Assembly: GCF_019598945.1 (NCBI RefSeq)
Contig: NZ_CP080598.1
Location: 2,604,001 to 2,668,000, forward strand
Direction: 5' to 3'
DNA from: Sphaerospermopsis torques-reginae ITEP-024
GTDB lineage: Bacteria; Cyanobacteriota; Cyanobacteriia; Cyanobacteriales; Nostocaceae
Length of the DNA: 64,000 bases
Shown piece after piece: positions 1 through 64,000 of the stretch (its first letter is position 1; the number at the start of each line of letters is the position of its first letter). The translations under genes and the position numbers were made by a program. Below the pieces are notes generated by a model, which did no database searches, was not told where the DNA came from, and saw nothing but the letters and a program-made list of their open reading frames with translations.

Positions 1-1252
1 AGCTATTGCAGGTAAAAAACCAGGTTCTGTCAGTGAAGTAGAAGATCATATTCCTGGTTCTGTAATTCGTGGTGCGATCGCATCTCAAATTCTAGAAATA
101 TCCAAGCAACAAACACCAAATATAGCATCACAAAATTTAACAGAAAATGGTGGAGATTTTGCTACAATATTTTTAAGTGATGAACCTGCAATTTTTCAAA
201 ATGCTTATCCAGCAGTAGCCAAAAAATCAGAATCACTTTCTCAGGTTGTAACTGACGAAATAATGGTTTTACCTGCAACTGCTGTTAGTTCAAAAACAAA
301 ACCAGGGTTTAAAACTAACGATAAAAATAATGGAGTTTTTGATACTCTAATTGATCGTTTTTGTGCAGAAGCCTATAATTATCCTTATGATCCTACTTGT
401 CCTCAAGATTTTGGAAGAGTAGAACCATTTGGAGGTTTTTATAGTAAATCAAAAGATGATAAATATCACAGTCATTCAGTTAGCACTCGATTTTTAACAA
501 GAGTGGGAATTAATCGTCAAAGAGCGACATCTCAAGATGATATACTTTACAGTATTGAGGTTTTAAATGAGTCATTTTCTGAAACTTCCCAAAAACAAAA
601 TTGGCATCCTGTTGTTTATCAAGGTTCAATTTTAGTTTATAATGAGGATTTAGGTAAATCTCTGACTGATTTTATTAATCAAAATTCTGGTATATTTCGT
701 TTAGGTAGTGCTACATCAAGAGGTTTAGGAAAAGTTGAAATTAAAGCTGAACTAAGCGAAGCATTAACAGATGTTGAAGATAGAATCAATAATTTCAATG
801 ACAAACTAGAAGAACGATGGCGATTGTGGTCTATTTTTGGTAAACCAGAAAATGATTTATTAAATAATCGAACATATTTTACAATAGACCTTCAATCTGA
901 TGCTATTTTTACAGACAATTGGCAACATACGACAGTGATATCATCCAAAATGTTGTGTGAATTTGCCAATGTCACAGAAAAGGATGGTTTAGCAAAATTA
1001 GAAGTAGCATATACTACCTATGATTATCGTTCAGGTTGGAATGCTGCTTGGGGTTTAATGAAAGATATCGAATTAGTAACAAATAGAGGGGGTGTGTATT
1101 TATTCAGTGTAGATAAAGAAAAGGAAAAAATATGGATTGAGAAATTGACAGAATTGGAACTGAAAGGAGTTGGAGAAAGAACTTCTGAAGGTTTCGGACA
1201 AGTGCAAATTTGCAATGAGTTTCATAATGTATTAAGAGAAGAGGCAGTATGA
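1..1252 (+). CDS. csx10: Csx10-like RAMP protein (Cas5 group), type III-D, 5' partial
   Basis: The frame is open from base 2, so the N-terminus lies left of the window; about 416 residues are visible. RAMP signatures are IPGSVIRGAIA (about 50-82), a glycine-rich loop LGSATSRGLGKV (about 703-738) and a second loop GVGERTSEGFGQV near the C-terminus (about 1166-1204). The segment FLSDEPAIFQNAYP between them is typical of Csx10. Csx10 is the Cas5-type subunit that caps the crRNA 5' handle in type III-D complexes (family knowledge). Its stop overlaps the next start (ATGA), so the two are probably translationally coupled. It could be another large RAMP of type III, but the RAMP class itself is secure. 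Confidence 0.75.
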   Translation, partial: AIAGKKPGSVSEVEDHIPGSVIRGAIASQILEISKQQTPNIASQNLTENGGDFATIFLSDEPAIFQNAYPAVAKKSESLSQVVTDEIMVLPATAVSSKTKPGFKTNDKNNGVFDTLIDRFCAEAYNYPYDPTCPQDFGRVEPFGGFYSKSKDDKYHSHSVSTRFLTRVGINRQRATSQDDILYSIEVLNESFSETSQKQNWHPVVYQGSILVYNEDLGKSLTDFINQNSGIFRLGSATSRGLGKVEIKAELSEALTDVEDRINNFNDKLEERWRLWSIFGKPENDLLNNRTYFTIDLQSDAIFTDNWQHTTVISSKMLCEFANVTEKDGLAKLEVAYTTYDYRSGWNAAWGLMKDIELVTNRGGVYLFSVDKEKEKIWIEKLTELELKGVGERTSEGFGQVQICNEFHNVLREEAV

Positions 1253-1659
1253 CAGAATTATCAACCCAACAGCAATTAAAAATTCAAAAAGGTATTCTGC
1301 AAGCTGAAGATGATCTAGTAATATGGATTAAAAACGCCTTGGATAAAACAAGCTATGGAGACTTAGAAGAATCTCAATTTCGTAACTTACTCCGTGTTGC
1401 TGACACTACAGATAGCGCAGAAGTAATTAAGAACTTTATCTGTTATCAAGTTGGACGTGATAAAAAATGGGGAAGAGGAAAAGGTTCTTTAGCCGAGAAA
1501 ATCATTGAAGATATTGATAATAATATCAGAAAAGCGGCTCAAATAATTGGTGAATGTTGCGACGCTGATTTTAAACCTATTTGGTTAGAATTAATTCGCC
1601 GTTATTTGGGATATGGCGCACGTCATTTGAAGTTTAAACGTGATGGTAATGCAGCTTAA
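1249..1659 (+). CDS. Small helical protein, candidate Cas11 small subunit
   Basis: 136 residues, almost entirely predicted helix, rich in Lys/Arg, with a basic patch VGRDKKWGRGKGS in the middle. It starts 4 bp inside csx10. Type III complexes need a small helical subunit (Csm2/Cmr5, now Cas11) that contacts the target strand; size, charge, helicity and position next to csx10 fit that role, but I recognise no Csm2 or Cmr5 signature. The function is therefore inference from context. The rest of the operon has one other candidate for this role, the first half of the gene at 7675. Confidence 0.6.
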   Translation: MTELSTQQQLKIQKGILQAEDDLVIWIKNALDKTSYGDLEESQFRNLLRVADTTDSAEVIKNFICYQVGRDKKWGRGKGSLAEKIIEDIDNNIRKAAQIIGECCDADFKPIWLELIRRYLGYGARHLKFKRDGNAA

Positions 1660-1698
1660 TTAAAAAATAATTTTTGTAAATTTAAGGTAAACACAAAA

Positions 1699-2814
1699 AT
1701 GAGAAACACACTAATTTGCACTGTTGGCACAAGTCTATTTGGCAATATTAGAAATGCAGAAGAATCAATTAAGAAAGCATTTGAAACCAAAAATTGGAAT
1801 CAATTAGCATTATTATTGCTTGAACAGGAAAATACAGCCCGTGTTTGTGGTGCAGAAATCAACTCTATTACCAGTATTTGCAATAGTAAATTACTTACAT
1901 CTAGAATACGCTTAATTTTTCTAGTGTCAGATACAGAAGATGGTAAGAATACAGGTCAAGTATTGAAACTATATTATAATAACCAAAGAAATCCCTTAAA
2001 ATTTGAAGATGTTGATTTTCGCGTACTTAAAGGATTACGTGATGATGATGTCAAAGCTTTTAAACAACAAGGGTTAAAAAACCTAGTTAAAGAAATTAGC
2101 ACAGAGGTTAGAAATTTTTCTCCCGAAGTTATTGCTATTAATGCAACTGGTGGTTACAAAGCACAGATATCATTTGCAGGAATGATTGGACAAGCATTAG
2201 AAATTCCTGTTTATTACTTGTTTGAAAAATTTTCTGAAGTGATTGAGTTACCACCACAACCGATAGCTTTAGATTTAGCATTTTGGTTGAATAATTATCT
2301 TTTGTTTGCACAACTTGAAGATGAACAAATTATAGAAGAATCAAAACTAGAAGGTAATCTAGATAGTGAATACCTGTATTCACTCATTGATAAAGAACCT
2401 GAAGGAAATACTAATTTAGTTAGTCTTTCAGCAATGGGTGTTTTATTTAATGAACGTTCTCGATTACAATTTTCTAAACAAGAAACCACCGTTTTATCTC
2501 TAATTCCACGAGATGACACTGATCCTAGTCGTAAAATTATTAATTTAAGAGATGATCATGGAAAGGATATTCTTCAAGCATTTTCCGAAAAAGTTTGTCA
2601 CTCTCCTTATGTCAAGAAAATTATCAATTCTCTACCTTTTAATCCCAAACTGACTAACCCTATTCGACGGACAACAGATAATGGAATTGTAGAGTTTGTA
2701 TTAACTTGGACAGATGCAGGTTTAGGTATATGTATTGAAACAACAGGAAGAAATAAAGCAGAAACAAACACTATAGCTTTACATCTACAAAAACAATTTG
2801 CGGAAAATAATTAA
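1699..2814 (+). CDS. CARF-domain protein with a possible RelE-like C-terminal domain
   Basis: 371 residues. Residues 1-185 form a CARF/Rossmann domain of the APE2256 type: the first strand and loop are CTVGTSLFGN (7-16) and the ligand-loop motif is INATGGYKAQ (147-156). CARF domains bind cyclic oligoadenylates made by Cas10. Residues 186-260 look helical. Residues 285-371 end in helix-beta-beta-helix (SPYVKKIINSLPF, then VEFVLTWTD and GICIETTG), which suggests a RelE-like mRNA interferase as in the CARF-RelE (Cami1) layout. No HEPN RxxxxH motif is visible. CARF is firm; RelE-like is inference. The gene sits 39 bp after the preceding CDS in the same operon. Confidence 0.75.
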   Translation: MRNTLICTVGTSLFGNIRNAEESIKKAFETKNWNQLALLLLEQENTARVCGAEINSITSICNSKLLTSRIRLIFLVSDTEDGKNTGQVLKLYYNNQRNPLKFEDVDFRVLKGLRDDDVKAFKQQGLKNLVKEISTEVRNFSPEVIAINATGGYKAQISFAGMIGQALEIPVYYLFEKFSEVIELPPQPIALDLAFWLNNYLLFAQLEDEQIIEESKLEGNLDSEYLYSLIDKEPEGNTNLVSLSAMGVLFNERSRLQFSKQETTVLSLIPRDDTDPSRKIINLRDDHGKDILQAFSEKVCHSPYVKKIINSLPFNPKLTNPIRRTTDNGIVEFVLTWTDAGLGICIETTGRNKAETNTIALHLQKQFAENN

Positions 2815-2848
2815 ACCATCTTTACTATATTCAACATTCCGTAAAACT

Positions 2849-3415
2849 ATGACCTCCACTCCCATCTCCACCTTAATCTCCTTAACAGAGTTTCTGCAAC
2901 TACCAGAAACAAAACCAGCGAGTGAATATATTGATGGTAACATCTACCAAAAACCCATGCCTAAAGGTAAACACAGCGCCATACAAACATATTTAGCACC
3001 TGCTATTAATCAAATTAGCACACCCAAAAAAATAGCTCGTGCATTTACAGAATTGCGTTGCACCTTTGCAGGTCGTTCTCTTGTTCCAGATATCAGTATT
3101 TTTAATTGGGAATTAATTCCCCTTGATGAGAATGGAGAAATTCAAAATGAATTTACAATTCCTCCTAATTGGACAATTGAAATTTTATCACCAGAACAAA
3201 GTTCAACCCGTGTAATTAACAATATTTTATTTTGCTTAAAACATGGTACTGAATTAGGCTGGCTGATTGATCCACAAGAACGGTTAATTATGACTTTCTT
3301 ACCCCATCAACTACCAGAAATTAAACAAAATAGAGATATTTTACCTGTTTTAAATTCCTTAGCAGATTGGCAAATATCTGTTGATGATATATTTAGTTGT
3401 CTCCGTCTCAATTAA
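2849..3415 (+). CDS. Uma2 family (DUF820) PD-(D/E)XK-type protein
   Basis: About 188 residues from the ATG at 2849. An upstream in-frame ATG at 2798 overlaps the CARF gene and adds 17 residues unlike the family. Uma2 hallmarks: an N-terminal E-Y-I-D-G-N-I strand, LVPDISIF (the PD of the nuclease fold), TIEILSPEQSS, and the C-terminal LGWLIDPQERLIMTF followed by VLPVLNSL. Uma2 proteins are numerous in cyanobacteria and share the restriction-endonuclease fold; their biological role is not established. It lies inside the cas operon between the CARF gene and the first Cas7 gene, so it may be a passenger or an accessory nuclease. Confidence 0.85.
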   Translation: MTSTPISTLISLTEFLQLPETKPASEYIDGNIYQKPMPKGKHSAIQTYLAPAINQISTPKKIARAFTELRCTFAGRSLVPDISIFNWELIPLDENGEIQNEFTIPPNWTIEILSPEQSSTRVINNILFCLKHGTELGWLIDPQERLIMTFLPHQLPEIKQNRDILPVLNSLADWQISVDDIFSCLRLN

Positions 3416-3440
3416 TTAATTATAAGTGGTATAATCATTT

Positions 3441-4304
3441 ATGTTCGACACATTCAAAAACCGCCTAGAAATCACCGGAAAACTCACAACAATCACCGCA
3501 TTACGCATAAGTGCAGGACGTTCCACCGAACCCATCGGCACAGATTTACCCGTCATCAAAGACGCATTAGGACAACCATTAATACCCGGTTCTAGCTTCA
3601 AAGGTGCAATGCGATCGCGCTTAGAAAGTTTCCTCAGAGGAATAGATCCCAGTTTTGCAGAAGATCCCGCAGATTTCACAACTACAAATAGAAACAATGA
3701 GGTTAAAAATTTAAAAGAAAAATACAAAGATAATGACTTACAATTAACAAAAAATTTGTTAGAAAAGACAGATTTAATCTCTCGTCTCTTTGGTTCACCT
3801 TGGATAGCAAGTAAATTTCAAATAAGAGATTTAAACGTAGTACCTGACACCTGGTTTGGACAATATCAAGAAAGAGATGGAGTAGCAATTGATAGAGACA
3901 CAGAAACCGCAGCAGATGGTAAACTCTATGATTTTCAAGTAGTACCAGCAAGTACAGAATTTCAATTTCATGCTATAATTGAAAACGCCGAAGAATGGGA
4001 ATTAGGATTATTAATGATTGGGTTACACCAATTTGAAACCCAACAAATTCCCCTTGGTGGTGGACGTTCTCGCGGTTTGGGAGTTGTTAAACTAAATATA
4101 GATACAATGTGGTGGCTAGATGTTAACAACAATCCCGAAAAATTATTAACTTATTTAACAGAATTAGTTAATAGTAAAATAGGAGATAAATTACCTAGTT
4201 ATCAAGACGCTAAAGATTTTAAAGATGCTTGGACTAAAGCACTCATCAAACATTTAAGGGAAAATATACCCAATTACCCACCCAAAACAGAAGTTACAAG
4301 TTAA
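3441..4304 (+). CDS. csm3: Csm3/Csx7-type RAMP protein (Cas7 backbone subunit)
   Basis: 287 residues. The N-terminal motif IGTDLPVIKD (32-41) carries Asp35, aligned with the catalytic Asp of Csm3 that cuts target RNA. It is followed by LIPGSSFKGAMRSRLE (47-62), FGSPWIASKFQIRDL, RDGVAIDRDTETA and the glycine-rich loop GGGRSRGLGVVKL. The RDGVAIDR segment is typical of the SSO1426/Csx7 group. Role: Cas7 backbone subunit on the crRNA, with target-RNA cleavage at 6-nt steps expected if Asp35 is functional. It starts 26 bp after the Uma2 gene. An internal deletion or fusion is not apparent. Confidence 0.85.
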   Translation: MFDTFKNRLEITGKLTTITALRISAGRSTEPIGTDLPVIKDALGQPLIPGSSFKGAMRSRLESFLRGIDPSFAEDPADFTTTNRNNEVKNLKEKYKDNDLQLTKNLLEKTDLISRLFGSPWIASKFQIRDLNVVPDTWFGQYQERDGVAIDRDTETAADGKLYDFQVVPASTEFQFHAIIENAEEWELGLLMIGLHQFETQQIPLGGGRSRGLGVVKLNIDTMWWLDVNNNPEKLLTYLTELVNSKIGDKLPSYQDAKDFKDAWTKALIKHLRENIPNYPPKTEVTS

Positions 4305-4344
4305 TAGTAAAATTCCGTTAAAACAGACTGAATCTATAAACAAT

Positions 4345-4394
4345 AGTCGTCTTTAGACGACTTCCGCTATTAGCCTGAGAATTCATTCTCAGGC
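4345..4394 (+). repeat. Two-hairpin element, copy A (IS200/IS605-like right-end remnant?)
   Basis: Two perfect hairpins separated by about 10 nt: AGTCGTCTTTAGACGACT at 4345-4362 and a 22-nt palindrome at 4373-4394 with stem GCCTGAGAAT and a TC centre. The same pair of hairpins in the opposite orientation occurs at 21920-21969 and 45440-45489, with base-pair-preserving changes. It lies in the 126-bp gap inside the cas operon. The likeness to right ends of IS200/IS605 elements is an inference. Confidence 0.6.
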
Positions 4395-4430
4395 GGGATA
4401 GAAAACACACCAATTATTGAAGAGGTAAAC

Positions 4431-5051
4431 ATGGCTTTCAGTAATTATAAAACCATCGGTGAAGTCCTCAAAACTTTTCAAGTTACCTATACCGAAGCAC
4501 ATTTTATCAGCGAAATTGCTTTTAATATTTCTAACTACTTCCGTGAAGACTTAGAACTGATGATGCGGGATGCTGTTGTTGATAATTCAGAATTTGCTAT
4601 CTGTGAAAATCTCATTTATCCCGTTATCAAAGAAGTTTGGAAAATCTACCGTCAACATTTTATTTTATGGAGTCATCAATCGTTAAATTATGATGAAAAA
4701 TTATCAGGTTTCCCTGAATATATTTTAGCTAAACGTTCACCTTTAGGTAAAGTTGTCTTTGACCAACCCTATTTTATTTTGGTTGAAGCAAAACAAGATA
4801 ACTTTGAAACAGGTTGGGCGCAATGTTTAGCAGAAATGATTGCTGCTCAAAGATTAAATGGTGAATATAAAATCATTATTTTTGGTATTGTTTCTAATGG
4901 TGTAACATGGCAATTTGGAAAATTAGAAGGTGAACAATTTACCAGAAATAGCACTTACTACACCATTCAAGATTTAGATAAATTATTTAGGGCTGTAAAT
5001 TTCATTTTTAAACAATGTGAAATACAGTTAAATAATTTAGTTGCTGCTTAA
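4431..5051 (+). CDS. Hypothetical protein with PD-(D/E)XK nuclease-like signature
   Basis: 206 residues of a family I only recognise as a cyanobacterial hypothetical. The pattern is that of the restriction-endonuclease fold: Glu59 in the helix ENLIYPVIKEVW, the strand FPEYILAK (P95-E96), and YFILVEAKQD with the E119-A-K121 catalytic-type half motif, followed by a helix LAEMIAAQ. The second acidic residue is Glu96 rather than Asp. It could be an active DNase or a degraded relative. It sits between two Cas7 genes on the same strand; the gap before it holds the two-hairpin element, so the gene may have entered with mobile DNA. Confidence 0.65.
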   Translation: MAFSNYKTIGEVLKTFQVTYTEAHFISEIAFNISNYFREDLELMMRDAVVDNSEFAICENLIYPVIKEVWKIYRQHFILWSHQSLNYDEKLSGFPEYILAKRSPLGKVVFDQPYFILVEAKQDNFETGWAQCLAEMIAAQRLNGEYKIIIFGIVSNGVTWQFGKLEGEQFTRNSTYYTIQDLDKLFRAVNFIFKQCEIQLNNLVAA

Positions 5052-5078
5052 TTTCTATTTACCATCAATTTAAAAGAT

Positions 5079-6005
5079 ATGCACAAAAAACTCGTCAATC
5101 ACTGCACCATAGATTTAACCATCATTCCCAATGGTCCAATTTTGATAAAATCGGGTAAAGAAGGAGCAGATCCCACAAAACCAGACATGGAATTTGTGGA
5201 AACCTATCACGCTGGAGGACGTACAATATATTTACCGGGAAGCAGTTTAAAAGGTGCTATTCGCGCTCATGCTGAACGTATTGTCAGAACAGTAGGAGGT
5301 GATAATAATACCCAAAAACTTTGGGCAAGTGATCCAATGAAAGGTGATTATTTACCTAAAAACTTATCAAGTCATGAAATATATAAACAATCATCATTTA
5401 CAGATCAAATGTTTGGTAATACTTCTATTGCCAGTAGAATCAGAATAGAAGATGGTTATCCAGAAAAATCAAAACCATTAAAAACAGAAGAAAGAAACGG
5501 TGTAGCAATAGATAGAGTATTTGGTTCTGTCGCTGTCGGACCATTCAATTATCAAGTTTGTACTGCGGGAGAATTTAAAACCAAATTACATTTAAAAAAC
5601 TTCACCTTAGCACAATTAGGTTTAATAGGTTTAGTATTGCGTGATTTAAACGATGGTTGGTTTGGTTTAGGTTTTGCTAAATCTCGCGGTTTAGGAACTG
5701 TAAAAATCAAACTAAATAAAGCCGTTGTTGAATATCCTGGTTGTGTTTTATCAGAAGATAAACAAGAAATCTGCGCTTTCGGTACTAACAAAAAATGGCG
5801 AAACACTTTTTTATTAGGTGTAGGTGAATTTTTAACCGAAAATGATGCAAAATCTTATAATTTTCCATTAGAAGATAGTCAAGATACACCAGTAGCAGCA
5901 CAATTGATGGATTTAGATTTTGGTGTAAAATTAACTTGGCAAGAGGGAAATGTTCATGATTTATTTTCCCGCAGTGTTAAGTCTTGGAGTCAAGTATTAG
6001 TTTAG
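5079..6005 (+). CDS. Csm3/Csx7-type RAMP protein (second Cas7)
   Basis: 308 residues. Asp36 in KPDMEFV precedes the RAMP core IYLPGSSLKGAIRAHAER, followed by FGNTSIASRIRIED, RNGVAIDRVFGSVA and the loop LGFAKSRGLGTVKIKL. The order of motifs parallels the Cas7 at 3441, so the two are paralogues. Type III-D complexes carry several different Cas7 subunits, each at a fixed place along the crRNA (family knowledge). Asp36 (or Asp31) could be the catalytic residue. It follows the nuclease-like gene by 27 bp on the same strand. Confidence 0.85.
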   Translation: MHKKLVNHCTIDLTIIPNGPILIKSGKEGADPTKPDMEFVETYHAGGRTIYLPGSSLKGAIRAHAERIVRTVGGDNNTQKLWASDPMKGDYLPKNLSSHEIYKQSSFTDQMFGNTSIASRIRIEDGYPEKSKPLKTEERNGVAIDRVFGSVAVGPFNYQVCTAGEFKTKLHLKNFTLAQLGLIGLVLRDLNDGWFGLGFAKSRGLGTVKIKLNKAVVEYPGCVLSEDKQEICAFGTNKKWRNTFLLGVGEFLTENDAKSYNFPLEDSQDTPVAAQLMDLDFGVKLTWQEGNVHDLFSRSVKSWSQVLV

Positions 6006-6047
6006 ACGGGTATTTTCAGAAGACTATATGAGACAAATAAGCCTTAA

Positions 6048-6140
6048 AAACCTAACCCCCCTACCCCCCTTCCCTACAAGGGAATGGGGATTATAAAGCC
6101 TCTCTCCTTGCAGGAGAGAGGTTTGGAGAGAGGTTTTTTA
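6048..6140 (+). repeat. Dispersed repeat with hairpin and T-run inside the cas operon
   Basis: A C-rich stretch is followed by a perfect hairpin at 6099-6121 (stem CCTCTCTCCT) and then AGAGAGG and six T at 6134-6139. The shape resembles an intrinsic terminator, and similar REP-like sequences are common in cyanobacteria. It separates the second Cas7 gene from the csx19-like gene and may attenuate the distal operon (inference). Confidence 0.5.
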
Positions 6141-6176
6141 TAATGAATGACTTGACAAGTATCTGGTAGGTGCAAA

Positions 6177-6629
6177 ATGACAGCTTTTGTAGGATATAAA
6201 GAACATCCTTTATCAGTTTCAGATTTATTAGAATTAATCAATAAATCACTCACAGATCATACCTATTATTTTCTACGTTGGACTCATAGAGTCAGTGGAA
6301 TTAATAAATTGGAGAAAAACTCAATTAGTGATCAATTTCAATTTCCTATGTTAGAAGGACAAATATTTAATGATCAATTTGAACTAAGATGGAAATACAA
6401 AAAAGATAATACTTATGAAGTTTTACTTTTAAGTATTAATGGGGCAAATTCAGAATTTAAACCATTAGAAAAAAAATGGCAAATAGAAGAAAGAAATTCG
6501 TATTTTTATCCATCTACAGAAACCCGCTTTCCCAAAGGTTTTAATTATCCCAAACATCTAGAAATAAAACAACGTTATTTTCAGGATAAAACAACCGCAA
6601 CTGTACATTTTGTAGCACTCACATTATAA
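6177..6629 (+). CDS. csx19: Csx19-like type III-D accessory protein
   Basis: 150 residues. The middle carries LEGQIFNDQFELRWKYKKD followed by YEVLLLSING, the pattern I associate with Csx19 proteins, which occur in type III-D loci. Csx19 has no established enzymatic role; in the best-studied III-D variant it is a subunit of the complex. The assignment rests on this short pattern plus position between two RAMP genes, so it is moderate. It starts 171 bp after the previous gene, behind a hairpin repeat, and ends 8 bp before the next gene. No nuclease motif is seen. Confidence 0.55.
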   Translation: MTAFVGYKEHPLSVSDLLELINKSLTDHTYYFLRWTHRVSGINKLEKNSISDQFQFPMLEGQIFNDQFELRWKYKKDNTYEVLLLSINGANSEFKPLEKKWQIEERNSYFYPSTETRFPKGFNYPKHLEIKQRYFQDKTTATVHFVALTL

Positions 6630-6637
6630 TCATAAAC

Positions 6638-7672
6638 ATGACTTACCAACCACCGAAAAAACCAATTTCTAAACGTGCATCTGATTCAGAAAATCCCAAA
6701 CCTTATGATTTTGTATCTTTTCCCAAAGAAAGACCTAATTTACAGCGTCCCTATGGACATCATAAATATGATTCAAATAGGTTACACGGTACACTTTACC
6801 TGACTTTAAAAGTGCAAACACCCCTTCATGTTTCCACTGGTGCTGTAGTTTTGGGTAGCGATATTGGGACAAAAATTTCCCTAATTAAAACAATGGTGCA
6901 AGGAGTTGATAATAAATTATCAATTCAAGGTAGTTCTTTAAAAGGTTGCATTCGTTCTGTATATGAAGCAATTACTAATAGCACCTTAGCCGTAATTACA
7001 TCTAGATATAAAGATAAAATTCCTCCAGAACGTTTACCTTGTAAAAATAAAGAAAAACTTTGTCCTGCTAGTCGGGTATTTGGTGCATTAGATTGGCAGG
7101 GTTTGATAGAATTTAATGATGCTAACTGTGAAACAGTCAATTTCTCCACAGGATTTATGCCTTCTTTATATCGTCCTCGTCCAGACCAAAGTAAGGCATA
7201 CTTTATTAATGGTAAAGTTGCTGGAAGGAAGTTTTATTTTAATACTTCTAAAGCGATTGATAAAGGACAAAAAGAAGGAATTTCTGTACAACAAGCAGGA
7301 AGAGAATATACATTTAAAACAGAAATACAATTTAAAAATTTACTTCCTGAAGAATTAGGAACATTATTAATTGTTTTAGGACAAGACAAGAAATATCCCA
7401 TTGCTTTAAAAGTAGGAGGTGGTAAACCTATTGGAATGGGAACAATGACAGTAAATGTAGATAAAATCAATCAACCGCAAAATCTAAAACAGCGTTATTC
7501 AACTTATGAAATAAGTGAAGATGACGAATTAAATGGAGCTAAATTAGTGCAATTTATCCAGAAATATATTCAAATTGCACATTCACGCTTGATTCAAAAA
7601 CAGCAACTAGAAGAACTAGCAGCTATTTTACGTTATCCCAGTGATAGATTACCACCAGAAGGAATGTATTAA
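6638..7672 (+). CDS. Third RAMP-superfamily protein, diverged Cas7-like
   Basis: 344 residues. After a polar tail of about 48 residues comes a RAMP domain: LTLKVQTPLHVSTG, the core LSIQGSSLKGCIRSVYEA, CPASRVFGALDWQG and the glycine loop VGGGKPIGMGTMTVNV. Unlike the two other Cas7 genes, the segment before the core (SDIGTKISLIKTMVQGVDNK) has no clear counterpart of the catalytic Asp motif. Two Cys (PCKNKEKLC) lie where related RAMPs have a metal-binding loop. Likely a structural subunit of the complex. Its stop is 2 nt before the next start. It could also belong to a TIGR03986-like RAMP group; I cannot decide without alignment. Confidence 0.75.
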   Translation: MTYQPPKKPISKRASDSENPKPYDFVSFPKERPNLQRPYGHHKYDSNRLHGTLYLTLKVQTPLHVSTGAVVLGSDIGTKISLIKTMVQGVDNKLSIQGSSLKGCIRSVYEAITNSTLAVITSRYKDKIPPERLPCKNKEKLCPASRVFGALDWQGLIEFNDANCETVNFSTGFMPSLYRPRPDQSKAYFINGKVAGRKFYFNTSKAIDKGQKEGISVQQAGREYTFKTEIQFKNLLPEELGTLLIVLGQDKKYPIALKVGGGKPIGMGTMTVNVDKINQPQNLKQRYSTYEISEDDELNGAKLVQFIQKYIQIAHSRLIQKQQLEELAAILRYPSDRLPPEGMY

Positions 7673-7674
7673 TT

Positions 7675-8307
7675 ATGAGTTTAACAGATGGACAATGGGA
7701 AATTGCTCATGCGATCGCACAAACTTTAGTCCAAGAAGATACAGATGTCAACGAAGTAGGTAAAATCCTTGCATATCTGCGGACAATAATTGATAAATCT
7801 GATGCTACATCCCGATTTTTAACCTACCTCAAAACCTTAGTTAAAGACGGTAAACAAATTAGCCATAGTAAAGAAACTCCCAGATATTACCGCAATATAG
7901 AAATTACCTGTAGTCAATATTTCAAAAATAACAGTGATGCTCAAACTATTCTGCAAATTTTAGGTTGGGTATCTCGCTTAATGCGATATTACAAAGATGC
8001 AGGTATTCCCGTGGGGGATATTAAAGTACCTGCTGTGCAAATTGCAAAATCAATAGTTGAAGATAAATTCAAAACTGGTGAAATTGTAGAAGCGACAGTA
8101 ATAAAAATTGATAAACAGAACGTTCAATCTGGTAAAAAGACTAAATTAAGAACCATAATAACTTATCAAATTGAAGGTTCTGATTGTCAACCAGATGAGG
8201 AAGTGAATAAACAAGAAGTTAATCTGTCTATAGGTGATGTAGTAACAGTAAAAATTGAAAAATGTCAAGGATCATGTATCAGAAAAGTAAAAAGAGTTAT
8301 AGAATAA
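7675..8307 (+). CDS. Unrecognised CRISPR-linked protein: helical domain plus OB/S1-like beta domain
   Basis: 210 residues. Residues 1 to about 125 look fully helical (RYYRNIEITCSQYF, then ILQILGWVSRLMRYYKDAG). Residues from about 135 on read as beta strands with an OB/S1-like rhythm: EIVEATVIKID, KLRTIITYQIEG, VNLSIGDVVTVKIEK, with two Cys (about 171 and 198). I do not recognise the family. Its start is 2 nt after the RAMP stop, so it is clearly part of the operon and is its last gene before a weak terminator. A Cas11-like helical part fused to a nucleic-acid-binding beta barrel would fit, but that is inference. Confidence 0.55.
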   Translation: MSLTDGQWEIAHAIAQTLVQEDTDVNEVGKILAYLRTIIDKSDATSRFLTYLKTLVKDGKQISHSKETPRYYRNIEITCSQYFKNNSDAQTILQILGWVSRLMRYYKDAGIPVGDIKVPAVQIAKSIVEDKFKTGEIVEATVIKIDKQNVQSGKKTKLRTIITYQIEGSDCQPDEEVNKQEVNLSIGDVVTVKIEKCQGSCIRKVKRVIE

Positions 8308-8320
8308 AGATTTAGATAAT

Positions 8321-8354
8321 AAAGGATATTTACTAAACGAGAATCCTTTTTTTT
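8321..8354 (+). terminator. Weak terminator after the cas operon
   Basis: AAGGAT (8322-8327) pairs with ATCCTT (8343-8348) across a 15-nt loop and runs into eight T. The stem is short, so confidence is limited; the position just after the last cas gene fits. Confidence 0.4.
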
Positions 8355-8602
8355 ACACTATTTTGGGTAAAGGTTGTAACATAGAATCTATACCCAAAAT
8401 TTCGCTTTTTGGTGTATGTATTCTACTAATCCAGTAAAAATGTATGTACAAGTTTAACCAATTTATATTACTAGGCTCAACGCCTCCAACATTCGCTAAA
8501 GCAACTGAACAAACTTTTCAAACAACACACAGCATAGCGACTGAATCAACTTTTCAACCAGCAGACAGCACGACGTTTTTAGAGAATAGGATACAGAAAA
8601 AC

Positions 8603-8962
8603 ATGACATACCCAGTAGAGTATATAAATGAGTTTGGGGAATGGTATGAAGAACTGGATGAAGGTACTCAAGACTCCATAGATGCAGTAGTAGAGTTACT
8701 TGAAGAAAGAGGACCAAATCTTGGCGCTCCATACAGTTCTGCTATTAACGGTTCTCGTCATCAACATATGCGAGAACTTCGTATACAGCATAAAGGACAA
8801 CCATACCGAATTTTGTATGCTTTTGATCCTCGTAGAACTGCAATACTACTTCTAGGTGGTAACAAAACAGGTAACGACCGTTGGTATGTAGAGAATATAC
8901 GAAAAGCTGACAAGCTCTATGACGAATACATACAAGAGCTTGAAGATGAAGGATTAATATGA
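8603..8962 (+). CDS. higB: RelE/HigB-type toxin (phage-derived Gp49-like)
   Basis: 119 residues from the ATG at 8603 (MTYPVEYINEF...). The frame is open further upstream to 8444, but that part is low-complexity and unlike the family. Core pattern: VVELLEERGPNLGAPYSSAI, then HMRELRIQHKGQPYRILYAFDPRRTAILLLGGNK, the Gp49/HigB layout with basic residues on the last strands (mRNA interferase family). It overlaps the following antitoxin gene by 4 bp (ATGA). Toxin-first order is usual for HigBA. It lies 295 bp after the cas operon and is probably an independent defence-island unit. Confidence 0.85.
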   Translation: MTYPVEYINEFGEWYEELDEGTQDSIDAVVELLEERGPNLGAPYSSAINGSRHQHMRELRIQHKGQPYRILYAFDPRRTAILLLGGNKTGNDRWYVENIRKADKLYDEYIQELEDEGLI

Positions 8963-9264
8963 AGACAAAACCTTTCAGCGAATTACGCAAACAAATGACA
9001 CCTGAACGCCGAGCAAAAAATAAAACTCGCGCCAAACTGATGTCACTCCATCTTACCCTCTTAGAACTACAAGAATCTCTAGGACTGAAACCAGAGGAAA
9101 TAGAAGCAGAGTTCAACAATTTTGAAGCTACTATTGCTGAATTAGAGAACCAAGAGGATATTCAAATCTCAACTCTTTCTCGTTATATCAAAGCTCTTGG
9201 TGGTAATCTCAAAATAGTGGCTCATTTTCCCAATGAAGAAATTACTCTCGCTCAATTTGAGTAA
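8959..9264 (+). CDS. higA: HigA-type antitoxin with HTH
   Basis: 101 residues. Residues 10-50 are a basic helix and linker; residues about 70-90 contain QISTLSRYIKALGGNLKIVAHF, the XRE-type recognition helix followed by the typical strand of the HigA2 group. It should neutralise the toxin encoded just upstream and repress the pair (family knowledge). Start overlaps the toxin stop. A hairpin follows at 9297-9323. Confidence 0.85.
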   Translation: MKTKPFSELRKQMTPERRAKNKTRAKLMSLHLTLLELQESLGLKPEEIEAEFNNFEATIAELENQEDIQISTLSRYIKALGGNLKIVAHFPNEEITLAQFE

Positions 9265-9296
9265 TGAATTAATTAACAATAATTAGTCTAACTGAT

Positions 9297-9323
9297 GGCT
9301 TGACTTTTATATAAAGTCAGGCT
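9297..9323 (+). terminator. Hairpin after higBA
   Basis: GGCTTGACTTT pairs with AAAGTCAGGCT (one G-T mismatch) around a short AT loop. No T-run beyond TATTATTA follows, so it may be a weak terminator. Confidence 0.4.
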
Positions 9324-9350
9324 ATTATTATCTAACACTAGAGAGTTTAA

Positions 9351-9442
9351 GTTTTCCCCCGCAAGGGGATTGAAACACGCCTCTAGTATGGTGATTGAAC
9401 AGTTGTTTCAGTTCTCACCACTTCCCCGCAAGGGGATTAAAT
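9351..9442 (+). CRISPR. CRISPR remnant: two repeats, one spacer
   Basis: Two copies of a core CCCCGCAAGGGGATT are centred at about 9361 and 9428, 67 bp apart. The first ends in ATTGAAAC, the classic 8-nt crRNA handle, which sets the + orientation; the second ends in the degenerate ATTAAATC, as expected for a terminal repeat. The spacer is about 42 nt (about 9377-9418). The core matches the mini-array at 30595. It lies about 1 kb downstream of the cas operon and is probably the eroded end of its array. Confidence 0.6.
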
Positions 9443-9628
9443 CTCAACCACAAAAACAGTATAGTAATTAACTAAAAAATTCTATTTAAATTGTTAACAT
9501 TAATCAGAGTTGAGCCAATACTGCTTGATGAAGTTTTCAGAGGATATCACCATCAGGATCAGAATTAATTGATATCCCTTATTACCCCCATATCAATCTT
9601 TATCTCACTCAAAAAAGGTGAAAGTATT

Positions 9629-9904
9629 ATGACAACCTTCAACGGAGTTAACGCTGCAAACAACTCCGAAAAAAATCAACAAAAAACCATTGAACAAGCA
9701 ATACTAGACGCTATTGCCGAAGCCAGAGAAGTTTGTGATCAAAATGGTATTAATTCCCCTAACTGTGCAGTAGCTTGGGATATAGTCGAAGAATTGCAAG
9801 CAGAAAAAGCCCATCAACAACAAGCAAAACATCGTCAAACATCCCTAGAAAGTTACTGTGAAATGTATCCAGATGCTCTAGAGTGTTTAATGTACGATTT
9901 GTAA
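9629..9904 (+). CDS. cp12: CP12, regulator of the Calvin cycle
   Basis: 91 residues from the ATG at 9629; an upstream in-frame ATG (9569) adds an atypical hydrophobic stretch. CP12 hallmarks: an N-terminal Cys pair (VCDQNGINSPNC), the core AWDIVEELQAEKAH, and a C-terminal Cys pair in YCEMYPDALECLMYDL. Under oxidising (dark) conditions the disulphides let CP12 clamp GAPDH and phosphoribulokinase into an inactive complex in the cytoplasm. It is a separate transcription unit, convergent with ctaB. Confidence 0.95.
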   Translation: MTTFNGVNAANNSEKNQQKTIEQAILDAIAEAREVCDQNGINSPNCAVAWDIVEELQAEKAHQQQAKHRQTSLESYCEMYPDALECLMYDL

Positions 9905-10057
9905 AAATTGGTGATTGGTGATTGGTGACTGGTGACTGGTGACTGGGTACAATAAATATTTCTCGTTATTTCTCGTTCCCATACTCTGTATGGGAATGAA
10001 TTATTAAAGGCTCTGCCTGGAGTAAAATTAGAGTCAGAGACTCTATGATAGCATTCC

Positions 10058-10163
10058 TAGAACGTCTTGTAGGGGCGAAGCATTCGGGTGATAACCTATC
10101 GCTGAAACCATTGATATTCTGTCCGAATGCTTCGCCCTTACGATTAATGAATCGGTGTTCTAG
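10058..10163. repeat. Miniature inverted-repeat element between cp12 and ctaB
   Basis: Nested inverted repeats: outer CTAGAAC (10058-10064) with GTTCTAG (10157-10163), inner GTAGGGGCGAAGCATTCGG (10069-10087) with its complement at 10123-10141 (one mismatch). No coding capacity. The rest of 9905-10227 is heptad repeat (GGTGATT/GGTGACT) and unremarkable sequence. Confidence 0.6.
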
Positions 10164-10227
10164 TCAGAGACTAGGAATGAGTAATTGGTAATTAGGTTAT
10201 CCATCTTCCCAGTCCCCAGTCACCTAA

Positions 10228-10272
10228 AAAAAGCGATCGCACCCCCAAAACCCAGGAATGCGATCGCTTTTT
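10228..10272. terminator. Bidirectional terminator cp12 / ctaB
   Basis: A 14-bp perfect stem AAAAAGCGATCGCA / TGCGATCGCTTTTT encloses a 17-nt loop, giving T-runs on both strands between the convergent genes. Both stem arms contain a HIP1 octamer. Confidence 0.75.
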
Positions 10273-10296
10273 CGTTGCATTATTGTTGTAAATTTC

Positions 10297-11253
10297 TTAA
10301 CCAAGCAAATGCAACTGACTAAGAATTGTACTCACAAGATGATGAGTAATTGGTAAACTATCCACCACCATCCCTAAACACAGCAACATCATGTAAGAAA
10401 TGGAATACAAAAACAACTCCCTAGCAACAGTTTTATCCTCTGGGTTTTGTAACAACCGCCAAGACTTATGGACAAATACCCCACCCAAAGTCAAAGCAAT
10501 TACCACATATACAATACCACTAGCGTGTAAAGGATAAAACAGTAATACTGTAGCAGTTACAGTAATTACCGTGTAAAACCAAATTTGTCGCACCGTGGCT
10601 TTATCACCAGCAACTACTGGTAACATCGGAATCCCCACCTTTGCATAATCATCCCGAATCATCAACGCCAAAGCCCAGAAATGAGGGGGAGTCCATAAAA
10701 AGACAATAGCAAAAATTAACCAAGCAGCCCAACTTAAAGTATCAGTAACCGCAGCCCAACCGACCAAAGCCGGAATCGCACCCGCAGCACCACCAATCAC
10801 AATATTTTGGGTACTGTGACGTTTTAGCCAATGGGTATAGACCAAGACATAAAAAACGATACCAGAAAATGCTAAAAGTGCAGCCAAGAGATTGGCGAAA
10901 ACAGCCAAGAGAGTAAAAGAACCCACAGCCATAGCGATCGCAAAAATCAACGCATCACGAGGCTGCACCCTACCAGAAGGCATAGGACGATGGCGCGTCC
11001 TTTCCATGTCATAATCTATATCGCGGTCATAGATACAATTAATTGTTTGGGCGCTGGCAGCAGCCAAAGTACCACCAAGCAGCGTTACTAACAATAGCCA
11101 AGGATCAACTTGCCCTTTAGCAGCAATCCACATACTACCAGCCGTTGTAATCAAAAGCAACGGAATAATCCGGGGCTTAGTTAGCTGATAATAACTTTGA
11201 ATCACCTGAAAAAATGAATCATGGTGGCGACGAGAGACATTAGTCTCAATCAT
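10297..11253 (-). CDS. ctaB: Protoheme IX farnesyltransferase (heme O synthase)
   Basis: 318 residues from the ATG at 11253, chosen because it is preceded by GAGAGAG and because the longer frame to 11385 runs through repeat DNA. It is a UbiA-type prenyltransferase: polar N-terminus, [18 protein letters not shown], the prenyl-diphosphate motif [15 protein letters not shown] with HRPMPSGRV, and a second Asp-rich loop ([17 protein letters not shown]). It has about nine membrane helices in the inner or thylakoid membrane. It farnesylates heme B to heme O for the aa3 oxidase encoded divergently. It follows ctaA on the same strand. Confidence 0.95.
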
Positions 11254-11384
11254 GTTAGCTCTCTCTCTTTGCTTAAATTTGTTAATAACTGAGGGAATAG
11301 GTGACAGGTAACAGTAAAGAGGTAGGGGAAGCAGGGTAGGGAGATTAATAACCCAATGCCCAATGCCCCATGCCCCATTACCCA

Positions 11385-12311
11385 TTACCCATTAGCATGA
11401 CTAACCGTGCTGTCACGCAAAGCTAAAACCGTAAATACCACCAAAGTACCCAACAAAGTAGCACCGACAGCTTGGTGAGTTACGGTGAGAGGTTCGACTT
11501 GTAGATGTAACCGGAAGGTGGCAACACCTAACAGCAGTTGTAAAATCAATAACCCACCTGCCATATTTGCCAATTTTCGTAAAGCAGGATGTAAAGCAGG
11601 TGTACGCCAGGAAATTAAGACAACAGCTAAAATTGCTAACGTTGGTGGTACTAAACCAAAAATGTGGCTATACATCACACCACAAAGTTGATCCCCGACA
11701 AAACATTGATGCAAAGCCCAGCGAGAACCTACCAAAGCGCCAAGTAAACTTTGCAGATAAACCAAAACCGCAGCAACCAAACCCACCCAAGGCAGTTTTC
11801 CTACAGTTCCCGTACCTTGATAAGGGCTAAGTGCCGTACCAATGACTAAAAGGGTAGTGAAAAATAATAACGCCGTTCCCAAATGGGCAGTCACAATATC
11901 AAACCGCAACAATTCGGTAACGGTAAGTCCTCCTAAAATTCCTTGGAAGACAATTAAAAACAAAGCAAAAGTTGCAGCCCAAGGCAACCAGTGAGGTAAA
12001 ACCCGACGATGCCACCAGGATAAACCAGCTAAGGCGATCGCGCTAAAACCAATCAAAGCTGCATCTAATCTGTGAAACCACTCCAAGAAAACCTGGAGAT
12101 TCATTTGTTTAGCCGGCACTAATTCCCCATAACACAAAGGCCAGTCTGGACAAGCAAGACCAGCATTCATCACGCGGGTGGCACTGCCTATAGCCATCAA
12201 AATTAAAGTAGCTATGCAAATTTTCCACACCAAGCGACGAATCACTTCCTTGGGGCTGTTTTGTGGTGCGGCCGCTTCATTTTGTTGTTCTAGGACAAAT
12301 TCGTTCATCAA
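11385..12311 (-). CDS. ctaA: Heme A synthase (COX15/CtaA family)
   Basis: 308 residues, eight predicted membrane helices. Signatures: [34 protein letters not shown] (heme-ligand His), [32 protein letters not shown] with a Cys pair, and [14 protein letters not shown]. It oxidises the heme O methyl group to give heme A. Two adjacent ATGs (12311, 12308) are possible starts. ctaA and ctaB form one transcription unit divergent from the oxidase genes; about 130 bp of repeat DNA separates the two coding regions. Confidence 0.95.
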
Positions 12312-12911
12312 AGATACCTTATCACCGCTTGAGGTAGAAGCTATTTAAAATAGTCTGTTGACCTAAATTGCGTGAGTTGAACCGTTGGGAAATGGAGATG
12401 TGGAGAGATGGGGAGGCAGGGGAAGAAGAAGCAGGGGGCAGGGTGCAGGGTGCAGGGGGGAGAATATTAACTTTTGCTTTTTGCTTTTTACTTTCTGTCA
12501 CCAGTCACCAGTCACCAGTCCTCAGTCCCCAGTCCCCAGTCCCCAGTCACCAGTCACCTATCTCCACCCTAACTTATGAACTAGGGTTGAAAAATTGACG
12601 TTACCTTATACTTTGAATCACCAACACAACTTTTCGCTGTAAGATTTAGGCATTTTTTAAGATAGCAATAATTAATTGTTGACATTTATTTAAATTTCAC
12701 TGGAAATTTTCTAAAATTTTCCTTAAATTTGGCTTTTAATTATCATTTATTCTTGACAACATGACTATGGATACCTTTACTCAAGATTAGCGACATAGTT
12801 AAAAAATTTAATAAAAATTTCAGACATTGAGAGTCAAGATACCCAACCCTGCACTACCTTAGTAAGTGAGTTACTGTGAAATCAACGTAGTTAATTCCAT
12901 TAAGTTAAGCC
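12312..12911. other. Divergent intergenic region ctaA / ctaC with repeat array
   Basis: 600 bp without a gene. About 12485-12560 is a run of CCAGTCACCAGTCCCC-type short repeats. The rest is AT-rich and must hold the promoters of the ctaAB and ctaCDE units. I could not place a convincing -35/-10 pair. GTA-N7-TAC at 12862-12874 is one base short of an NtcA site. Confidence 0.5.
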
Positions 12912-13988
12912 GTGAAAATTCCAAGTTCGATCTGGACACTAATCATAGGCATCGTGCTAACCCTGGTCAGTCTTTGGTACGGTCAAAATCACGGGCTGTT
13001 ACCCGCAGCCGCAGCAGATGAAGCCGTATTGATAGATGGTCTATTTAGTGCGATGTTGACCGTCTCTATAGGAATATTTCTCATAGTTGAAGGCGTTTTA
13101 CTCTACTCTGTCTTAAAATACCGTCGCCGTCCAGGTGACAACGAAGATGGTCCACCAATTGAAGGTAATGTACCTTTAGAAATACTCTGGACAGCGATCC
13201 CAGCAATTATCGTTATTGGTATTTCCGTTTACAGCTTTGATGTGTACAACCAAATTGGTGGATTAAATCCCCATTCAGTCCATGAAGCACCAATCATGGA
13301 AGAATCAATGTCCATGGCGGGAACTGCTATTGCAGCCACTTTAAGCGATACACCTGGCAGCACAAAACCAAATCTGAATCAAGAAAAATTTGACGCTGCT
13401 ATGGAAGATCCAGCCACCGCAGCAGTTCGTAATACAGAAATTCCCCAAATGCAAAATGCTCCTGGTGTGGGTAGTGTCGCTCCCACCTTGGGCGCAAGTC
13501 GGGAAAAAGAAGGACAAGCGCCGCAGTTAGTTGTTAACGTCTCTGCCTTACAATATGCTTGGTTGTTCACCTACCCAGATACAGAGGTGACAGTGGGAGA
13601 ACTTCATGTTCCCATTGGCCAAGAAGTAGAACTGAACATGAGCGCCAACGATGTCATTCATGCTTTTTGGGTGCCAGAATTTCGCCTCAAACAAGATGTG
13701 ATCCCCGGTAGACAAACAGAAGTTCGTTTTACACCCAGAAAAGAAGGTACTTATACTGTAGTGTGTGCGGAACTCTGTGGACCATACCACGGCGCAATGC
13801 AAACTCAAGTAATAGTAGAGTCCCAAGCAGCTTTTGATAGTTGGATGCAAGAACAGCTAGTAGCCAGTAAAGACAACTTAAATCAAGCTGTGGCCATGAA
13901 CCCAGCAGATATGTCAGTAGATGAATTTCTCGCCCCCTATATCCAGGAAATGGGTATTCACTCGGAAATGCTACATCAAGTTCACTAA
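12912..13988 (+). CDS. ctaC: Cytochrome c oxidase subunit II
   Basis: 358 residues from a GTG start. Two N-terminal membrane helices (about 7-30 and 45-70) are followed by the periplasmic or lumenal CuA domain. CuA ligands are all present: His250, then C285-A-E287-L-C289-G-P-Y-H293-G-A-M296. The aromatic electron-entry segment ALQYAWLFTYP is present. An insertion of about 80 residues (about 120-200, Ala/Pro-rich) separates helix 2 from the CuA domain. It accepts electrons from cytochrome c6 or plastocyanin for the terminal oxidase. First gene of ctaC-ctaD-ctaE. Confidence 0.97.
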   Translation: MKIPSSIWTLIIGIVLTLVSLWYGQNHGLLPAAAADEAVLIDGLFSAMLTVSIGIFLIVEGVLLYSVLKYRRRPGDNEDGPPIEGNVPLEILWTAIPAIIVIGISVYSFDVYNQIGGLNPHSVHEAPIMEESMSMAGTAIAATLSDTPGSTKPNLNQEKFDAAMEDPATAAVRNTEIPQMQNAPGVGSVAPTLGASREKEGQAPQLVVNVSALQYAWLFTYPDTEVTVGELHVPIGQEVELNMSANDVIHAFWVPEFRLKQDVIPGRQTEVRFTPRKEGTYTVVCAELCGPYHGAMQTQVIVESQAAFDSWMQEQLVASKDNLNQAVAMNPADMSVDEFLAPYIQEMGIHSEMLHQVH

Positions 13989-14116
13989 CAAGACTTACGC
14001 AGAAGTTACGGAAGAATGAACCACTAAGGACACGAAGGTAAGAGGTTTTGAGAAGTTTTTTCTGTAAGTTCTGTAAATCCAAAATCTAAAATCTAAAATC
14101 TAAAATCCAAAATCGA

Positions 14117-15811
14117 ATGACCCAAGCACAATTACAAGAAACTACCAATATTTCTCACCTCCAGGAAGAACCAGGGGTAAGAAAGTGGTGGGAATTTTTC
14201 ACCTTTAATACCGACCATAAAGTAATCGGCATTCAATATCTGGTTACATCCTTTATTTTTTACTGCATTGGCGGAGTAATGGCTGATTTGGTGCGGACAG
14301 AATTACGCACCCCAGAGGTGGATTTTGTCACCCCGGAAGTTTATAACAGCTTGTTTACACTCCACGCCACGATCATGATCTTTTTATGGATCGTGCCAGC
14401 AGGGGCGGGTTTTGCTAACTATCTCATCCCGCTGATGATCGGGGCTAGGGATATGGCTTTTCCCCGTTTAAATGCGGTGGCTTTTTGGATGATCCCCCCA
14501 GCCGGTCTATTACTGATCGCTAGTTTGGTTGTGGGTGATGCCCCAGATGCCGGTTGGACTTCTTACCCTCCCCTGAGTTTGGTAACAGGCCAAGTAGGTG
14601 AAGCGATCTGGATCATTAGCGTCCTGTTATTGGGTACATCGTCAATTTTGGGGGCAATTAATTTTATTGTCACCCTCTTAAAAATGCGTGTTCCCAGTAT
14701 GGGAGTCCATCAAATGCCCTTGTTTTGTTGGGCAATGTTGGCAACTTCGGCTTTAGTATTGCTATCTACACCAGTTCTCGCCGGGGCTTTAATTCTTCTG
14801 TCTTTTGACTTATTAGCAGGGACTACATTTTTTAATCCCACTGGGGGCGGTGATCCGGTAGTTTACCAGCATATGTTCTGGTTTTACTCTCACCCGGCGG
14901 TGTATATCATGATTTTGCCTTTCTTTGGGGCAATTTCTGAGATTATCCCTGTACATTCCCGGAAACCGATATTTGGTTATAAGGCGATCGCCTATTCTTC
15001 TTTGGCTATCAGCTTTTTAGGTTTAATCGTCTGGGCGCACCATATGTTTACCAGTGGTATTCCTGGCTGGTTACGGATGTTCTTTATGATCACTACCATG
15101 ATCATCGCTGTACCCACAGGGATCAAAATCTTTAGCTGGTTGGCAACAATGTGGGGAGGCAAAATTGAACTCAATACCCCCATGTTATTTGCAATGGGTT
15201 TTGTCGGTACTTTCGTCATGGGTGGTGTCAGTGGTGTGATGTTGGCATCAGTCCCCTTTGATATTCACGTTCACGATACCTATTTTGTCGTTGCCCATCT
15301 GCATTATGTCCTGTTCGGTGGTAGTGTGTTAGGCATTTTCTCCGCTATCTATCACTGGTTTCCGAAAATGACAGGGCGGATGATGAACGAATTTTGGGGT
15401 AAGGTTCATTTTGCCTTAACCATTGTGGGTTTAAATATGTCTTTCTTACCCATGCACAAACTAGGAATGATGGGTATGAATCGCCGTGTTGCCCAATATG
15501 ACCCGAAATTTACCACTTTGAATGAAATCTGCACCTATGGAGCTTATATTCTCGCCATTTCCACATTACCCTTTATTATCAATGCGGTATGGAGTTGGTT
15601 CTATGGTGAAAAAGCACCTAATAACCCTTGGCGCGGACTTACCCTAGAGTGGATGACGACTTCACCACCGGCAATTGAGAATTTTGAGAAACTGCCGGTT
15701 TTAACTACAGGTCCTTACGACTACGGCGTGAAACACAAAAATGTTGATGTCAGTAAAGTATTAAGTGCTAAACCAGACGAACCCTATCCCACCATTGAGT
15801 CTGGCGTGTAA
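14117..15811 (+). CDS. ctaD: Cytochrome c oxidase subunit I
   Basis: 564 residues, 12 membrane helices. Metal ligands are evident: the low-spin heme His in LHATIMIFLW, CuB-region HMFWFYSHPAVYIMILPFFG (with the His-Tyr pair), IVWAHHMFTSG, and the high-spin/low-spin heme pair in HDTYFVVAHLHYVLFG. The K-channel residues around ILPFFG look typical of an aa3 type A oxidase. It reduces O2 to water and pumps protons. It lies 128 bp after ctaC; the gap holds an AAATCTAAAATC tandem repeat. Length and start match the family. Confidence 0.97.
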   Translation: MTQAQLQETTNISHLQEEPGVRKWWEFFTFNTDHKVIGIQYLVTSFIFYCIGGVMADLVRTELRTPEVDFVTPEVYNSLFTLHATIMIFLWIVPAGAGFANYLIPLMIGARDMAFPRLNAVAFWMIPPAGLLLIASLVVGDAPDAGWTSYPPLSLVTGQVGEAIWIISVLLLGTSSILGAINFIVTLLKMRVPSMGVHQMPLFCWAMLATSALVLLSTPVLAGALILLSFDLLAGTTFFNPTGGGDPVVYQHMFWFYSHPAVYIMILPFFGAISEIIPVHSRKPIFGYKAIAYSSLAISFLGLIVWAHHMFTSGIPGWLRMFFMITTMIIAVPTGIKIFSWLATMWGGKIELNTPMLFAMGFVGTFVMGGVSGVMLASVPFDIHVHDTYFVVAHLHYVLFGGSVLGIFSAIYHWFPKMTGRMMNEFWGKVHFALTIVGLNMSFLPMHKLGMMGMNRRVAQYDPKFTTLNEICTYGAYILAISTLPFIINAVWSWFYGEKAPNNPWRGLTLEWMTTSPPAIENFEKLPVLTTGPYDYGVKHKNVDVSKVLSAKPDEPYPTIESGV

Positions 15812-15942
15812 ATTCGGTAATGGGTGATTGGTGATTGGTGATTGTTTAATAAATTTGATGTTTACCCATTCCCAATTCCCAATTCCCCATTCCCAATTAC
15901 CCATTACCAATTACCAATTACCAATTACCAAATAAAAAATTC

Positions 15943-16560
15943 ATGCAAAGTCAAATAGCTAACACTACGATCATTGAACAAAATCGTCATGAGGCTGTAG
16001 ATGCCCATCATGAAGCACATCCAGATCATCGTTTGTTTGGTTTGGTCGTGTTTCTGATTGCTGAAGGTATGATTTTTATGGGTATGTTCGGAGCTTATTT
16101 AGCTTTCCGTTCTACCTTACCTGTCTGGCCACCGGAAGGTACACCAGAGTTAGAACTGTTGTTACCTGGTGTGAATACTATAATTTTGATTGCCAGTAGT
16201 TTTGTCATGCACAATGCTGATACTGCCATCAAAAAAAATGATGCTAAGGGAATGCGTACTTGGTTAGCTATTACTGCGCTAATGGGTACAATTTTCTTGG
16301 TAGGCCAGGTTTATGAATATACCCATCTGGAATTTGGTTTAACTACCAATCTTTTTGCTAGTGCGTTTTATGTTCTCACCGGTTTTCACGGTTTGCACGT
16401 TACCATCGGAGTTTTAGCGATTTTGGCGGTTTTGTGGCGATCGCGTACTCCCGGACACTATAGCAATGAACATCATTTCGGGATAGAAGCCGCTGAATTA
16501 TACTGGCACTTTGTGGACGTAATCTGGATCATTTTGTTCGGATTACTCTATTTATTGTAG
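15943..16560 (+). CDS. ctaE: Cytochrome c oxidase subunit III
   Basis: 205 residues, five membrane helices, the short form usual in cyanobacteria. Signatures: HPDHRLFGLVVFLIAEGMIFMGMFGAYLAFR, the carboxylate helix FASAFYVLTGFHGLHVTIG, and the terminal AELYWHFVDVIWIILFGLLYLL. It stabilises subunit I. The 131-bp gap after ctaD is again filled with heptad repeats (CCAATTA type). A strong terminator follows at 16601. Confidence 0.96.
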   Translation: MQSQIANTTIIEQNRHEAVDAHHEAHPDHRLFGLVVFLIAEGMIFMGMFGAYLAFRSTLPVWPPEGTPELELLLPGVNTIILIASSFVMHNADTAIKKNDAKGMRTWLAITALMGTIFLVGQVYEYTHLEFGLTTNLFASAFYVLTGFHGLHVTIGVLAILAVLWRSRTPGHYSNEHHFGIEAAELYWHFVDVIWIILFGLLYLL

Positions 16561-16600
16561 GTATTTATTTTGTGGTTATTCACTCCACTTGACTTCCAGT

Positions 16601-16622
16601 CCCCCATCCAGGGGGTTTTTTT
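16601..16622 (+). terminator. Intrinsic terminator of ctaCDE
   Basis: CCCCC-ATCCA-GGGGG followed by seven T (16616-16622), 40 bp after the ctaE stop. Confidence 0.8.
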
Positions 16623-16668
16623 ATCAATTGATAATTGACAATGGAAAATTGACAATGGAAAATTGACA

Positions 16669-16945
16669 AGGAAATAAATCTCTTACCTCCCCTGCTTGCT
16701 TCATTGCTCACAATTATCTCTCTCTTCTGCATTAATCCATAATTATCAATTATCAATTATCAATTTTCAATTATTTTGACGTGGAAAGTGAAAAAGCGAC
16801 AGTTGCCAAAAATGCTAAGGTCAGTCCAGAGGAAATAAATCTCTTACCTCCCCTGCTTGCTTCATTGCTCACAATTATCTCTCTCTTCTGCATTAATCCA
16901 TAATTATCAATTATCAATTATCAATTTTCAATTATTTTGACGTGG
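16669..16945. repeat. 116-bp perfect direct repeat (two copies, 161 bp apart)
   Basis: 16669-16784 and 16830-16945 are identical as read. The second copy contains the last six codons of the minus-strand gene at 16928. The 45 bp between the copies, read on the minus strand into copy 1, encodes GLTLAFLATVAFSLSTSK then a stop, which looks like the hydrophobic C-terminus of a lost membrane protein. The left flank is ATTGACAATGGAAA tandem repeat. Confidence 0.75.
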
Positions 16946-17230
16946 TTTTTTTTTGGAAACTGTAATGATTGGTAATGGTGGAGTAGAAGGTTGAGGTGGT
17001 AAATAATGTTGCACTACAGTTTCCTCTGGCATGGGGGGTTGCTGCTGCATCCGCCATAATTTCAAGGCTAAAGCTACTCCTGTTGTTCCTAAACCAAAGG
17101 TGAATAATGACCAGCTATCATCTAAACCACCAATCAGTGCATCTACTATACCCATTGTAACTAATACACTAATGATAGGTTCTTTCCGGTAGGCTGACTT
17201 CAAAAAACGAGGTAATATAGCGTTCATCAC
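16928..17230 (-). CDS. Hypothetical small membrane protein
   Basis: 100 residues. Two hydrophobic segments (about 19-36 and 41-58) form a hairpin anchor, followed by a proline-rich polar tail (QQQPPMPEETVVQHYLPPQPSTPPLP). I do not recognise a characterised family; the layout is common among cyanobacterial hypotheticals. Its last codons lie inside the 116-bp duplicated segment, so the natural C-terminus may have been replaced by the duplication. Confidence 0.55.
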   Translation of the reverse strand: MMNAILPRFLKSAYRKEPIISVLVTMGIVDALIGGLDDSWSLFTFGLGTTGVALALKLWRMQQQPPMPEETVVQHYLPPQPSTPPLPIITVSKKKPRQNN

Positions 17231-17403
17231 AGCTTACTTTCCGCTAACTTTTCTTGTAAATTGTTCCACAATAGCGCAATTGCTATTCAATTATTATTTC
17301 TAGCTATCAAGTCATCTCACATTATAGTTTTCTGGGTTCAAAATAGATGTGTGGTAATTCACCATACTATATACAGATATTGCGCTACCTTTTCCATAAA
17401 GTT

Positions 17404-17433
17404 AAAACCAGTTGGATCATCCAACTGGTTTTT
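17404..17433 (-). terminator. Terminator downstream of the hli gene
   Basis: AAAACCAGTTGGAT pairs with ATCCAACTGGTTTT around a 1-2 nt centre, T-rich on both sides; 50 bp past the hli stop. Confidence 0.65.
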
Positions 17434-17483
17434 ACTGTTCTAATTTCTAGCTTACAGTTGAAATCGTTGGTTTGGGGTGGGAA

Positions 17484-17654
17484 CTATTTCAAACCCAACC
17501 AAGCAAGTACACCTTGATTAGTGACATATTCAATCACCACCATTAAGATAAAGCCAATCATAGCTGCACGACCGTTTAAACGTTCAGCATATTCGTTGAA
17601 GCCAAATTTAGGTTCTTCTAATTTGGGGGTGACGGTTGGTTGTGGTTGTGTCAT
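17484..17654 (-). CDS. High-light-inducible protein (single-helix, chlorophyll-binding)
   Basis: 56 residues from the ATG at 17654; the frame continues to 17765 but the extra part has no family likeness. The single membrane helix carries the generic chlorophyll-binding motif ERLNGRAAMIGFILMVVIEYV (about 24-44), with Glu and Asn-Gly-Arg as in LHC helices. Hli proteins bind chlorophyll and carotenoid in the thylakoid and protect photosystem II assembly under excess light. Monocistronic, divergent from ald. Confidence 0.92.
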   Translation of the reverse strand: MTQPQPTVTPKLEEPKFGFNEYAERLNGRAAMIGFILMVVIEYVTNQGVLAWLGLK

Positions 17655-17955
17655 GATCAAAAGTTCCTCTCTTAATAATGGTGGTCGGCAAACAGAAATT
17701 AACGGTTTTTTCTGAAATGTTGATGAAGATAGAGTTTGCAACTCTCTGGGAAAGAACAATGTCAACTTGTTCTTTACAATTTTTAATGTTTCTTTATCTA
17801 TTGTAAGAACTGTGGGAGATTCGTCAAGGGAGCAGCGATCGCTAAATTTGCAATTTTGAATAATTGAATACGGACGGAGTGGAACAAATACTGCACTCTA
17901 GAGTGAATCATTGTGAAACCAAATTTATTAGAGGTTAATTAGAGGTTATAAATAA
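17655..17955. other. Divergent intergenic region hli / ald
   Basis: About 300 bp with AT-rich sequence and one GCGATCGC. It should hold the two divergent promoters; I could not fix either with confidence. No coding frame is credible. Confidence 0.4.
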
Positions 17956-19047
17956 ATGGAAATCGGTGTTCCTAAAGAAACTAAAGATCAAGAATTTCGG
18001 GTGGGTTTGAGTCCTTCTAGTGTGCGGGTTCTCACGGAAAGCAGTCATACTGTGTTTGTGGAAACTCTCGCTGGTGATGGTGCTGGATTTACAGATGATG
18101 ATTACCGTAGTGCGGGAGCAAAAATTGTCGATGAAGCTGCTGCTGCATGGCATCGGGAGATGGTTGTTAAGGTCAAAGAACCTTTAAAAACAGAGTATAA
18201 GTTTTTGCGAGAAGACCTGTTATTATTTACTTATTTACATTTAGCGGCTGATCGGCAATTAACAGAAAATTTGATTGATGCTGGAACTTGTGCGATCGCC
18301 TATGAAACTGTAGAACAATCAGGAGTAAATAGACTACCTTTGCTCACCCCCATGAGCATTATTGCTGGTCGGTTAGCTGTACAATTTGGGGCAAGATTTC
18401 TAGAACGTCAACAAGGTGGTAGAGGTGTACTTTTAGGCGGTGTACCTGGAGTTAAACCCGGTAAAGTGGTGATTTTAGGTGGTGGTGTTGTGGGAACAGA
18501 AGCCGCTAAAATTGCTGTGGGTATGGGCGCAGGGGTACAAATTTTAGATGTCAATGTAGAACGCCTATCTTATTTAGAAACTTTGTTTGGTTCTAGAGTA
18601 GAATTACTGTATAGCAATTCTGCCCACATTGAAACCGCAGTTAAAGAAGCTGATTTAGTCATTGGTGCTGTGTTAATTCCAGGTAAAAAAGCACCTATTT
18701 TAGTATCTCGTGAATTGGTGAAACAAATGCGTCCTGGTTCGGTAATTGTGGATGTGGCTGTTGATCAAGGTGGATGTGTAGAAACATTACACGCCACATC
18801 TCACACCAATCCAGTATATATTGATGAAGGTGTGGTACATTATGGCGTTCCTAATATGCCCGGTGCTGTACCTTGGACTTCTACTCAAGCTTTAAATAAT
18901 AGTACCTTGCCTTATGTGGTGCAGTTGGCTAATTTGGGTGTGAAAGCTTTGGAAGTTAACCCCGCTTTAGGTAAAGGTTTGAATGTGAAAAATCATTGTT
19001 TAGTACATCCCGCTGTACAAGAGGTTTTTCCTGACTTGGTGAGTTAA
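17956..19047 (+). CDS. ald: Alanine dehydrogenase
   Basis: 363 residues, full length. N-terminal signature MEIGVPKETKDQEFRVGLSP, the substrate-binding Lys/His region (VKVKEPLKTEY, FTYLHLAAD), and the Rossmann motif VVILGGGVVGTEAAKIAVGMGA (about 169-190). The catalytic Asp lies in VDVAVDQGGCVET. It interconverts L-alanine and pyruvate with NAD and NH3; in heterocystous strains it has a role in diazotrophic nitrogen metabolism. Monocistronic, terminator at 19089. Confidence 0.96.
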   Translation: MEIGVPKETKDQEFRVGLSPSSVRVLTESSHTVFVETLAGDGAGFTDDDYRSAGAKIVDEAAAAWHREMVVKVKEPLKTEYKFLREDLLLFTYLHLAADRQLTENLIDAGTCAIAYETVEQSGVNRLPLLTPMSIIAGRLAVQFGARFLERQQGGRGVLLGGVPGVKPGKVVILGGGVVGTEAAKIAVGMGAGVQILDVNVERLSYLETLFGSRVELLYSNSAHIETAVKEADLVIGAVLIPGKKAPILVSRELVKQMRPGSVIVDVAVDQGGCVETLHATSHTNPVYIDEGVVHYGVPNMPGAVPWTSTQALNNSTLPYVVQLANLGVKALEVNPALGKGLNVKNHCLVHPAVQEVFPDLVS

Positions 19048-19088
19048 ATTATACTATTTATTTGAGTTTACAAAATATAACTATTTTC

Positions 19089-19117
19089 CTCAGCTTAGTA
19101 ATTTAGGCTGAGTTTTT
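19089..19117 (+). terminator. Terminator of ald
   Basis: CTCAGC pairs with GCTGAG across a 12-nt loop, followed by five T at 19113-19117. Confidence 0.7.
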
Positions 19118-19216
19118 ATTTGCTAATTGTTCATATCCAACATTTTTAATGTTATAATTAGAAGCTACCATTCCTAAATTTAGTAGGTAAAATATAAGGG
19201 GTCTATAATCGTAAAA

Positions 19217-20584
19217 ATGAAATCTGTAAATTTTGAAATACTTCAACAAATAGAATCACCTTTACCATTAGTTAGTTCTCCTCAAAAATTCACATTTATT
19301 GATATATTTGCTGGTATTGGCGGTTTTAGGATCGCTTTAGAAAAACTCGGTGGTAAATGCTTAGGCTATTCTGAAATAGATAAACAAGCTATTAAAGTTT
19401 ATCAACAAAATTTTATTAGTTACTCAAACAAAGATGAAATTGAATTAGGAGATGTTACCAATATTAGAGAACTTCCTTCTGGTGTTGATGTAGTGGTAGG
19501 TGGTGTTCCTTGTCAACCTTGGTCAGTTGCAGGTTGTTTAAAGGGTTTTGAAGACCCAAGAGGAAAATTATGGTTTGATGTGATTCGCTTAGTTAGTAAC
19601 AGCAAGCCAAAAGCTTTTATTTTTGAAAACGTTAGTGGTTTAGCCAGTCCGAAAAATAAAGATAATTTGGAATTAATTCTCCAAAAATTTGAGCATATAG
19701 GTTATTGTGTAAAGTGGAAGGTATTGAATGCTTATGATTTTGGTTTACCTCAAAATAGAGATAGAGTTTTTATTGTGGGAATTAGAAATGATCTAGACAA
19801 ATGTCAAACATATAAATTTCCACATCGTTTAAATGTTCATCCAAAAGTTTTAGATATTTTGGACGAGCTTAAAAATATTCAAGTTTTTGAAAAAATTAAG
19901 TTAGATCCAGATACACTATTTAAAGGTTTAATTCCCCCATCAAGAACTAGATTTCAAAAAGATGATGAATTAAATGATTTTTTTATTTTTTCTGATTTAA
20001 GAAATGGACATACAACAATTCATTCTTGGGATATTATCAAAACAAGTGATAGGGAGAAAATGATTTGTTTAACTCTTTTGAAAAATAGAAGAAGTAAAAA
20101 GTATGGACATAAAGATGGTAATCCTTTATCTTTTGATAATTTTCGAGAACTAATACCTGATATAAATATCAGCGAATTAAATACGCTAGTTGATAAGGGA
20201 ATATTTCGTTGGACTGATGAAAGAAAGTATGAATTTGTTAACTCCAAGAATATGACAGGTATTAACAATATCTATAGAATTATCTTACCTACTGCGGATA
20301 TTGTACCAACTTTAACTGCGACAGGTGGTAAAGACTATATAGCAACTGTCTCTATTCATGCTAGTCATCCAGAAGAGTATAAAAACTTATTCCTAGAAAA
20401 AATTTATCAACCTAAAAAATATATACCTATTACAGCAAAACACGCTTGTAAATTACAAGGATTTCCTGCTAATTTTGCATATCATCAAAAAGATGAAGTA
20501 GCTAAAAAACATTTTGGTAATGCTGTTCCTATACCAGTAGTTGAATATGTAGCTAAAGAATTACTCAGCATTATTAATATATAA
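19217..20584 (+). CDS. DNA (cytosine-5) methyltransferase of a Type II R-M system
   Basis: 455 residues. Motif I is FIDIFAGIGGFRIALEKLGG (27-46), motif IV is GGVPCQPWSVAG with catalytic Cys99, motif VI is FIFENVSGLAS, motif VIII is LPQNRDRVFIVGI, and motif X is KKHFGNAVPIPVVEYVA near the C-terminus. The region between VIII and IX (about 215-370) is the variable target-recognition domain. It ends tail-to-tail with the endonuclease gene, the two stop codons abutting at 20584/20585. AT-rich codon use fits an acquired R-M unit. It protects the host at the partner enzyme's site. Confidence 0.95.
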   Translation: MKSVNFEILQQIESPLPLVSSPQKFTFIDIFAGIGGFRIALEKLGGKCLGYSEIDKQAIKVYQQNFISYSNKDEIELGDVTNIRELPSGVDVVVGGVPCQPWSVAGCLKGFEDPRGKLWFDVIRLVSNSKPKAFIFENVSGLASPKNKDNLELILQKFEHIGYCVKWKVLNAYDFGLPQNRDRVFIVGIRNDLDKCQTYKFPHRLNVHPKVLDILDELKNIQVFEKIKLDPDTLFKGLIPPSRTRFQKDDELNDFFIFSDLRNGHTTIHSWDIIKTSDREKMICLTLLKNRRSKKYGHKDGNPLSFDNFRELIPDINISELNTLVDKGIFRWTDERKYEFVNSKNMTGINNIYRIILPTADIVPTLTATGGKDYIATVSIHASHPEEYKNLFLEKIYQPKKYIPITAKHACKLQGFPANFAYHQKDEVAKKHFGNAVPIPVVEYVAKELLSIINI

Positions 20585-21388
20585 TCATGAATCGGGGTAG
20601 AAAATATCATGAAATTCTGAGGCAAAGTTTTCTTGTCCTAGTTCAATAAACAGATTTTTTAGCTGCTCAAATGTATCTTCTTCCCCAGAACAAAAATTCC
20701 AAAATTCATTTTCTACCCATATATCTCTGTCAAAATCTAAGGGAGAACTAGATAACTTACTTTTTTGCTTTTCATACCAAGATTTGTTAAAAGGATTAAA
20801 AGGAATGGCAATACGAGCTTCTAATTTAGTATTAGGATCTTGAGCAAACTTATAAGCGTACCATTCTAGAATTTGTCTATTAAATCCTTTAAAATCACCT
20901 TGATTTGGCTGTGTGGTTTTGATATCAAAAATATATTCAATTCCATTTTTAGCAAAATGAATATCTACTCCCGTACCAGATGCAGGGGATGTAAATTGAA
21001 TAATGTCTTGAGGATTTGTTTTGAAAGCTGCATTTTTTAGACGTTGAATACATTCGTCTGTGGAAACTCTGATGTTATTAGGCTTATTTTGACGTTCATC
21101 CACTAATTTATCTAATTCATGCTGTAATATTTGGGGAAATGGTTCTGGACGTAATATTTTTGTAGTTACAATTTGAAATCCATTTAATTCTGCTAATGTT
21201 TTAGCTATAGGCTCCCAAAAAGTTGTTCCTAAACTTGTTTCTAATCCACCAATAAGAGAGCGTATTCTTCTTTCATTAGGAAAAATATCATCTAATACTT
21301 GGTAATTTTTTACTTCTTTACCTTTAAAGAAATTTCTAATTGAATTTTTTAGATTTTCCTTGAGTTTTTGTTTAATATAAGCATCCAT
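20585..21388 (-). CDS. Type II restriction endonuclease, TdeIII-like
   Basis: 267 residues. The N-terminal pattern RRIRSLIGGLETSLGTTFWEPIAKTLAEL is the one I associate with the TdeIII family (prototype site GGNCC). A PD-(D/E)XK centre is visible: Asp142 in GTGVDIHF and D155-I-K157 in YIFDIKTTQP. It follows the HTH gene by 3 bp on the same strand and converges on the methylase. Family assignment is moderate; the endonuclease role is strongly supported by context. Recognition specificity is not deducible here. Confidence 0.8.
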   Translation of the reverse strand: MDAYIKQKLKENLKNSIRNFFKGKEVKNYQVLDDIFPNERRIRSLIGGLETSLGTTFWEPIAKTLAELNGFQIVTTKILRPEPFPQILQHELDKLVDERQNKPNNIRVSTDECIQRLKNAAFKTNPQDIIQFTSPASGTGVDIHFAKNGIEYIFDIKTTQPNQGDFKGFNRQILEWYAYKFAQDPNTKLEARIAIPFNPFNKSWYEKQKSKLSSSPLDFDRDIWVENEFWNFCSGEEDTFEQLKNLFIELGQENFASEFHDIFYPDS

Positions 21389-21391
21389 ACT

Positions 21392-21640
21392 TCAATTTTC
21401 TGAATTGATACTACAACTTGCAAATAGGTCAGGTATGGATATATTTAAGGCTTTTGCTAATTTTTCTATATTCTCCAAGGAAACATTACATTTTCCTAAT
21501 TCAATACTTGAGATGTAAGTTCGATGAAGTTCTGCTTTTTCAGCCAGTTCTTCTTGAGATAAGTCAAGTTCTCTTCTTCGTTTCCTTACAGCCCGACCAA
21601 AACGCCACTTTATATCTACCGCTTTATTTGCTCCAAACAT
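21392..21640 (-). CDS. XRE-type controller (C) protein of the R-M system
   Basis: 82 residues. A canonical HTH: FGRAVRKRRRELDLSQEELAEKAELHRTYISSIELGKCNVSLENIEKLAKALNIS. Size and fold match controller proteins that delay endonuclease expression until the methylase has acted. Gene order C then R with a 3-bp gap is the usual arrangement. An inverted repeat at 21664-21680 just upstream is a candidate operator. Confidence 0.9.
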   Translation of the reverse strand: MFGANKAVDIKWRFGRAVRKRRRELDLSQEELAEKAELHRTYISSIELGKCNVSLENIEKLAKALNISIPDLFASCSINSEN

Positions 21641-21663
21641 ATATAATCTAAAAAATGAAGACT

Positions 21664-21680
21664 ATAAATCTACAGATTAT
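21664..21680 (-). promoter_or_regulatory. Candidate C-box operator
   Basis: ATAAATCTACAGATTAT is an imperfect palindrome (ATAaATCT / AGATtAT) 24-40 bp upstream of the controller start. Controller proteins bind symmetric operators at this distance; the exact motif is not the canonical GACT-type box, so this is a candidate only. Confidence 0.35.
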
Positions 21681-21890
21681 ACATGACATTTTGTATTTTA
21701 TACATTACAGGTATAAGTTTTGTAAACAAGATAAGGTATTATTTTTGCATTTTTGCTGAAAATTAATCTGAGAAAAGCTGCTTTCCTAGTGCATTGCAAT
21801 TTCAACTAAACTAAATAGATATAGATGGAGTACGTTAGTGGTAGCTTACCGTAGGTATCGCTTGCGGTAGGTATTTAGCATTGCTAGTAA

Positions 21891-22108
21891 GTGTCAACTT
21901 AACGTAAAACCGATCACCCGACTGGGAATTCATTCCCAGTCTCATAGCAAAAGTCATCTAAAGATGACTAAAAATCTGCAAAAATCTATAGTTTACTTGA
22001 GTAAACTTTGACTATTAGCCATAAAATATGCCTTAGGCCACGCTACGCTATCATTCCCAGTTGGGTGTGGAAACTAACAAATAAGCCATTTATAGTTTAA
22101 GTTGACAC
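21891..22108. mobile_element. Small non-autonomous element with 12-bp terminal inverted repeats (copy B)
   Basis: Begins GTGTCAACTTAA (21891-21902) and ends TTAAGTTGACAC (22097-22108), 218 bp in total, no coding capacity. It contains the two-hairpin module (a 22-nt palindrome at 21920-21941 with stem GACTGGGAAT, and AGTCATCTAAAGATGACT at 21952-21969). Its left 100 bp recur at 45411-45508. The left flank resembles the palindromic repeat seen whole at 57009. Confidence 0.7.
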
Positions 22109-22125
22109 CAATGGTTTGCTGTCAC

Positions 22126-23193
22126 CTATGATAATCGCCAAAGCTTAATTGATTTATCACCACTACCACTGATTAAAGTTTTACCATCTTTACTGACAGC
22201 TAAAGCATAAATACTCCCTGCATGACCTTCAATGGTGCGGGTTAACTTCCCAGTTTTTAAATCAAAAATACTAATTTTCCGACCTAAACCACCAGTAATA
22301 AAACTTTTTCCATCGGGAGTAATAGCAACAGCATCAATGCTGCCAAGTTCAGCAGTAAAATTGTGAACAATTTTCCCAGTTCTCAGATTCCAAACTTTGA
22401 CATTTTTACCATCTGTTTGTTGAATTGATTGATGAAAATCGTTATAACCACCATTAATTAATGTTTGCCCATCGGCGCTTATAGCCAGAGATATCACCGC
22501 AGACGCACGTTGAGATTCAAACATGGGATTTTGCGGTTTTGGTGGTACTAAATTAGCAATTAATTTTCTGGTTCTCAGATTCCAACGTTTAATAGTTCCA
22601 TCTTCATTGCCACTAATTAAAGTTCTCCCATCAGGACTCATAACTACAGCAGTGGCGAACACCTTAAAAGTATGTACCAATTGACCATTACTTAAATTCC
22701 ATAATCTTAAAGTTTTATCATAACTGCTACTAGCTAAAGTTTTACCATCGGGACTAATAGCTATAGAAATTACAGATGAAGAATGTCCGGTTAAATTACG
22801 ATTTAATTTTCCAGTTTGTACATTCCAAAGTTTAATAGTATTGTCAAGACTGCTACTAACTAAAGTTTTACCATCGGGACTAAAAACCAAAGATGTTACT
22901 CTTTCTTTATGTCCTGTAAGAGTGCGGAGTAATTTTCCCGTTTTGAGATTCCAAAGTTTAATAGTTTTATCATCACTACCACTAGCTAAAGTCTGTCCAT
23001 CAGGACTAATAACTATGATTCTAAGAGGTGCGGTATGTCCAGAAAGAGTAAGAATAGCTTGACTAACTTGGGTAGTATTGACTTTAGTTTCAGCTATAGA
23101 AGGATATAAAGTAACAGTATTGATCAAAGTTGATGCTGTTAATGTTGCTACTGTGAGAATTTGCCAAAATTGGGGTTTTACTATCATCTTCAT
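22126..23193 (-). CDS. WD40-repeat protein, exported or lipid-bilayer-anchored
   Basis: 355 residues (M1 or M3 start). An N-terminal hydrophobic segment (about 10-30) suggests a signal peptide. Seven WD40-type blades follow, each with the cyanobacterial pattern S-P-D-G-(K/Q)-T-L-(A/V)-S-(G/S)...T-I-K-L-W-(N/R), for example SPDGQTLASGSDDKTIKLWN. The final blade ends DKSIKLWRLS. It should form a single closed beta-propeller scaffold outside the cytoplasm. No partner domain is attached, and its binding partners cannot be inferred. Monocistronic. Confidence 0.9.
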   Translation of the reverse strand: MKMIVKPQFWQILTVATLTASTLINTVTLYPSIAETKVNTTQVSQAILTLSGHTAPLRIIVISPDGQTLASGSDDKTIKLWNLKTGKLLRTLTGHKERVTSLVFSPDGKTLVSSSLDNTIKLWNVQTGKLNRNLTGHSSSVISIAISPDGKTLASSSYDKTLRLWNLSNGQLVHTFKVFATAVVMSPDGRTLISGNEDGTIKRWNLRTRKLIANLVPPKPQNPMFESQRASAVISLAISADGQTLINGGYNDFHQSIQQTDGKNVKVWNLRTGKIVHNFTAELGSIDAVAITPDGKSFITGGLGRKISIFDLKTGKLTRTIEGHAGSIYALAVSKDGKTLISGSGDKSIKLWRLS

Positions 23194-23320
23194 AGAAAAG
23201 AGGAAATAGTGTAATATTCTGGTGTAAGTTTTGATTCAATTCTGTTGCTTCTTGTTCCGCAAAAGTGCAGAAATTAAGAGATAATAGAATTGACTGTATT
23301 AAAGGATGATAATTTTCACC

Positions 23321-23785
23321 ATGAATAAATTATTAGATGAATCACTGTCTTTACAAGTTGCCGAAAGTATCAAAAGTAAAGCGAAAAAGCCTTTTGATAA
23401 TGCTTATAAAGCGGTTTTGATAACTGAGGGTGCAAAGTATGTTCAAGGTTTTATAGTTTTTAGTGGTAATCCATATAAACCTGTTGAACACGCTTGGATT
23501 GAGTTAGAAAATGTGATTATTGATCCGACTTTTCCTCATTTAAAAAGAAAAGCAGAGAACATTTGGTATTTTCCTGCCCAAAGTTTGACTGTGAAAAAGC
23601 TAAAAGCAATTATTGAAGAATCAGAGGAAGATTATCCTGAAGATGATCCTTTACCAATTTATGGTGATGCACCTTATGAATATTATGGGGATGTAATGTT
23701 AGGTGATCAAAAATATTTGGATGCTTATCAAGCTGCTGAGGTTAAATGTCGAGAAATTAATGGTTTAGATGCGGAGAAAAATTAA
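23321..23785 (+). CDS. Hypothetical protein
   Basis: About 154 residues from the ATG at 23321 (an ATG at 23306 is possible). The notable segment is KPVEHAWIELENVIIDPTFP (about 53-72): a conserved His and Asp spaced as in papain or transglutaminase-like folds that handle a His-Asp pair, but I see no nucleophilic Cys upstream. A second acidic stretch (EESEEDYPEDDPLP) and a Tyr-rich segment follow. I do not recognise the family. Monocistronic, with repeat DNA downstream. Confidence 0.6.
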   Translation: MNKLLDESLSLQVAESIKSKAKKPFDNAYKAVLITEGAKYVQGFIVFSGNPYKPVEHAWIELENVIIDPTFPHLKRKAENIWYFPAQSLTVKKLKAIIEESEEDYPEDDPLPIYGDAPYEYYGDVMLGDQKYLDAYQAAEVKCREINGLDAEKN

Positions 23786-23883
23786 TATTAAATAGGAGTC
23801 AGGAGTCAGGAGAGGAGGTAGGGGAGGAAAAGTTTTTGAATAATAACTAATGACTAATAACTAATGACTAATAACTAATGACT

Positions 23884-24282
23884 TTAATACGATTTACCAT
23901 CACTACCAAAGTATTCTCTGTAGCTGCAAATTTTATCACCGCGCACATCAAAGGCAACTGCAACCCGATTTTTATAAGGTTGTCCTAATAAGTTGCCTTC
24001 ATCCCGAAATTCAAAAATAACTGTTTTTTGGTTGCTGGTAATGCTGTCTAAAGAAGTTAGCTTCAGTCCAGGTTTAAAGGCTTCAGAAACATATTCAAAA
24101 AATTCTTTTGCTCGTTCTTTACCTGTATTTAAACCTTGAAATTTACCCATTGGAAACCAAAAGGTAAAATCATCGGTAAGCATATCTAACAAGGCTTGCC
24201 ATTCACCAGTTTCTAGTCCTTGTGTAAAATGCTCAAATGCTTGTTGAGCTACTTTTAAAGTGTTTTCTGAAGTATTCTTCAT
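23884..24282 (-). CDS. NTF2-like / SnoaL-type protein
   Basis: 132 residues with the cone-shaped NTF2 pattern: N-terminal helix AQQAFEHFTQGLETGEWQALLDMLTDDFTFWFPMGKF, a helical segment (KERAKEFFEYVSEAF), and strands ending VAVAFDVRGDKICSYREYFGSD. Members bind small hydrophobic ligands or act as isomerases or cyclases; no substrate can be assigned from this sequence. Start at 24282, downstream of an AATTATCAATTATC repeat. Confidence 0.8.
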   Translation of the reverse strand: MKNTSENTLKVAQQAFEHFTQGLETGEWQALLDMLTDDFTFWFPMGKFQGLNTGKERAKEFFEYVSEAFKPGLKLTSLDSITSNQKTVIFEFRDEGNLLGQPYKNRVAVAFDVRGDKICSYREYFGSDGKSY

Positions 24283-24479
24283 TTATGTTGTGATCAATTA
24301 TCAATTATCAATTGATAAAAGAAGCGATCGCAGTTCCGTTATAGTTGTACTGTGATAGCTGTACTGTACTATGGTTGTGCGATCGCCCTAATTAATTGAC
24401 ACCTAGCCAAAGGAATCAATTCATCAATTATTATATTTCTGATCTTGTGAATATTGGGTGTAGTGTTATACCCATCAGG

Positions 24480-24557
24480 TGTTTCACCCCACGTTGATAA
24501 TTTAACAACCACCTTACCGCAATTTTCACCACTCAGGAGATGTGGGACGTAAAAAGC
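24480..24557 (-). pseudogene. Possible 3' fragment of a zinc-type alcohol dehydrogenase gene
   Basis: On the minus strand the frame reads AFYVPHLLSGENCGKVVVKLS, resembling the C-terminal end of quinone-oxidoreductase/MDR proteins (SG..-GKVV). It has no start and is interrupted upstream. The rest of 24283-24582 is AT-rich with two HIP1 sites and nothing else I can name. Confidence 0.3.
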
Positions 24558-24582
24558 TCATAAACGAAGGTTTAGGTACTGA

Positions 24583-25986
24583 TTACAGTGATGTAATTAT
24601 ACCTAACCTTTGTTGAATTTCTTCAGCTAAATTTGCCAAAGCAACTTCTATTTGTTCACCTGTTTGTAAATCTTTGAGTGATGATTTTTCCGCTGCTGCT
24701 TCATCAGCACCAATGATCACACAAAATCTAATTCTCTGTTTATCTGCGGCTTGAAATTGTTTACCCAATTGTTTTTTATCAAAATTGGTAACAACGTTAA
24801 TTCCTGCTTGTCTTAATTGTTGTGATACCTTTAAATAAACAGGCATTAAATCTTCCTGCATATTCACTACCATTACCTGCGCTGGTGTGGGTGCTAATGT
24901 ATTTAAAATCCCTGCTTTTAACAAGCGACTAATTAACCGCGTTAAGCCGATAGAAATGCCTACTCCTGGCATTTTTTCCCCTAAAAACATTCCTACTAAT
25001 TCTTCATATCTGCCACCAGAACAGATACTACCTAAAGCTTCATGTCCAATTAAAGTTGTTTCGTAAACAGTTCCTGTATAATAGTTTAAACCACGAGCAA
25101 TTGATAAATCAATACAGAAACGTTTATCAGCAACTCCTAAATCTTTGACTCCATTAATTACGGTTTCTAGTTCACTCACTCCTAAATTAAATTCTTCGGC
25201 TGATGGTAAGTTTAAACCTAGATATTTGAGTTTATCTAAAACATCATCAACGCTACCATCTATTTTGATAAACTCAATTATTTTCTCGGTTTGTTCTGAA
25301 GAGATTCCTTCTTTTTCTAATTCTTGTTTAACTTTGGTTTCGCCAATTTTTTCTAAGTTATCAATGATGCTGATACAAGCTTTAATTTGATTTTCAGCTA
25401 CTCCTACAGATTGAAAGAACCCGGTGAGAATTTTCCGGTTATTAATGCGAATAACAAAATCGCCTATATTAATAGCTTCAAATATTTCGGTGATAATTGC
25501 TGGCATTTGGGCATCATATAATAAGCTGAGTTTACCACGAGCCACAACATCAATATCACATTGGCGAAACTGCCGAAAACGTCCATCTTTTGCCCTTTCT
25601 CCCCGAAAAACTACATCCATTTGATAACGCGCAAAGGGAAAAGTTAATTCATTTAAATGCCGGGCAATATAAGCAGCAAAAGGAACAGTTTGATCAAATT
25701 TTAAAGCTCTTGCTTCTGAACCTGTTTCCCCAGATTTATCTTTTTCTGCTTGGCGATTTGGTGGTAAAATTGGATCAATACCATATATTATATTATCACC
25801 TTGATTTCCCTTTGCTTGCAGCACTTCTAACCTTTCTACTGCTGGGGTTTCAATAGGTGTAAAACCATAACTTTCAAAAACTTTACGAATTATATCTAAT
25901 AAATATACTTCGAGACGCTTTTCGCTGGGAAGAAATTCGGGAAAACCGCTAGGAGTGGAAAAGTTGATTTTGTCGCTTTTTGCCAT
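24583..25986 (-). CDS. hisS: Histidyl-tRNA synthetase
   Basis: 467 residues, class II synthetase. N-terminal INFSTPSGFPEFLPSEKRLE, motif 2 VVFRGERAKDGRFRQFRQCDIDVV, the HisA motif RGLNYYTGTVYET, and motif 3 SICSGGRYEELVGMFLGEKMPGVGISIGLTRL. The C-terminal anticodon-binding domain ends in NVVTNFDKKQLGKQFQAADKQRIRFCVIIGADE. It charges tRNA-His. Monocistronic. Slightly longer than bacterial HisS because of inserts around 80-90 and 220-260. Confidence 0.96.
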   Translation of the reverse strand: MAKSDKINFSTPSGFPEFLPSEKRLEVYLLDIIRKVFESYGFTPIETPAVERLEVLQAKGNQGDNIIYGIDPILPPNRQAEKDKSGETGSEARALKFDQTVPFAAYIARHLNELTFPFARYQMDVVFRGERAKDGRFRQFRQCDIDVVARGKLSLLYDAQMPAIITEIFEAINIGDFVIRINNRKILTGFFQSVGVAENQIKACISIIDNLEKIGETKVKQELEKEGISSEQTEKIIEFIKIDGSVDDVLDKLKYLGLNLPSAEEFNLGVSELETVINGVKDLGVADKRFCIDLSIARGLNYYTGTVYETTLIGHEALGSICSGGRYEELVGMFLGEKMPGVGISIGLTRLISRLLKAGILNTLAPTPAQVMVVNMQEDLMPVYLKVSQQLRQAGINVVTNFDKKQLGKQFQAADKQRIRFCVIIGADEAAAEKSSLKDLQTGEQIEVALANLAEEIQQRLGIITSL

Positions 25987-26390
25987 ACTTTTACCTTGTT
26001 AGTGAATAAGTAGTTATGATACTAAATTACAGCTATTTTCATGTAAATGAACCACATCTTGATTTAGGTTTCGCGCAAAGGCACAAAGGAGCAAAGGCGC
26101 AAAGGAAGAAGTAAAGTAATTTAGGGTGTGGTCTAAATACATGAAAACTGCTGTAAGATGAAACTGCAAAGGATGAGATTTTCAGAATTATTCAACGCAG
26201 ATGAACGCAGATGAACGCGGATAAGGACGGCTGAATTAATGAAGTCGGTGATTCTGTGCAGTTTCATATACAATTGATAGGTGTGAGAATTGTAAGTATT
26301 CAGCCGTTGGTAATTGGTAATTGGTAATTGGTAATTGGTAATTGGTAATTGGTAGATTTCTTTCTGTAACCTGTAACCTGTCACCTTCCC
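25987..26390. other. Repeat-rich intergenic region hisS / aldehyde dehydrogenase
   Basis: Holds a CGCAAAGGCACAAAGG dispersed repeat (about 26069-26106), a GCAGATGAACGC repeat (about 26197-26222) and a TTGGTAA heptad array (about 26307-26354). A frame of 83 codons over it is repeat sequence, not a gene. Confidence 0.6.
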
Positions 26391-27812
26391 CTATTCTGAA
26401 TCATTAAACCACCAAGGGTCTTTACTGGTGTTCATTTTAATCAAAAAGGCTTTTTTTCTAAGGAAGCGTTTTAAACCAGCAGGACCCATGCGCGAACCTC
26501 CTAAACCAGAAAATTTAAAGGCGTTTTTTTCTCCTTCGTGCATTATAGCTGTTAAACCGGCATCATTAATACTAATAGCTCCTACATCTAATTGCATTCC
26601 AATTTCTAATGCTAATTCTGCTGATTCTGCAAATATAGCAGCACTTAATCCATAAATAGAATCATTGGCTAAATCTATGGCTTCTTCAATACTAGAAAAA
26701 GGCATTATTGGCATAATTGGACCAAAGGTTTCTTCGTTCATGATTTTCATAAAATGGTGAACGTTGGTGATTACTGTGGGACGACACCACCAACCACCAC
26801 CTATTTCTTCTACTTTACCACCACAATGAATTATTGCTCCTTTGTCAACGGCATCTTTTAAATGTTCGTTAATAATTGCTGCTTGTTTTTCAGAAATGAT
26901 TGGTCCTATTTCTCCACTTTCAACTGTGGGATAAGCTAGTTGCAAACGATGGGCTTTTGTGACTAATAAATGATAAAATTCTTCATATATAGATTCAGCT
27001 ACATAAATTCTTTCGATTGATAAGCATGACTGTCCTGTGTTGACAACAGAACTCCATAAAATTGCGGAAGTTGCTAAATCTAAATCTGCTGATTCTAAGA
27101 CAATTGCCGGGTCTTTTCCTCCTAATTCTAAGTAGGCGGGAATGAAGTTTTTGGCGGCTATTTCTGCTACTAATCTTCCTGTTTCTACGCTACCTGTAAA
27201 ACAAATTAAATCTACTTCTTCTATTAAAGCTGCTCCTGTTTGTCCTGCACCTTCGACAAAATTTAAGGCATCTCTTAAATGGGGAATTGTGTTTAATGTT
27301 GTCGTTAAAGGTGCAACAAACCGGGGTGTAATTTCACTCGGTTTTACTATCACCGCACAACCAGCTAATAAGGCGGGAATTGTATCAATTGTAGATAATA
27401 AAAGGGGAAAGTTCCAAGGGCTAATTACACCAACTAGGGGGTAAGGAACAGCAGTTTGATGTAAAGCAATAAAGGGAATAGATGTGTTTTTTGCGGTTTC
27501 TTGTAATAGCTGGGGAGCTAAATTACACCATCTATCAATGCTATTTAAAAAAGAGTCTATTTCTAATATTGATGTTGCTAATCTACCTGTATCATTGACT
27601 AAGGCATCTGTTAATAATTTACGTTCTGTTAATATCGCTTGTTTCCATTGTTTTAATGCTTCAATTCTACCTTCTATACCGATTTCTTGCCAAGTATTTT
27701 GTCCCCTACGGAGTCGATGACATTGCTGAGAAAGCAATTTCGGGGGTGGGGGAATGATGACATAATCAAATTTACCTGTGCGGGGGTTGCGGACTTCTAT
27801 GGGTTTTGTCAT
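26391..27812 (-). CDS. NAD(P)-dependent aldehyde dehydrogenase
   Basis: 473 residues. ALDH superfamily signatures: VGVISPWNFPLLLSTIDTIPAL, CFTGSVETGRLVA (cofactor loop), the catalytic Glu in LELGGKDPAIV and the catalytic Cys in NTGQSCLSIERIYV, then EETFGPIMPIMPF. The C-terminal AFLIKMNTSKDPWWF is basic. It resembles the class-3-like cyanobacterial ALDH group that oxidises medium- and long-chain aldehydes, but substrate is inference. A gene remnant lies immediately upstream on the same strand. Confidence 0.92.
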   Translation of the reverse strand: MTKPIEVRNPRTGKFDYVIIPPPPKLLSQQCHRLRRGQNTWQEIGIEGRIEALKQWKQAILTERKLLTDALVNDTGRLATSILEIDSFLNSIDRWCNLAPQLLQETAKNTSIPFIALHQTAVPYPLVGVISPWNFPLLLSTIDTIPALLAGCAVIVKPSEITPRFVAPLTTTLNTIPHLRDALNFVEGAGQTGAALIEEVDLICFTGSVETGRLVAEIAAKNFIPAYLELGGKDPAIVLESADLDLATSAILWSSVVNTGQSCLSIERIYVAESIYEEFYHLLVTKAHRLQLAYPTVESGEIGPIISEKQAAIINEHLKDAVDKGAIIHCGGKVEEIGGGWWCRPTVITNVHHFMKIMNEETFGPIMPIMPFSSIEEAIDLANDSIYGLSAAIFAESAELALEIGMQLDVGAISINDAGLTAIMHEGEKNAFKFSGLGGSRMGPAGLKRFLRKKAFLIKMNTSKDPWWFNDSE

Positions 27813-27853
27813 TGGCAGGAACAGGGAACAGGGAACAGGGAATTATTTATTCT

Positions 27854-28030
27854 TCAAATTATGCCTAAATTGGTGAGGCGTTGAATAGTTGTTTGTTGGG
27901 TTTGAATGAAATGTTTTTGATCTATATTACCATCCAGCATGGTGTTAGGAGGGTAAAAATGTGAATTGGTGTAACTTTGGGCGTAACGTTCAAAGCGTTG
28001 ACGGGAAAGTAAATTATTTAATAGAAATTA
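27854..28030 (-). pseudogene. 3' fragment of an unrecognised gene
   Basis: An open frame of 57 codons without a usable start at its upstream end. It reads ...LSRQRFERYAQSYTNSHFY, then PPNTMLDGNIDQKHF, and ends TIQRLTNLGII-stop. Composition is protein-like and codon use matches neighbours, unlike the surrounding repeats. It is probably the C-terminus of a decayed gene. I do not recognise the family. Confidence 0.4.
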
Positions 28031-28195
28031 TTGTTATTTATCATATCTTGGTAATGAGTAATTGGTCAGTAGGTTAGAAAGTGGATATATCTCCGACTTA
28101 TTCCAAGAAGTCTGGGATCTGGGTATTATGTTTTTAGGTTATCATAATATTAGATTTTATAGTAGATATTGACAACTATTGTTTCATAAACAAAT

Positions 28196-28453
28196 ATGAA
28201 CTTAAATTTACCTATCCTTAACCAAATCGCTAACTGCAAAAACTTACTCATTGCGGGGATGGGAGGAGGTTTTGATATTTTCTGTGGTTTACCAATTTAC
28301 TTGGAGTTGCGAAGTTTGGGAATAAAAGCTCATCTTGCTAATCTGAGTTTTTCTAACATTACATTTTCCCAAGCTGCTCAACTTCAACAAACAATAATAT
28401 TAACAGAAACGAACCGCAAAGTTCGCAAAGAGCGCAAAGGTAAAGATGTGTGA
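28196..28453 (+). pseudogene. Truncated DUF1152-type gene (N-terminus only)
   Basis: About 70 residues match the beginning of DUF1152 proteins: NCKNLLIAGMGGGFDIFCGLPIYLELRSLGIKAHLANLSF. After about 28405 the frame runs into a dispersed repeat (ACGAACCGCAAAGTTCGC...) and stops at 28453. Full members are several hundred residues, so the gene has been cut by repeat insertion or deletion. Confidence 0.7.
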
Positions 28454-28495
28454 AATTAAGGTATTATTAAAGATGTTAACTGTATGATTTTGGTG

Positions 28496-29359
28496 ATGTC
28501 TACTTCTCAAAAATTGCGGGAATTACTCGCAGGTTCGGAAATTATTGTTATCCCCGGTGTCTATGACTGTCTGAGTGCGAAGTTGGTAGAAAAAACGGGT
28601 TTTCCAGTTGCTGCTACTAGCGGTTTTGGTATTGCTGCTTCTACCTTGGGTTTACCTGATTATGGTTTTCTCACTGCTACGGAAATGTTTTACAGTGTGG
28701 GAAGAATCACTCAATCAATTAATATACCATTAATTGCTGATTGTGATACTGGTTATGGTAATGCTTTAAATGTAATGCGGACGGTAAAAGATGCGGTACA
28801 AATTGGTTTAGCGGGGATAATTTTGGAGGATCAAGAATGGCCTAAAAAATGTGGTCATTTTGAAGGGAAGCGAGTTATTTCTATGCAGGAACACGCGGGA
28901 AAAATTCGTGCTGCTGTAGATGCTCGTGGTGATAGTGGTTTGGTAATTATAGCCCGAACTGATGCTCGCGCACCTTTGGGTTTAGAAGCAGCTATTGAAC
29001 GAGGAAAATCTTATATTAATGCGGGTGCAGATGTGTTATTTATCGAAGCTCCCCAATCTGTGGCAGAATTAAAAATCATTGCTGATTCTTTTCCTGATGT
29101 TCCTTTAGTTGCTAATATTGTGGAAGGTGGAAAAACACCGGAAATTACCACCGCAGAATTACAAAGTTTGGGTTTTAAAATTGTCTTTTTCCCCTTGACT
29201 GCGCTGATGGTTGTTACTGAGGTGATGGGTAATTGTTTTCAACATCTTAAACAACAGGGAAGTACAGCTAATTTATCTGGTTTGATGCGTTTTCAAGATT
29301 TTCAAAATTTGATGGGTGTTCCTGAGTATTTGCAAGTTGAAAAGGAGTATCAAGAGTAA
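28496..29359 (+). CDS. Isocitrate lyase / PEP mutase family protein
   Basis: About 287 residues from the ATG at 28496 (28484 is an alternative). TIM-barrel carboxy-phosphonoenolpyruvate mutase/lyase family: IPGVYDCLSAKLVEKTGF, LIADCDTGYGN (metal-binding Asp), LEDQEWPKKCGHFEGK with the KKCGH lyase signature, and IIARTDARAPLGLEAAIERG. Likely cleaves a 2-methylisocitrate-like or oxaloacetate-type substrate; the exact one is not deducible. Stop is followed by a heptad repeat array. Confidence 0.88.
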   Translation: MSTSQKLRELLAGSEIIVIPGVYDCLSAKLVEKTGFPVAATSGFGIAASTLGLPDYGFLTATEMFYSVGRITQSINIPLIADCDTGYGNALNVMRTVKDAVQIGLAGIILEDQEWPKKCGHFEGKRVISMQEHAGKIRAAVDARGDSGLVIIARTDARAPLGLEAAIERGKSYINAGADVLFIEAPQSVAELKIIADSFPDVPLVANIVEGGKTPEITTAELQSLGFKIVFFPLTALMVVTEVMGNCFQHLKQQGSTANLSGLMRFQDFQNLMGVPEYLQVEKEYQE

Positions 29360-29362
29360 GTT

Positions 29363-29414
29363 GGTGATTGGTGATTGGTGATTGGTGATTGGTGATTGGT
29401 GATTGGTGATTGGG
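29363..29414. repeat. Heptad tandem repeat array (GGTGATT)n
   Basis: Seven consecutive copies of the 7-mer. The same family or its TTGGTAA variant is found at about 9907, 15818, 15891, 26307, 41086, 43721, 56082 and 58545. STRR-type arrays are typical of heterocystous cyanobacteria. Confidence 0.85.
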
Positions 29415-29493
29415 AAAGATTCACTTTTAACTATCACCACATTTATCAATCTTTGGAGTTAGACTAAATAAGAACAGCATACAGTGATTAATT

Positions 29494-30147
29494 ATGGTTA
29501 ACTCTCCTTTAGTTTTAACAACTGTCCCCACTGATACTTGGATAGAAGCAACTTGGGAAGATTTTCTCACTTTTGCAGATGATCCAACTTTAGCAAATGG
29601 ACGGTTTTATTATGATCAAGGTTACATGAGGATTGAAATGCTACCTATCGGTTCTGCACATGGACAAGATCACACAATACTTTCCACCTTAGTTATTTTG
29701 TATGCCACCATTAAGAATATTCCCATTAAAGGCTTAACAAATACGAGTTTTAGGAAAATTAGGATGCGGGAATCTCAACCTGATCTGGCTTTTTACATTG
29801 GGAAAAACCTCAAATTTCCTCCACATAATAATACACCCATTAACTTAAATGAAATAGATCCACCTACTTTTGTTGTAGAAATTGCTGCTTCTTCTTTGGA
29901 GGATGATACTACTAGAAAATTAACACTTTATCAGCGTTTAGGTGTTCAGGAATATTGGGTTATTGATGTGAATAAAAGTCAAGTGATTGCATCTTGTTTA
30001 TCACCTACTGAAAGTGTTGTGATTCGTGAATCATTAGTTTTACCAGGTTTAAAAATTGAGATAGTTGAACAAGCTTTGCAAAAGTCGCAAACTGAAGATG
30101 ATGGTGCTATTAGTCGGTGGTTGTTAGCAATTTTTAGTCAAGGTTAA
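29494..30147 (+). CDS. Uma2 family (DUF820) PD-(D/E)XK-type protein
   Basis: 217 residues. TWEDFLTFADDPTLANGRFYYDQGYMRIEMLP at the start, SQPDLAFYIG (the PD), FVVEIAASSLEDDTTRKLTLYQRLGVQEYWVIDVNKSQVI (E and the basic run), then the LPGLKIEI end strand. Complete Uma2 domain. Function of the family is not established. Monocistronic. Confidence 0.88.
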   Translation: MVNSPLVLTTVPTDTWIEATWEDFLTFADDPTLANGRFYYDQGYMRIEMLPIGSAHGQDHTILSTLVILYATIKNIPIKGLTNTSFRKIRMRESQPDLAFYIGKNLKFPPHNNTPINLNEIDPPTFVVEIAASSLEDDTTRKLTLYQRLGVQEYWVIDVNKSQVIASCLSPTESVVIRESLVLPGLKIEIVEQALQKSQTEDDGAISRWLLAIFSQG

Positions 30148-30431
30148 TTGATGTTCAAGGAGTCAGGAGTCAGGAGTCAGTGGTTCGACTTTGCTTTTCC
30201 CTTCTGCTTCCTGCTTTGTCATAACGACAATTTTTCACACCCACTTGGTTAAGTTTTGTAAATTTGAGAACTGGGGAAAATACAGCATTTTAACTACTAA
30301 TATCCTTACTATTTCGTCGTTTGCGGGATTGTAACGGAATGTTAAGAACTTTGATAAGTTTGGCGCAAGAAGCTATAAAGATTTACATTTAGTAATGTTT
30401 AGTGATTTTGAGAAAATGTTAGTTTTTTGGG
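30148..30431. other. Gene-free region upstream of the mini-CRISPR
   Basis: AT-rich, with a GGAGTCAGGAGTCAG tandem repeat near its start. No credible coding frame. It leads into the promoter at 30432. Confidence 0.4.
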
Positions 30432-30460
30432 TTGACATCTGGGAGTTTTTCGGTTAAATT
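30432..30460 (+). promoter_or_regulatory. Sigma-70-type promoter upstream of the mini-CRISPR
   Basis: TTGACA (30432-30437), a 17-bp spacer, TAAATT (30455-30460), pointing to the + strand about 130 bp before the first clear CRISPR repeat. It could drive the array's precursor RNA. Confidence 0.45.
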
Positions 30461-30594
30461 ATTTTTATTGGCTGGAAACAGCAATCTGTACCAAGAAAAT
30501 TGAATACTGACTTTGCTTGTTACATCTTTGTTTCCGTAGCTTGGCGCAAATGCCCTTTGAAAGCTAAATGTAACAAGGTTTCCGTGAGTATAGG

Positions 30595-30707
30595 GTTTTT
30601 CATAACCTTTTCCCCGCAAGGGGATGGAAACGTAATATCTTCATCACTTTCTTGCCAATAGTAGCTTCTGGTTTTTCATAACCTTTTCCCCGCAAGGGGA
30701 TGGAAAC
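30595..30707 (+). CRISPR. Mini-CRISPR: two identical 37-nt repeats, one 39-nt spacer
   Basis: Repeats at 30595-30631 and 30671-30707 are identical as read: GTTTTTCATAACC at the 5' end, a TTTTCCCCGCAAGGGGA stem-loop, and the 3' handle ATGGAAAC. The spacer is 30632-30670. The repeat core matches the remnant at 9351. Weaker look-alikes ending GGAAAC (30474-30479) and TGAAAG (30559-30564) may be decayed repeats. No adaptation genes are nearby. Confidence 0.8.
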
Positions 30708-30780
30708 CTTTGATAAGATTTTTAAAATCGAAATGTGCCAAAAAAGTTTTTCACCCTGATTTTCGCAATAAACCCTAGCC

Positions 30781-30895
30781 ATTCTCAAGATTATTGCTAT
30801 AAATTCTCAACTATTTAACGAGTTTTGGTTTTTTCAGCCATTGATATTGACAGATACTTTTTTTCTGGTATGATATATGTAAAATCCCAAGGGGT
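30781..30895 (+). promoter_or_regulatory. Promoter-bearing duplicated segment, copy 1 (CRISPR leader-like)
   Basis: About 80% identical to 50436-50549. It carries TTGACA (30847-30852), a 16-bp spacer and TATGAT (30869-30874), then GTAAAATCCCAAGG downstream. About 120 bp later a sequence with TTTTCGCCGG...GGGGAT (about 30998-31020) looks like a decayed CRISPR repeat. Leader or small-RNA promoter; not proven. Confidence 0.45.
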
Positions 30896-31043
30896 GTATA
30901 GAGCTTGTAAAAATTTGAGCAGATTTCTTTTTTTGAGAATTAACAAATACCTCTGGCTCATTCGTGAGAAGATGGAAAAATCAGAAATTTGTTCTTCTTT
31001 TCGCCGGTAAAGGGGATATTTGCAACCTTGAATTAAACAATTG

Positions 31044-32243
31044 TCAATTATCAATTATCAATTCTTTTAGACTATTTACCAACTTATTAATATGCTCTTT
31101 TTCATGGGTCGCCATAATTGTAACCCTAATGCGACTTGTTGGTACTGTGGGAGGACGGATAGCAGGAGCAAAAATACCCGCTTCCTTTAGTTTTTTACCT
31201 GCTGTTAATGCTGTAGCTGCATCAGGTAATTGAAAACAGAAGATCGGAGATTGGGAGGGTAAGATTTTTAAGTTAGGTGTTAAGTTAAGTGTTAAGTTAA
31301 GTAAATTTTCTGTAACCAAATGTTTTAAATAATCAACATTTTCCCATAATCGTTGTCGGCGTTCTGGTTGTTGTTGTACTATTTTGATTGCTGCTAAAGC
31401 TGCTGCTGTGTCTGCTGGTGAAAGGGCAGTAGTGTATATCCAACTCGGTGCGCGGTTTCGGAGAAAGTCAATTAATTGATGACTTCCGGCTACATAACCG
31501 CCTAAACTTCCCAAAGCTTTGCTTAATGTGCCAATTTGGATTAACTCTCTGCCTGTACAACCAAAATGATCCACACAACCCGCCCCCGTTTTTCCCATAA
31601 CTCCGGTAGCGTGTGCTTCATCTATTAGCAGCATACAACTAAACTCTTCTGCTAGATTCAACAATTCTGGAAGAGGACACAAATCACCATCCATACTAAA
31701 AACGCTGTCGGTGATAATTAAACAACGTCGGTATTTTTGACGTTCTTGTTTTAACTTAGCTGTCAACGCCAGAATATCACAATGGGGATATTCTATGATG
31801 GTTGCACCGCTAAGAATTGCCCCATTTTTTAAACTGGAATGGTTGTATTGATCTGATAAAATTAAATCTCGCTTTCCCACTAAAGCAGTAATTGTACCGA
31901 GATTCGCTAAATAACCAGAACTAAATACTACAGCGTCTTCCGTTTGTTTGGTAGATGCGATCGCCTGTTCTAATTCACTGTGTAATTCCCGATGTCCAGT
32001 GAGTAATCTAGAACCAGTGCTGCCAGTACCGAATTTTTGAATAGCTTGAATTGCCGATGTTTTTAAACTTTCATCTGCTGCTAATCCTAAATAATCGTTA
32101 CTAGCAAAATTAATCACCTCTTGCCCAGATAACAGCACAACAGCACCGGGAAGACTGTTAATAGTTTGTACAGAACGATACCAGTCAGCCCGATGAATAG
32201 TTGTTAATGATGCTTCTATCCAAGCATAGGGATTTTTATTCAT
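31044..32243 (-). CDS. bioF: 8-amino-7-oxononanoate synthase
   Basis: 399 residues, PLP-dependent alpha-oxoamine synthase. [52 protein letters not shown] and the PLP-lysine motif [17 protein letters not shown]. It condenses pimeloyl-ACP/CoA with alanine in biotin synthesis; bioD lies about 9 kb away, so the pathway genes are dispersed. About 12 residues of TLNLTPNL repeats near 345 are an oddity (tandem TTAAGTGTTAAG in DNA). The family also includes glycine-using relatives, so substrate is inferred. Confidence 0.9.
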
Positions 32244-32328
32244 TACTCAGAAACAAAACAAACTACTTTTTAACACAAATAAACAGATACTTTACAGGTA
32301 TTTTCTATTTGCTGTCACCTGTCACCTG

Positions 32329-32982
32329 TCACCTGTCACCTGCCATCTGAACTACTTCACTACTGCTAAGATGAGCGATCGCTTGTTTAATCCAATCCTC
32401 CACATAGGCATCTTTAGTTAAACCGATATCTTCGCTAACAACGTGCAAAGCATGACTGACTTCATGGGGAGTGTAACCCAAAGCAAAAAGAGTCATTTGC
32501 ACTTCTTCCAAAATACCCGGTGCTGGACCACCGGTAGCGACAAAAAACCCTGCTGACTTACGCCACTCAATCAGTTTGTTTTTGAGTTCTAAACATAAGC
32601 GTTCAGCAGTTTTCTTGCCTACACCCGGTGTTTGAATGAGCATATTAATATTAGCCGCAATAATCGCTTGCACTAACTCTGGTAATTCCAAAGTATCCAA
32701 AAGAGCGATCGCTAAAGCTGAACCAATGCCACTCACAGAAAGCAGATGACGAAATAAATCTCTTTCCGCAGGGGAAGAAAACCCATAGAGTACAGGAACT
32801 TCTTCCCGAATCTGGTAATGGGTAAAAATTTGTACCACATTACCAGTATTACTTAATTGGTTAGCTAGACGTTGGGGGATTTGTAAATCATACCCAATGC
32901 CATTTACCTCTAACGTGAGAATCGTGCGATTCGCGCTAACCGTTTGCACACCAGCCACAATACCTTTGAGATAGCTTATCAT
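32329..32982 (-). CDS. ruvA: Holliday junction branch migration protein RuvA
   Basis: 217 residues. Domain I OB-fold ([37 protein letters not shown]), domain II double helix-hairpin-helix ([19 protein letters not shown] and [22 protein letters not shown]), and a C-terminal UBA-like domain III ([19 protein letters not shown]). It binds four-way junctions and recruits RuvB. It overlaps the upstream phosphatase gene by 4 bp (ATGA), so the two are co-translated. Confidence 0.96.
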
Positions 32983-33725
32983 TTTAGGAACTTAAAGTAT
33001 TTTAATCCTTCCATAATCCCCGCCGCACAATGCTTTTGTGCTAAGTAACGATATTCAGTAGGATACTGATTGTGCCATTGTAGTAATTCTGGTCTAGCAT
33101 TACCGACAATGATACCCCGTTCCTCACCGACTGCGAATAAAGCAATATCATTACCTGAATCACCACAAACAACAGTCTGCTCGGCTGCAAATTGCCACTT
33201 TTGTCGTAGAAACTGCATTGCTTGACCTTTATCGCTGGTAAGGGGCAAAATGTCAAGGTCTATACCGCTACTATAAATTAATTTTATATTAAGTTGAAGT
33301 TTTTGCAATTCTGCCTCAAGTTGTGGTATAATACTTGCAAATTTTTCTTCTAAGAAAAAACTGACCTTAAAAAGACGTTGTTCGGATTTTGGTTGTAATT
33401 CCAATTCGGGGAATTTTTGGGTAATCTCCAGTATAGTGTCCCTTTGCCATCCGGGAGCAAGAATTTTTGACCATTCGGGATCGGGAGTATCGCTACCATC
33501 GAGATAAATTTCCGTACCGACGGATAAAACCAGTGCATCAGGTTGGATGAGGTTTTTTTCCTGTTGCAGTTCGCGGTAGAGAATCGGAGAGCGTCCTGTG
33601 GAGTAGACTATTTTTGTACCATGTTGTTGACGATGATCTTGGAGGCGATCGCTCAATTCTAGCAAAGCTTGATCATCACCTACAAGAGTATTATCTAGAT
33701 CGGTTACAAATAAAAACTTAGTCAC
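32979..33725 (-). CDS. Sucrose-phosphate phosphatase-like HAD hydrolase
   Basis: About 248 residues from a GTG at 33725, preferred because GAGG lies 8 nt upstream and homologues begin near [16 protein letters not shown]; an ATG at 33761 adds 12 residues. HAD motif I is DLDNTL, motif II is VYSTGRS, Lys of motif III lies in [12 protein letters not shown], and motif IV is [12 protein letters not shown]. The SPP cap residues (GTEIYLDG) are present. It would dephosphorylate sucrose-6-phosphate. It is translationally coupled to ruvA. Confidence 0.85.
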
Positions 33726-33973
33726 AGCGATATCCTCAACTTGCGTGGTTATTGACATCAATACTTGGAAAGATTATCGCAGACTGAGGAAAATTTTACA
33801 TTTTTTATCAGAAGTGAGGAGTCAGGAGTGAGGAGTCAGAATATTTATTTGTCACAGGAATCTACAAAAGTAATTTTTCTGATCAGAATTTTATCAATTA
33901 TCTTCTTACTTTGCGCGAAACTTTAATGCTAGGTATAATTAAAATAACGCTATTGAATAAGTGAATAAAAATC

Positions 33974-34723
33974 ATGACTGAACAACTTTTAGACAAAGTT
34001 GATGATCACTATATTCCAGATGCTAATTTACTGATTACAGAAGACGATACACCTGTGGATAACTTTCCATCTGCAAAACAGCAACGACTTTTAGTTAGTT
34101 CACTGTACAGTTATTCAGAATTACAACCTTGTTTAATAGAAGCCAATGTAGGAATTTATCATACCGATGGAGAACCTGCAATAGTACCCGATGTCTTTAT
34201 CAGTTTTGATGTGCAAACTCCCGAAGAATGGTGGAAAAAACAAAATCGTTGTTACATGGTGTGGAAATTTGGTAAATCACCAGAATTAGTCATGGAAATA
34301 GTTTCTAACCAAGAAGGTGAAGAACTTACCAAAAAACTGAAAATCTATGAAAGAATGAAAGTCAACTATTATCTAGTTTACGATCCGAATCAAGAACTAG
34401 GAGAAGAACAATTACACATTTATCAATTAGTCGGTAGACATTATGCAAAAACCTCAGAAACATGGTTATCAGATATTAATTTAGGTGTGACATTTTGGGA
34501 AGGAGAATTTGAAGGAAGACATGATATTTGGTTACGTTGGTGTGATCAACAAGGAATGGTAATACCTACAGGTGATGAACGTGCTGCAAGGGAGAAATTA
34601 GAAAAAGAAGAAGCACAAAGACGCGCCCAAGAAGCCGAAAATCGCGCTCAAGAATCTGAAAACCGCGCTCAATTATTAGCGCAGAAATTGAGAGAATTAG
34701 GAGTAGATCCTGATACAATTTAA
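33974..34723 (+). CDS. Uma2 family protein with C-terminal coiled coil
   Basis: 249 residues. Uma2 nuclease-fold core: IVPDVFISFDVQTPEEWW (PD), ELVMEIVSNQEGEELTKKLKIYERMKVNYYLVYDP. From about 210 on, a charged heptad segment EEAQRRAQEAENRAQESENRAQLLAQKLRELG forms a coiled coil, a common Uma2 extension. Role unknown. Monocistronic; a 44-bp inverted-repeat element follows. Confidence 0.88.
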   Translation: MTEQLLDKVDDHYIPDANLLITEDDTPVDNFPSAKQQRLLVSSLYSYSELQPCLIEANVGIYHTDGEPAIVPDVFISFDVQTPEEWWKKQNRCYMVWKFGKSPELVMEIVSNQEGEELTKKLKIYERMKVNYYLVYDPNQELGEEQLHIYQLVGRHYAKTSETWLSDINLGVTFWEGEFEGRHDIWLRWCDQQGMVIPTGDERAAREKLEKEEAQRRAQEAENRAQESENRAQLLAQKLRELGVDPDTI

Positions 34724-34829
34724 AAGATGTTGGTAACGGGTAATGGGTAATTGGTAAATAATTATTTCCTGTTCCCTGTTCCCTAACTTTATAGCAATCA
34801 TACCATAAATTGATTTAATAGGATGTGAA

Positions 34830-35115
34830 TTTTGTCAGAATCAGGATAACCAGGATTTAAGGATTTACAGGATATTGTTTATCTGTGTTCATCTGCATTT
34901 ATCTGCGTTTTATTTTTGATGTTTTCCTATTTGATATTATTGTTAGATTATTTTTTTAACGAACCGCAGAGACGCAGAGGAAGAATTAAAGTTAGTAATG
35001 TTTAGATGTCTGATATTTTGGTGAATCCTTATTATATCAGATGTGAGTGATTTTTGAGAATATAAAATAACATCCTGTAAATCCTTAAATCCTGGTTATC
35101 CTGATTCTGACAAAA
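34830..35115. mobile_element. MITE-like element with perfect 44-bp terminal inverted repeats
   Basis: The left end (34830-34873) begins TTTTGTCAGAATCAGGAT and is the exact reverse complement of the right end (35072-35115), as read. The 286-bp element has no coding frame. Its interior carries other dispersed repeats (ATCTGCGTTT, GAACCGCAGAGACGCAG). It fills most of the 447-bp gap between genes. Confidence 0.75.
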
Positions 35116-35170
35116 TGGGTAATGGGTAATTAGATAATTATATCTTTCCCCATCACCCATCACCAATCAC

Positions 35171-36814
35171 CTAAATATCACAACTTAACTCATCAGCTTT
35201 TTGCGTAAACTTGCGATTTTCTCGATAGTCTACCCTACAATCTATCACCGCAGGGACATCTTGAATTAAAGCTTCTTTAAGTACAGGAATTAAATCAGTT
35301 GCAGAGTCAACGCGATAACCTTTTAAACCCATACTTTCGGCTAATTTAACAAAATCAGGATTACCAAAATGCACAAAAGCAGCGTTACCTTTACCAAATT
35401 GATTTTCCTGTTTCCACTCAATTAAACCATAGCCACCATCATTAAAAATTAAGGTGACAAAAGCAGTACCTACCCGCAAAGCTGTTTCTAATTCTTGACA
35501 GTTCATCATAAAACCACCGTCACCAGTTACAGCTACAACTTTACGATTTGGATATACTAATTTAGCAGCTAAAGCGCCAGGAATAGCAATTCCCATTGCT
35601 GCAAAACCATTAGAAATAATGCAAGTATTCGGACTATGACAATGATAATGTCTGGCCATCCACATTTTATGTGCGCCGACATCAGAAATTACAATATCAT
35701 CTGGTCCCATTACTTGCCGCAAATCATAAATTAATTTTTGTGGTTTAATGGGAAATCCATCATCATTGGCATATCTTTCATAATCTGCACGAATATTTGG
35801 ACGTAAACTAATAGCATAAGGATTAGGTTTACCTTGTCTATCAGCGACTTTTAAAATTTCATTCAGTGCATCAGAAATATCCCCTACTACTTCCACTTTG
35901 GGAATATAACTACTGTCAATTTCTGAGGAAGTAGCTGCAATATGGACAATGGGAATATTACCTTCAGGATTCCATTTTTTAGGCGAAAATTCAATTAAAT
36001 CATAACCAATTGCGATGACTAAATCAGCATGATCAAAACCACAGGTGATAAAATCTCTTTGTTGTAATCCTACAGACCATAAGGCTAAAGGATGGGTATA
36101 GGGAATGACACCTTTACCCATGAAGGTATTAACAACAGGAATATTTAATTGGGTGGCAAATTGGGTTACAGCGTCACTAGCATGGGCGCGAATTGCTCCA
36201 TTTCCTACTAAAATTATCGGGTTTACTGCTTGGGAAATAATGGCAGCAGCAGCGCGAATACTAGCAAAAGCTGCATAGGTTTTTTCAGTGTGATCTCTTT
36301 GTAAAGGTTTACCTTCTACGGGCATGGCTGCAATATTTTCTGGTAAGTCAATGTGAACAGCACCGGGTTTTTCTGTTTGCGATCGCTTGAAGGCTTTTCT
36401 TACTACTTCTGGTGTAATACTCGGTCTAACTATCTGTTTATTCCACTTAGTAACTGGGGCAAACATAGCCACCAAATCTAAATATTGATGGGACTCAATG
36501 TGCATTCTATCTGTTCCCACCTGTCCGGTAATAGCTACCAATGGCGCACCATCCAGGTTAGCATCAGCTACACCAGTCATTAAATTTGTCGCCCCAGGAC
36601 CAAGAGTAGAAAGACAAACCCCCGCCTTACCAGTTAACCTCCCATAAACATCGGCCATAAATGCAGCACCCTGTTCATGACGAGTGGTAATAAATTGAAT
36701 GGAGGATTTTTTTAAAGCTTCTAAAACGTGGAGATTTTCTTCACCAGGTAAACCAAAAACGTACTGTACACCTTCATTTTCTAAACACTGTACCAATAAT
36801 TCAGCAGTATTCAT
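35171..36814 (-). CDS. ThDP enzyme, probable 2-oxoglutarate decarboxylase (annotated elsewhere as acetolactate synthase-like)
   Basis: 547 residues, three-domain ThDP enzyme: VFGLPGEENLHVLEAL, the ThDP Glu in TTRHEQGAAFMADVYGR, LGPGATNLMTGVADA, and the diphosphate-Mg motif VAVTGDGGFMMNCQELETAL. It resembles acetolactate synthase large subunits, but the neighbour 142 bp downstream on the same strand is a succinate-semialdehyde dehydrogenase. That pair is the known cyanobacterial bypass (2-OGDC plus SSADH, as in Synechococcus 7002) replacing 2-oxoglutarate dehydrogenase. Function is therefore inferred from pairing; ALS remains an alternative. Confidence 0.75.
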   Translation of the reverse strand: MNTAELLVQCLENEGVQYVFGLPGEENLHVLEALKKSSIQFITTRHEQGAAFMADVYGRLTGKAGVCLSTLGPGATNLMTGVADANLDGAPLVAITGQVGTDRMHIESHQYLDLVAMFAPVTKWNKQIVRPSITPEVVRKAFKRSQTEKPGAVHIDLPENIAAMPVEGKPLQRDHTEKTYAAFASIRAAAAIISQAVNPIILVGNGAIRAHASDAVTQFATQLNIPVVNTFMGKGVIPYTHPLALWSVGLQQRDFITCGFDHADLVIAIGYDLIEFSPKKWNPEGNIPIVHIAATSSEIDSSYIPKVEVVGDISDALNEILKVADRQGKPNPYAISLRPNIRADYERYANDDGFPIKPQKLIYDLRQVMGPDDIVISDVGAHKMWMARHYHCHSPNTCIISNGFAAMGIAIPGALAAKLVYPNRKVVAVTGDGGFMMNCQELETALRVGTAFVTLIFNDGGYGLIEWKQENQFGKGNAAFVHFGNPDFVKLAESMGLKGYRVDSATDLIPVLKEALIQDVPAVIDCRVDYRENRKFTQKADELSCDI

Positions 36815-36956
36815 GATTATTTCCTCAAAAGTAATAATTAAAGGAGTCAGGAGTCAGGAGTCAGGGGAATTTTAGATTTTAGATTGGAGATTTTAGATTG
36901 GAGATGGCAAAAACAATCCAAAATCCAAAATCCAAAATCCAAAATTGTATCACCTG

Positions 36957-38324
36957 TCACCTAACCCAAACCGTTTTGATATTCACAAATTCATGAATAC
37001 CTTGAATACTCAACTCTCGCCCATATCCAGAACGTTTAATTCCCCCAAAGGGTAAACGCGGATCTGATTTCACCATGCCATTAATAAATACTGCCCCGGC
37101 TTCAATTTCTTGAATGAGGCGATTTTTTTCTTGTTCATTATTTGTCCATGCGCTTGCACCTAAACCAAAGGGTATATCATTAGCTAATTTGATCGCTTCA
37201 TTAATATCCCCAACTCGGAATAATAAAGCCACTGGACCAAAAAATTCTTCTTTAGCAATAGGATGTTCTACCGGGATATCTATGATAATAGTAGGTGGGT
37301 AAAAATTGCCAGGTTTATCTTTTAAAGCATTACCACCTGTGAGGACTTTAGCACCATTTTCTACCGCAATTTTCACCTGATTTTCTAAATCTTGGCGAAT
37401 ATCGGGTGTTGCTAATGGTCCAATATCTGTATCTTCTGCAAAAGGATCACCGATTTTCAAAGTTTGAAATTTTGCTAATAGCATTTTTTCAAACTCATCG
37501 GCAATTTGATCAGCAACAATAAACCGTTTAGCTCCGATACAAGATTGACCATTATTGATCATCCGTGCTGTGACTGCGGTGGCTACTGCTAATTCTAAAT
37601 CAGCACTTTCTAAGACTATAAAAGGGTCACTTCCCCCTAATTCTAAGACAGTTTTTTTAATTTGTTTACCAGATGCAACCGCTAAAGAAGCACCTGCGGG
37701 TTCACTTCCAGTTAATGTAGCAGCTTTGATCCGATCATCTGCCATTAAATCAGCTACTTTTGTAGCACCTATTAATAATGTTTGAAAAACTCCTTTGGGA
37801 AAACCTGCACGGTTGATAATATCTTCTATCGCTAAGGCACATTGGGGGACATTAGATGCGTGTTTGAGTAAACCTACATTGCCCGCCATTAATGCTGGTG
37901 CTGCAAACCGGAAAACTTGCCAAAAAGGAAAATTCCAGGGCATAACGGCGAGAATAATCCCCAATGGTTGATATTTTATGAAGCTATGACTAGCATCGGT
38001 ACTAATGGTGACATCAGCTAAAAAACTGGCGGCATTTTCGGCATAATAACGACAAACAAGGGCGCATTTTTCCACTTCTGCGATCGCAGATTTTAAGGTT
38101 TTACCCATTTCTAAAGTCATTATTTTGGCAAAATCAGCCTTTTCCTGTTCTAAAATATTCGCTGCTTGAAGTAACCATTGCGATCGGTCCTCAAAACTTG
38201 TTTGACGATACTCCTGAAAACTTTGCTGGGCTAATTCCACTTTAGCCGCAATTTCCCCATCCTCCAGCGGTTGAAAGACTTTCAGAGTTTCCCCCGTAGC
38301 GGGATTAATGGTAGCAATAGCCAT
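36957..38324 (-). CDS. gabD: Succinate-semialdehyde dehydrogenase
   Basis: 455 residues. ALDH signatures: ILAVMPWNFPFWQVFRFAAPALMAGN, LTGSEPAGASLA, catalytic Glu in LELGGSDPFIVLESADLE and catalytic Cys in NNGQSCIGAKRFIV, then EEFFGPVALLFRV. It oxidises succinic semialdehyde to succinate with NAD(P). It lies upstream of the ThDP enzyme on the same strand and completes the TCA bypass with it. Confidence 0.88.
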   Translation of the reverse strand: MAIATINPATGETLKVFQPLEDGEIAAKVELAQQSFQEYRQTSFEDRSQWLLQAANILEQEKADFAKIMTLEMGKTLKSAIAEVEKCALVCRYYAENAASFLADVTISTDASHSFIKYQPLGIILAVMPWNFPFWQVFRFAAPALMAGNVGLLKHASNVPQCALAIEDIINRAGFPKGVFQTLLIGATKVADLMADDRIKAATLTGSEPAGASLAVASGKQIKKTVLELGGSDPFIVLESADLELAVATAVTARMINNGQSCIGAKRFIVADQIADEFEKMLLAKFQTLKIGDPFAEDTDIGPLATPDIRQDLENQVKIAVENGAKVLTGGNALKDKPGNFYPPTIIIDIPVEHPIAKEEFFGPVALLFRVGDINEAIKLANDIPFGLGASAWTNNEQEKNRLIQEIEAGAVFINGMVKSDPRLPFGGIKRSGYGRELSIQGIHEFVNIKTVWVR

Positions 38325-38482
38325 TCCCTGATCTCCTGTTAAAAACTAACTTCAGGTAGTTTCCTAGTGTTACACACATTCACAATAGCAGCTACCATCA
38401 AAATTGGGTGTTTCTTATTAAAGGCAGGAGATCAAGGAGTCAGGATATCAAGAGAGCAGAATATTTAAAAGTTAGAAGCTAA

Positions 38483-39364
38483 TTATTGCAGTGGAATTTC
38501 TAAAGGTATATTCCCTAACAATCCTTTGCGAAAATCGCTAACTAAAGTTCTAGCAGCGCGTTCGATATCTCCTTTATAACGATGTTCTGCGAGAACGTGC
38601 AAATATTCTTCTCCTGTGTGAATAATAGAATCAACTTCGTAGCGTGAAAGTAATGGGTGTGGTGGTAATAAATGAGGATGGCTTTCTTGCAGTTCGTTTA
38701 AAATATCTACAAAAGCAGCAGCTACTAATTGATTATCATAGGATGCTTCGCCAATATCATCACAAATTGCTAATTTGACTGCGGCTGCTTGATCATCTAA
38801 TCTAGCAGGAATAACACCAGGTGCATCTAATAATTCTAATTGTTCAGAAATTCGCACCCATCGTAGTTGACGAGTCACTCCCGGACGCGCTGCACTTTCA
38901 ACAACTCGCTTTCCTAACAAACGGTTAATTAATGCTGATTTTCCCACATTAGGAAAACCAATGACGACTGCACGGACAGGACGGGGTAACATTCCTCTTT
39001 GTTTTCGGCGTTCATTCAATTCTACCCCTGCTGCTTGCGCTGCTTTAGCTATGGCTGTGATACCTTGACCATGTTGAGCATTAGTAAAATAAGGGGTCTG
39101 TTCTTGGCTTTTAAACCAGTCTACCCACAGCGATCGCACTTGGGGGTAAATCATATCTAAACGGTTAATTACTAACACCCGCGACTTACTCCCCACCCAT
39201 TCATTCATTTGCGGATGGTTTGTAGCTAAGGGAATACGTGCATCCCGCACTTCTAATATCACATCTACCCTTTTTAACTGTTCTTTGAGATTTTTTTCAG
39301 CTTTGGCAATGTGGCCAGGATACCATTGAATTAAATTTAATTTGTAATTTTGTGTGATGGACAT
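38483..39364 (-). CDS. rbgA: Ribosome biogenesis GTPase YlqF/RbgA
   Basis: 293 residues. Circularly permuted GTPase: the G4 motif (VLVINRLDM) precedes G1 (VIGFPNVGKSALINRLLGK) and G3 (LLDAPGVIPARL). N-terminal IQWYPGHIAKAEKNLKEQLKRVDVILEVRDARIPL is diagnostic. It acts in late 50S assembly. The C-terminal helical tail binds the subunit. Confidence 0.95.
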   Translation of the reverse strand: MSITQNYKLNLIQWYPGHIAKAEKNLKEQLKRVDVILEVRDARIPLATNHPQMNEWVGSKSRVLVINRLDMIYPQVRSLWVDWFKSQEQTPYFTNAQHGQGITAIAKAAQAAGVELNERRKQRGMLPRPVRAVVIGFPNVGKSALINRLLGKRVVESAARPGVTRQLRWVRISEQLELLDAPGVIPARLDDQAAAVKLAICDDIGEASYDNQLVAAAFVDILNELQESHPHLLPPHPLLSRYEVDSIIHTGEEYLHVLAEHRYKGDIERAARTLVSDFRKGLLGNIPLEIPLQ

Positions 39365-39412
39365 TGGTGATTGGTGACTGGTGATTGGGTAAAAATAACT
39401 AATAACTAATAA

Positions 39413-39778
39413 CTAATAACCTTGATGTAATATTAAACGATTGCCATCGGGGTCATAAGCGTAAATTTCTCTGCCGTGGGATGCTATAGAAATCTTTCCT
39501 GGTGGGGGATAACCTAAAGATGTGAGGTGTGCGATCGCATTTTCTAAATTACTCACTTCTATACACAAACTTAGCGGACTTTTGCTATTGCTTACAAATT
39601 CTGATTCATCATTTTTCTTTGCTTTAAATATACCTAAAGTTAAACTCAGGATGTTAAACTCAGCATAAACATTAGGTATCATCTTTTTTGGTTCTTGTTC
39701 TAGTAACTGAATATAGAAATTTACCAATTGATCAAAATTTACCGTGCCAATGGTGACTAATACATTATTATATTCCAT
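39413..39778 (-). CDS. VOC/glyoxalase-fold protein
   Basis: 121 residues with two beta-alpha-beta-beta-beta modules: VLVTIGTVNFDQLVNFYIQLLEQEP and the second ending SHGREIYAYDPDGNRLILHQGY. The last motif (DPDGNRLIL) is typical of VOC proteins. Metal ligands are only partly visible (Glu/His positions unclear), so the reaction is unknown. It follows rbgA's neighbourhood but has its own start. Confidence 0.85.
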   Translation of the reverse strand: MEYNNVLVTIGTVNFDQLVNFYIQLLEQEPKKMIPNVYAEFNILSLTLGIFKAKKNDESEFVSNSKSPLSLCIEVSNLENAIAHLTSLGYPPPGKISIASHGREIYAYDPDGNRLILHQGY

Positions 39779-39865
39779 AAATGAATAAATTATACAAATT
39801 TTATAAAATTATTAAAATTAGGAACAGGCAAGATGCCTATCCCACAATTATCACATTAGATTAGA

Positions 39866-41083
39866 TTAGTTCAAAAATTTCTCTACACATCTAACAAACA
39901 TTTCTACACCCATAGCTAACGCTGTTTCATCAAAATCAAAGCGCGGATGATGATGGGGATAATTTAATTTTTTCTCGGCATTGGCAGAACCTAAAAAGAA
40001 ATAACAACCAGGAACTTCTTGCAGGAAAAATGACATATCTTCACTACCCATAATTTGACATTCTGGGATAATATTCACAGGTGTTTCTACTACTGTTTCT
40101 GCTACACTTCTCACTAACTCTGCTATTTCTGGATCATTAATGACTGGAGGATAAAGATTGACATATTCTAAGTCATAATTAGCGCCATGAGTTTGACAAA
40201 CTCCAGCAATAATTTGTTCAATCCGTTTTTCAAAAAATCCTGCTAAATCAGTGTTAAAATATCTGATAGATCCACTTATCCTTGCTGTATCAGCAATTAC
40301 ATTCATTCTCGTTCCTGCATGAAGTTCACCTATTGTCACTACTGCTGATTCTAAGGGGTTGACGTTCCGCGCTACAATTGTTTGCAAGGCGTTGACAATT
40401 TGGGCTGCAACGATAACTGAATCAACGGTTTGATGGGGAAGTGCGCCGTGTCCACCTTTGCCTAAAATTGTACAGTTAAAATAGGATATAGCTGCCATAA
40501 AAGAGCCAGGACGAACTCCGACAGTCCCCACAGGTAAATCATTCCACAAATGTAAACCGATCATGGCATCAACATCTGGGTTTTTCAAGACTCCAACTTC
40601 AATCATCGGTTTTGCACCACCTGGACCTTCTTCTGCGGGTTGGAAGATGATTTTTACAGTACCGCTGAAGTCTTGACGATGTTGTTGTAGGTAGTATGCT
40701 GTACCCATTGCGATCGCAGTATGTCCATCATGTCCGCAAGCGTGCATCACTCCCTTATGCTGGGAGCAATAAGGTACTTCATTTTCCTCTTTAACTGGCA
40801 GGGCATCCATATCAGCACGGATACCCAAAACTTTACCATGTCCAGATTTTTCACCTTTGATAATAGCAACAATGCCAGTTTCCGCAATACCTGTTTGATG
40901 TTCTATTCCCCAACTTTGCAACTTTTGGGAAATATACTCAGCAGTCAGTTTTTCTTGAAAACCTAACTCTGGTTTTTGATGTATGCGTCGTCTCCATTCT
41001 ATCAACTGTGGTTGTAAAGAACGAATTTGTAACCGCACATGAGCGAGATTTTCAGTACCAGAATTTGGGATAGTAGAAATCAT
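39866..41083 (-). CDS. M20-family amidohydrolase (N-acyl-amino-acid hydrolase type)
   Basis: 405 residues. Metal-binding motif VMHACGHDGHTAIAMGTAYYL, EEGPGGAKPMIEVG (catalytic Glu), GLHLWNDLPVGTVG, the dimerisation insert (GHGALPHQTVDSVIVAAQIV), and the final His ligand in YPHHHPRFDFDE. It resembles HipO/AbgA-like hydrolases that remove acyl groups from amino acids. Cytoplasmic; no signal peptide. Confidence 0.93.
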   Translation of the reverse strand: MISTIPNSGTENLAHVRLQIRSLQPQLIEWRRRIHQKPELGFQEKLTAEYISQKLQSWGIEHQTGIAETGIVAIIKGEKSGHGKVLGIRADMDALPVKEENEVPYCSQHKGVMHACGHDGHTAIAMGTAYYLQQHRQDFSGTVKIIFQPAEEGPGGAKPMIEVGVLKNPDVDAMIGLHLWNDLPVGTVGVRPGSFMAAISYFNCTILGKGGHGALPHQTVDSVIVAAQIVNALQTIVARNVNPLESAVVTIGELHAGTRMNVIADTARISGSIRYFNTDLAGFFEKRIEQIIAGVCQTHGANYDLEYVNLYPPVINDPEIAELVRSVAETVVETPVNIIPECQIMGSEDMSFFLQEVPGCYFFLGSANAEKKLNYPHHHPRFDFDETALAMGVEMFVRCVEKFLN

Positions 41084-41180
41084 AATTGGTAATTGGTAAT
41101 GGGTAATGGGTAATTGGTAATGGGTAATTGGTAATTGGGTTATTTACTTCCCCTACCTCCTGACTCCTGCCTCCTGCCTC

Positions 41181-41858
41181 CTACAATAATCTTTCCCAAT
41201 CTAAATTAGATCCAACTTCCGCCAGTAGTTCTAAATTAGTGGGTGCTTCTAAATAAGGTAAACAACCTAAAACGGGTATGTGAGTAAATGATTCAATTAA
41301 CTCCGGTGGTGTTAAGTCAGCTATTTCCTCATCAAATCGGGGTTGTGTACAATTAAGGACAATTCCCCGCAAATTAATCTTAGCTTGTCTTGCTAATGCT
41401 ACATTAGCCACGGCTTGAGCGATCGCACCTAATCGCACAGGTACAACTAAAACCGTAGGTAAACGCCATTCACCCGCTAAATCAGCTACCGTCAATTCAT
41501 CCGTAACTGGTGAACCTAACCCTCCCAAAGATTCCACCAACAAAAAATCACTTCGCTGTTGCAACTTTAACAAAGTTTGCCAAACCAAACCTAAATCTAT
41601 AGTCCGATTTTCCTTAGCAGCAGCAATGGGTGGAGCTAAAGGTGCTTGAAAATACAAAGGCGTGAGTTCTTCTGGAGTCTGACGTAGTGTAAAAAGTGAC
41701 TGATATAACTCCTTGTCACCCTCCCCAGATTGAATGGGTTTCATAATCCCCAAGCGGCTTTGAGGGCGATATTTTTGCCAATAGGCTGCTAGGGCTGTAG
41801 TCACAAAAGTTTTACCAGCCCCAGTATCAGTCCCTGTAATTAGTAATGTGTTTGACAA
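41181..41858 (-). CDS. bioD: Dethiobiotin synthetase
   Basis: 225 residues. P-loop [22 protein letters not shown] (4-25), [31 protein letters not shown], and GIVLNCTQP. It forms the ureido ring from DAPA, CO2 and ATP. Slightly shorter than average. The gap upstream belongs to the kinase region on the other side; bioF lies about 9 kb away. Confidence 0.93.
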
Positions 41859-42014
41859 TTTACTTACGAGTAATTACTGTAAAAATAGAAAATTTTGCCC
41901 AGCCGGAAAATAGCTGGACTATCTTTAATTTAGCGTTAATCGCGCTAATTACTAGGCGTAATTTCTGGTGTGGTAGTAATTTCGGGGATGGGATTATTTT
42001 CTGGTGAGTCTGTA

Positions 42015-43670
42015 CTAGGTGTTTCCGTGAGTGTGGGGGTGGGAGTTTCGGTGGGGGTGAGGGTTTCGGTAGGGGTGGGGTTTCGGTAGGGTTAGGGTTG
42101 GGGTTTCGGTGGGGGTGGGGGTTTCGGTGGGTGTAGGTTCAACTGGGTTTTCTAAAGCGACATTCAAACTATAATCACTTTCAGCCACTTCTGTGGACAA
42201 AGTTAATTGAATACTGTATTCACCATTATTTGTTAATAACCCTTGATAAGAAGTAACTCGCTCTGAATCATAACCAATCGGTTGTCCATCAGCAGTTAGC
42301 ACAGTTAACACAACTCCACTTTCCTTGTCAACAGCTACATTTAACTTTTGCCCAACATCACCCGTAAAACTGTATTTAATTATTTCACCAACCTTGATAG
42401 TACCATCTACCTTAATTGTGTTAGATGTTCCGAATGTTAAACGTTTTGTATAGACAACTTCAGTATTAGTCGGTGTTGGTGTTGGTGTTGGTGTTGGTGT
42501 TGGTGTTAATGTTAAATCTGGTGTCGGAGTAGATGTCACACCGGGAATAACAGGAGAAGGAAAACTTTGGGGCGTGGTTGCTTGTTCTGGTGGTGTTTGT
42601 GATTGTTGACTGCGAAGAGAATTAACCACTGTCCAAGAACCAAATCCTGCTAAAATTACCACAGCACTGCCAATAGCACCAATAGCTAACGGATTATCTA
42701 AGATAGAGCTACTTTGATGCGGTGGAATTACTGGAGCAGGTGTGTTGGGTGTTGGTGGTAAAGGATCGGGACGATGACTAACAGCAACGGTTGGTAGATA
42801 TGATACCTCTGGCTGCGGGATATGGGGTTGATCCAAAGATTCTAAAGCTGATAATACATCCTTAGCACTTTGATAGCGATCGCCCGGTACATAACTTAAC
42901 ATCCGATTTAAAACTTCAGCAAATCGGTGATTCACTTCTACCCACTGCTGCCAGTTCCAAGTCAGTTGGGTTTCATTAAATAACTCTGCTGGTTCTTTTC
43001 CCGTCAACAAAACTATAGCTGTTACCGCTAGTGCATACAAATCACTATTAGGATAAGCTTTACCAGACTGCATTTGTTCACTAGGAGAATAGCCCGGTTT
43101 CCCCACCGTTGTCACCGGCTTTTTTTCCGGGGTAGATAACCGTGTAGCTAGTTCTTTCACCACCCCAAAATCAATTAATACAGGTTTTTGATCAATATCC
43201 CGTAAAATCAAATTATCCGGCGAAATATCCCGGTGAATAATTCTCTTGTTGTGAATATGCTCCAAAACGGGCAACAAAGAGCGTAGCAGATGTAATACCT
43301 CAACTTCAGTGAAAGCTTGACTGTCAGGGCGACGTTCATTTAAGAGGGTGTGATAGGTCTTCCCGCTAATGTAATCTTGCACCAAAAACAAGCGTTGATC
43401 TTGGGAAAACTTTTCTCGAAACTTAGGTATTTGCGGATGCTCGATTTGATATAAAGTGGCTGCTTCGCGCTCAAACAGTTCCTGGGCTTTTTTCCCACCA
43501 TAAACACCCGTCTCCGTGAGCATTAATTCTTTAATTGCACAAAGTTCGTTAAAGCGTCTTTCGTCTTCTGCGAGATAAGTTCTACCAAAACCCCCTTGTC
43601 CAAGAATGTTAATGATGTGATAACGATTTTGTAGAACAGTACCAACTTTAATGGGTGGTTGCATAATCAA
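42015..43670 (-). CDS. Serine/threonine protein kinase with TM segment and PPC-like domain; C-terminus frameshifted
   Basis: 551 residues as encoded. Kinase domain: GQGGFGRTYLAED, CAIKELM, HRDISPDNLILRD, DFGVVKELA, GKPGYSPSEQM. One membrane helix (about 331-350) follows, then a Pro/Thr linker (TPTPTPTPTP), then a pre-peptidase C-terminal-like beta domain (KRLTFGTSNTIKVDGTI...). The tail (PTETPTLTLPKPHPYRNPHPH) is read out of frame: a different frame continues TETLTPTETPTPTLTETPSTDSPE to a stop at about 41945. Slippage in the repeat or a sequencing error is likely. External domain should be outside the membrane. Confidence 0.85.
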   Translation of the reverse strand: MIMQPPIKVGTVLQNRYHIINILGQGGFGRTYLAEDERRFNELCAIKELMLTETGVYGGKKAQELFEREAATLYQIEHPQIPKFREKFSQDQRLFLVQDYISGKTYHTLLNERRPDSQAFTEVEVLHLLRSLLPVLEHIHNKRIIHRDISPDNLILRDIDQKPVLIDFGVVKELATRLSTPEKKPVTTVGKPGYSPSEQMQSGKAYPNSDLYALAVTAIVLLTGKEPAELFNETQLTWNWQQWVEVNHRFAEVLNRMLSYVPGDRYQSAKDVLSALESLDQPHIPQPEVSYLPTVAVSHRPDPLPPTPNTPAPVIPPHQSSSILDNPLAIGAIGSAVVILAGFGSWTVVNSLRSQQSQTPPEQATTPQSFPSPVIPGVTSTPTPDLTLTPTPTPTPTPTPTNTEVVYTKRLTFGTSNTIKVDGTIKVGEIIKYSFTGDVGQKLNVAVDKESGVVLTVLTADGQPIGYDSERVTSYQGLLTNNGEYSIQLTLSTEVAESDYSLNVALENPVEPTPTETPTPTETPTLTLPKPHPYRNPHPHRNSHPHTHGNT

Positions 43671-44324
43671 TAGATTAAGTGTAATAGCAACTGAGCTAGA
43701 AATTAACTAAAGCATAAACGTGGTAATTGGTAATTGGTAATTGGTAATTGGGAAAAACACCAATGACTTCCCCCTGCTCCCTGCTCCCCTGCTTCTTCCC
43801 CAGTCCCCAGTCACCAATATAGAAGATCGAATAACTGAGTTTCTCAATTTGATGCTAGTATCATAAAATAAGTACCAGCATCTTGAAAGCTAAATTGTTG
43901 GTTTTCAACATTCCGCAGTCAGAAAATTTCTATTGTCCCCTGCTTAAATTATCAACTAGCATTGATCATTTTCTGTGGGACCGATTAATACTGGCCAAAA
44001 TTGGAAAAAATTTTGAATTTATGTGCAAATAAATTGATCTCAGTGATAAAAGAAACGGTATAATAAGTAATCTACCATAGCAAATTATCAAATATTTGGG
44101 TGGTTCATTCCAATTTCCAAAAATGGAACTCTGAAACTATTGATCAAAATAGATGTCAGTATATTCCTCATTGGTTTTTTCTCAGAAGAACTAGAAAATT
44201 AGTTAATGTAAGTATATGGAGAAATATTGCAAGTTTGTATAGAAGTTTCAACAAAACTTACAAATGTTTTGTTTAGTCTATCTATGACCGTGAAATCTGC
44301 TAAATCTCTGATGATAATATCGCC
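43671..44324. other. Long AT-rich region upstream of prs
   Basis: 650 bp without a credible frame. It holds a TTGGTAA heptad array (about 43721-43752) and CCAGTCCCCAGTCACC repeats. The long leader of prs may carry regulation, but no motif is clear. Confidence 0.4.
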
Positions 44325-45341
44325 ATGAATGCACATCGAGGATCTGCTGTGCTGAGTTCTGCAACTTTGACAATGCACCCAGTCACCACAGGACTGACTG
44401 AAAATCACCGTCTGCGGCTGTTTTCTGGCTCTGCCAATTTACAATTATCCCAAGAAGTCGCTCGTTACCTGGGGATGGACTTGGGTCCAATGATTCGTAA
44501 AAGATTTGCGGATGGAGAACTGTATGTTCAAATCCAAGAATCTATTCGCGGTTGTGATGTCTATTTAATCCAGCCAACTTGCCAGCCAGTTAACGACCAT
44601 TTAATGGAATTACTGATCATGATTGATGCTTGTCGTCGCGCATCAGCACGGCAAATTACCGCAGTAATTCCCTATTATGGTTATGCCCGCGCTGACCGCA
44701 AAACCGCAGGACGAGAATCTATCACCGCTAAACTGGTTGCTAACCTGATTACTCAAGCTGGTGCTAGTCGTATTCTTGCAATGGATTTACACGCAGCACA
44801 AATACAGGGGTATTTTGATATACCTTTTGATCATGTTTACGGTTCACCCGTAATACTGGATTATATACAGAGTAAACAACTACATGATGTTGTAGTTGTT
44901 TCCCCTGATGTGGGCGGTGTTGCCAGAGCCAGAGCATTTGCCAAAAAATTGAATGATGCACCTCTGGCAATCATTGATAAACGCCGTCAAGCTCACAACG
45001 TCGCTGAGGTTTTGAACGTCATCGGCGATGTCAGAGGCAAAACGGCAATTTTAGTAGATGACATGATTGATACAGGTGGAACAATTACCGAAGGGGCGAA
45101 ATTACTCCGTCATGAAGGCGCTAGTCAAGTATATGCTTGTGCTACCCATGCAGTATTTTCACCGCCAGCGATTGAACGCTTATCAAGTGGCTTATTTGAG
45201 GAAGTGATAGTTACTAACACTATTCCTATTCCTGAAAGTAATCGTTTTCCTCAGTTAGTCACGCTGTCAGTTGCTAATTTACTTGGTGAGGCGATTTGGC
45301 GGATTCACGAAGATAGTTCATTAAGCAGCTTATTCCGTTAG
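44325..45341 (+). CDS. prs: Ribose-phosphate pyrophosphokinase
   Basis: 338 residues. LRLFSGSANLQLSQEVARYLG, KRFADGELYVQIQESIRG, the signature MDLHAAQIQGYFDIPFDHVYG, and the PRPP-binding loop AILVDDMIDTGGTITEGAKLL. It makes PRPP from ribose 5-phosphate and ATP. The first 15-20 residues are outside the conserved core, so a downstream start (ATGCACCCAGTC) is also possible. A terminator follows. Confidence 0.95.
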   Translation: MNAHRGSAVLSSATLTMHPVTTGLTENHRLRLFSGSANLQLSQEVARYLGMDLGPMIRKRFADGELYVQIQESIRGCDVYLIQPTCQPVNDHLMELLIMIDACRRASARQITAVIPYYGYARADRKTAGRESITAKLVANLITQAGASRILAMDLHAAQIQGYFDIPFDHVYGSPVILDYIQSKQLHDVVVVSPDVGGVARARAFAKKLNDAPLAIIDKRRQAHNVAEVLNVIGDVRGKTAILVDDMIDTGGTITEGAKLLRHEGASQVYACATHAVFSPPAIERLSSGLFEEVIVTNTIPIPESNRFPQLVTLSVANLLGEAIWRIHEDSSLSSLFR

Positions 45342-45351
45342 ATTGCTGATT

Positions 45352-45375
45352 AAATCATCCTTGGGGATGATTTTT
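45352..45375 (+). terminator. Terminator of prs
   Basis: AAATCATCC pairs with GGATGATTT around a short TTGG loop and runs into a T tail (45371-45375), 10 bp after the stop. Confidence 0.7.
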
Positions 45376-45410
45376 ATCTGGAGTCAGTAGGGGTTTAGCA
45401 CTGCTCATTG

Positions 45411-45508
45411 GTGTCAACTTAACGTAAAACCGATCACCCGACTGGGAATGAATTCCCAGTCTAATAGCAGAAGTCATCTAAAGATGACTAAAAACACCCA
45501 TAAATCTA
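45411..45508. mobile_element. Two-hairpin element, copy C (truncated)
   Basis: Begins GTGTCAACTTAACG as copy B and matches its first 100 bp, including the 22-nt palindrome (45440-45461, stem GACTGGGAAT, centre GA instead of TC) and AGTCATCTAAAGATGACT (45472-45489). The right TIR is missing. It sits inside an interrupted palindrome: GGTTTAGCACTGCT at about 45392 and AGCACTGCTAAACC at 45508. Confidence 0.65.
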
Positions 45509-45516
45509 TAGCACTG

Positions 45517-46095
45517 CTAAACCTTTACTAAAGTTTCTAATTCTGTTACTACTCGTTCTAATTCTTCTGTTAATTGTGTAATTTTAGTATTTTTATTAGT
45601 TTTATTAAAAGCATCCACTAAGGCGCGATAATACCACAAAGTTCCTTCTTTACCAGCTTTGAATCTTTCCCACACTGCATCACCTATTAAACGATAGTCT
45701 TTGAGAATTGATCTAACATTATAAAGTTTATCAGCACAAGAAACCAGCAACACGGAAGGGGAAGCGGTGGAAATATGAGCGAGATATTTTTCTTTGCGTT
45801 GTTTCCAAGGGGGTTTAGGGATGGTGTCTGCGTCGGTGCATCCGTCAACTATTGCGGTGATGTTATCCCCAAAAAGACGACGAATTTCTTCTCTGGTGGC
45901 TGCTCCTCCTTGGTCTTCTATGGCATCATGTAATAATGCAGCGATCGCCTCATCTTCGTTTGCTCCATATTCTAAGGCTATGCTGGCTACTCCTAATAAA
46001 TGGCTAATATAGGGTACTCCTGAACCTTTTCTGATCTGGGTTGTGTGGAGTTGGTGTGCGTAGGTTAATGCTTGGGTGAATTTTTCTGTTAGCAT
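45517..46095 (-). CDS. HD-domain hydrolase, SpoT/Mesh1-like
   Basis: 192 residues. HD metal motif: RKGSGVPYISHLLGVASIALEYG, then AALLHDAIEDQGG (the HD pair), VDGCTDADTIPKPPWKQRKEKYLAHI and LVSCADKLYNVRSILKDY. This resembles the small alarmone hydrolase or (p)ppGpp-hydrolase half of Rel/SpoT. No synthetase or TGS domain. It could act on ppGpp or another nucleotide; inference. Confidence 0.85.
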   Translation of the reverse strand: MLTEKFTQALTYAHQLHTTQIRKGSGVPYISHLLGVASIALEYGANEDEAIAALLHDAIEDQGGAATREEIRRLFGDNITAIVDGCTDADTIPKPPWKQRKEKYLAHISTASPSVLLVSCADKLYNVRSILKDYRLIGDAVWERFKAGKEGTLWYYRALVDAFNKTNKNTKITQLTEELERVVTELETLVKV

Positions 46096-46202
46096 TTTTT
46101 AAATGGGTATTTTGGGTTTATTTTCTAAGTTTAGAAGGATTGAACCACGAAGAACACGAAGGAAGAGGAAGAAGAAGAGAAGAATAAAAAAATAAACAAC
46201 TA

Positions 46203-47270
46203 TCAATTAATCTTTCCTATCCGATCCGGTGGAAAAAATATTTTAGATGCTTTACCAATAATCAAATTCCGGGGTACAACTCCCCAGCATCTTCCATCAA
46301 AACTGTTCATGCGATTATCCCCTAATACTAAATATGAATCCGATGGTATGGTGACAGGTTTAGATAAATAGGGAGTTGATATACAAACATCAATTTCTGT
46401 ACGCTGGTTTGAGGCTAAATATTTATCTTCTGCTAATGGTTGATTGTTAATCAAAACTTTCCCATTTTTGAGTTCCACTTTTTCATTAGGTAGGGCTATT
46501 ATTCTTTTAATAAAAGCCTCTGTATATCCTTCTTTGATGAGTGATTCTGTTGGAGAAAACACTATGATATCACCACGTTGAGGAGGTTCAAAATGATATA
46601 TCAATTTATCAACTAAAATGCTATCAGCTTCCCAACGATTTAGTTTGCCATGTAATGTAGGTTCCATCGCTGCTGTAGGTATCCATCTTGCTTCTGCTAT
46701 GTATGTTCTCACAGAAAATGCCAAAGCGAAAGACAATATAATTGAAATTATTGGTCCTAAAGAAACTAAAAACGCTGTTTTTTTTGATGTTTCTCGCTGC
46801 ACTGGTGATAAGCTATATGCTAAATAAGAAATACCAGCATAAATTACTGGTAAAAGCACAGGGAGAAAACTGGAAACTATCAAGATAATGATAATTGCTA
46901 CAATTCCTAATAACCATTGACCAAGATAAAATTGACCTAATCCCCAAAATAGCTGTGAGAGAAACATTGCTAACCAAGGATCTTTATTTTGTTTTCTCAG
47001 TTCTTCAAATTCCTGGCTATTCTTACTTTTAGCACTAGCGTAAGCATCAAATAAATTCCAAAATCCAAAAATCACATTTAATAATAAACAAGCAACTGCA
47101 AATAATATATTTACTGTGGGACTGAGAACTAACCAAAGACTCAATATAAATAAGCTAATAGTTACTAATATGAATAAATATCCTTTTATCTGATATCCGG
47201 TATATATTTGTCCTATTCCGGGAAAGATTTTTGATAAATTAACTGCCAGCCAAGGTTCTTTATTAGACAT
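46203..47270 (-). CDS. Signal peptidase I-like protein with nucleophile Ser replaced by Ala
   Basis: 355 residues. Residues 1-185 contain about six hydrophobic segments (two repeats of KxPWLAxxLSxxFxGxGQxYxGxxxxG), an unusual N-terminal fusion. The S26 domain follows: RWIPTAAMEPTL (196-206) where active family members have a Ser right before the Met, here Ala201 (codon GCG, 46668-46670). The general base Lys255 (AFIKRIIALPNEKV) and GDNRMNSFDGRCWGVVP are intact. It therefore looks like a catalytically altered or dead paralogue. Single copy in the window. Confidence 0.85.
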   Translation of the reverse strand: MSNKEPWLAVNLSKIFPGIGQIYTGYQIKGYLFILVTISLFILSLWLVLSPTVNILFAVACLLLNVIFGFWNLFDAYASAKSKNSQEFEELRKQNKDPWLAMFLSQLFWGLGQFYLGQWLLGIVAIIIILIVSSFLPVLLPVIYAGISYLAYSLSPVQRETSKKTAFLVSLGPIISIILSFALAFSVRTYIAEARWIPTAAMEPTLHGKLNRWEADSILVDKLIYHFEPPQRGDIIVFSPTESLIKEGYTEAFIKRIIALPNEKVELKNGKVLINNQPLAEDKYLASNQRTEIDVCISTPYLSKPVTIPSDSYLVLGDNRMNSFDGRCWGVVPRNLIIGKASKIFFPPDRIGKIN

Positions 47271-47391
47271 CGGTTTTATACCTCAAGATTCTTTTAATTA
47301 TGTACAGAATTATACTTTATTTAGTATATTATGACTTGAACCATATATTAAAATATGCTTAAAATATAAAAAACACTAGCTTTTATCAACA

Positions 47392-47595
47392 ATGACTATG
47401 GCTGCAATTACTATCAATATTCCAGAGGAACAATTACAACAACTGCAAGCAATGGCACAAGCAAATAATATCTCGCCTGAAGAATTATTACGTGCTACAA
47501 TAGGACATTGGCTCAATTATCCCAAAAACGATTTTGAGGAAGCTGCAAATTATGTACTCAAGAAAAATTCTGAGTTGTACCGTTGTCTAGCATGA
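47392..47595 (+). CDS. Antitoxin, partner of a Doc-like toxin (orphaned)
   Basis: 67 residues (start 47392 or 47398). A ribbon-helix-helix-like N-terminus (ITINIPEEQLQQLQAMAQANNISPEELLRATIGHWL) and a C-terminal toxin-binding segment (ANYVLKKNSELYRCLA) match antitoxins paired with death-on-curing toxins. The stop overlaps an ATG (ATGA at 47592-47595), as in an intact pair, but the toxin frame ends after seven codons. The antitoxin is thus orphaned. Confidence 0.75.
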   Translation: MTMAAITINIPEEQLQQLQAMAQANNISPEELLRATIGHWLNYPKNDFEEAANYVLKKNSELYRCLA

Positions 47596-47615
47596 TCCGT
47601 TACCTGACAAACTAA
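47592..47615 (+). pseudogene. Truncated Doc (Fic/DOC) toxin gene, N-terminal stub
   Basis: The frame reads MIRYLTN then TAA. Intact Doc toxins of this pair type begin MIRYLTL. The rest of the gene is absent; the next gene starts 6 bp after the stop. Consistent with deletion of the toxin. Confidence 0.5.
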
Positions 47616-47621
47616 GAACCT

Positions 47622-47882
47622 ATGCCACAAACGCTTCTGAATGAAATTATTAACCAGCTAAATAGTTTAGAACAGGATGAACTACAACAGCTTAATCGGA
47701 TTATTCAAATATACCTGACTGACAAAGCACAAGCTGATCAAACCACAAAATTTTATCAAGCACTTTTAAATTCTGGTTTGGTGAAAGAAATTAAACAACC
47801 CACTCCCCAACCACAGGAAAGAACTCTCATTCAAGTACAGGGTAAACCTGTTTCTCAAACTATCATTGAGGAACGCGGCTAA
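47622..47882 (+). CDS. vapB: Putative VapB-type antitoxin
   Basis: 86 residues: N-terminal helices LNEIINQLNSLEQDELQQLNRIIQIYLTDK and a polar C-terminal tail ending SQTIIEERG. No full DNA-binding fold is obvious. Immediate neighbour of a PIN-domain toxin (stop at 47882, ATG at 47883), so the antitoxin role is inferred from position and size. Confidence 0.65.
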   Translation: MPQTLLNEIINQLNSLEQDELQQLNRIIQIYLTDKAQADQTTKFYQALLNSGLVKEIKQPTPQPQERTLIQVQGKPVSQTIIEERG

Positions 47883-48347
47883 ATGACAGTTTATTTCTTT
47901 GATAGTAGTGCTTTAGTTAAACGCTATGTTGCGGAAATAGGTTCAAGTTGGGTTGTGAGTTTGTGCAATCCTAATCTGAAAAATACTGTATTTATTGCTG
48001 CTATTACTGCTGTGGAAATTACTGCGGCAATTAGTAGACGTGCAAAGGGCGGCAATATCGCTCTCACAGATGCTAACACAGTATATTCCCAATTGAAAAA
48101 TGATATTCAATCGGAATATCAAGTAATTGAAATTACAGATACTATTATTAATTCAGCTATGACCTTGGCAGAAAAACACGGTTTGCGGGGTTATGACGCG
48201 GTTCAGTTAGCTGCGGCTAAAGCTGTTAACGATCTTTGCATAGCTAATAATTTGCATCCATTAACTTTTATATCTGCTGATCAAGAATTGAATAATGCCG
48301 CAGTCAACGAAGGTTTAGTTGTTGATAATCCCAATAACCACCCCTAA
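47883..48347 (+). CDS. vapC: PIN-domain toxin, VapC-like
   Basis: 154 residues. PIN acidic residues: FFDSSALVKRY (D6), AITAVEITAAISRR (E), YDAVQLAAA (Asp) and SADQELNNAA (Asp). VapC toxins cut tRNA or rRNA with a metal ion. Abuts the antitoxin gene. An upstream orphan antitoxin of a different pair lies 7 bp before vapB. Confidence 0.85.
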   Translation: MTVYFFDSSALVKRYVAEIGSSWVVSLCNPNLKNTVFIAAITAVEITAAISRRAKGGNIALTDANTVYSQLKNDIQSEYQVIEITDTIINSAMTLAEKHGLRGYDAVQLAAAKAVNDLCIANNLHPLTFISADQELNNAAVNEGLVVDNPNNHP

Positions 48348-48527
48348 ACCGCAATAAACACTCTTGCTATTTCCTGTCAAAATAACAATTTTTGTGACAA
48401 TTGAGTTAGAATTATTAAAGGTTCGTTACAGAACTGGCAAAAAACCTCCACTTCTGTTAAAACAGCCAAACACTAAGCTAACTAAGCTATTAAATCTAAA
48501 AACCCTAAATTACACAACAACGCTCTT

Positions 48528-50318
48528 ATGACGCTCCCAATTCGTAACGTCGCCATTATCGCCCACGTTGACCACGGTAAAACCACTTTGGTTGATGCTC
48601 TCCTCAAACAGTCCGGCATTTTCCGCGAAGGCGAAGACGTTCCGGATTGTGTGATGGACTCCAATGATCTGGAGAGAGAGCGGGGAATTACTATTCTTTC
48701 CAAAAATACGGCGGTTAAATATAAAGATACCCTAATCAATATTGTTGATACCCCTGGACACGCTGACTTCGGTGGAGAAGTAGAACGGGTACTCGGCATG
48801 GTTGATGGTTGCATCCTCATTGTTGATGCTAACGAAGGACCTATGCCCCAAACTCGCTTTGTACTGAAAAAAGCTTTGGAAAAGGGCTTACGTCCTATTG
48901 TTGTTATCAACAAAATTGACCGCGCTAAGGCTGATCCTCATGTCGCTGTAGATAAAGTCTTGGATCTGTTCTTGGAATTGGGTGCAGATGACGATCAGTG
49001 TGATTTCCCTTATCTGTTCGCTTCCGGGATGGCTGGTTATGCGAAAGAAACTTTGGAAGCAGAAGCGGTAGATATGCAGCCTTTATTTGAGGCGATCCTC
49101 CGTCATGTTCCCGCACCTGTGGGTGATGCTAACAAACCTCTGCAATTGCAAGTTACCACTCTGGATTATTCTGAATATCTGGGACGGATTGTTATTGGTA
49201 GAATCCATAACGGTACGATCCGCGCTGGACAACAGGCAGCTTTGATAACAGAAAGTGGTAATATTGTCAAGTCTAAAATTTCCAAGTTGATGGGATTTGA
49301 AGGCTTGAAGCGGGTGGAATTAGAAGAAGCTTCTGCTGGTTATATTGTAGCGGTGGCTGGTTTTGCTGATGCTTACATTGGTGAAACTATTACCGATCCT
49401 AATGAACCTCAAGCGTTACCACTAATTAAAGTGGATGAACCAACTTTACAGATGACCTTCTGGGTAAATGATTCACCCTTTGCAGGTCAGGAAGGTAAAT
49501 TGGTGACATCTCGTCAAGTGCGCGATCGCCTGTTCCGAGAATTAGAAACCAACGTAGCTTTAAGAGTAGAAGAAACCGACTCACCTGATAAGTTCCACGT
49601 TTCTGGACGGGGTGAATTGCACCTGGGTATCTTAATTGAAACCATGCGACGGGAAGGTTACGAGTTCCAAGTTTCTCAGCCTCAAGTAATTTACCGCGAA
49701 GTCAGCGGCCAACCTTGCGAACCTTTTGAATTATTAGTTTTAGACGTTCCCAGCGATGCAGTAGGTAGCTGTATTGAACGTTTAGGACAACGGAAAGGGG
49801 AAATGCAAGATATGCAACCCGGTGTTGGCGATCGCACCCAATTAGAATTTGTGATTCCCGCTCGTGGTTTGATTGGTTTCCGGGGTGAGTTCATGCGGAT
49901 GACTCGCGGTGAAGGTATCATGAACCACAGTTTCCTTGATTATCGTCCCATCACAGGTAACATTGAAGCCCGTAACAAAGGCGTTCTGATATCTTTTGAA
50001 GAAGGCGTTTCCACATTCTACGCCATGAAGAACGCAGAAGATAGAGGTTCATTCTTCATCACTCCAGGGACTAAGGTTTACAAAGGCATGATTGTCGGTG
50101 AACACAACCGTCCTCAAGATTTAGAGTTGAATGTTTGCAAAACCAAGCAGTTAACCAACCACCGGGCATCAGGTGGTGATGAACTGGTACAGTTGCAAGC
50201 ACCTATAGAAATGAGTTTGGAACGAGCATTGGAGTACATCGGACCCGATGAGTTGGTGGAAGTAACTCCCCAATCTATTCGTCTCCGCAAAATGGCGAAG
50301 AAGTTAGCTAAACGCTAA
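48528..50318 (+). CDS. typA: GTP-binding protein TypA/BipA
   Basis: 596 residues. G1 [21 protein letters not shown]2 region [14 protein letters not shown]3 [16 protein letters not shown]4 [11 protein letters not shown], and elongation-factor-like C-terminal domains ending [12 protein letters not shown]. It is a ribosome-associated GTPase used under stress. Complete; terminator at 50327. Upstream 180 bp is unremarkable. Confidence 0.97.
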
Positions 50319-50326
50319 TTTATCGG

Positions 50327-50358
50327 GGGTGGGAAATTTAAACCCACCCTTATTTTTT
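50327..50358 (+). terminator. Terminator of typA
   Basis: GGGTGGG (50327-50333) pairs with CCCACCC (50343-50349), followed by TTATTTTTT. Confidence 0.75.
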
Positions 50359-50435
50359 ATTTGTATGTATCTGCGTTTATCTACGTTCTATTCTAAATTC
50401 CTGAAAAAAAGTTTTGTGTCAATAATCCCCCCTCT

Positions 50436-50549
50436 ATTCTCAATATTATTGATAATGTTCTCAATTATTTGACGAGTTTTGGTTTTTTCAGCCATTGCTC
50501 TTGACAGTGTTTTGAGTTTTTGATATTTTTGTGTAAAATCCCAAGGGAT
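50436..50549 (+). promoter_or_regulatory. Promoter-bearing duplicated segment, copy 2
   Basis: Homologous to 30781-30895. TTGACA (50501-50506), 17-bp spacer, TATTTT (50524-50529), then GTAAAATCCCAAGG. No CRISPR repeat follows here. A CGCAAAGACGCAAAGG dispersed repeat lies 30 bp downstream. Confidence 0.4.
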
Positions 50550-50638
50550 TGATATAAGAGTTTTAAGAAATTATCTCACGCAAAGACGCAAAGGCGCAAA
50601 GAGAAGAACGGTTAAAAGATTTACACAAGATACATAAG

Positions 50639-50800
50639 ATGGAAACCTTGATTGATCCTAGTGAGCGTTCTATTTTGGTTTTTCAACCTCATTCTTTACC
50701 TTTATTATTATTAGGAAATGATGTTTTACCTGTGTTGGATGGTTTGGGTGTGAATATTACTGTTGAGGATGTTTTTAGTTGGGTGAAAAGGAAAGGTTAA
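50639..50800 (+). pseudogene. C-terminal fragment of a Uma2 gene
   Basis: 53 residues, METLIDPSERSILVFQPHSL..., then VLPVLDGLGVNITVEDVFSWV. This is the end of a Uma2 protein (compare LIDPQERLIMTF in the gene at 2849). The first about 130 residues are missing. An intact Uma2 gene starts 61 bp downstream. Confidence 0.75.
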
Positions 50801-50860
50801 GTTTCACTCAAATCTATTATTTATCTAGTAAAATAGATTTACTAAGTTTAAGGAGTGGAA

Positions 50861-51499
50861 ATGATGTTGTTAGAATTAAAGCGCATTCATGTACCACCAG
50901 GACAAAGGGTTTTATTAGAAAATGTCACTTGGACAGAATTGGAAGCAATTTTAGAGGAGTTGGGAGAACATCGTGCTGCGAAAATTGCTTATGATCAGGG
51001 AATATTAGAAATTATGACTCCTTTACCAGAACATGAATTTGATAAGGAAATTATTAGTGATTTAATTAAAGCATTATTAGAAGAATTGGATATTGAATTT
51101 CTCAGTCTTGGTTCTACGACTTTTAAAAATCAATTTATGGAAAAGGGGATAGAACCTGATCAATGTTTTTATATTAAGAATGAGGGTTTAGTTAGGGGTA
51201 AGAAAAGGTTAGATTTAACAATTGATCCTCCTCCAGATTTAGCTTTAGAAATTGATGTTACTTCCCGCACTCATCCGAATATATATGAAGCTTTAAAAGT
51301 TCCTGAGTTGTGGAGGTTTGAAAACGGGAAGTTGCAAATTAATGTTTTAGTAGATGGTAGTTATGTGGTGTCTCAGTCGAGTTTGAATTTTCCCGGTTTA
51401 CCTTTGATTGATGTGATTCCTCGCTATTTGGAAAGTAGTGGAATTAATGGGAGGAATGCAACTATTAAGAGGTTTAGGAATTGGGTGAGAGATCAGTAA
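50861..51499 (+). CDS. Uma2 family (DUF820) PD-(D/E)XK-type protein
   Basis: About 212 residues. Start at the ATG at 50861, 5 nt after AAGGAG (50850-50855); GTG at 50855 and ATG at 50864 are alternatives. ENVTWTELEAILEELGEHRAAKIAYDQGILEIMTPLPEHE, GIEPDQCFYI (PD), LALEIDVTSRTHPNIYEALKVPELWRFENGKL. Complete domain. The C-terminal basic tail GINGRNATIKRFRNWVRDQ is typical of this Uma2 subgroup. It follows a Uma2 remnant, so a tandem pair existed. Confidence 0.88.
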   Translation: MMLLELKRIHVPPGQRVLLENVTWTELEAILEELGEHRAAKIAYDQGILEIMTPLPEHEFDKEIISDLIKALLEELDIEFLSLGSTTFKNQFMEKGIEPDQCFYIKNEGLVRGKKRLDLTIDPPPDLALEIDVTSRTHPNIYEALKVPELWRFENGKLQINVLVDGSYVVSQSSLNFPGLPLIDVIPRYLESSGINGRNATIKRFRNWVRDQ

Positions 51500-51533
51500 A
51501 AGAGGTACTTGAAAATGAATATAACCTCATTGA

Positions 51534-52571
51534 TTATTGTCGGATATATCGAAAATTAGGATCTATATCATTTCCAACAGTTATTTTTATATTTATCGTA
51601 TGTCTTGGTAGAAAATAAAAATTTTTCTCTTCTGGTATATATGGCAACTTCTCAATTAGCTTATCTATTGCTTCGGAATTTCCTGACACTATACCATGTA
51701 CCCATTTGATACCTTCCCATTGTGTATCTCCTAACAAATTTTCATATAAGCTAGAACTGGAATATTTAAAATCTTTAAACTCGTCAAATATTTCACCAAA
51801 TAAATGCTGAACTATAAACCAAGAAAAGGGTAAACAACTCTTAAAGATAGACTTATGAACAGTACCTAAATTATATGGTAAATTTTCTATTTCATTGACA
51901 AAAATACCCGCAGATAAACTATTTTCTAAAAGTTCTGCTTCTTGATAAAATTTTAGCCAGAATATCCAGAATATGTTGTCAAAAAAATTATTGCGATTTT
52001 TAATTGTTTGGTTACGAAGATAAGAGAGCTTTTTTTCTGTAATATTATCTAGCATTGATGGTCTAGGACAATATAGTAAATACTTTATACAATTAACTCC
52101 CAATATTTTATTTAAAATTTCTATTCTATTTCTCTGTTTTGTATCTATATCAAACCGACAGTTTTCATTATATGTAATAGGATGCTCAGATTGATCAGGA
52201 AATAAACGTTTTGCTTGAAGTAAGTATGCTGCACTCCATGATTCTTCTGGTAGCAAATAATCTTCAAAATTAAGGATAAAACCAATATCTGATTGAGTTA
52301 TATAACGCTCTACATTCTGATTGTATTCATGAGTGTCAATTGCAAAACTTATATTTAATAGTCCATCTATTTCATTTAAATCTTTATTGAGTTCTTCAAG
52401 TGAATATTCTAAATTTTGTTCATCTTGGGTTTCTCCGTCTAAAAGATCGCACAACAAAGAAGTCAATGCAGTTTCAAACCAAGGACGTTTTCGCACTAAT
52501 CGCTTTGATACTGCTTTATCAATAGCATCAAAGTAACGAATTATAAAATTAGCTGCTTTAGGTGAAATCAT
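51534..52571 (-). CDS. Uncharacterised protein with QxK nuclease-like signature
   Basis: 345 residues. An N-terminal helix with Glu33 (PWFETALTSLLCDLLDG), then SDIGFIL (Asp95) and YLLQAKRLF (Gln119-Ala-Lys121) follow the E-D-QxK pattern of Mrr-like PD-(D/E)XK nucleases. The C-terminal two thirds is hydrophobic and aromatic-rich (NNFFDNIFWIFWLKFY) and unrecognised. It may be a defence effector nuclease. No partner gene is adjacent. Monocistronic, AT-rich (about 33% GC by eye). Confidence 0.65.
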   Translation of the reverse strand: MISPKAANFIIRYFDAIDKAVSKRLVRKRPWFETALTSLLCDLLDGETQDEQNLEYSLEELNKDLNEIDGLLNISFAIDTHEYNQNVERYITQSDIGFILNFEDYLLPEESWSAAYLLQAKRLFPDQSEHPITYNENCRFDIDTKQRNRIEILNKILGVNCIKYLLYCPRPSMLDNITEKKLSYLRNQTIKNRNNFFDNIFWIFWLKFYQEAELLENSLSAGIFVNEIENLPYNLGTVHKSIFKSCLPFSWFIVQHLFGEIFDEFKDFKYSSSSLYENLLGDTQWEGIKWVHGIVSGNSEAIDKLIEKLPYIPEEKNFYFLPRHTINIKITVGNDIDPNFRYIRQ

Positions 52572-52828
52572 GGATACCTAGAGAATTTATTTATGCTTTA
52601 ATTAGTATATTCTCAAACAACTAACTATACCAGTTAAAACAATGTCAATTTTAGAATTTCTCATAGCCATTAATGGTAACGCTCAGTTATGGAGTGCTGA
52701 TATAGTTGTTTAACTTAAAAATGAGACAAAAAGTGATAGGTTCTGTAGATAATGATTTTAGGATAACCAAGGCAGTCCAATTGTTTGGAAGATTAAATTT
52801 CCGTGGTTATTGTTTAGCTTAATGTCTC

Positions 52829-53146
52829 AATCTAAAGTTAAATGACTATAATGTATTTCTCGGATTATTGTCCAGTAACCCACATGATCCAAACTCGATA
52901 AATAATCTTCATGGAATATATGGTAGTGATTGGGGAGTTTATAGTATTCGTAACTCTTACGGTTTATATGGTAGTCCATACGCTGTATACAGTCCTTATA
53001 ATACTTATTGTCTTAACCCTCCTGTCGTCATTTATCAAGGTCAACCAGTTTTAGTTGTCACTAGAAATCCTTATTTTCAAACTAATGGAATACCAGTTAT
53101 TGACCCTGATTTTTTATTAAGTGTTTACGCACAACTAGCAGCTTGA
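52829..53146 (+). pseudogene. N-terminally truncated gene of a Tyr/Gly/Pro-Ser-rich family
   Basis: The frame is open from about 52829 to 53146. It has no ATG before the TTG at 52868. From LSSNPHDPNSINN on it matches the cyanobacterial secreted family with YGSPYS / NPYG repeats (here IYGSDWGVYSIRNSYGLYGSPYAVY). The signal peptide is missing. A following 34-codon frame (53153-53257) begins MLHSSTPMDRINE; its status is unclear. Confidence 0.5.
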
Positions 53147-53421
53147 CCACAAATGTTGCACAGTTCCACCCCAATGGACAGAATAAATGAGTCAGCGCGA
53201 AATACAATGGAGCATATTAATAATGCAACAGCGAGCATTGCTTCTCTGTTCCATTAATCAAAACCAACAAAAAACCTAACTTGAAAATTTACAAAACTCA
53301 CAAAAAATCTCTCTAAAACTCTCTTCTCTTCGTGTTCTTCGCTTCTTCGTGGTTCATTCTGTATTTAATTTCACGCAAAGACGCTAAGAAGCAAAGACGC
53401 AAAGAAAGAAGTTTTATTTTA

Positions 53422-54210
53422 TTAAACAATTTCCAAATCTGCAACAATCCCAAAATGATCCGAAGGATAAATATAACGATTATTCGCTGCTGGTTGATTG
53501 AGAATAACTCGACAATCTCGCACCTGTAAACGCTGATTAATAAAAATATAATCTAAAGTCCCCTTCCAAGGTTTCCAACTTCTATTAAAAATCAAAGTTC
53601 TCCAAAATTGCCTAATGCGTTTTTTCCAACTAATTTGATCTAACATTGTTGGACAAGTATATTCTGGATCAGTTCCATGATATACTTCATAAGCTGAACG
53701 ATATCTTTCTTTAATCATTTTAATTCCCGAACTATCAGGAGTACCATTAAAATCTCCCACAGAGATCACAGGTATTTGCTCATCAAATTCTGATAACCAA
53801 TCTAACATTAATTTTATTTGTTTATTCCGTTTTTTATGTGAACCGGGATACCAAAAATAATGACCATTGCAAATAACAACAGATGTGTTATCATTTAACT
53901 GAAGCTGTGCATATTGGGCAATTCTTCCCTGATGTTCTAAATTCAATGCTGCGGTTTTTGTAATCGGAAACCGACTGAGAATAGCTAAACCAAAAGGTAA
54001 ATCACTATTATTAACATCTTGAGGAACAGCTTTATAAATATAAGGAATATCTAACTTTTCAGCAATCCAAGCGGCGGTATCTTCTGTTAAACTTACTTCT
54101 TGTAAAGCAATGATATCAGGATTTTCTGCTTTTAAACCTGCAATCAATAAATCTCGTCTTTGTGTCCAATAATTCAATTTAAACAAAATATTAATGGTGA
54201 TGATTTTCAT
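53422..54210 (-). CDS. Endonuclease/exonuclease/phosphatase family protein
   Basis: About 262 residues from the ATG at 54210 (54228 adds six). EEP fold: IITINILFKLNYWTQRRDLLIAGL, LQEVSLTE (catalytic Glu), GHYFWYPGSHKKRNKQ, VISVGDFNGTPDSSGI (the GDFN catalytic strand), and YPSDHFGIVADLEIV with the terminal SDH. Substrate may be DNA, a phospholipid or another phosphodiester; not deducible. No signal peptide. Confidence 0.9.
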   Translation of the reverse strand: MKIITINILFKLNYWTQRRDLLIAGLKAENPDIIALQEVSLTEDTAAWIAEKLDIPYIYKAVPQDVNNSDLPFGLAILSRFPITKTAALNLEHQGRIAQYAQLQLNDNTSVVICNGHYFWYPGSHKKRNKQIKLMLDWLSEFDEQIPVISVGDFNGTPDSSGIKMIKERYRSAYEVYHGTDPEYTCPTMLDQISWKKRIRQFWRTLIFNRSWKPWKGTLDYIFINQRLQVRDCRVILNQPAANNRYIYPSDHFGIVADLEIV

Positions 54211-54237
54211 GTTTTTAAAAACAAACAATAGTTATAG

Positions 54238-54681
54238 TTAGGTTGGATAATTGTTATCTAATAAATCTGTCAAGGTGTAAGGACATTTTTCTGGGAAAAT
54301 ATTTAAATCAGTTTTATGTTTCACAAAGTCAACCGCACTTTCATAAATATTATCTAAATCATCCTCTAACTTATTCCTTAAATTTGTGGTTAGATGATTA
54401 TTTAAATCATATCTAAAGGTTTTAATTTCCCCGCTCCAATGACGATGGTTTCTTTCATATTCTACTTGCCAAAATTGTAGTAATAATAAATGAATGATTA
54501 TTTGTCTTAAAAGACTTTTGACTTTAGCTAAATCTCTTGTACCCAAACTGATTAATTCCTCTATTAAGTTTTCTACATCAATTTCATTAAACTGTTTCTG
54601 TTTTAAGAGGTTAATAGTTGCTTCTAACCATAAATTTTCATCGGTTTCATAGAGTTGTTTTAAGTTGGTGGTAGTTGTCAT
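54238..54681 (-). CDS. DUF29 domain protein
   Basis: 147 residues: LYETDENLWLEATINLLKQKQFNEIDVENLIEELISLGTRDLAKVKSLLRQIIIHLLLLQFW, then LRNKLEDDLDNIYESAVDFVKHKTDLNIFPEKCPYTLTDLLD. This is the DUF29 pattern, common in cyanobacteria, with unknown role. Helical. Separated by 27 bp from the EEP gene on the same strand. Confidence 0.88.
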   Translation of the reverse strand: MTTTTNLKQLYETDENLWLEATINLLKQKQFNEIDVENLIEELISLGTRDLAKVKSLLRQIIIHLLLLQFWQVEYERNHRHWSGEIKTFRYDLNNHLTTNLRNKLEDDLDNIYESAVDFVKHKTDLNIFPEKCPYTLTDLLDNNYPT

Positions 54682-54868
54682 ATTGTTCTTTTCTACCTAT
54701 ATTTCATAATTTAATCATACACAATGACAAAATGATCAATCCAAAACTTTAAAATACTGTACATTTCCGCTAGTTTTGAGTTAAAAAAGAAACTATAGCT
54801 AACTAATCAAACTAACTTTCTTCCTCTTTTTACTGTCACCTGTCACCTGTCACCTGTCCCCAGAAATT

Positions 54869-56026
54869 ATGAACATCACCAAAAACATCACGAATTGGTT
54901 AGAAACTCACGCATCTGCTCCCAGTTATGGCGGTTGGGTATTAGTCGGTATTGCTATTTGTTATTTAGGTGCTGCTATTAACACAATGGCGGGATGGTTA
55001 TATGTAATTAGTGGCGTATGTTTGGCTTTATTAGGTGTATCAATATTCTTAGCACCGCGATCGCTCAAAAATCTCGTCGTCAAACGCTCCCCCATCCCAC
55101 CTGTCACCGTTGGAGATGAACTCAACATTGAAATAGAAATTTATAATCCCACCCCAAAACCTGTAACTTTATTACAAGTTAGCGATATACTTCCCTTCGT
55201 TTTAGGCAAACCCATCAAAAATCCAATTGATACCATTGAAGCACAAAATAGTTATCGTTGGCAATACTACCAACCTACCCAACGCCGGGGATTATACAGA
55301 TGGTATAAAGTAGAATTAGCTACAGGTGCGCCTTGGGGATTATTTTGGTGTCGTCGTCAAAGAGAAAGTAAAGCGATCGCCATAGTTTATCCTACAGTCT
55401 TACCCCTGACCAATTGTCCATTAGTGGATGAAATTGGCCAAGACGACAGCGAAAGAAACGATCCGCGAGGAAAACCCTTACAATTAGCAACATCAGGATT
55501 AGTGCGATCGCTGCGTCCTTATCGTATCAGTGATCCTACCCGTCTCATCCATTGGCGTACCAGCGCCCGGTACGGAGAATTACGAGTAAGAGAATTAGAG
55601 ATTATTACAGGTGGACAAGAAGTGATAATTGCTCTTGATACTGCCGCCAAATGGGAAGAAGAACAATTTGAACAAGCTGTCATTGCTGCTGCATCCTTGT
55701 ATTTTTACGCACAAAGACAAAAACTCCAAGTCCAACTTTGGACAGCAGCCACAGGAGTAGTCAAAGGTGATACCATCATTCTCGAAACCTTGGCAGCAAC
55801 CAACCCCCTAGAAGACGCAAATACACCACCAGAAAACAATCCTTTAATTTGGCTGACCCAAGACCCTCTTACCATCTCTAAATTACCCCAAGGTAGTCGT
55901 TGGGTGTTATGGGAAAATGCCAACTCAACCCCAGAACACAATGTCATTAATGGAGATTACCCCGGTATAATTTTGCAAAGTGAACAAGAACTACAACTGC
56001 AACTGCAAAAACCATTAAGTTATTAA
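54869..56026 (+). CDS. DUF58 domain protein
   Basis: 385 residues. Two membrane helices near the N-terminus (about 22-62) and a conserved DUF58 core: LVRSLRPYRISDPTRLIHWRTSARYGELRVRELEIITGGQEVIIALDTAAKWEE (a vWA-like fold with the DxA strand). DUF58 proteins usually accompany a MoxR ATPase; none is adjacent here. Monocistronic. Confidence 0.92.
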   Translation: MNITKNITNWLETHASAPSYGGWVLVGIAICYLGAAINTMAGWLYVISGVCLALLGVSIFLAPRSLKNLVVKRSPIPPVTVGDELNIEIEIYNPTPKPVTLLQVSDILPFVLGKPIKNPIDTIEAQNSYRWQYYQPTQRRGLYRWYKVELATGAPWGLFWCRRQRESKAIAIVYPTVLPLTNCPLVDEIGQDDSERNDPRGKPLQLATSGLVRSLRPYRISDPTRLIHWRTSARYGELRVRELEIITGGQEVIIALDTAAKWEEEQFEQAVIAAASLYFYAQRQKLQVQLWTAATGVVKGDTIILETLAATNPLEDANTPPENNPLIWLTQDPLTISKLPQGSRWVLWENANSTPEHNVINGDYPGIILQSEQELQLQLQKPLSY

Positions 56027-56081
56027 GGAGGCAGGAGGCAGGAGGCAGGAGTCAGGAGGTAGGGGAAGTAAATAACCCCAT

Positions 56082-56150
56082 TACCAATCACCAATTACCA
56101 ATTACCAATTACCAATTACCAATTACCAATTACCAATTACCAATCACCAG
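56082..56150. repeat. Heptad tandem repeat array (CCAATTA)n
   Basis: About nine copies of the reverse form of the TTGGTAA heptad, followed by CCAGTCACCAGTCCCC repeats. Intergenic between the DUF58 gene and ftrC. Confidence 0.8.
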
Positions 56151-56226
56151 TCACCAGTCCCCAGTCCCCTGATCCCCAGCCTGTTGTACAATGCAAAGAA
56201 ATATTTAAATTATCAAAGCCGATCCA

Positions 56227-56592
56227 ATGATCAATTCAGAACCTAGCACAAAAGCCAGTGATAAAAGCCTAGAGGCAATGCGTTATTTTTCCGAACAATA
56301 CGCCAAACGGACTGGAACTTTCTTCTGTTCTGAATCTTCCGTGACAGCAGTTGTTATCGAAGGTTTAGCCAAACATAAAGACGACCTCGGTGCGCCTTTG
56401 TGTCCTTGTCGTCACTATGAAGATAAAGAAGCGGAAGTTAACGCAGCCTATTGGAACTGCCCCTGCGTACCCATGCGAGAACGCAAAGAATGTCACTGTA
56501 TGCTGTTCCTGACCCCAGAAAATGATTTTGCTTGTACCAGTCAAGAAATCTCTATGGAAACGATCAAAGAAGTGCGGGATAGTATGGGTTAA
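56227..56592 (+). CDS. ftrC: Ferredoxin-thioredoxin reductase catalytic chain
   Basis: 121 residues. All cluster and disulphide Cys motifs are present: CPC at 59-61, CPC at 78-80, CHC at 89-91, within APLCPCRHYEDKEAEVNAAYWNCPCVPMRERKECHCMLF. With the FtrV subunit it transfers electrons from ferredoxin to thioredoxin through a 4Fe-4S centre. Its stop is 7 bp before the DUF309 gene. Confidence 0.96.
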   Translation: MINSEPSTKASDKSLEAMRYFSEQYAKRTGTFFCSESSVTAVVIEGLAKHKDDLGAPLCPCRHYEDKEAEVNAAYWNCPCVPMRERKECHCMLFLTPENDFACTSQEISMETIKEVRDSMG

Positions 56593-56598
56593 TAGCAG

Positions 56599-56991
56599 AT
56601 GAGCGAAAACCTGCCCCAAGAGTTTTGGCAAGGAGTAGAACAGTTCAACTCTGGACAGTTCTACGCTTGTCATGACACCCTAGAAGCTTTGTGGATTGAA
56701 GCAACAGAGCCAGAAAAAACTTTGTATCAAGGTATTCTGCAAATTGCTGTAGCTTTATATCACCTGGGTAATGGCAACATAAGAGGAGCAATGATCTTAT
56801 TAGGAGAAGGTACTAATCGTCTCCGTCGTTACTCAGACTATGATTGCGGTATCAACGTGGAAAAATTATTACTTGAGAGTGTGGAGTTTTTAAAGGCAAT
56901 TCAACAGGTTGATATAGAAAAAATCGCTGGTGGTGATGTGGGTGAAAATATAGCCTTGCCTTTACCCCAAATTTCTATGATCAAAGAATAG
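56599..56991 (+). CDS. DUF309 domain protein
   Basis: 130 residues with the helical signature PQEFWQGVEQFNSGQFYACHDTLEALWIEATEPEKTLYQGILQIAVALYHLGNGNIRGAMILLGEGTNRL. DUF309 proteins are small helical and of unknown function. Co-directional with ftrC, 6 bp gap, probably one operon. Confidence 0.92.
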   Translation: MSENLPQEFWQGVEQFNSGQFYACHDTLEALWIEATEPEKTLYQGILQIAVALYHLGNGNIRGAMILLGEGTNRLRRYSDYDCGINVEKLLLESVEFLKAIQQVDIEKIAGGDVGENIALPLPQISMIKE

Positions 56992-57008
56992 CAGTTTTCA
57001 GGAGTGAG

Positions 57009-57029
57009 TAGGGGTTTAGCAATGCTAAA
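57009..57029. repeat. Palindromic repeat, whole copy
   Basis: GGGTTTAGCAATGCTAAACCC is a perfect 21-nt palindrome. Interrupted versions flank the elements at 21891 and 45411, so this appears to be an empty insertion target. Confidence 0.6.
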
Positions 57030-57287
57030 CCCGTACAAGAGTCAGAATATTTGGTGGCATCAGCAAAGTGAAACCCTACCAATAAAGAAACATTTGGATG
57101 CAGGAAACCGTCAAACCTCCAAATTAGAATATGAAGCAACTGCCAAAATGGTAGTTCACAAACAGATCATAAAACTTGTGATCAAACTTGTGATCAAACT
57201 TGGAAACAAACAGGTTTGTAAATCTGCCACTAGTCACCAGTCCCCAGTCACCTGCCATAACCTGAAAAACTTCTATCACAAATTACT

Positions 57288-57785
57288 ATGATAACTCCCT
57301 ATCACTTGCTAAAATCACAGATGCACCGTTTAGGATTAGCTGTAATGCTGCCTGTAGCCCTCTTGGGTACAGTTACCCTTACTAACCAACTTCCCACTGC
57401 TACAGCCCAATCTGCTGGGGGAAACCGCCCCCTGACTATTCGCTCGGATGTCCAAGAATATGATGCTAAAGCTCAAGTCATCACTGCTCGCGGTAACGTG
57501 CAGATGTTGTATCCTGCACGTCAAATACAAGCCACAGCCGCCCAAGCACAATACTTTAGCAAAGAACGGCGCATTGATTTCAGTGGCAACGTCTATATTT
57601 TGCAACAAGGTAATAACAGTATTAGGGCAGAAAGAGTCACTTATTTAATTGACGAAGGTCGATTTATCGCCTTACCTCAGTCCAATCGTCAGGTAGAATC
57701 TGTTTACATGGTGGATGATGGTGATGTGAGTGGACAAACCGCTAAACCAGCGCCTAAAACACCACCTCTCAAGCGTTCTAATTAG
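57288..57785 (+). CDS. lptA: LptA/OstA-like LPS-export protein
   Basis: 165 residues. N-terminal signal peptide (about 1-40, ends ATAQS), then the OstA/LptA beta-jellyroll: NRPLTIRSDVQEYDAKAQVITARGNVQMLYPARQIQATAAQAQYFSKERRIDFSGNVYILQQGNNSIRAERVTYLIDEGRFIA. Periplasmic bridge for lipopolysaccharide. Followed 26 bp later by lptB, so an operon. Confidence 0.88.
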   Translation: MITPYHLLKSQMHRLGLAVMLPVALLGTVTLTNQLPTATAQSAGGNRPLTIRSDVQEYDAKAQVITARGNVQMLYPARQIQATAAQAQYFSKERRIDFSGNVYILQQGNNSIRAERVTYLIDEGRFIALPQSNRQVESVYMVDDGDVSGQTAKPAPKTPPLKRSN

Positions 57786-57811
57786 TATTCATTACCACAA
57801 AAACGCGAATA

Positions 57812-58540
57812 GTGAAAATTGTTTTAGAAAATATTCATAAATCTTATGGCAAGCGAGTCATTGTCAATCGCGTTAATCTTTCTGTAGCCCAAGGTGAAAT
57901 TGTTGGTTTACTTGGACCCAATGGTGCTGGTAAAACCACAACATTTTATATTGCCACAGGTTTAGAAAAACCTAATCAGGGTAGGGTGTGGTTAGATAAT
58001 TTAGAGATTACGGGAATGCCAATGCACAAACGAGCTAGATTGGGTATTGGCTATTTGGCACAGGAAGCTAGTGTATTTCGTCAACTGTCTGTTATAGATA
58101 ATATTCTCTTGGTTTTAGAACAAACTAATGTGCCACGTAGGGAATGGTCAAGACGGTTGGGTGATTTATTAACAGAGTTTCGCTTAGAAAAAGTTGCCAA
58201 TAGTAAAGGTATTCAACTTTCTGGAGGTGAACGACGACGCACAGAGTTAGCCAGGTCTTTAGCAGCAGGTAGAGAAGGTCCGAAATTTTTATTGTTGGAT
58301 GAACCCTTTGCCGGAGTTGATCCTATAGCAGTTTCAGAAATTCAGCAAATTGTAGCACAACTGCGCGATCGCGGTATGGGTATTTTAATCACCGATCACA
58401 ATGTCCGCGAAACCCTCGCTATTACTGATCGTGCCTACATTATGCGCGAAGGGCAAATTCTCGCTTTTGGCATTGCTGATGAACTTTATAATAATCCCCT
58501 TGTTCGACAATATTATTTAGGTGATAATTTTAATGTTTAA
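57812..58540 (+). CDS. lptB: LPS-export ABC transporter ATPase
   Basis: 242 residues from a GTG start (57812). Walker A GLLGPNGAGKTTTFYI, Q-loop region IGYLAQEASVFRQLSV, signature LSGGERRRTELARSLA, Walker B FLLLDEPFAGVDP, switch His in ITDHNVRETL. LptB powers LPS extraction with LptFG. The permease gene follows at 58655 after a heptad array. Confidence 0.94.
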   Translation: MKIVLENIHKSYGKRVIVNRVNLSVAQGEIVGLLGPNGAGKTTTFYIATGLEKPNQGRVWLDNLEITGMPMHKRARLGIGYLAQEASVFRQLSVIDNILLVLEQTNVPRREWSRRLGDLLTEFRLEKVANSKGIQLSGGERRRTELARSLAAGREGPKFLLLDEPFAGVDPIAVSEIQQIVAQLRDRGMGILITDHNVRETLAITDRAYIMREGQILAFGIADELYNNPLVRQYYLGDNFNV

Positions 58541-58654
58541 AAATTGGTAATTGGTAATTGGTAATTGGTAATTGGTAATTGGTAATTGGTAATAATTATT
58601 TTTCTTCTGACTCCTGACTCATGCTTCCTGACATTTTTATTTTTAATTTCTCTT

Positions 58655-59830
58655 ATGACATCTAAGCCAATTAAATCTTTCTATACCCTTAATTCACTGC
58701 TGCCTTTTTCGATCATGGATCGTTATTTGGCGATGCAGTTACTCCCGCTTTTTTTATTTGGAGTTGGGGCATTTACTTCTGTAGTTTTAGCCATTGATAG
58801 TTTATTTGAATTATTACGAAAAGTCGTAGAATCTGGACTACCAATTAATATTGCATTAAAAGTTTTTTTATTAAAATTACCCTATGTAATGGTTTATTCT
58901 TTCCCCATGTCCACCTTACTTGCTACGTTGATGACTTACAGCAAGTTATCTAGTGAAAGTGAACTAATTGCTTTAAGGGGATGTGGTGTAAGTGTTTATC
59001 GGATGGTATTCACGGCTGTTTTATTAAGTAGTTTAGTCACAGGTATGACTTATGTATTTAATGAACAAATAGCCCCAGCCGCCAATTATGAAGCTACTCG
59101 AACTTTAGAACAAGCACTGCAATCAGACAAACCATCATTTAAACAACAAAATATTTATTATCCTGAATACCGGGACGAAAAAGCAGCCGATGGTAGCACA
59201 AATAAAGTCCTTTCTCGCTTGTTTTATGCCGATCAATTTGACGGTAAGCAAATGAAAGGTTTAACAATTATCGACCGTTCTAGAGAAGGAGTTAATCAAA
59301 TTTTAGTTTCCGAATCTGCTGCATGGAATCCTGCTCAACAAGTTTGGGATTTTTATAATGGTACAATTTATTTAGTTGCTCCAGACCGTTCTTATCGGAA
59401 TATTTTGCGGTTTGAACATCAACAATTGCAACTTCCCCGCACGCCTTTAAATGTTGCAGAAAATAGTCGAGATTATGGAGAAATGAATATTTCTCAAGCC
59501 CTAGAACAATTAAAAATTGAACGTTTAGCAGGTAATCCCCAAAGAATTAGAAAATTAGAAGTGCGGATTCAACAAAAAATTGCCTTTCCCTTTGTTTGTA
59601 TTATTTTTGGTTTAGTGGGTTCGGCGATGGGAACTATACCTCAACGTACTGGTAGAGGTACAAGTTTTGGTATTAGTGTAATCGTCATTTTCAGTTATTA
59701 CTTATTATTATCAGTTTCTGGGGCTTTGGCACAGGCGGAAATTCTTTCTCCCGTTGTCGGTGCTTGGTTGCCTAATTTGTTTGGTTTGGGAGTCGGTGTA
59801 TTTCTGTTAATGCGAGTTGCCCAAAGGTAA
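58655..59830 (+). CDS. LptF/LptG-family permease
   Basis: About 391 residues from the ATG at 58655; an ATG at 58586 adds a repeat-encoded hydrophobic stretch. Six-helix LptF/G layout: an N-terminal MDRYLAMQLLPLFLFGVGAFTSV, YVMVYSFPMSTLLATLMTYSKLSSESELIALRGCGVS, a periplasmic beta domain, and QQKIAFPFVCIIFGLVGSAMGTIPQR with three C-terminal helices. Together with lptA-like and lptB it completes the block. Cyanobacteria usually have one fused LptF/G-type permease. Confidence 0.9.
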   Translation: MTSKPIKSFYTLNSLLPFSIMDRYLAMQLLPLFLFGVGAFTSVVLAIDSLFELLRKVVESGLPINIALKVFLLKLPYVMVYSFPMSTLLATLMTYSKLSSESELIALRGCGVSVYRMVFTAVLLSSLVTGMTYVFNEQIAPAANYEATRTLEQALQSDKPSFKQQNIYYPEYRDEKAADGSTNKVLSRLFYADQFDGKQMKGLTIIDRSREGVNQILVSESAAWNPAQQVWDFYNGTIYLVAPDRSYRNILRFEHQQLQLPRTPLNVAENSRDYGEMNISQALEQLKIERLAGNPQRIRKLEVRIQQKIAFPFVCIIFGLVGSAMGTIPQRTGRGTSFGISVIVIFSYYLLLSVSGALAQAEILSPVVGAWLPNLFGLGVGVFLLMRVAQR

Positions 59831-59919
59831 GGTCTTAATTAACTGACTGAAAAACTATTCCTCTCTGGTAATTAAAAGTGCATAACCTTCATTGCTAATA
59901 AAACAAATACCCAACTTCT

Positions 59920-60483
59920 TTAAAATATCTCACTTACATTAATACTCACACCAGGAAAAGCTAAAATTGATAAACTTTGATTTTTCTCTAAAGTCTGGAT
60001 ATATTGATAAATTCCCTGGTGAGGATGGCGATATACTTCTATGATTTCCTGATTCACATCTATTAACCAAACTTCAGGAATATTTGCTTCTGCATATAAC
60101 GGAATTTTCACTTGGCGATCATATTTTACAGTTGTATCAGCCACTTCTATTATTAAAAATATATCTTCTGGTTGGGGATGTGAATTTCTATAAAAATCAG
60201 GACGGGGTTTTAATAATGCTATATCTGGTTGTGGTTCGGAAATTTCATCTAATTCTACAGGATTTTGCACATTAATTAACGCACGTCCTCCCAATAGTAA
60301 AGCTAGTAAATTTGTTAGAAATAGAACACAACCTGAGTGTCTTGTACCAATAGGTGACATATCAATCATTTCTCCCCGAATTAATTCCACTCGATCATTT
60401 TCTGATAAAATACCAGATTCAGCCATTTTGTGAAATTGCTTAACTGTAAATTGGTGTCTGAGTAGTTGTACAACCATTGTCAC
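59920..60483 (-). CDS. Uma2 family (DUF820) PD-(D/E)XK-type protein
   Basis: 187 residues: FTVKQFHKMAESGILSENDRVELIRGEMIDMSPIGTRHSGCV, EPQPDIALLKP (PD), FLIIEVADTTVKYDRQVKIPLYAEANIPEVWLIDVNQEIIEVYRHP. Complete domain with the canonical E-L-I-R-G-E start. Starts at 60483 or internally at M3. Role of the family unknown. Confidence 0.9.
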   Translation of the reverse strand: MTMVVQLLRHQFTVKQFHKMAESGILSENDRVELIRGEMIDMSPIGTRHSGCVLFLTNLLALLLGGRALINVQNPVELDEISEPQPDIALLKPRPDFYRNSHPQPEDIFLIIEVADTTVKYDRQVKIPLYAEANIPEVWLIDVNQEIIEVYRHPHQGIYQYIQTLEKNQSLSILAFPGVSINVSEIF

Positions 60484-60525
60484 CTCTATGGGAATTTTAT
60501 TGAATTAATTGAGATGTTTATTTTA

Positions 60526-60615
60526 TAGTAGGTTGGGTGAAGCGATCGCGCAAGCCACAAAACCCAACAACAATATTAATTATGTTGGGTTTCCTTGCGT
60601 CAACCCAACCTACTA
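60526..60615. repeat. Nested inverted repeat between Uma2 and mfd
   Basis: Outer TAGTAGGTTGGGT (60526-60538) with ACCCAACCTACTA (60603-60615), inner AAACCCAACA (60560-60569) with TGTTGGGTTT (60583-60592). This common cyanobacterial repeat is right after the mfd stop and may act as a terminator. Confidence 0.65.
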
Positions 60616-60618
60616 AAA

Positions 60619-63600
60619 CTAGACTAAAGCTACTTCAGGAATAACTCCTTGCATTTTAGAAAAAACATCAATTAATGTCTGTAATTGTTGTTCAGCTTTA
60701 AATACTCCTAAACCTCTTGCTGTTACTTTTCCTTGAGAATAAACAAAGCGATTTCGCATCGAGTCTGTTAACTTTTCTGCTAACAAATTCCAAGCAGGTT
60801 CTTCCATTGGAGTTTCTAAAACTATATGCTGTTTATTCTCTGGTTTAATGCGACTAAATCCTAAAGCTTTCGCTAATTGTTTTAATTCCATCACCCTTAA
60901 AAGTTGATTCGCAGGAACAGGAATTGCACCATATCTATCAGTCCATTCTGCGGCAATTCCTTTTAATTCTTCTTGAGATTTTGCTGTTGCAACTGCACGG
61001 TAAGCACTCATTTTTTGATCTATATCTGTAATGTAGGTGGAAGGAATAAATGCAGTGAGATTCAGGTCAATTTGGGTATCTTCAACCTGGGGTATTTCTT
61101 GACCTCTAATTTCTCGAATTGCTTTTTCTAACATTTCCATGTACAAATCAAATCCTATCGCATCCATTTGACCAGATTGTTCTGCACCTAGCAAGTTTCC
61201 TACACCGCGAATTTCCATATCTCGCATTGCTAATTGATAACCAGAACCGAGTTGAGTAAATTCTTGAATTGCTCTCAATCTTTGTCTGGCTGCATCAGAT
61301 AATTCTCTTTGTTTGGGGTAAAATAACCATGCGTGAGCTTGGATTCCTGCTCGTCCTACTCGTCCTCTTAATTGATATAATTGCGATAAACCAAAACGAT
61401 GAGCATCTTCAATTAAAATGGTGTTAACTCGCGGAATATCTAAACCAGATTCGATAATTGTGGTACAAACTAAGATGTCAGCTTCATGGTTGCTAAAAGT
61501 GAGCATAGTTGATTCTAACTCACTTTCATCCATTTGACCGTGAGCGATCGCAAATCTTCCCCCTGGGATCATTTCTCTTAATTTTGTTGTAGTTTCTTCT
61601 ATTCCTTCGACTCTGGGAACGACATAAAAAACCTGTCCACCTCTATCTAATTCCTGTCTAATTGCACTTCTAACAATTTCCGGGTTTAAAGGTGCTAAAT
61701 GGGTTTGAATTGGTCTTCTGGTTGGGGGTGGTGTGGTAATTAAACTCATTTCCCGAATCCCAGATAAAGACATATATAAGGTTCTAGGAATAGGAGTTGC
61801 AGATAAAGTTAACACATCAACTTGTGTTTTTAAACTCTTGATTTTTTCCTTTTGATTAACTCCAAATCTTTGTTCTTCGTCAATTACTAAAAGTCCTAAA
61901 TCTTTAAATTGCACACCTTTGCCTAATAATTGATGTGTTCCCACAACAATATCTAATTCTCCAGTCGCTAGACGTTTTTGAATGTTGCGTTTTTCTTCTG
62001 CACTGCGGAAACGATTTAATAAACCGACATTCACAGGATAGGGTGAAAATCGTTCTTTAATAGTGTGATAATGTTGTTGAGTTAAAATTGTGGTTGGGGC
62101 TAAAAGTGCCACTTGTTTACCAGCAGTAACAGCTTTAAAAATCGCTCTAATTGCTACTTCTGTTTTCCCAAAACCCACATCACCACAAACCAAGCGATCC
62201 ATTGGTCTTTCACTTTCCATATCCCGCTTGACATCTTGCACAGCTTTGAGTTGATCTGTGGTAGGTTGATAAGGGAAAGAATCTTCCATTTCTGCTTGCC
62301 AAGGCATATCTTGGGGATAAGAGAAACCTTGTTGTTGAGAACGGGCAGCATATAATTTTAGCAAATCTACCGCTAATTTTTTAATAGATTTTCTAACTTT
62401 GTTTTTAGTATTTTCCCAAGCTTTACCCGTCATTTTATGGAGTGCGGGGGGGTTATCAGCATTAGTTCTAAATCGAGATAAAGAACCAACTTGATCCGCC
62501 GCAACTCTTAACACACCATCAGCATATTGAACAACTATATAATCACGGGTTTCATTATTAATTGTCAAACTTTCTAACTTGACAAATTTACCAATGCCGT
62601 GACTACGATGAACAACAAAATCACCTGGTCTTAATTTATTCGGATCAACTTGTTTAGATTTAGCTTGACGACGTTTACGAACATAACCAAAATTAGCTAA
62701 AGAATGTTGTCCGTAAAATTCGCGGTCTGTGACAATGACGATGCGGTAAGAAGGTAAAATAAAACCTTCTAATTCTGCTAAACCCGAATATTTCAGGGCG
62801 ACTGGTGTATAATTGATGTGCAATTTATCAATTGCTTGATAATCACGAGGATTAGGGATAAACTGGGCAGGACAATCATGTTCTTGTAAGAGAGAAACAG
62901 AACGGGAAGGTTGAGCAGAAATGATCCAAACTGCAAATTTTCTTTCTCTTTCTTGTCTGAGGGTTTCTGCTAATTTAGCAAATTGATGAGGTGTAACAGG
63001 TAAAGGTCTACTCGCTAAATTAGTACCGCTATTTTCTTCCGCTAATTCTGATAAATACAACTTGTGAAAACTGCCAATTTCTGTTAAACACTCATCAAAA
63101 GTAAAATGTATTTTTGGTATTTTAGCTGATAGCTGTTCACTGATTACTGACCACTGAATATCAGCATTTTCTACCCAGCGATCGCTATGGGCGTGACATT
63201 GTTCTACCTCATCAATAGCAACCAGGGTATTTTCAGATAAATAATCTAAAATTGAAGCCGGTTTATTAAAAGCTAAACCTAAAAATCTTCTACTTCCTTC
63301 TAATGATTGTAATTCCGATTCCTGTAGAGAAGTTTCATGAAACGTCTCTACAATAGTTGTAAAATTGGGATGATTTTTTAATGCTGCTAAAACAATAGGT
63401 GCAAAGCTAGTAGGAGTAAGAGAAATTTGATTAACTTTATCTAAAGCAGAACGTTGGGTAGAGGGGTCAAATTCCCGAATTTTTTCAATTTCATCCCCAA
63501 ACCATTCTAAACGGACTGGTAACTCAGAAGATACGGGAAAAACATCAACAATATCCCCTCGTCTACTCCATTGACCTTCAGTTTCTACTAAAGAAACCCG

Positions 63601-64000
63601 TTCATAACCCAAAGCGGTAATTTTTTCGCTGAACTCATCTAAATCATATTCCATCCCCTTTTGTAAAGAGAGACAAAAAGATTTAAATACCTCTGGGGGT
63701 GGAAGGTGTGGTTGTAGTGCGCCTATAGTAGCAACAATAGCTGTATTTTTATTCGGAATGCCACTACTAATCAAATCTGCCAAAACCTGCATTTGACCCC
63801 AGCTTAACTCAGTTTCTGGGTCAAAAGGTTCATAGGGAGAAGCTTCCGAAGTGGGGTAAAAATGTACAGTATTCCATCCCATAGCTTCCATTTGGGCATA
63901 AACCCGCCCAGCTTCTTCCAGAGTGGCACAGATTACACATAAATCTCTACCCTCATGATGAGCCAAAGCGGAAGTAACTAAACCCTTGGGTAAGCGGGAA
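60619..64000 (-). CDS. mfd: Transcription-repair coupling factor Mfd (partial at window edge)
   Basis: The frame is open to the right edge; the N-terminal end lies outside. Visible parts in N-to-C order: [20 protein letters not shown], the UvrB-homology module, the RNA-polymerase-interaction domain ([21 protein letters not shown]), the helicase motifs ([61 protein letters not shown]), and the regulatory C-terminal domain. Mfd moves stalled RNA polymerase and recruits UvrA. Start codons inside the window (TTG at 63966) are not the true start. Confidence 0.97.

What the first reader, a model, noticed from the sequence alone, without database searches (positions are those of the whole stretch)
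46203..47270. Signal peptidase I-like protein with Ala in place of the nucleophile
The catalytic Ser that precedes Met in active S26 enzymes is Ala201 (RWIPTAAMEPTL), while Lys255 and the GDNR box are intact, and a six-helix N-terminal region is fused. It could be a dead enzyme, a substrate-binding regulator or one using another residue (Thr199).
Basis: partly seen in the sequence, partly recalled or inferred. Interest (0 to 1): 0.6.

Follow-up and report, generated by a model that had tools for sequence, protein, structure and literature searches.

The report
Cyanobacterial signal peptidase lacking its blade
A membrane protein in a filamentous cyanobacterium is built like the enzyme that trims export signals off proteins but has lost the one residue that cuts, and its relatives have lost that cutting pair again and again while keeping nearly everything around it, which suggests a useful protein that grips without cutting.

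Summary
The 355-aa ORF (46203-47270, minus) has an S26 signal peptidase domain (Pfam 9e-40) with Ala201 (GCG) where the nucleophilic Ser belongs; Lys255 and GDNR are intact. It is no sequencing error: 20 of 45 distinct proteins of its clade, itself included, have Ala, with drifting codons.

The wider picture is stronger. In this "R-type" long form (tandem TM2-like repeats fused to S26), 30 of 45 distinct proteins lost Ser or Lys, against 0 of 64 in the sister "F-type" long form and 1 of 37 short S26 proteins examined. The tree needs at least 10 state changes, or 21 losses if never regained. Other hallmarks stay nearly invariant, and nine Ala-Ala pairs show purifying selection (dN/dS 0.11-0.29). 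The same genome has two S26 genes with both dyad residues.

Best reading: a maintained pseudo-signal-peptidase that binds export-signal or membrane segments without cutting, like S. pyogenes SipA but with only the nucleophile gone. Loss of catalysis is well supported but not assayed; clients are inferred. Thr199 as substitute is unlikely. New variant of a known kind.

The parts
46203..47270 (-). Long-form pseudo-signal-peptidase gene, 355 aa
   Evidence: ORF; full-length relatives at 49-66% identity in 19 other genomes of its family and 55-65% in named records
47196..47261 (-). First TM2-like repeat motif, residues 4-25 (KEPWLAVNLSKIFPGIGQIYTG)
   Evidence: Weak Pfam TM2/DUF5683 matches below cut-off; W7, G18, G20, Y23 each in 108 of 109 distinct long forms, the other row lacking this part
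46917..46985 (-). Second TM2-like repeat motif, residues 96-118 (KDPWLAMFLSQLFWGLGQFYLGQ)
   Evidence: 41% identical to the first repeat over 51 residues, E 7.6e-12; W99, G110, G112, Y115 in 109 of 109
46236..46748 (-). Peptidase S26 domain, residues 175-345
   Evidence: Pfam PF10502 E 9.3e-40; AF2 model of residues 165-355 pLDDT 78, matches SipA 4n31 (Z 15.3) and E. coli SPase I 1t7d (Z 14.2)
46674..46676 (-). Thr199 codon ACA, position of Ser88 of E. coli SPase I (that correspondence and its oxyanion role are recalled)
46668..46670 (-). Ala201 codon GCG at the nucleophile position
46506..46508 (-). Lys255 codon AAA, the general-base position
46311..46322 (-). GDNR box, residues 317-320
   Evidence: G317, D318, R320 (and S323, D325) each 20 of 20 in the complete Ala rows, N319 17 of 20
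44325..45341 (+). prs (ribose-phosphate pyrophosphokinase; name from sequence, recalled), flanking gene
   Evidence: Orthologues flank the long form in L149 and L154
48528..50318 (+). typA/bipA GTPase (name from sequence, recalled), flanking gene
   Evidence: Orthologues at 92-94% identity near the long form in L034, L035 (same protein as L151), L149, L154

Best explanation
It is a pseudo-signal-peptidase: a membrane protein with probably five spans whose extracytoplasmic S26 domain keeps the fold, the Lys pocket and probably the peptide cleft but cannot cut because the nucleophilic Ser is Ala. I infer that it works by holding signal peptides or similar membrane-adjacent segments of client proteins, like a natural Ser-to-Ala substrate trap, while the two S26 proteins of the same genome that keep both dyad residues do the cutting; the tandem N-terminal repeats would place it in the membrane or bind a partner. 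Shown here: loss of the nucleophile, conservation of the rest, purifying selection in Ala relatives, repeated loss of the dyad in the clade, intact paralogues. Inferred: lack of activity, client binding, identity of clients, sidedness.
For: Nucleophile is Ala in 20 of 45 distinct R-type long forms, and Ser or Lys is lost in 30 of 45, against 0 of 64 F-type (Fisher p 6e-16, not corrected for kinship). At least 10 state changes on a 56-row tree built without the two dyad columns; 15 on an earlier quick tree of the domain alone with 104 rows. Within the R-type clade the Ser position ranks 145th and Lys 114th of 355 in conservation, while R256, D216, D234, F238, E281, Y284, R320 are 45 of 45. Nine Ala-Ala pairs with dS 0.02-1 have dN/dS 0.108-0.285 overall and 0.10-0.30 in the S26 domain, in the range of 27 intact pairs (0.085-0.443). 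Own genome has two further S26 genes with Ser and Lys. The domain model matches SipA, which has an S26 fold and showed no peptidase activity, and E. coli SPase I (PMC4049620, abstract and section 8).
Against: The gene is dispensable: 20 of 217 genomes of the family have the long form at E 1e-60, the one other genome of its genus that was searched lacks it without a remnant in the slot, one relative is truncated, one is split by TGA and one broken by TAA. 15 of 45 R-type rows keep both Ser and Lys, some nested among Ala relatives. Raised dN/dS in some pairs: L037/L050 0.72 (both Lys-lost), L090/L110 0.55; L094/L101 0.49, but its intact comparison L094/L102 is 0.43. The query itself has no Ala partner with dS under 1; against L035 it gives 0.24 at dS 1.18 (before that script failed), and against Ser-bearing L043 0.28. 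No client, partner, expression or binding was tested.
Confidence: 0.6

Rival explanations
1. The conserved job lies in the tandem N-terminal membrane repeats; the S26 domain is a passive extracytoplasmic part whose catalytic residues drift because cutting was never the important function in this clade.
For: Repeat residues are nearly absolute in dead and intact forms alike (W7 108 of 109; W99, G110, G112, Y115 109 of 109), while Ser is lost in 23 of 45 and Lys in 9 of 45 R-type rows.
Against: In Ala-Ala pairs the S26 domain is about as constrained as the repeats and its non-dyad hallmarks are almost invariant; a passive domain should drift.
Confidence: 0.2
2. Ordinary decay: a redundant third signal peptidase that has lost activity and is on its way out.
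For: Patchy presence (20 of 217), a truncated copy (G095), a copy split by TGA (G024), a copy broken by TAA (L082), some pairs with raised dN/dS.
Against: Ala is shared by distant relatives with drifting synonymous codons (GCA 9, GCT 7, GCG 4), those frames are open, and dN/dS in nine Ala-Ala pairs is 0.11-0.29. Decay would not spare nearly every hallmark but two.
Confidence: 0.12
3. Still an active peptidase that uses another nucleophile, Thr/Ser199, with Lys255.
For: Lys255 is kept in 19 of 20 complete Ala rows, and all 20 have Ser or Thr at 199, against 10 of 15 intact R-type rows.
Against: Ser or Thr at 199 is the rule where the dyad is intact (36 of 37 short proteins; 64 of 64 F-type). 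Beyond the anchor no hydroxyl or thiol residue is peculiar to the Ala set (S162 lies before the anchor). Sister rows lose Lys and keep Ser, so loss of catalysis by either route is tolerated.
Confidence: 0.06

Closest known systems
Streptococcus pyogenes SipA (pilus assembly factor; PDB 4n31, 4k8w)
   Same: S26/SPase I fold with a peptide cleft and no catalytic nucleophile; top structural match of the domain model, about one Z unit above E. coli SPase I. No detectable peptidase activity (PMC4049620, abstract and section 8 read).
   Different: SipA has lost both dyad residues (Asp48, Gly85) and changed the Gly272 and Ser278 equivalents; here only the Ser is lost and the Lys pocket is intact. SipA sits in a pilus gene cluster; the immediate neighbours here are prs, an HD protein, a PIN protein and typA. 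SipA has no tandem N-terminal repeats (recalled).
Staphylococcus aureus SpsA
   Same: Inactive SPase I homologue beside an active, essential one (SpsB) (PMC12445088, two passages read).
   Different: Lacks two catalytic residues according to that review; no long N-terminal repeat region (recalled).
LepB-type signal peptidase I of the same genome (C1:1498503 and C1:239065)
   Same: Same S26 domain, 58% and 45% identity in the domain.
   Different: Both have Ser and Lys and a short N-terminal part.
F-type long-form S26 proteins of other cyanobacteria
   Same: Same architecture: two PWLA..LS..PGLGQ.Y repeats plus S26.
   Different: All 64 distinct F-type proteins examined keep Ser and Lys.
Cyanobacterial pseudo-orthocaspases
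   Same: Protease relatives with the catalytic dyad replaced, kept in cyanobacteria (PMC6426788, abstract only).
   Different: Unrelated protease family (caspase p20, His-Cys).

Membership tests
Peptidase S26 / signal peptidase I fold (PF10502, TIGR02227) | Sequence match over the curated cut-off | tested here: met
   136.8 bits vs 22.9; 126.7 vs 47
Peptidase S26 / signal peptidase I fold (PF10502, TIGR02227) | SPase I fold | tested here: met
   AF2 domain model pLDDT 78, pTM 0.74; Z 14.2 to E. coli SPase I 1t7d, 143 residues, rmsd 2.8
Active signal peptidase I | Ser nucleophile before Met (E. coli Ser90) | tested here: not met
   Ala201
Active signal peptidase I | Lys general base (E. coli Lys145) | tested here: met
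   Lys255
Active signal peptidase I | Cleaves signal peptides | not testable with these tools
   Needs a bench assay
SipA-like pseudo-signal-peptidase | S26 fold without a working dyad | tested here: met
   Nucleophile absent by sequence; fold match to 4n31, Z 15.3; activity not assayed
SipA-like pseudo-signal-peptidase | Both Ser and Lys replaced | tested here: not met
   Lys255 kept; SipA has Asp48 and Gly85
SipA-like pseudo-signal-peptidase | Encoded in a pilus gene cluster | tested here: not met
   Immediate neighbours are prs, an HD protein, a PIN-domain protein and typA
SipA-like pseudo-signal-peptidase | Needed for pilus assembly | not testable with these tools
   Needs a bench assay
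TM2 domain (PF05154) | Match over the curated cut-off | tested here: not met
   23.4 bits vs 27.9, two stretches; only TM2-like

The most novel reading that the evidence does not exclude
A clade of membrane-embedded signal peptidase relatives in filamentous cyanobacteria that repeatedly turns itself into a natural Ser-to-Ala substrate trap, holding export signals without cutting them, and that may even regain the nucleophile: the Ser of L038-L040 is coded AGT, whereas the other 83 Ser at this position among the 109 distinct long forms are TCN, and their sister L006 is Ala, GCT. AGT cannot come from TCN or GCN by one base change, so unless two bases changed at once the site passed through a residue other than Ser (Cys and Thr being possible steps from TCN).
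Probability: 0.3. Interest if true: 0.75.

Novelty: new variant of a known kind. Interest (0 to 1): 0.55.

Why it matters
A curated model names this protein signal peptidase I, so some cyanobacterial "signal peptidases" in the databases probably cannot cut. Dead proteases that still bind their clients can be regulators (SipA in pili, PMC4049620; iRhoms, PMC7618786, start of abstract seen). Here one clade offers many separate losses next to intact sisters, which makes it possible to test what an S26 domain does once cutting is no longer required.

Tried and rejected
Sequencing error: rejected, since the same Ala occurs in relatives from several genera.

Recent horizontal gain: not favoured, not excluded. 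Of 13 loci compared (two of them the same protein), typA lies near the gene in five loci (four genomes) and prs in two of these; the other eight loci showed neither within the stretch held. The same-genus genome G001 has other ORFs in that slot and no remnant.

NtcA-type promoter: GTATAATTCTGTAC lies 32-45 bases upstream of the start codon, but the window holds 15 such sites against 11.7 expected by chance, and of 27 upstream regions examined only the query and L005 have one, at different distances. Rejected as chance.

Active-site geometry: the full-length AF2 model is poor around the motif (pLDDT under 50 at 185-226). The domain model is better (pLDDT 78), but no coordinates were in the Python box, so no distances were measured.

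Conserved partner: none found in the 13 loci beyond typA and prs. A Ser/Thr kinase-like ORF recurs in three of them and was not followed.

S26 relatives on viral contigs: one search found none with LepB2; one search found seven distant S26 proteins, used only to deepen the domain alignment.

Literature: ten searches. No title in the listings was about dead signal peptidases in cyanobacteria, but three listings were cut (15 of 30, 12 of 13, 15 of 71) and the library holds only open-licence PMC papers.

Rows dropped: incomplete long forms L009 (TGA), L042, L070, L082 (TAA), L088 and L141 are not in the 109. Of these L082 has Val, L088 and L141 Ala at the nucleophile, and L009 Ser at the Lys position. 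One match (G283) and three short fragments were not fetched. The 37 short S26 proteins are mostly best matches of the query, not a random draw. One search stopped on an error and was redone. In one search the pair L002/L033 picked up a neighbouring ORF and is not used.

Full report
What is there. The ORF at 46203-47270 on the minus strand encodes 355 residues. Residues 175-345 match Pfam Peptidase_S26 (E 9.3e-40) and the protein matches the NCBIfam signal peptidase I equivalog (126.7 bits, cut-off 47). The motif ARWIPTAAMEPTL places Ala201 in the column of the nucleophilic Ser, and AFIKRII places Lys255 in the column of the general base. The codons are GCG and AAA. The genome is one 5.25-Mb contig in which the S26 model finds three genes; the other two have Ser and Lys.

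Architecture. Two repeats of the type K[ED]PWLA..LS..PG[IL]G.[IF]Y lie before the S26 domain, 41% identical over 51 residues. They resemble TM2 and DUF5683 below the cut-offs. Hydropathy shows hydrophobic stretches at 25-76 and 110-154, each long enough for two spans, and at 164-192, one span; the long helices of the low-confidence full-length model agree. I read this as five spans, with the last anchoring the S26 domain; sidedness is inferred.

Relatives. At E 1e-60 a full-length form was found in 20 of 217 genomes of the window's family (Nostocaceae by its named relatives, an inference). The N-terminal part alone matched 95 of 388 genomes of the order and 20 of 291 of the phylum. After fetching nearly all of these (G283 and three fragments were not fetched), 143 complete ORFs gave 109 distinct proteins including the query. 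They fall into two groups, which I label by residue 195: "R-type" (R, H, Q or Y; 45) and "F-type" (F, S or C; 64). The 45 R-type rows and 11 F-type rows chosen as outgroup are parted by a fully supported branch (100/100).

Repeated loss of the dyad. All 64 F-type proteins have Ser and Lys. Of the 45 R-type, 15 do; 19 have Ala+Lys, two Ser+Gln, two Ser+Ser, and one each Ala+Gln, Thr+Lys, Gly+Lys, Glu+Gln, Ser+Asp, Ser+His, Ser+Phe. Where the nucleophile is lost it is Ala in 20 of 23 rows. Two of the 15 "intact" rows are doubtful: L043, the query's sister in the tree (99/97), has Arg for the Gly of the GDNR box, a place where, according to PMC4049620, any side chain would clash with the Lys (section 8); L098 has lost the Met and much of the motif. 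Of 37 short S26 proteins examined, 36 have both residues; the exception, in L030, is one of a tandem pair. On the 56-row tree built without the two dyad columns at least 10 changes between intact and lost are needed; if neither residue is ever regained there are 21 separate losses. An earlier quick tree of the domain alone, 104 rows with short forms, needed 15. Deeper forks of the R-type clade are poorly resolved, so these numbers are rough. Fisher's test gives 6e-16 but ignores kinship.

Selection. Ala codons vary (GCA 9, GCT 7, GCG 4). Nine Ala-Ala pairs with dS between 0.02 and 1 have dN/dS 0.108-0.285, with 0.10-0.30 in the S26 domain; 27 intact pairs range from 0.085 to 0.443. LepB2 of three genomes whose long forms are Ala gives 0.10-0.19, against 0.11-0.23 for those long forms. 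Results the other way: the Lys-lost pair L037/L050 gives 0.72 at dS 0.05, L090/L110 0.55, and L094/L101 0.49, though its intact comparison L094/L102 is 0.43. The query has no Ala partner under dS 1; against L035 it gives 0.24 at dS 1.18 (printed before that script failed), and against Ser-bearing L043 0.28.

What is kept. In the 45 R-type proteins the Ser position ranks 145th and the Lys 114th of 355 in conservation, while D216, D234, F238, R256, E281, Y284, R320, W99, G110, G112 and Y115 are 45 of 45. In the 20 complete Ala rows Lys255 is kept in 19 and G317, S323 and D325 in 20. Over roughly 6.2 changes per site of all-Ala branches Lys255 was lost once, in L090, so it seems constrained, for structure or for function. 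In SipA, by contrast, the Lys and residues around it are also changed.

Structure. The domain model (pLDDT 78, pTM 0.74) matches SipA 4n31 (Z 15.3) and E. coli SPase I 1t7d (Z 14.2). A gap of about one Z unit does not rank one safely above the other.

Context. Of 13 loci compared, typA orthologues lie near the gene in five (four genomes, since L035 and L151 hold the same protein) and prs on the other side in two; the rest showed neither in the stretch held. With the same-genus genome G001, which has the slot but not the gene, this points to inheritance at one site in several genera with frequent loss, but other sites exist.

How it most likely works. I think it is a non-cutting signal peptidase relative that grips segments resembling signal peptides. 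Shown: the residue change, its spread, the kept hallmarks, purifying selection in Ala relatives and paralogues with an intact dyad. Inferred: absence of activity (a Ser-to-Ala change abolishes activity in E. coli LepB, recalled), client binding, and the role of the repeats. The main rival is that the repeats carry the function and the S26 domain is passive; the constraint on the S26 domain speaks against that but does not exclude it.

Known or new. Dead S26 proteins are known (SipA, SpsA). What I did not see described, within ten searches of an open-licence library, three of them with cut listings, is a cyanobacterial clade with tandem membrane repeats in which the dyad is lost many times and mostly by Ser to Ala. 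I call it a new variant of a known kind.

Noticed in passing
L038 4992-6059, L039 2445-3512, L040 4992-6059: The nucleophile Ser is coded AGT, unlike the other 83 Ser at this position among 109 distinct long forms (TCN), and their sister L006 is Ala: the residue may have been lost and regained.
   Followed up: partly
L030 2102-2734 (G030): Short S26 gene beside an intact LepB2 with Ala at the nucleophile; the two pair in the quick tree, so it looks like a tandem duplicate and a separate case of the same change.
   Followed up: partly
L147 2028-2408 (G095): Long form cut off after the second repeat; only the first 124 residues match, with no S26 remnant in the 5-kb locus.
   Followed up: partly
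L009 (G024), 1492-2571: Long form split by an in-frame TGA between the membrane repeats and the S26 domain; the S26 half has Ser at the Lys position.
   Followed up: no
window 47622-48347 (+): Small ORF plus PIN-domain ORF, perhaps a toxin-antitoxin pair; similar ORFs lie between typA and the slot in G001 and G102.
   Followed up: no
L189 947-1525 (viral contig): S26-like protein with Gly at the nucleophile position (SKGMEPT), while the similar L190 has Ser.
   Followed up: no
L055 and L056 1426-2577: GDNR box reads GDDR together with Asn-Ala-Met at the nucleophile motif.
   Followed up: no
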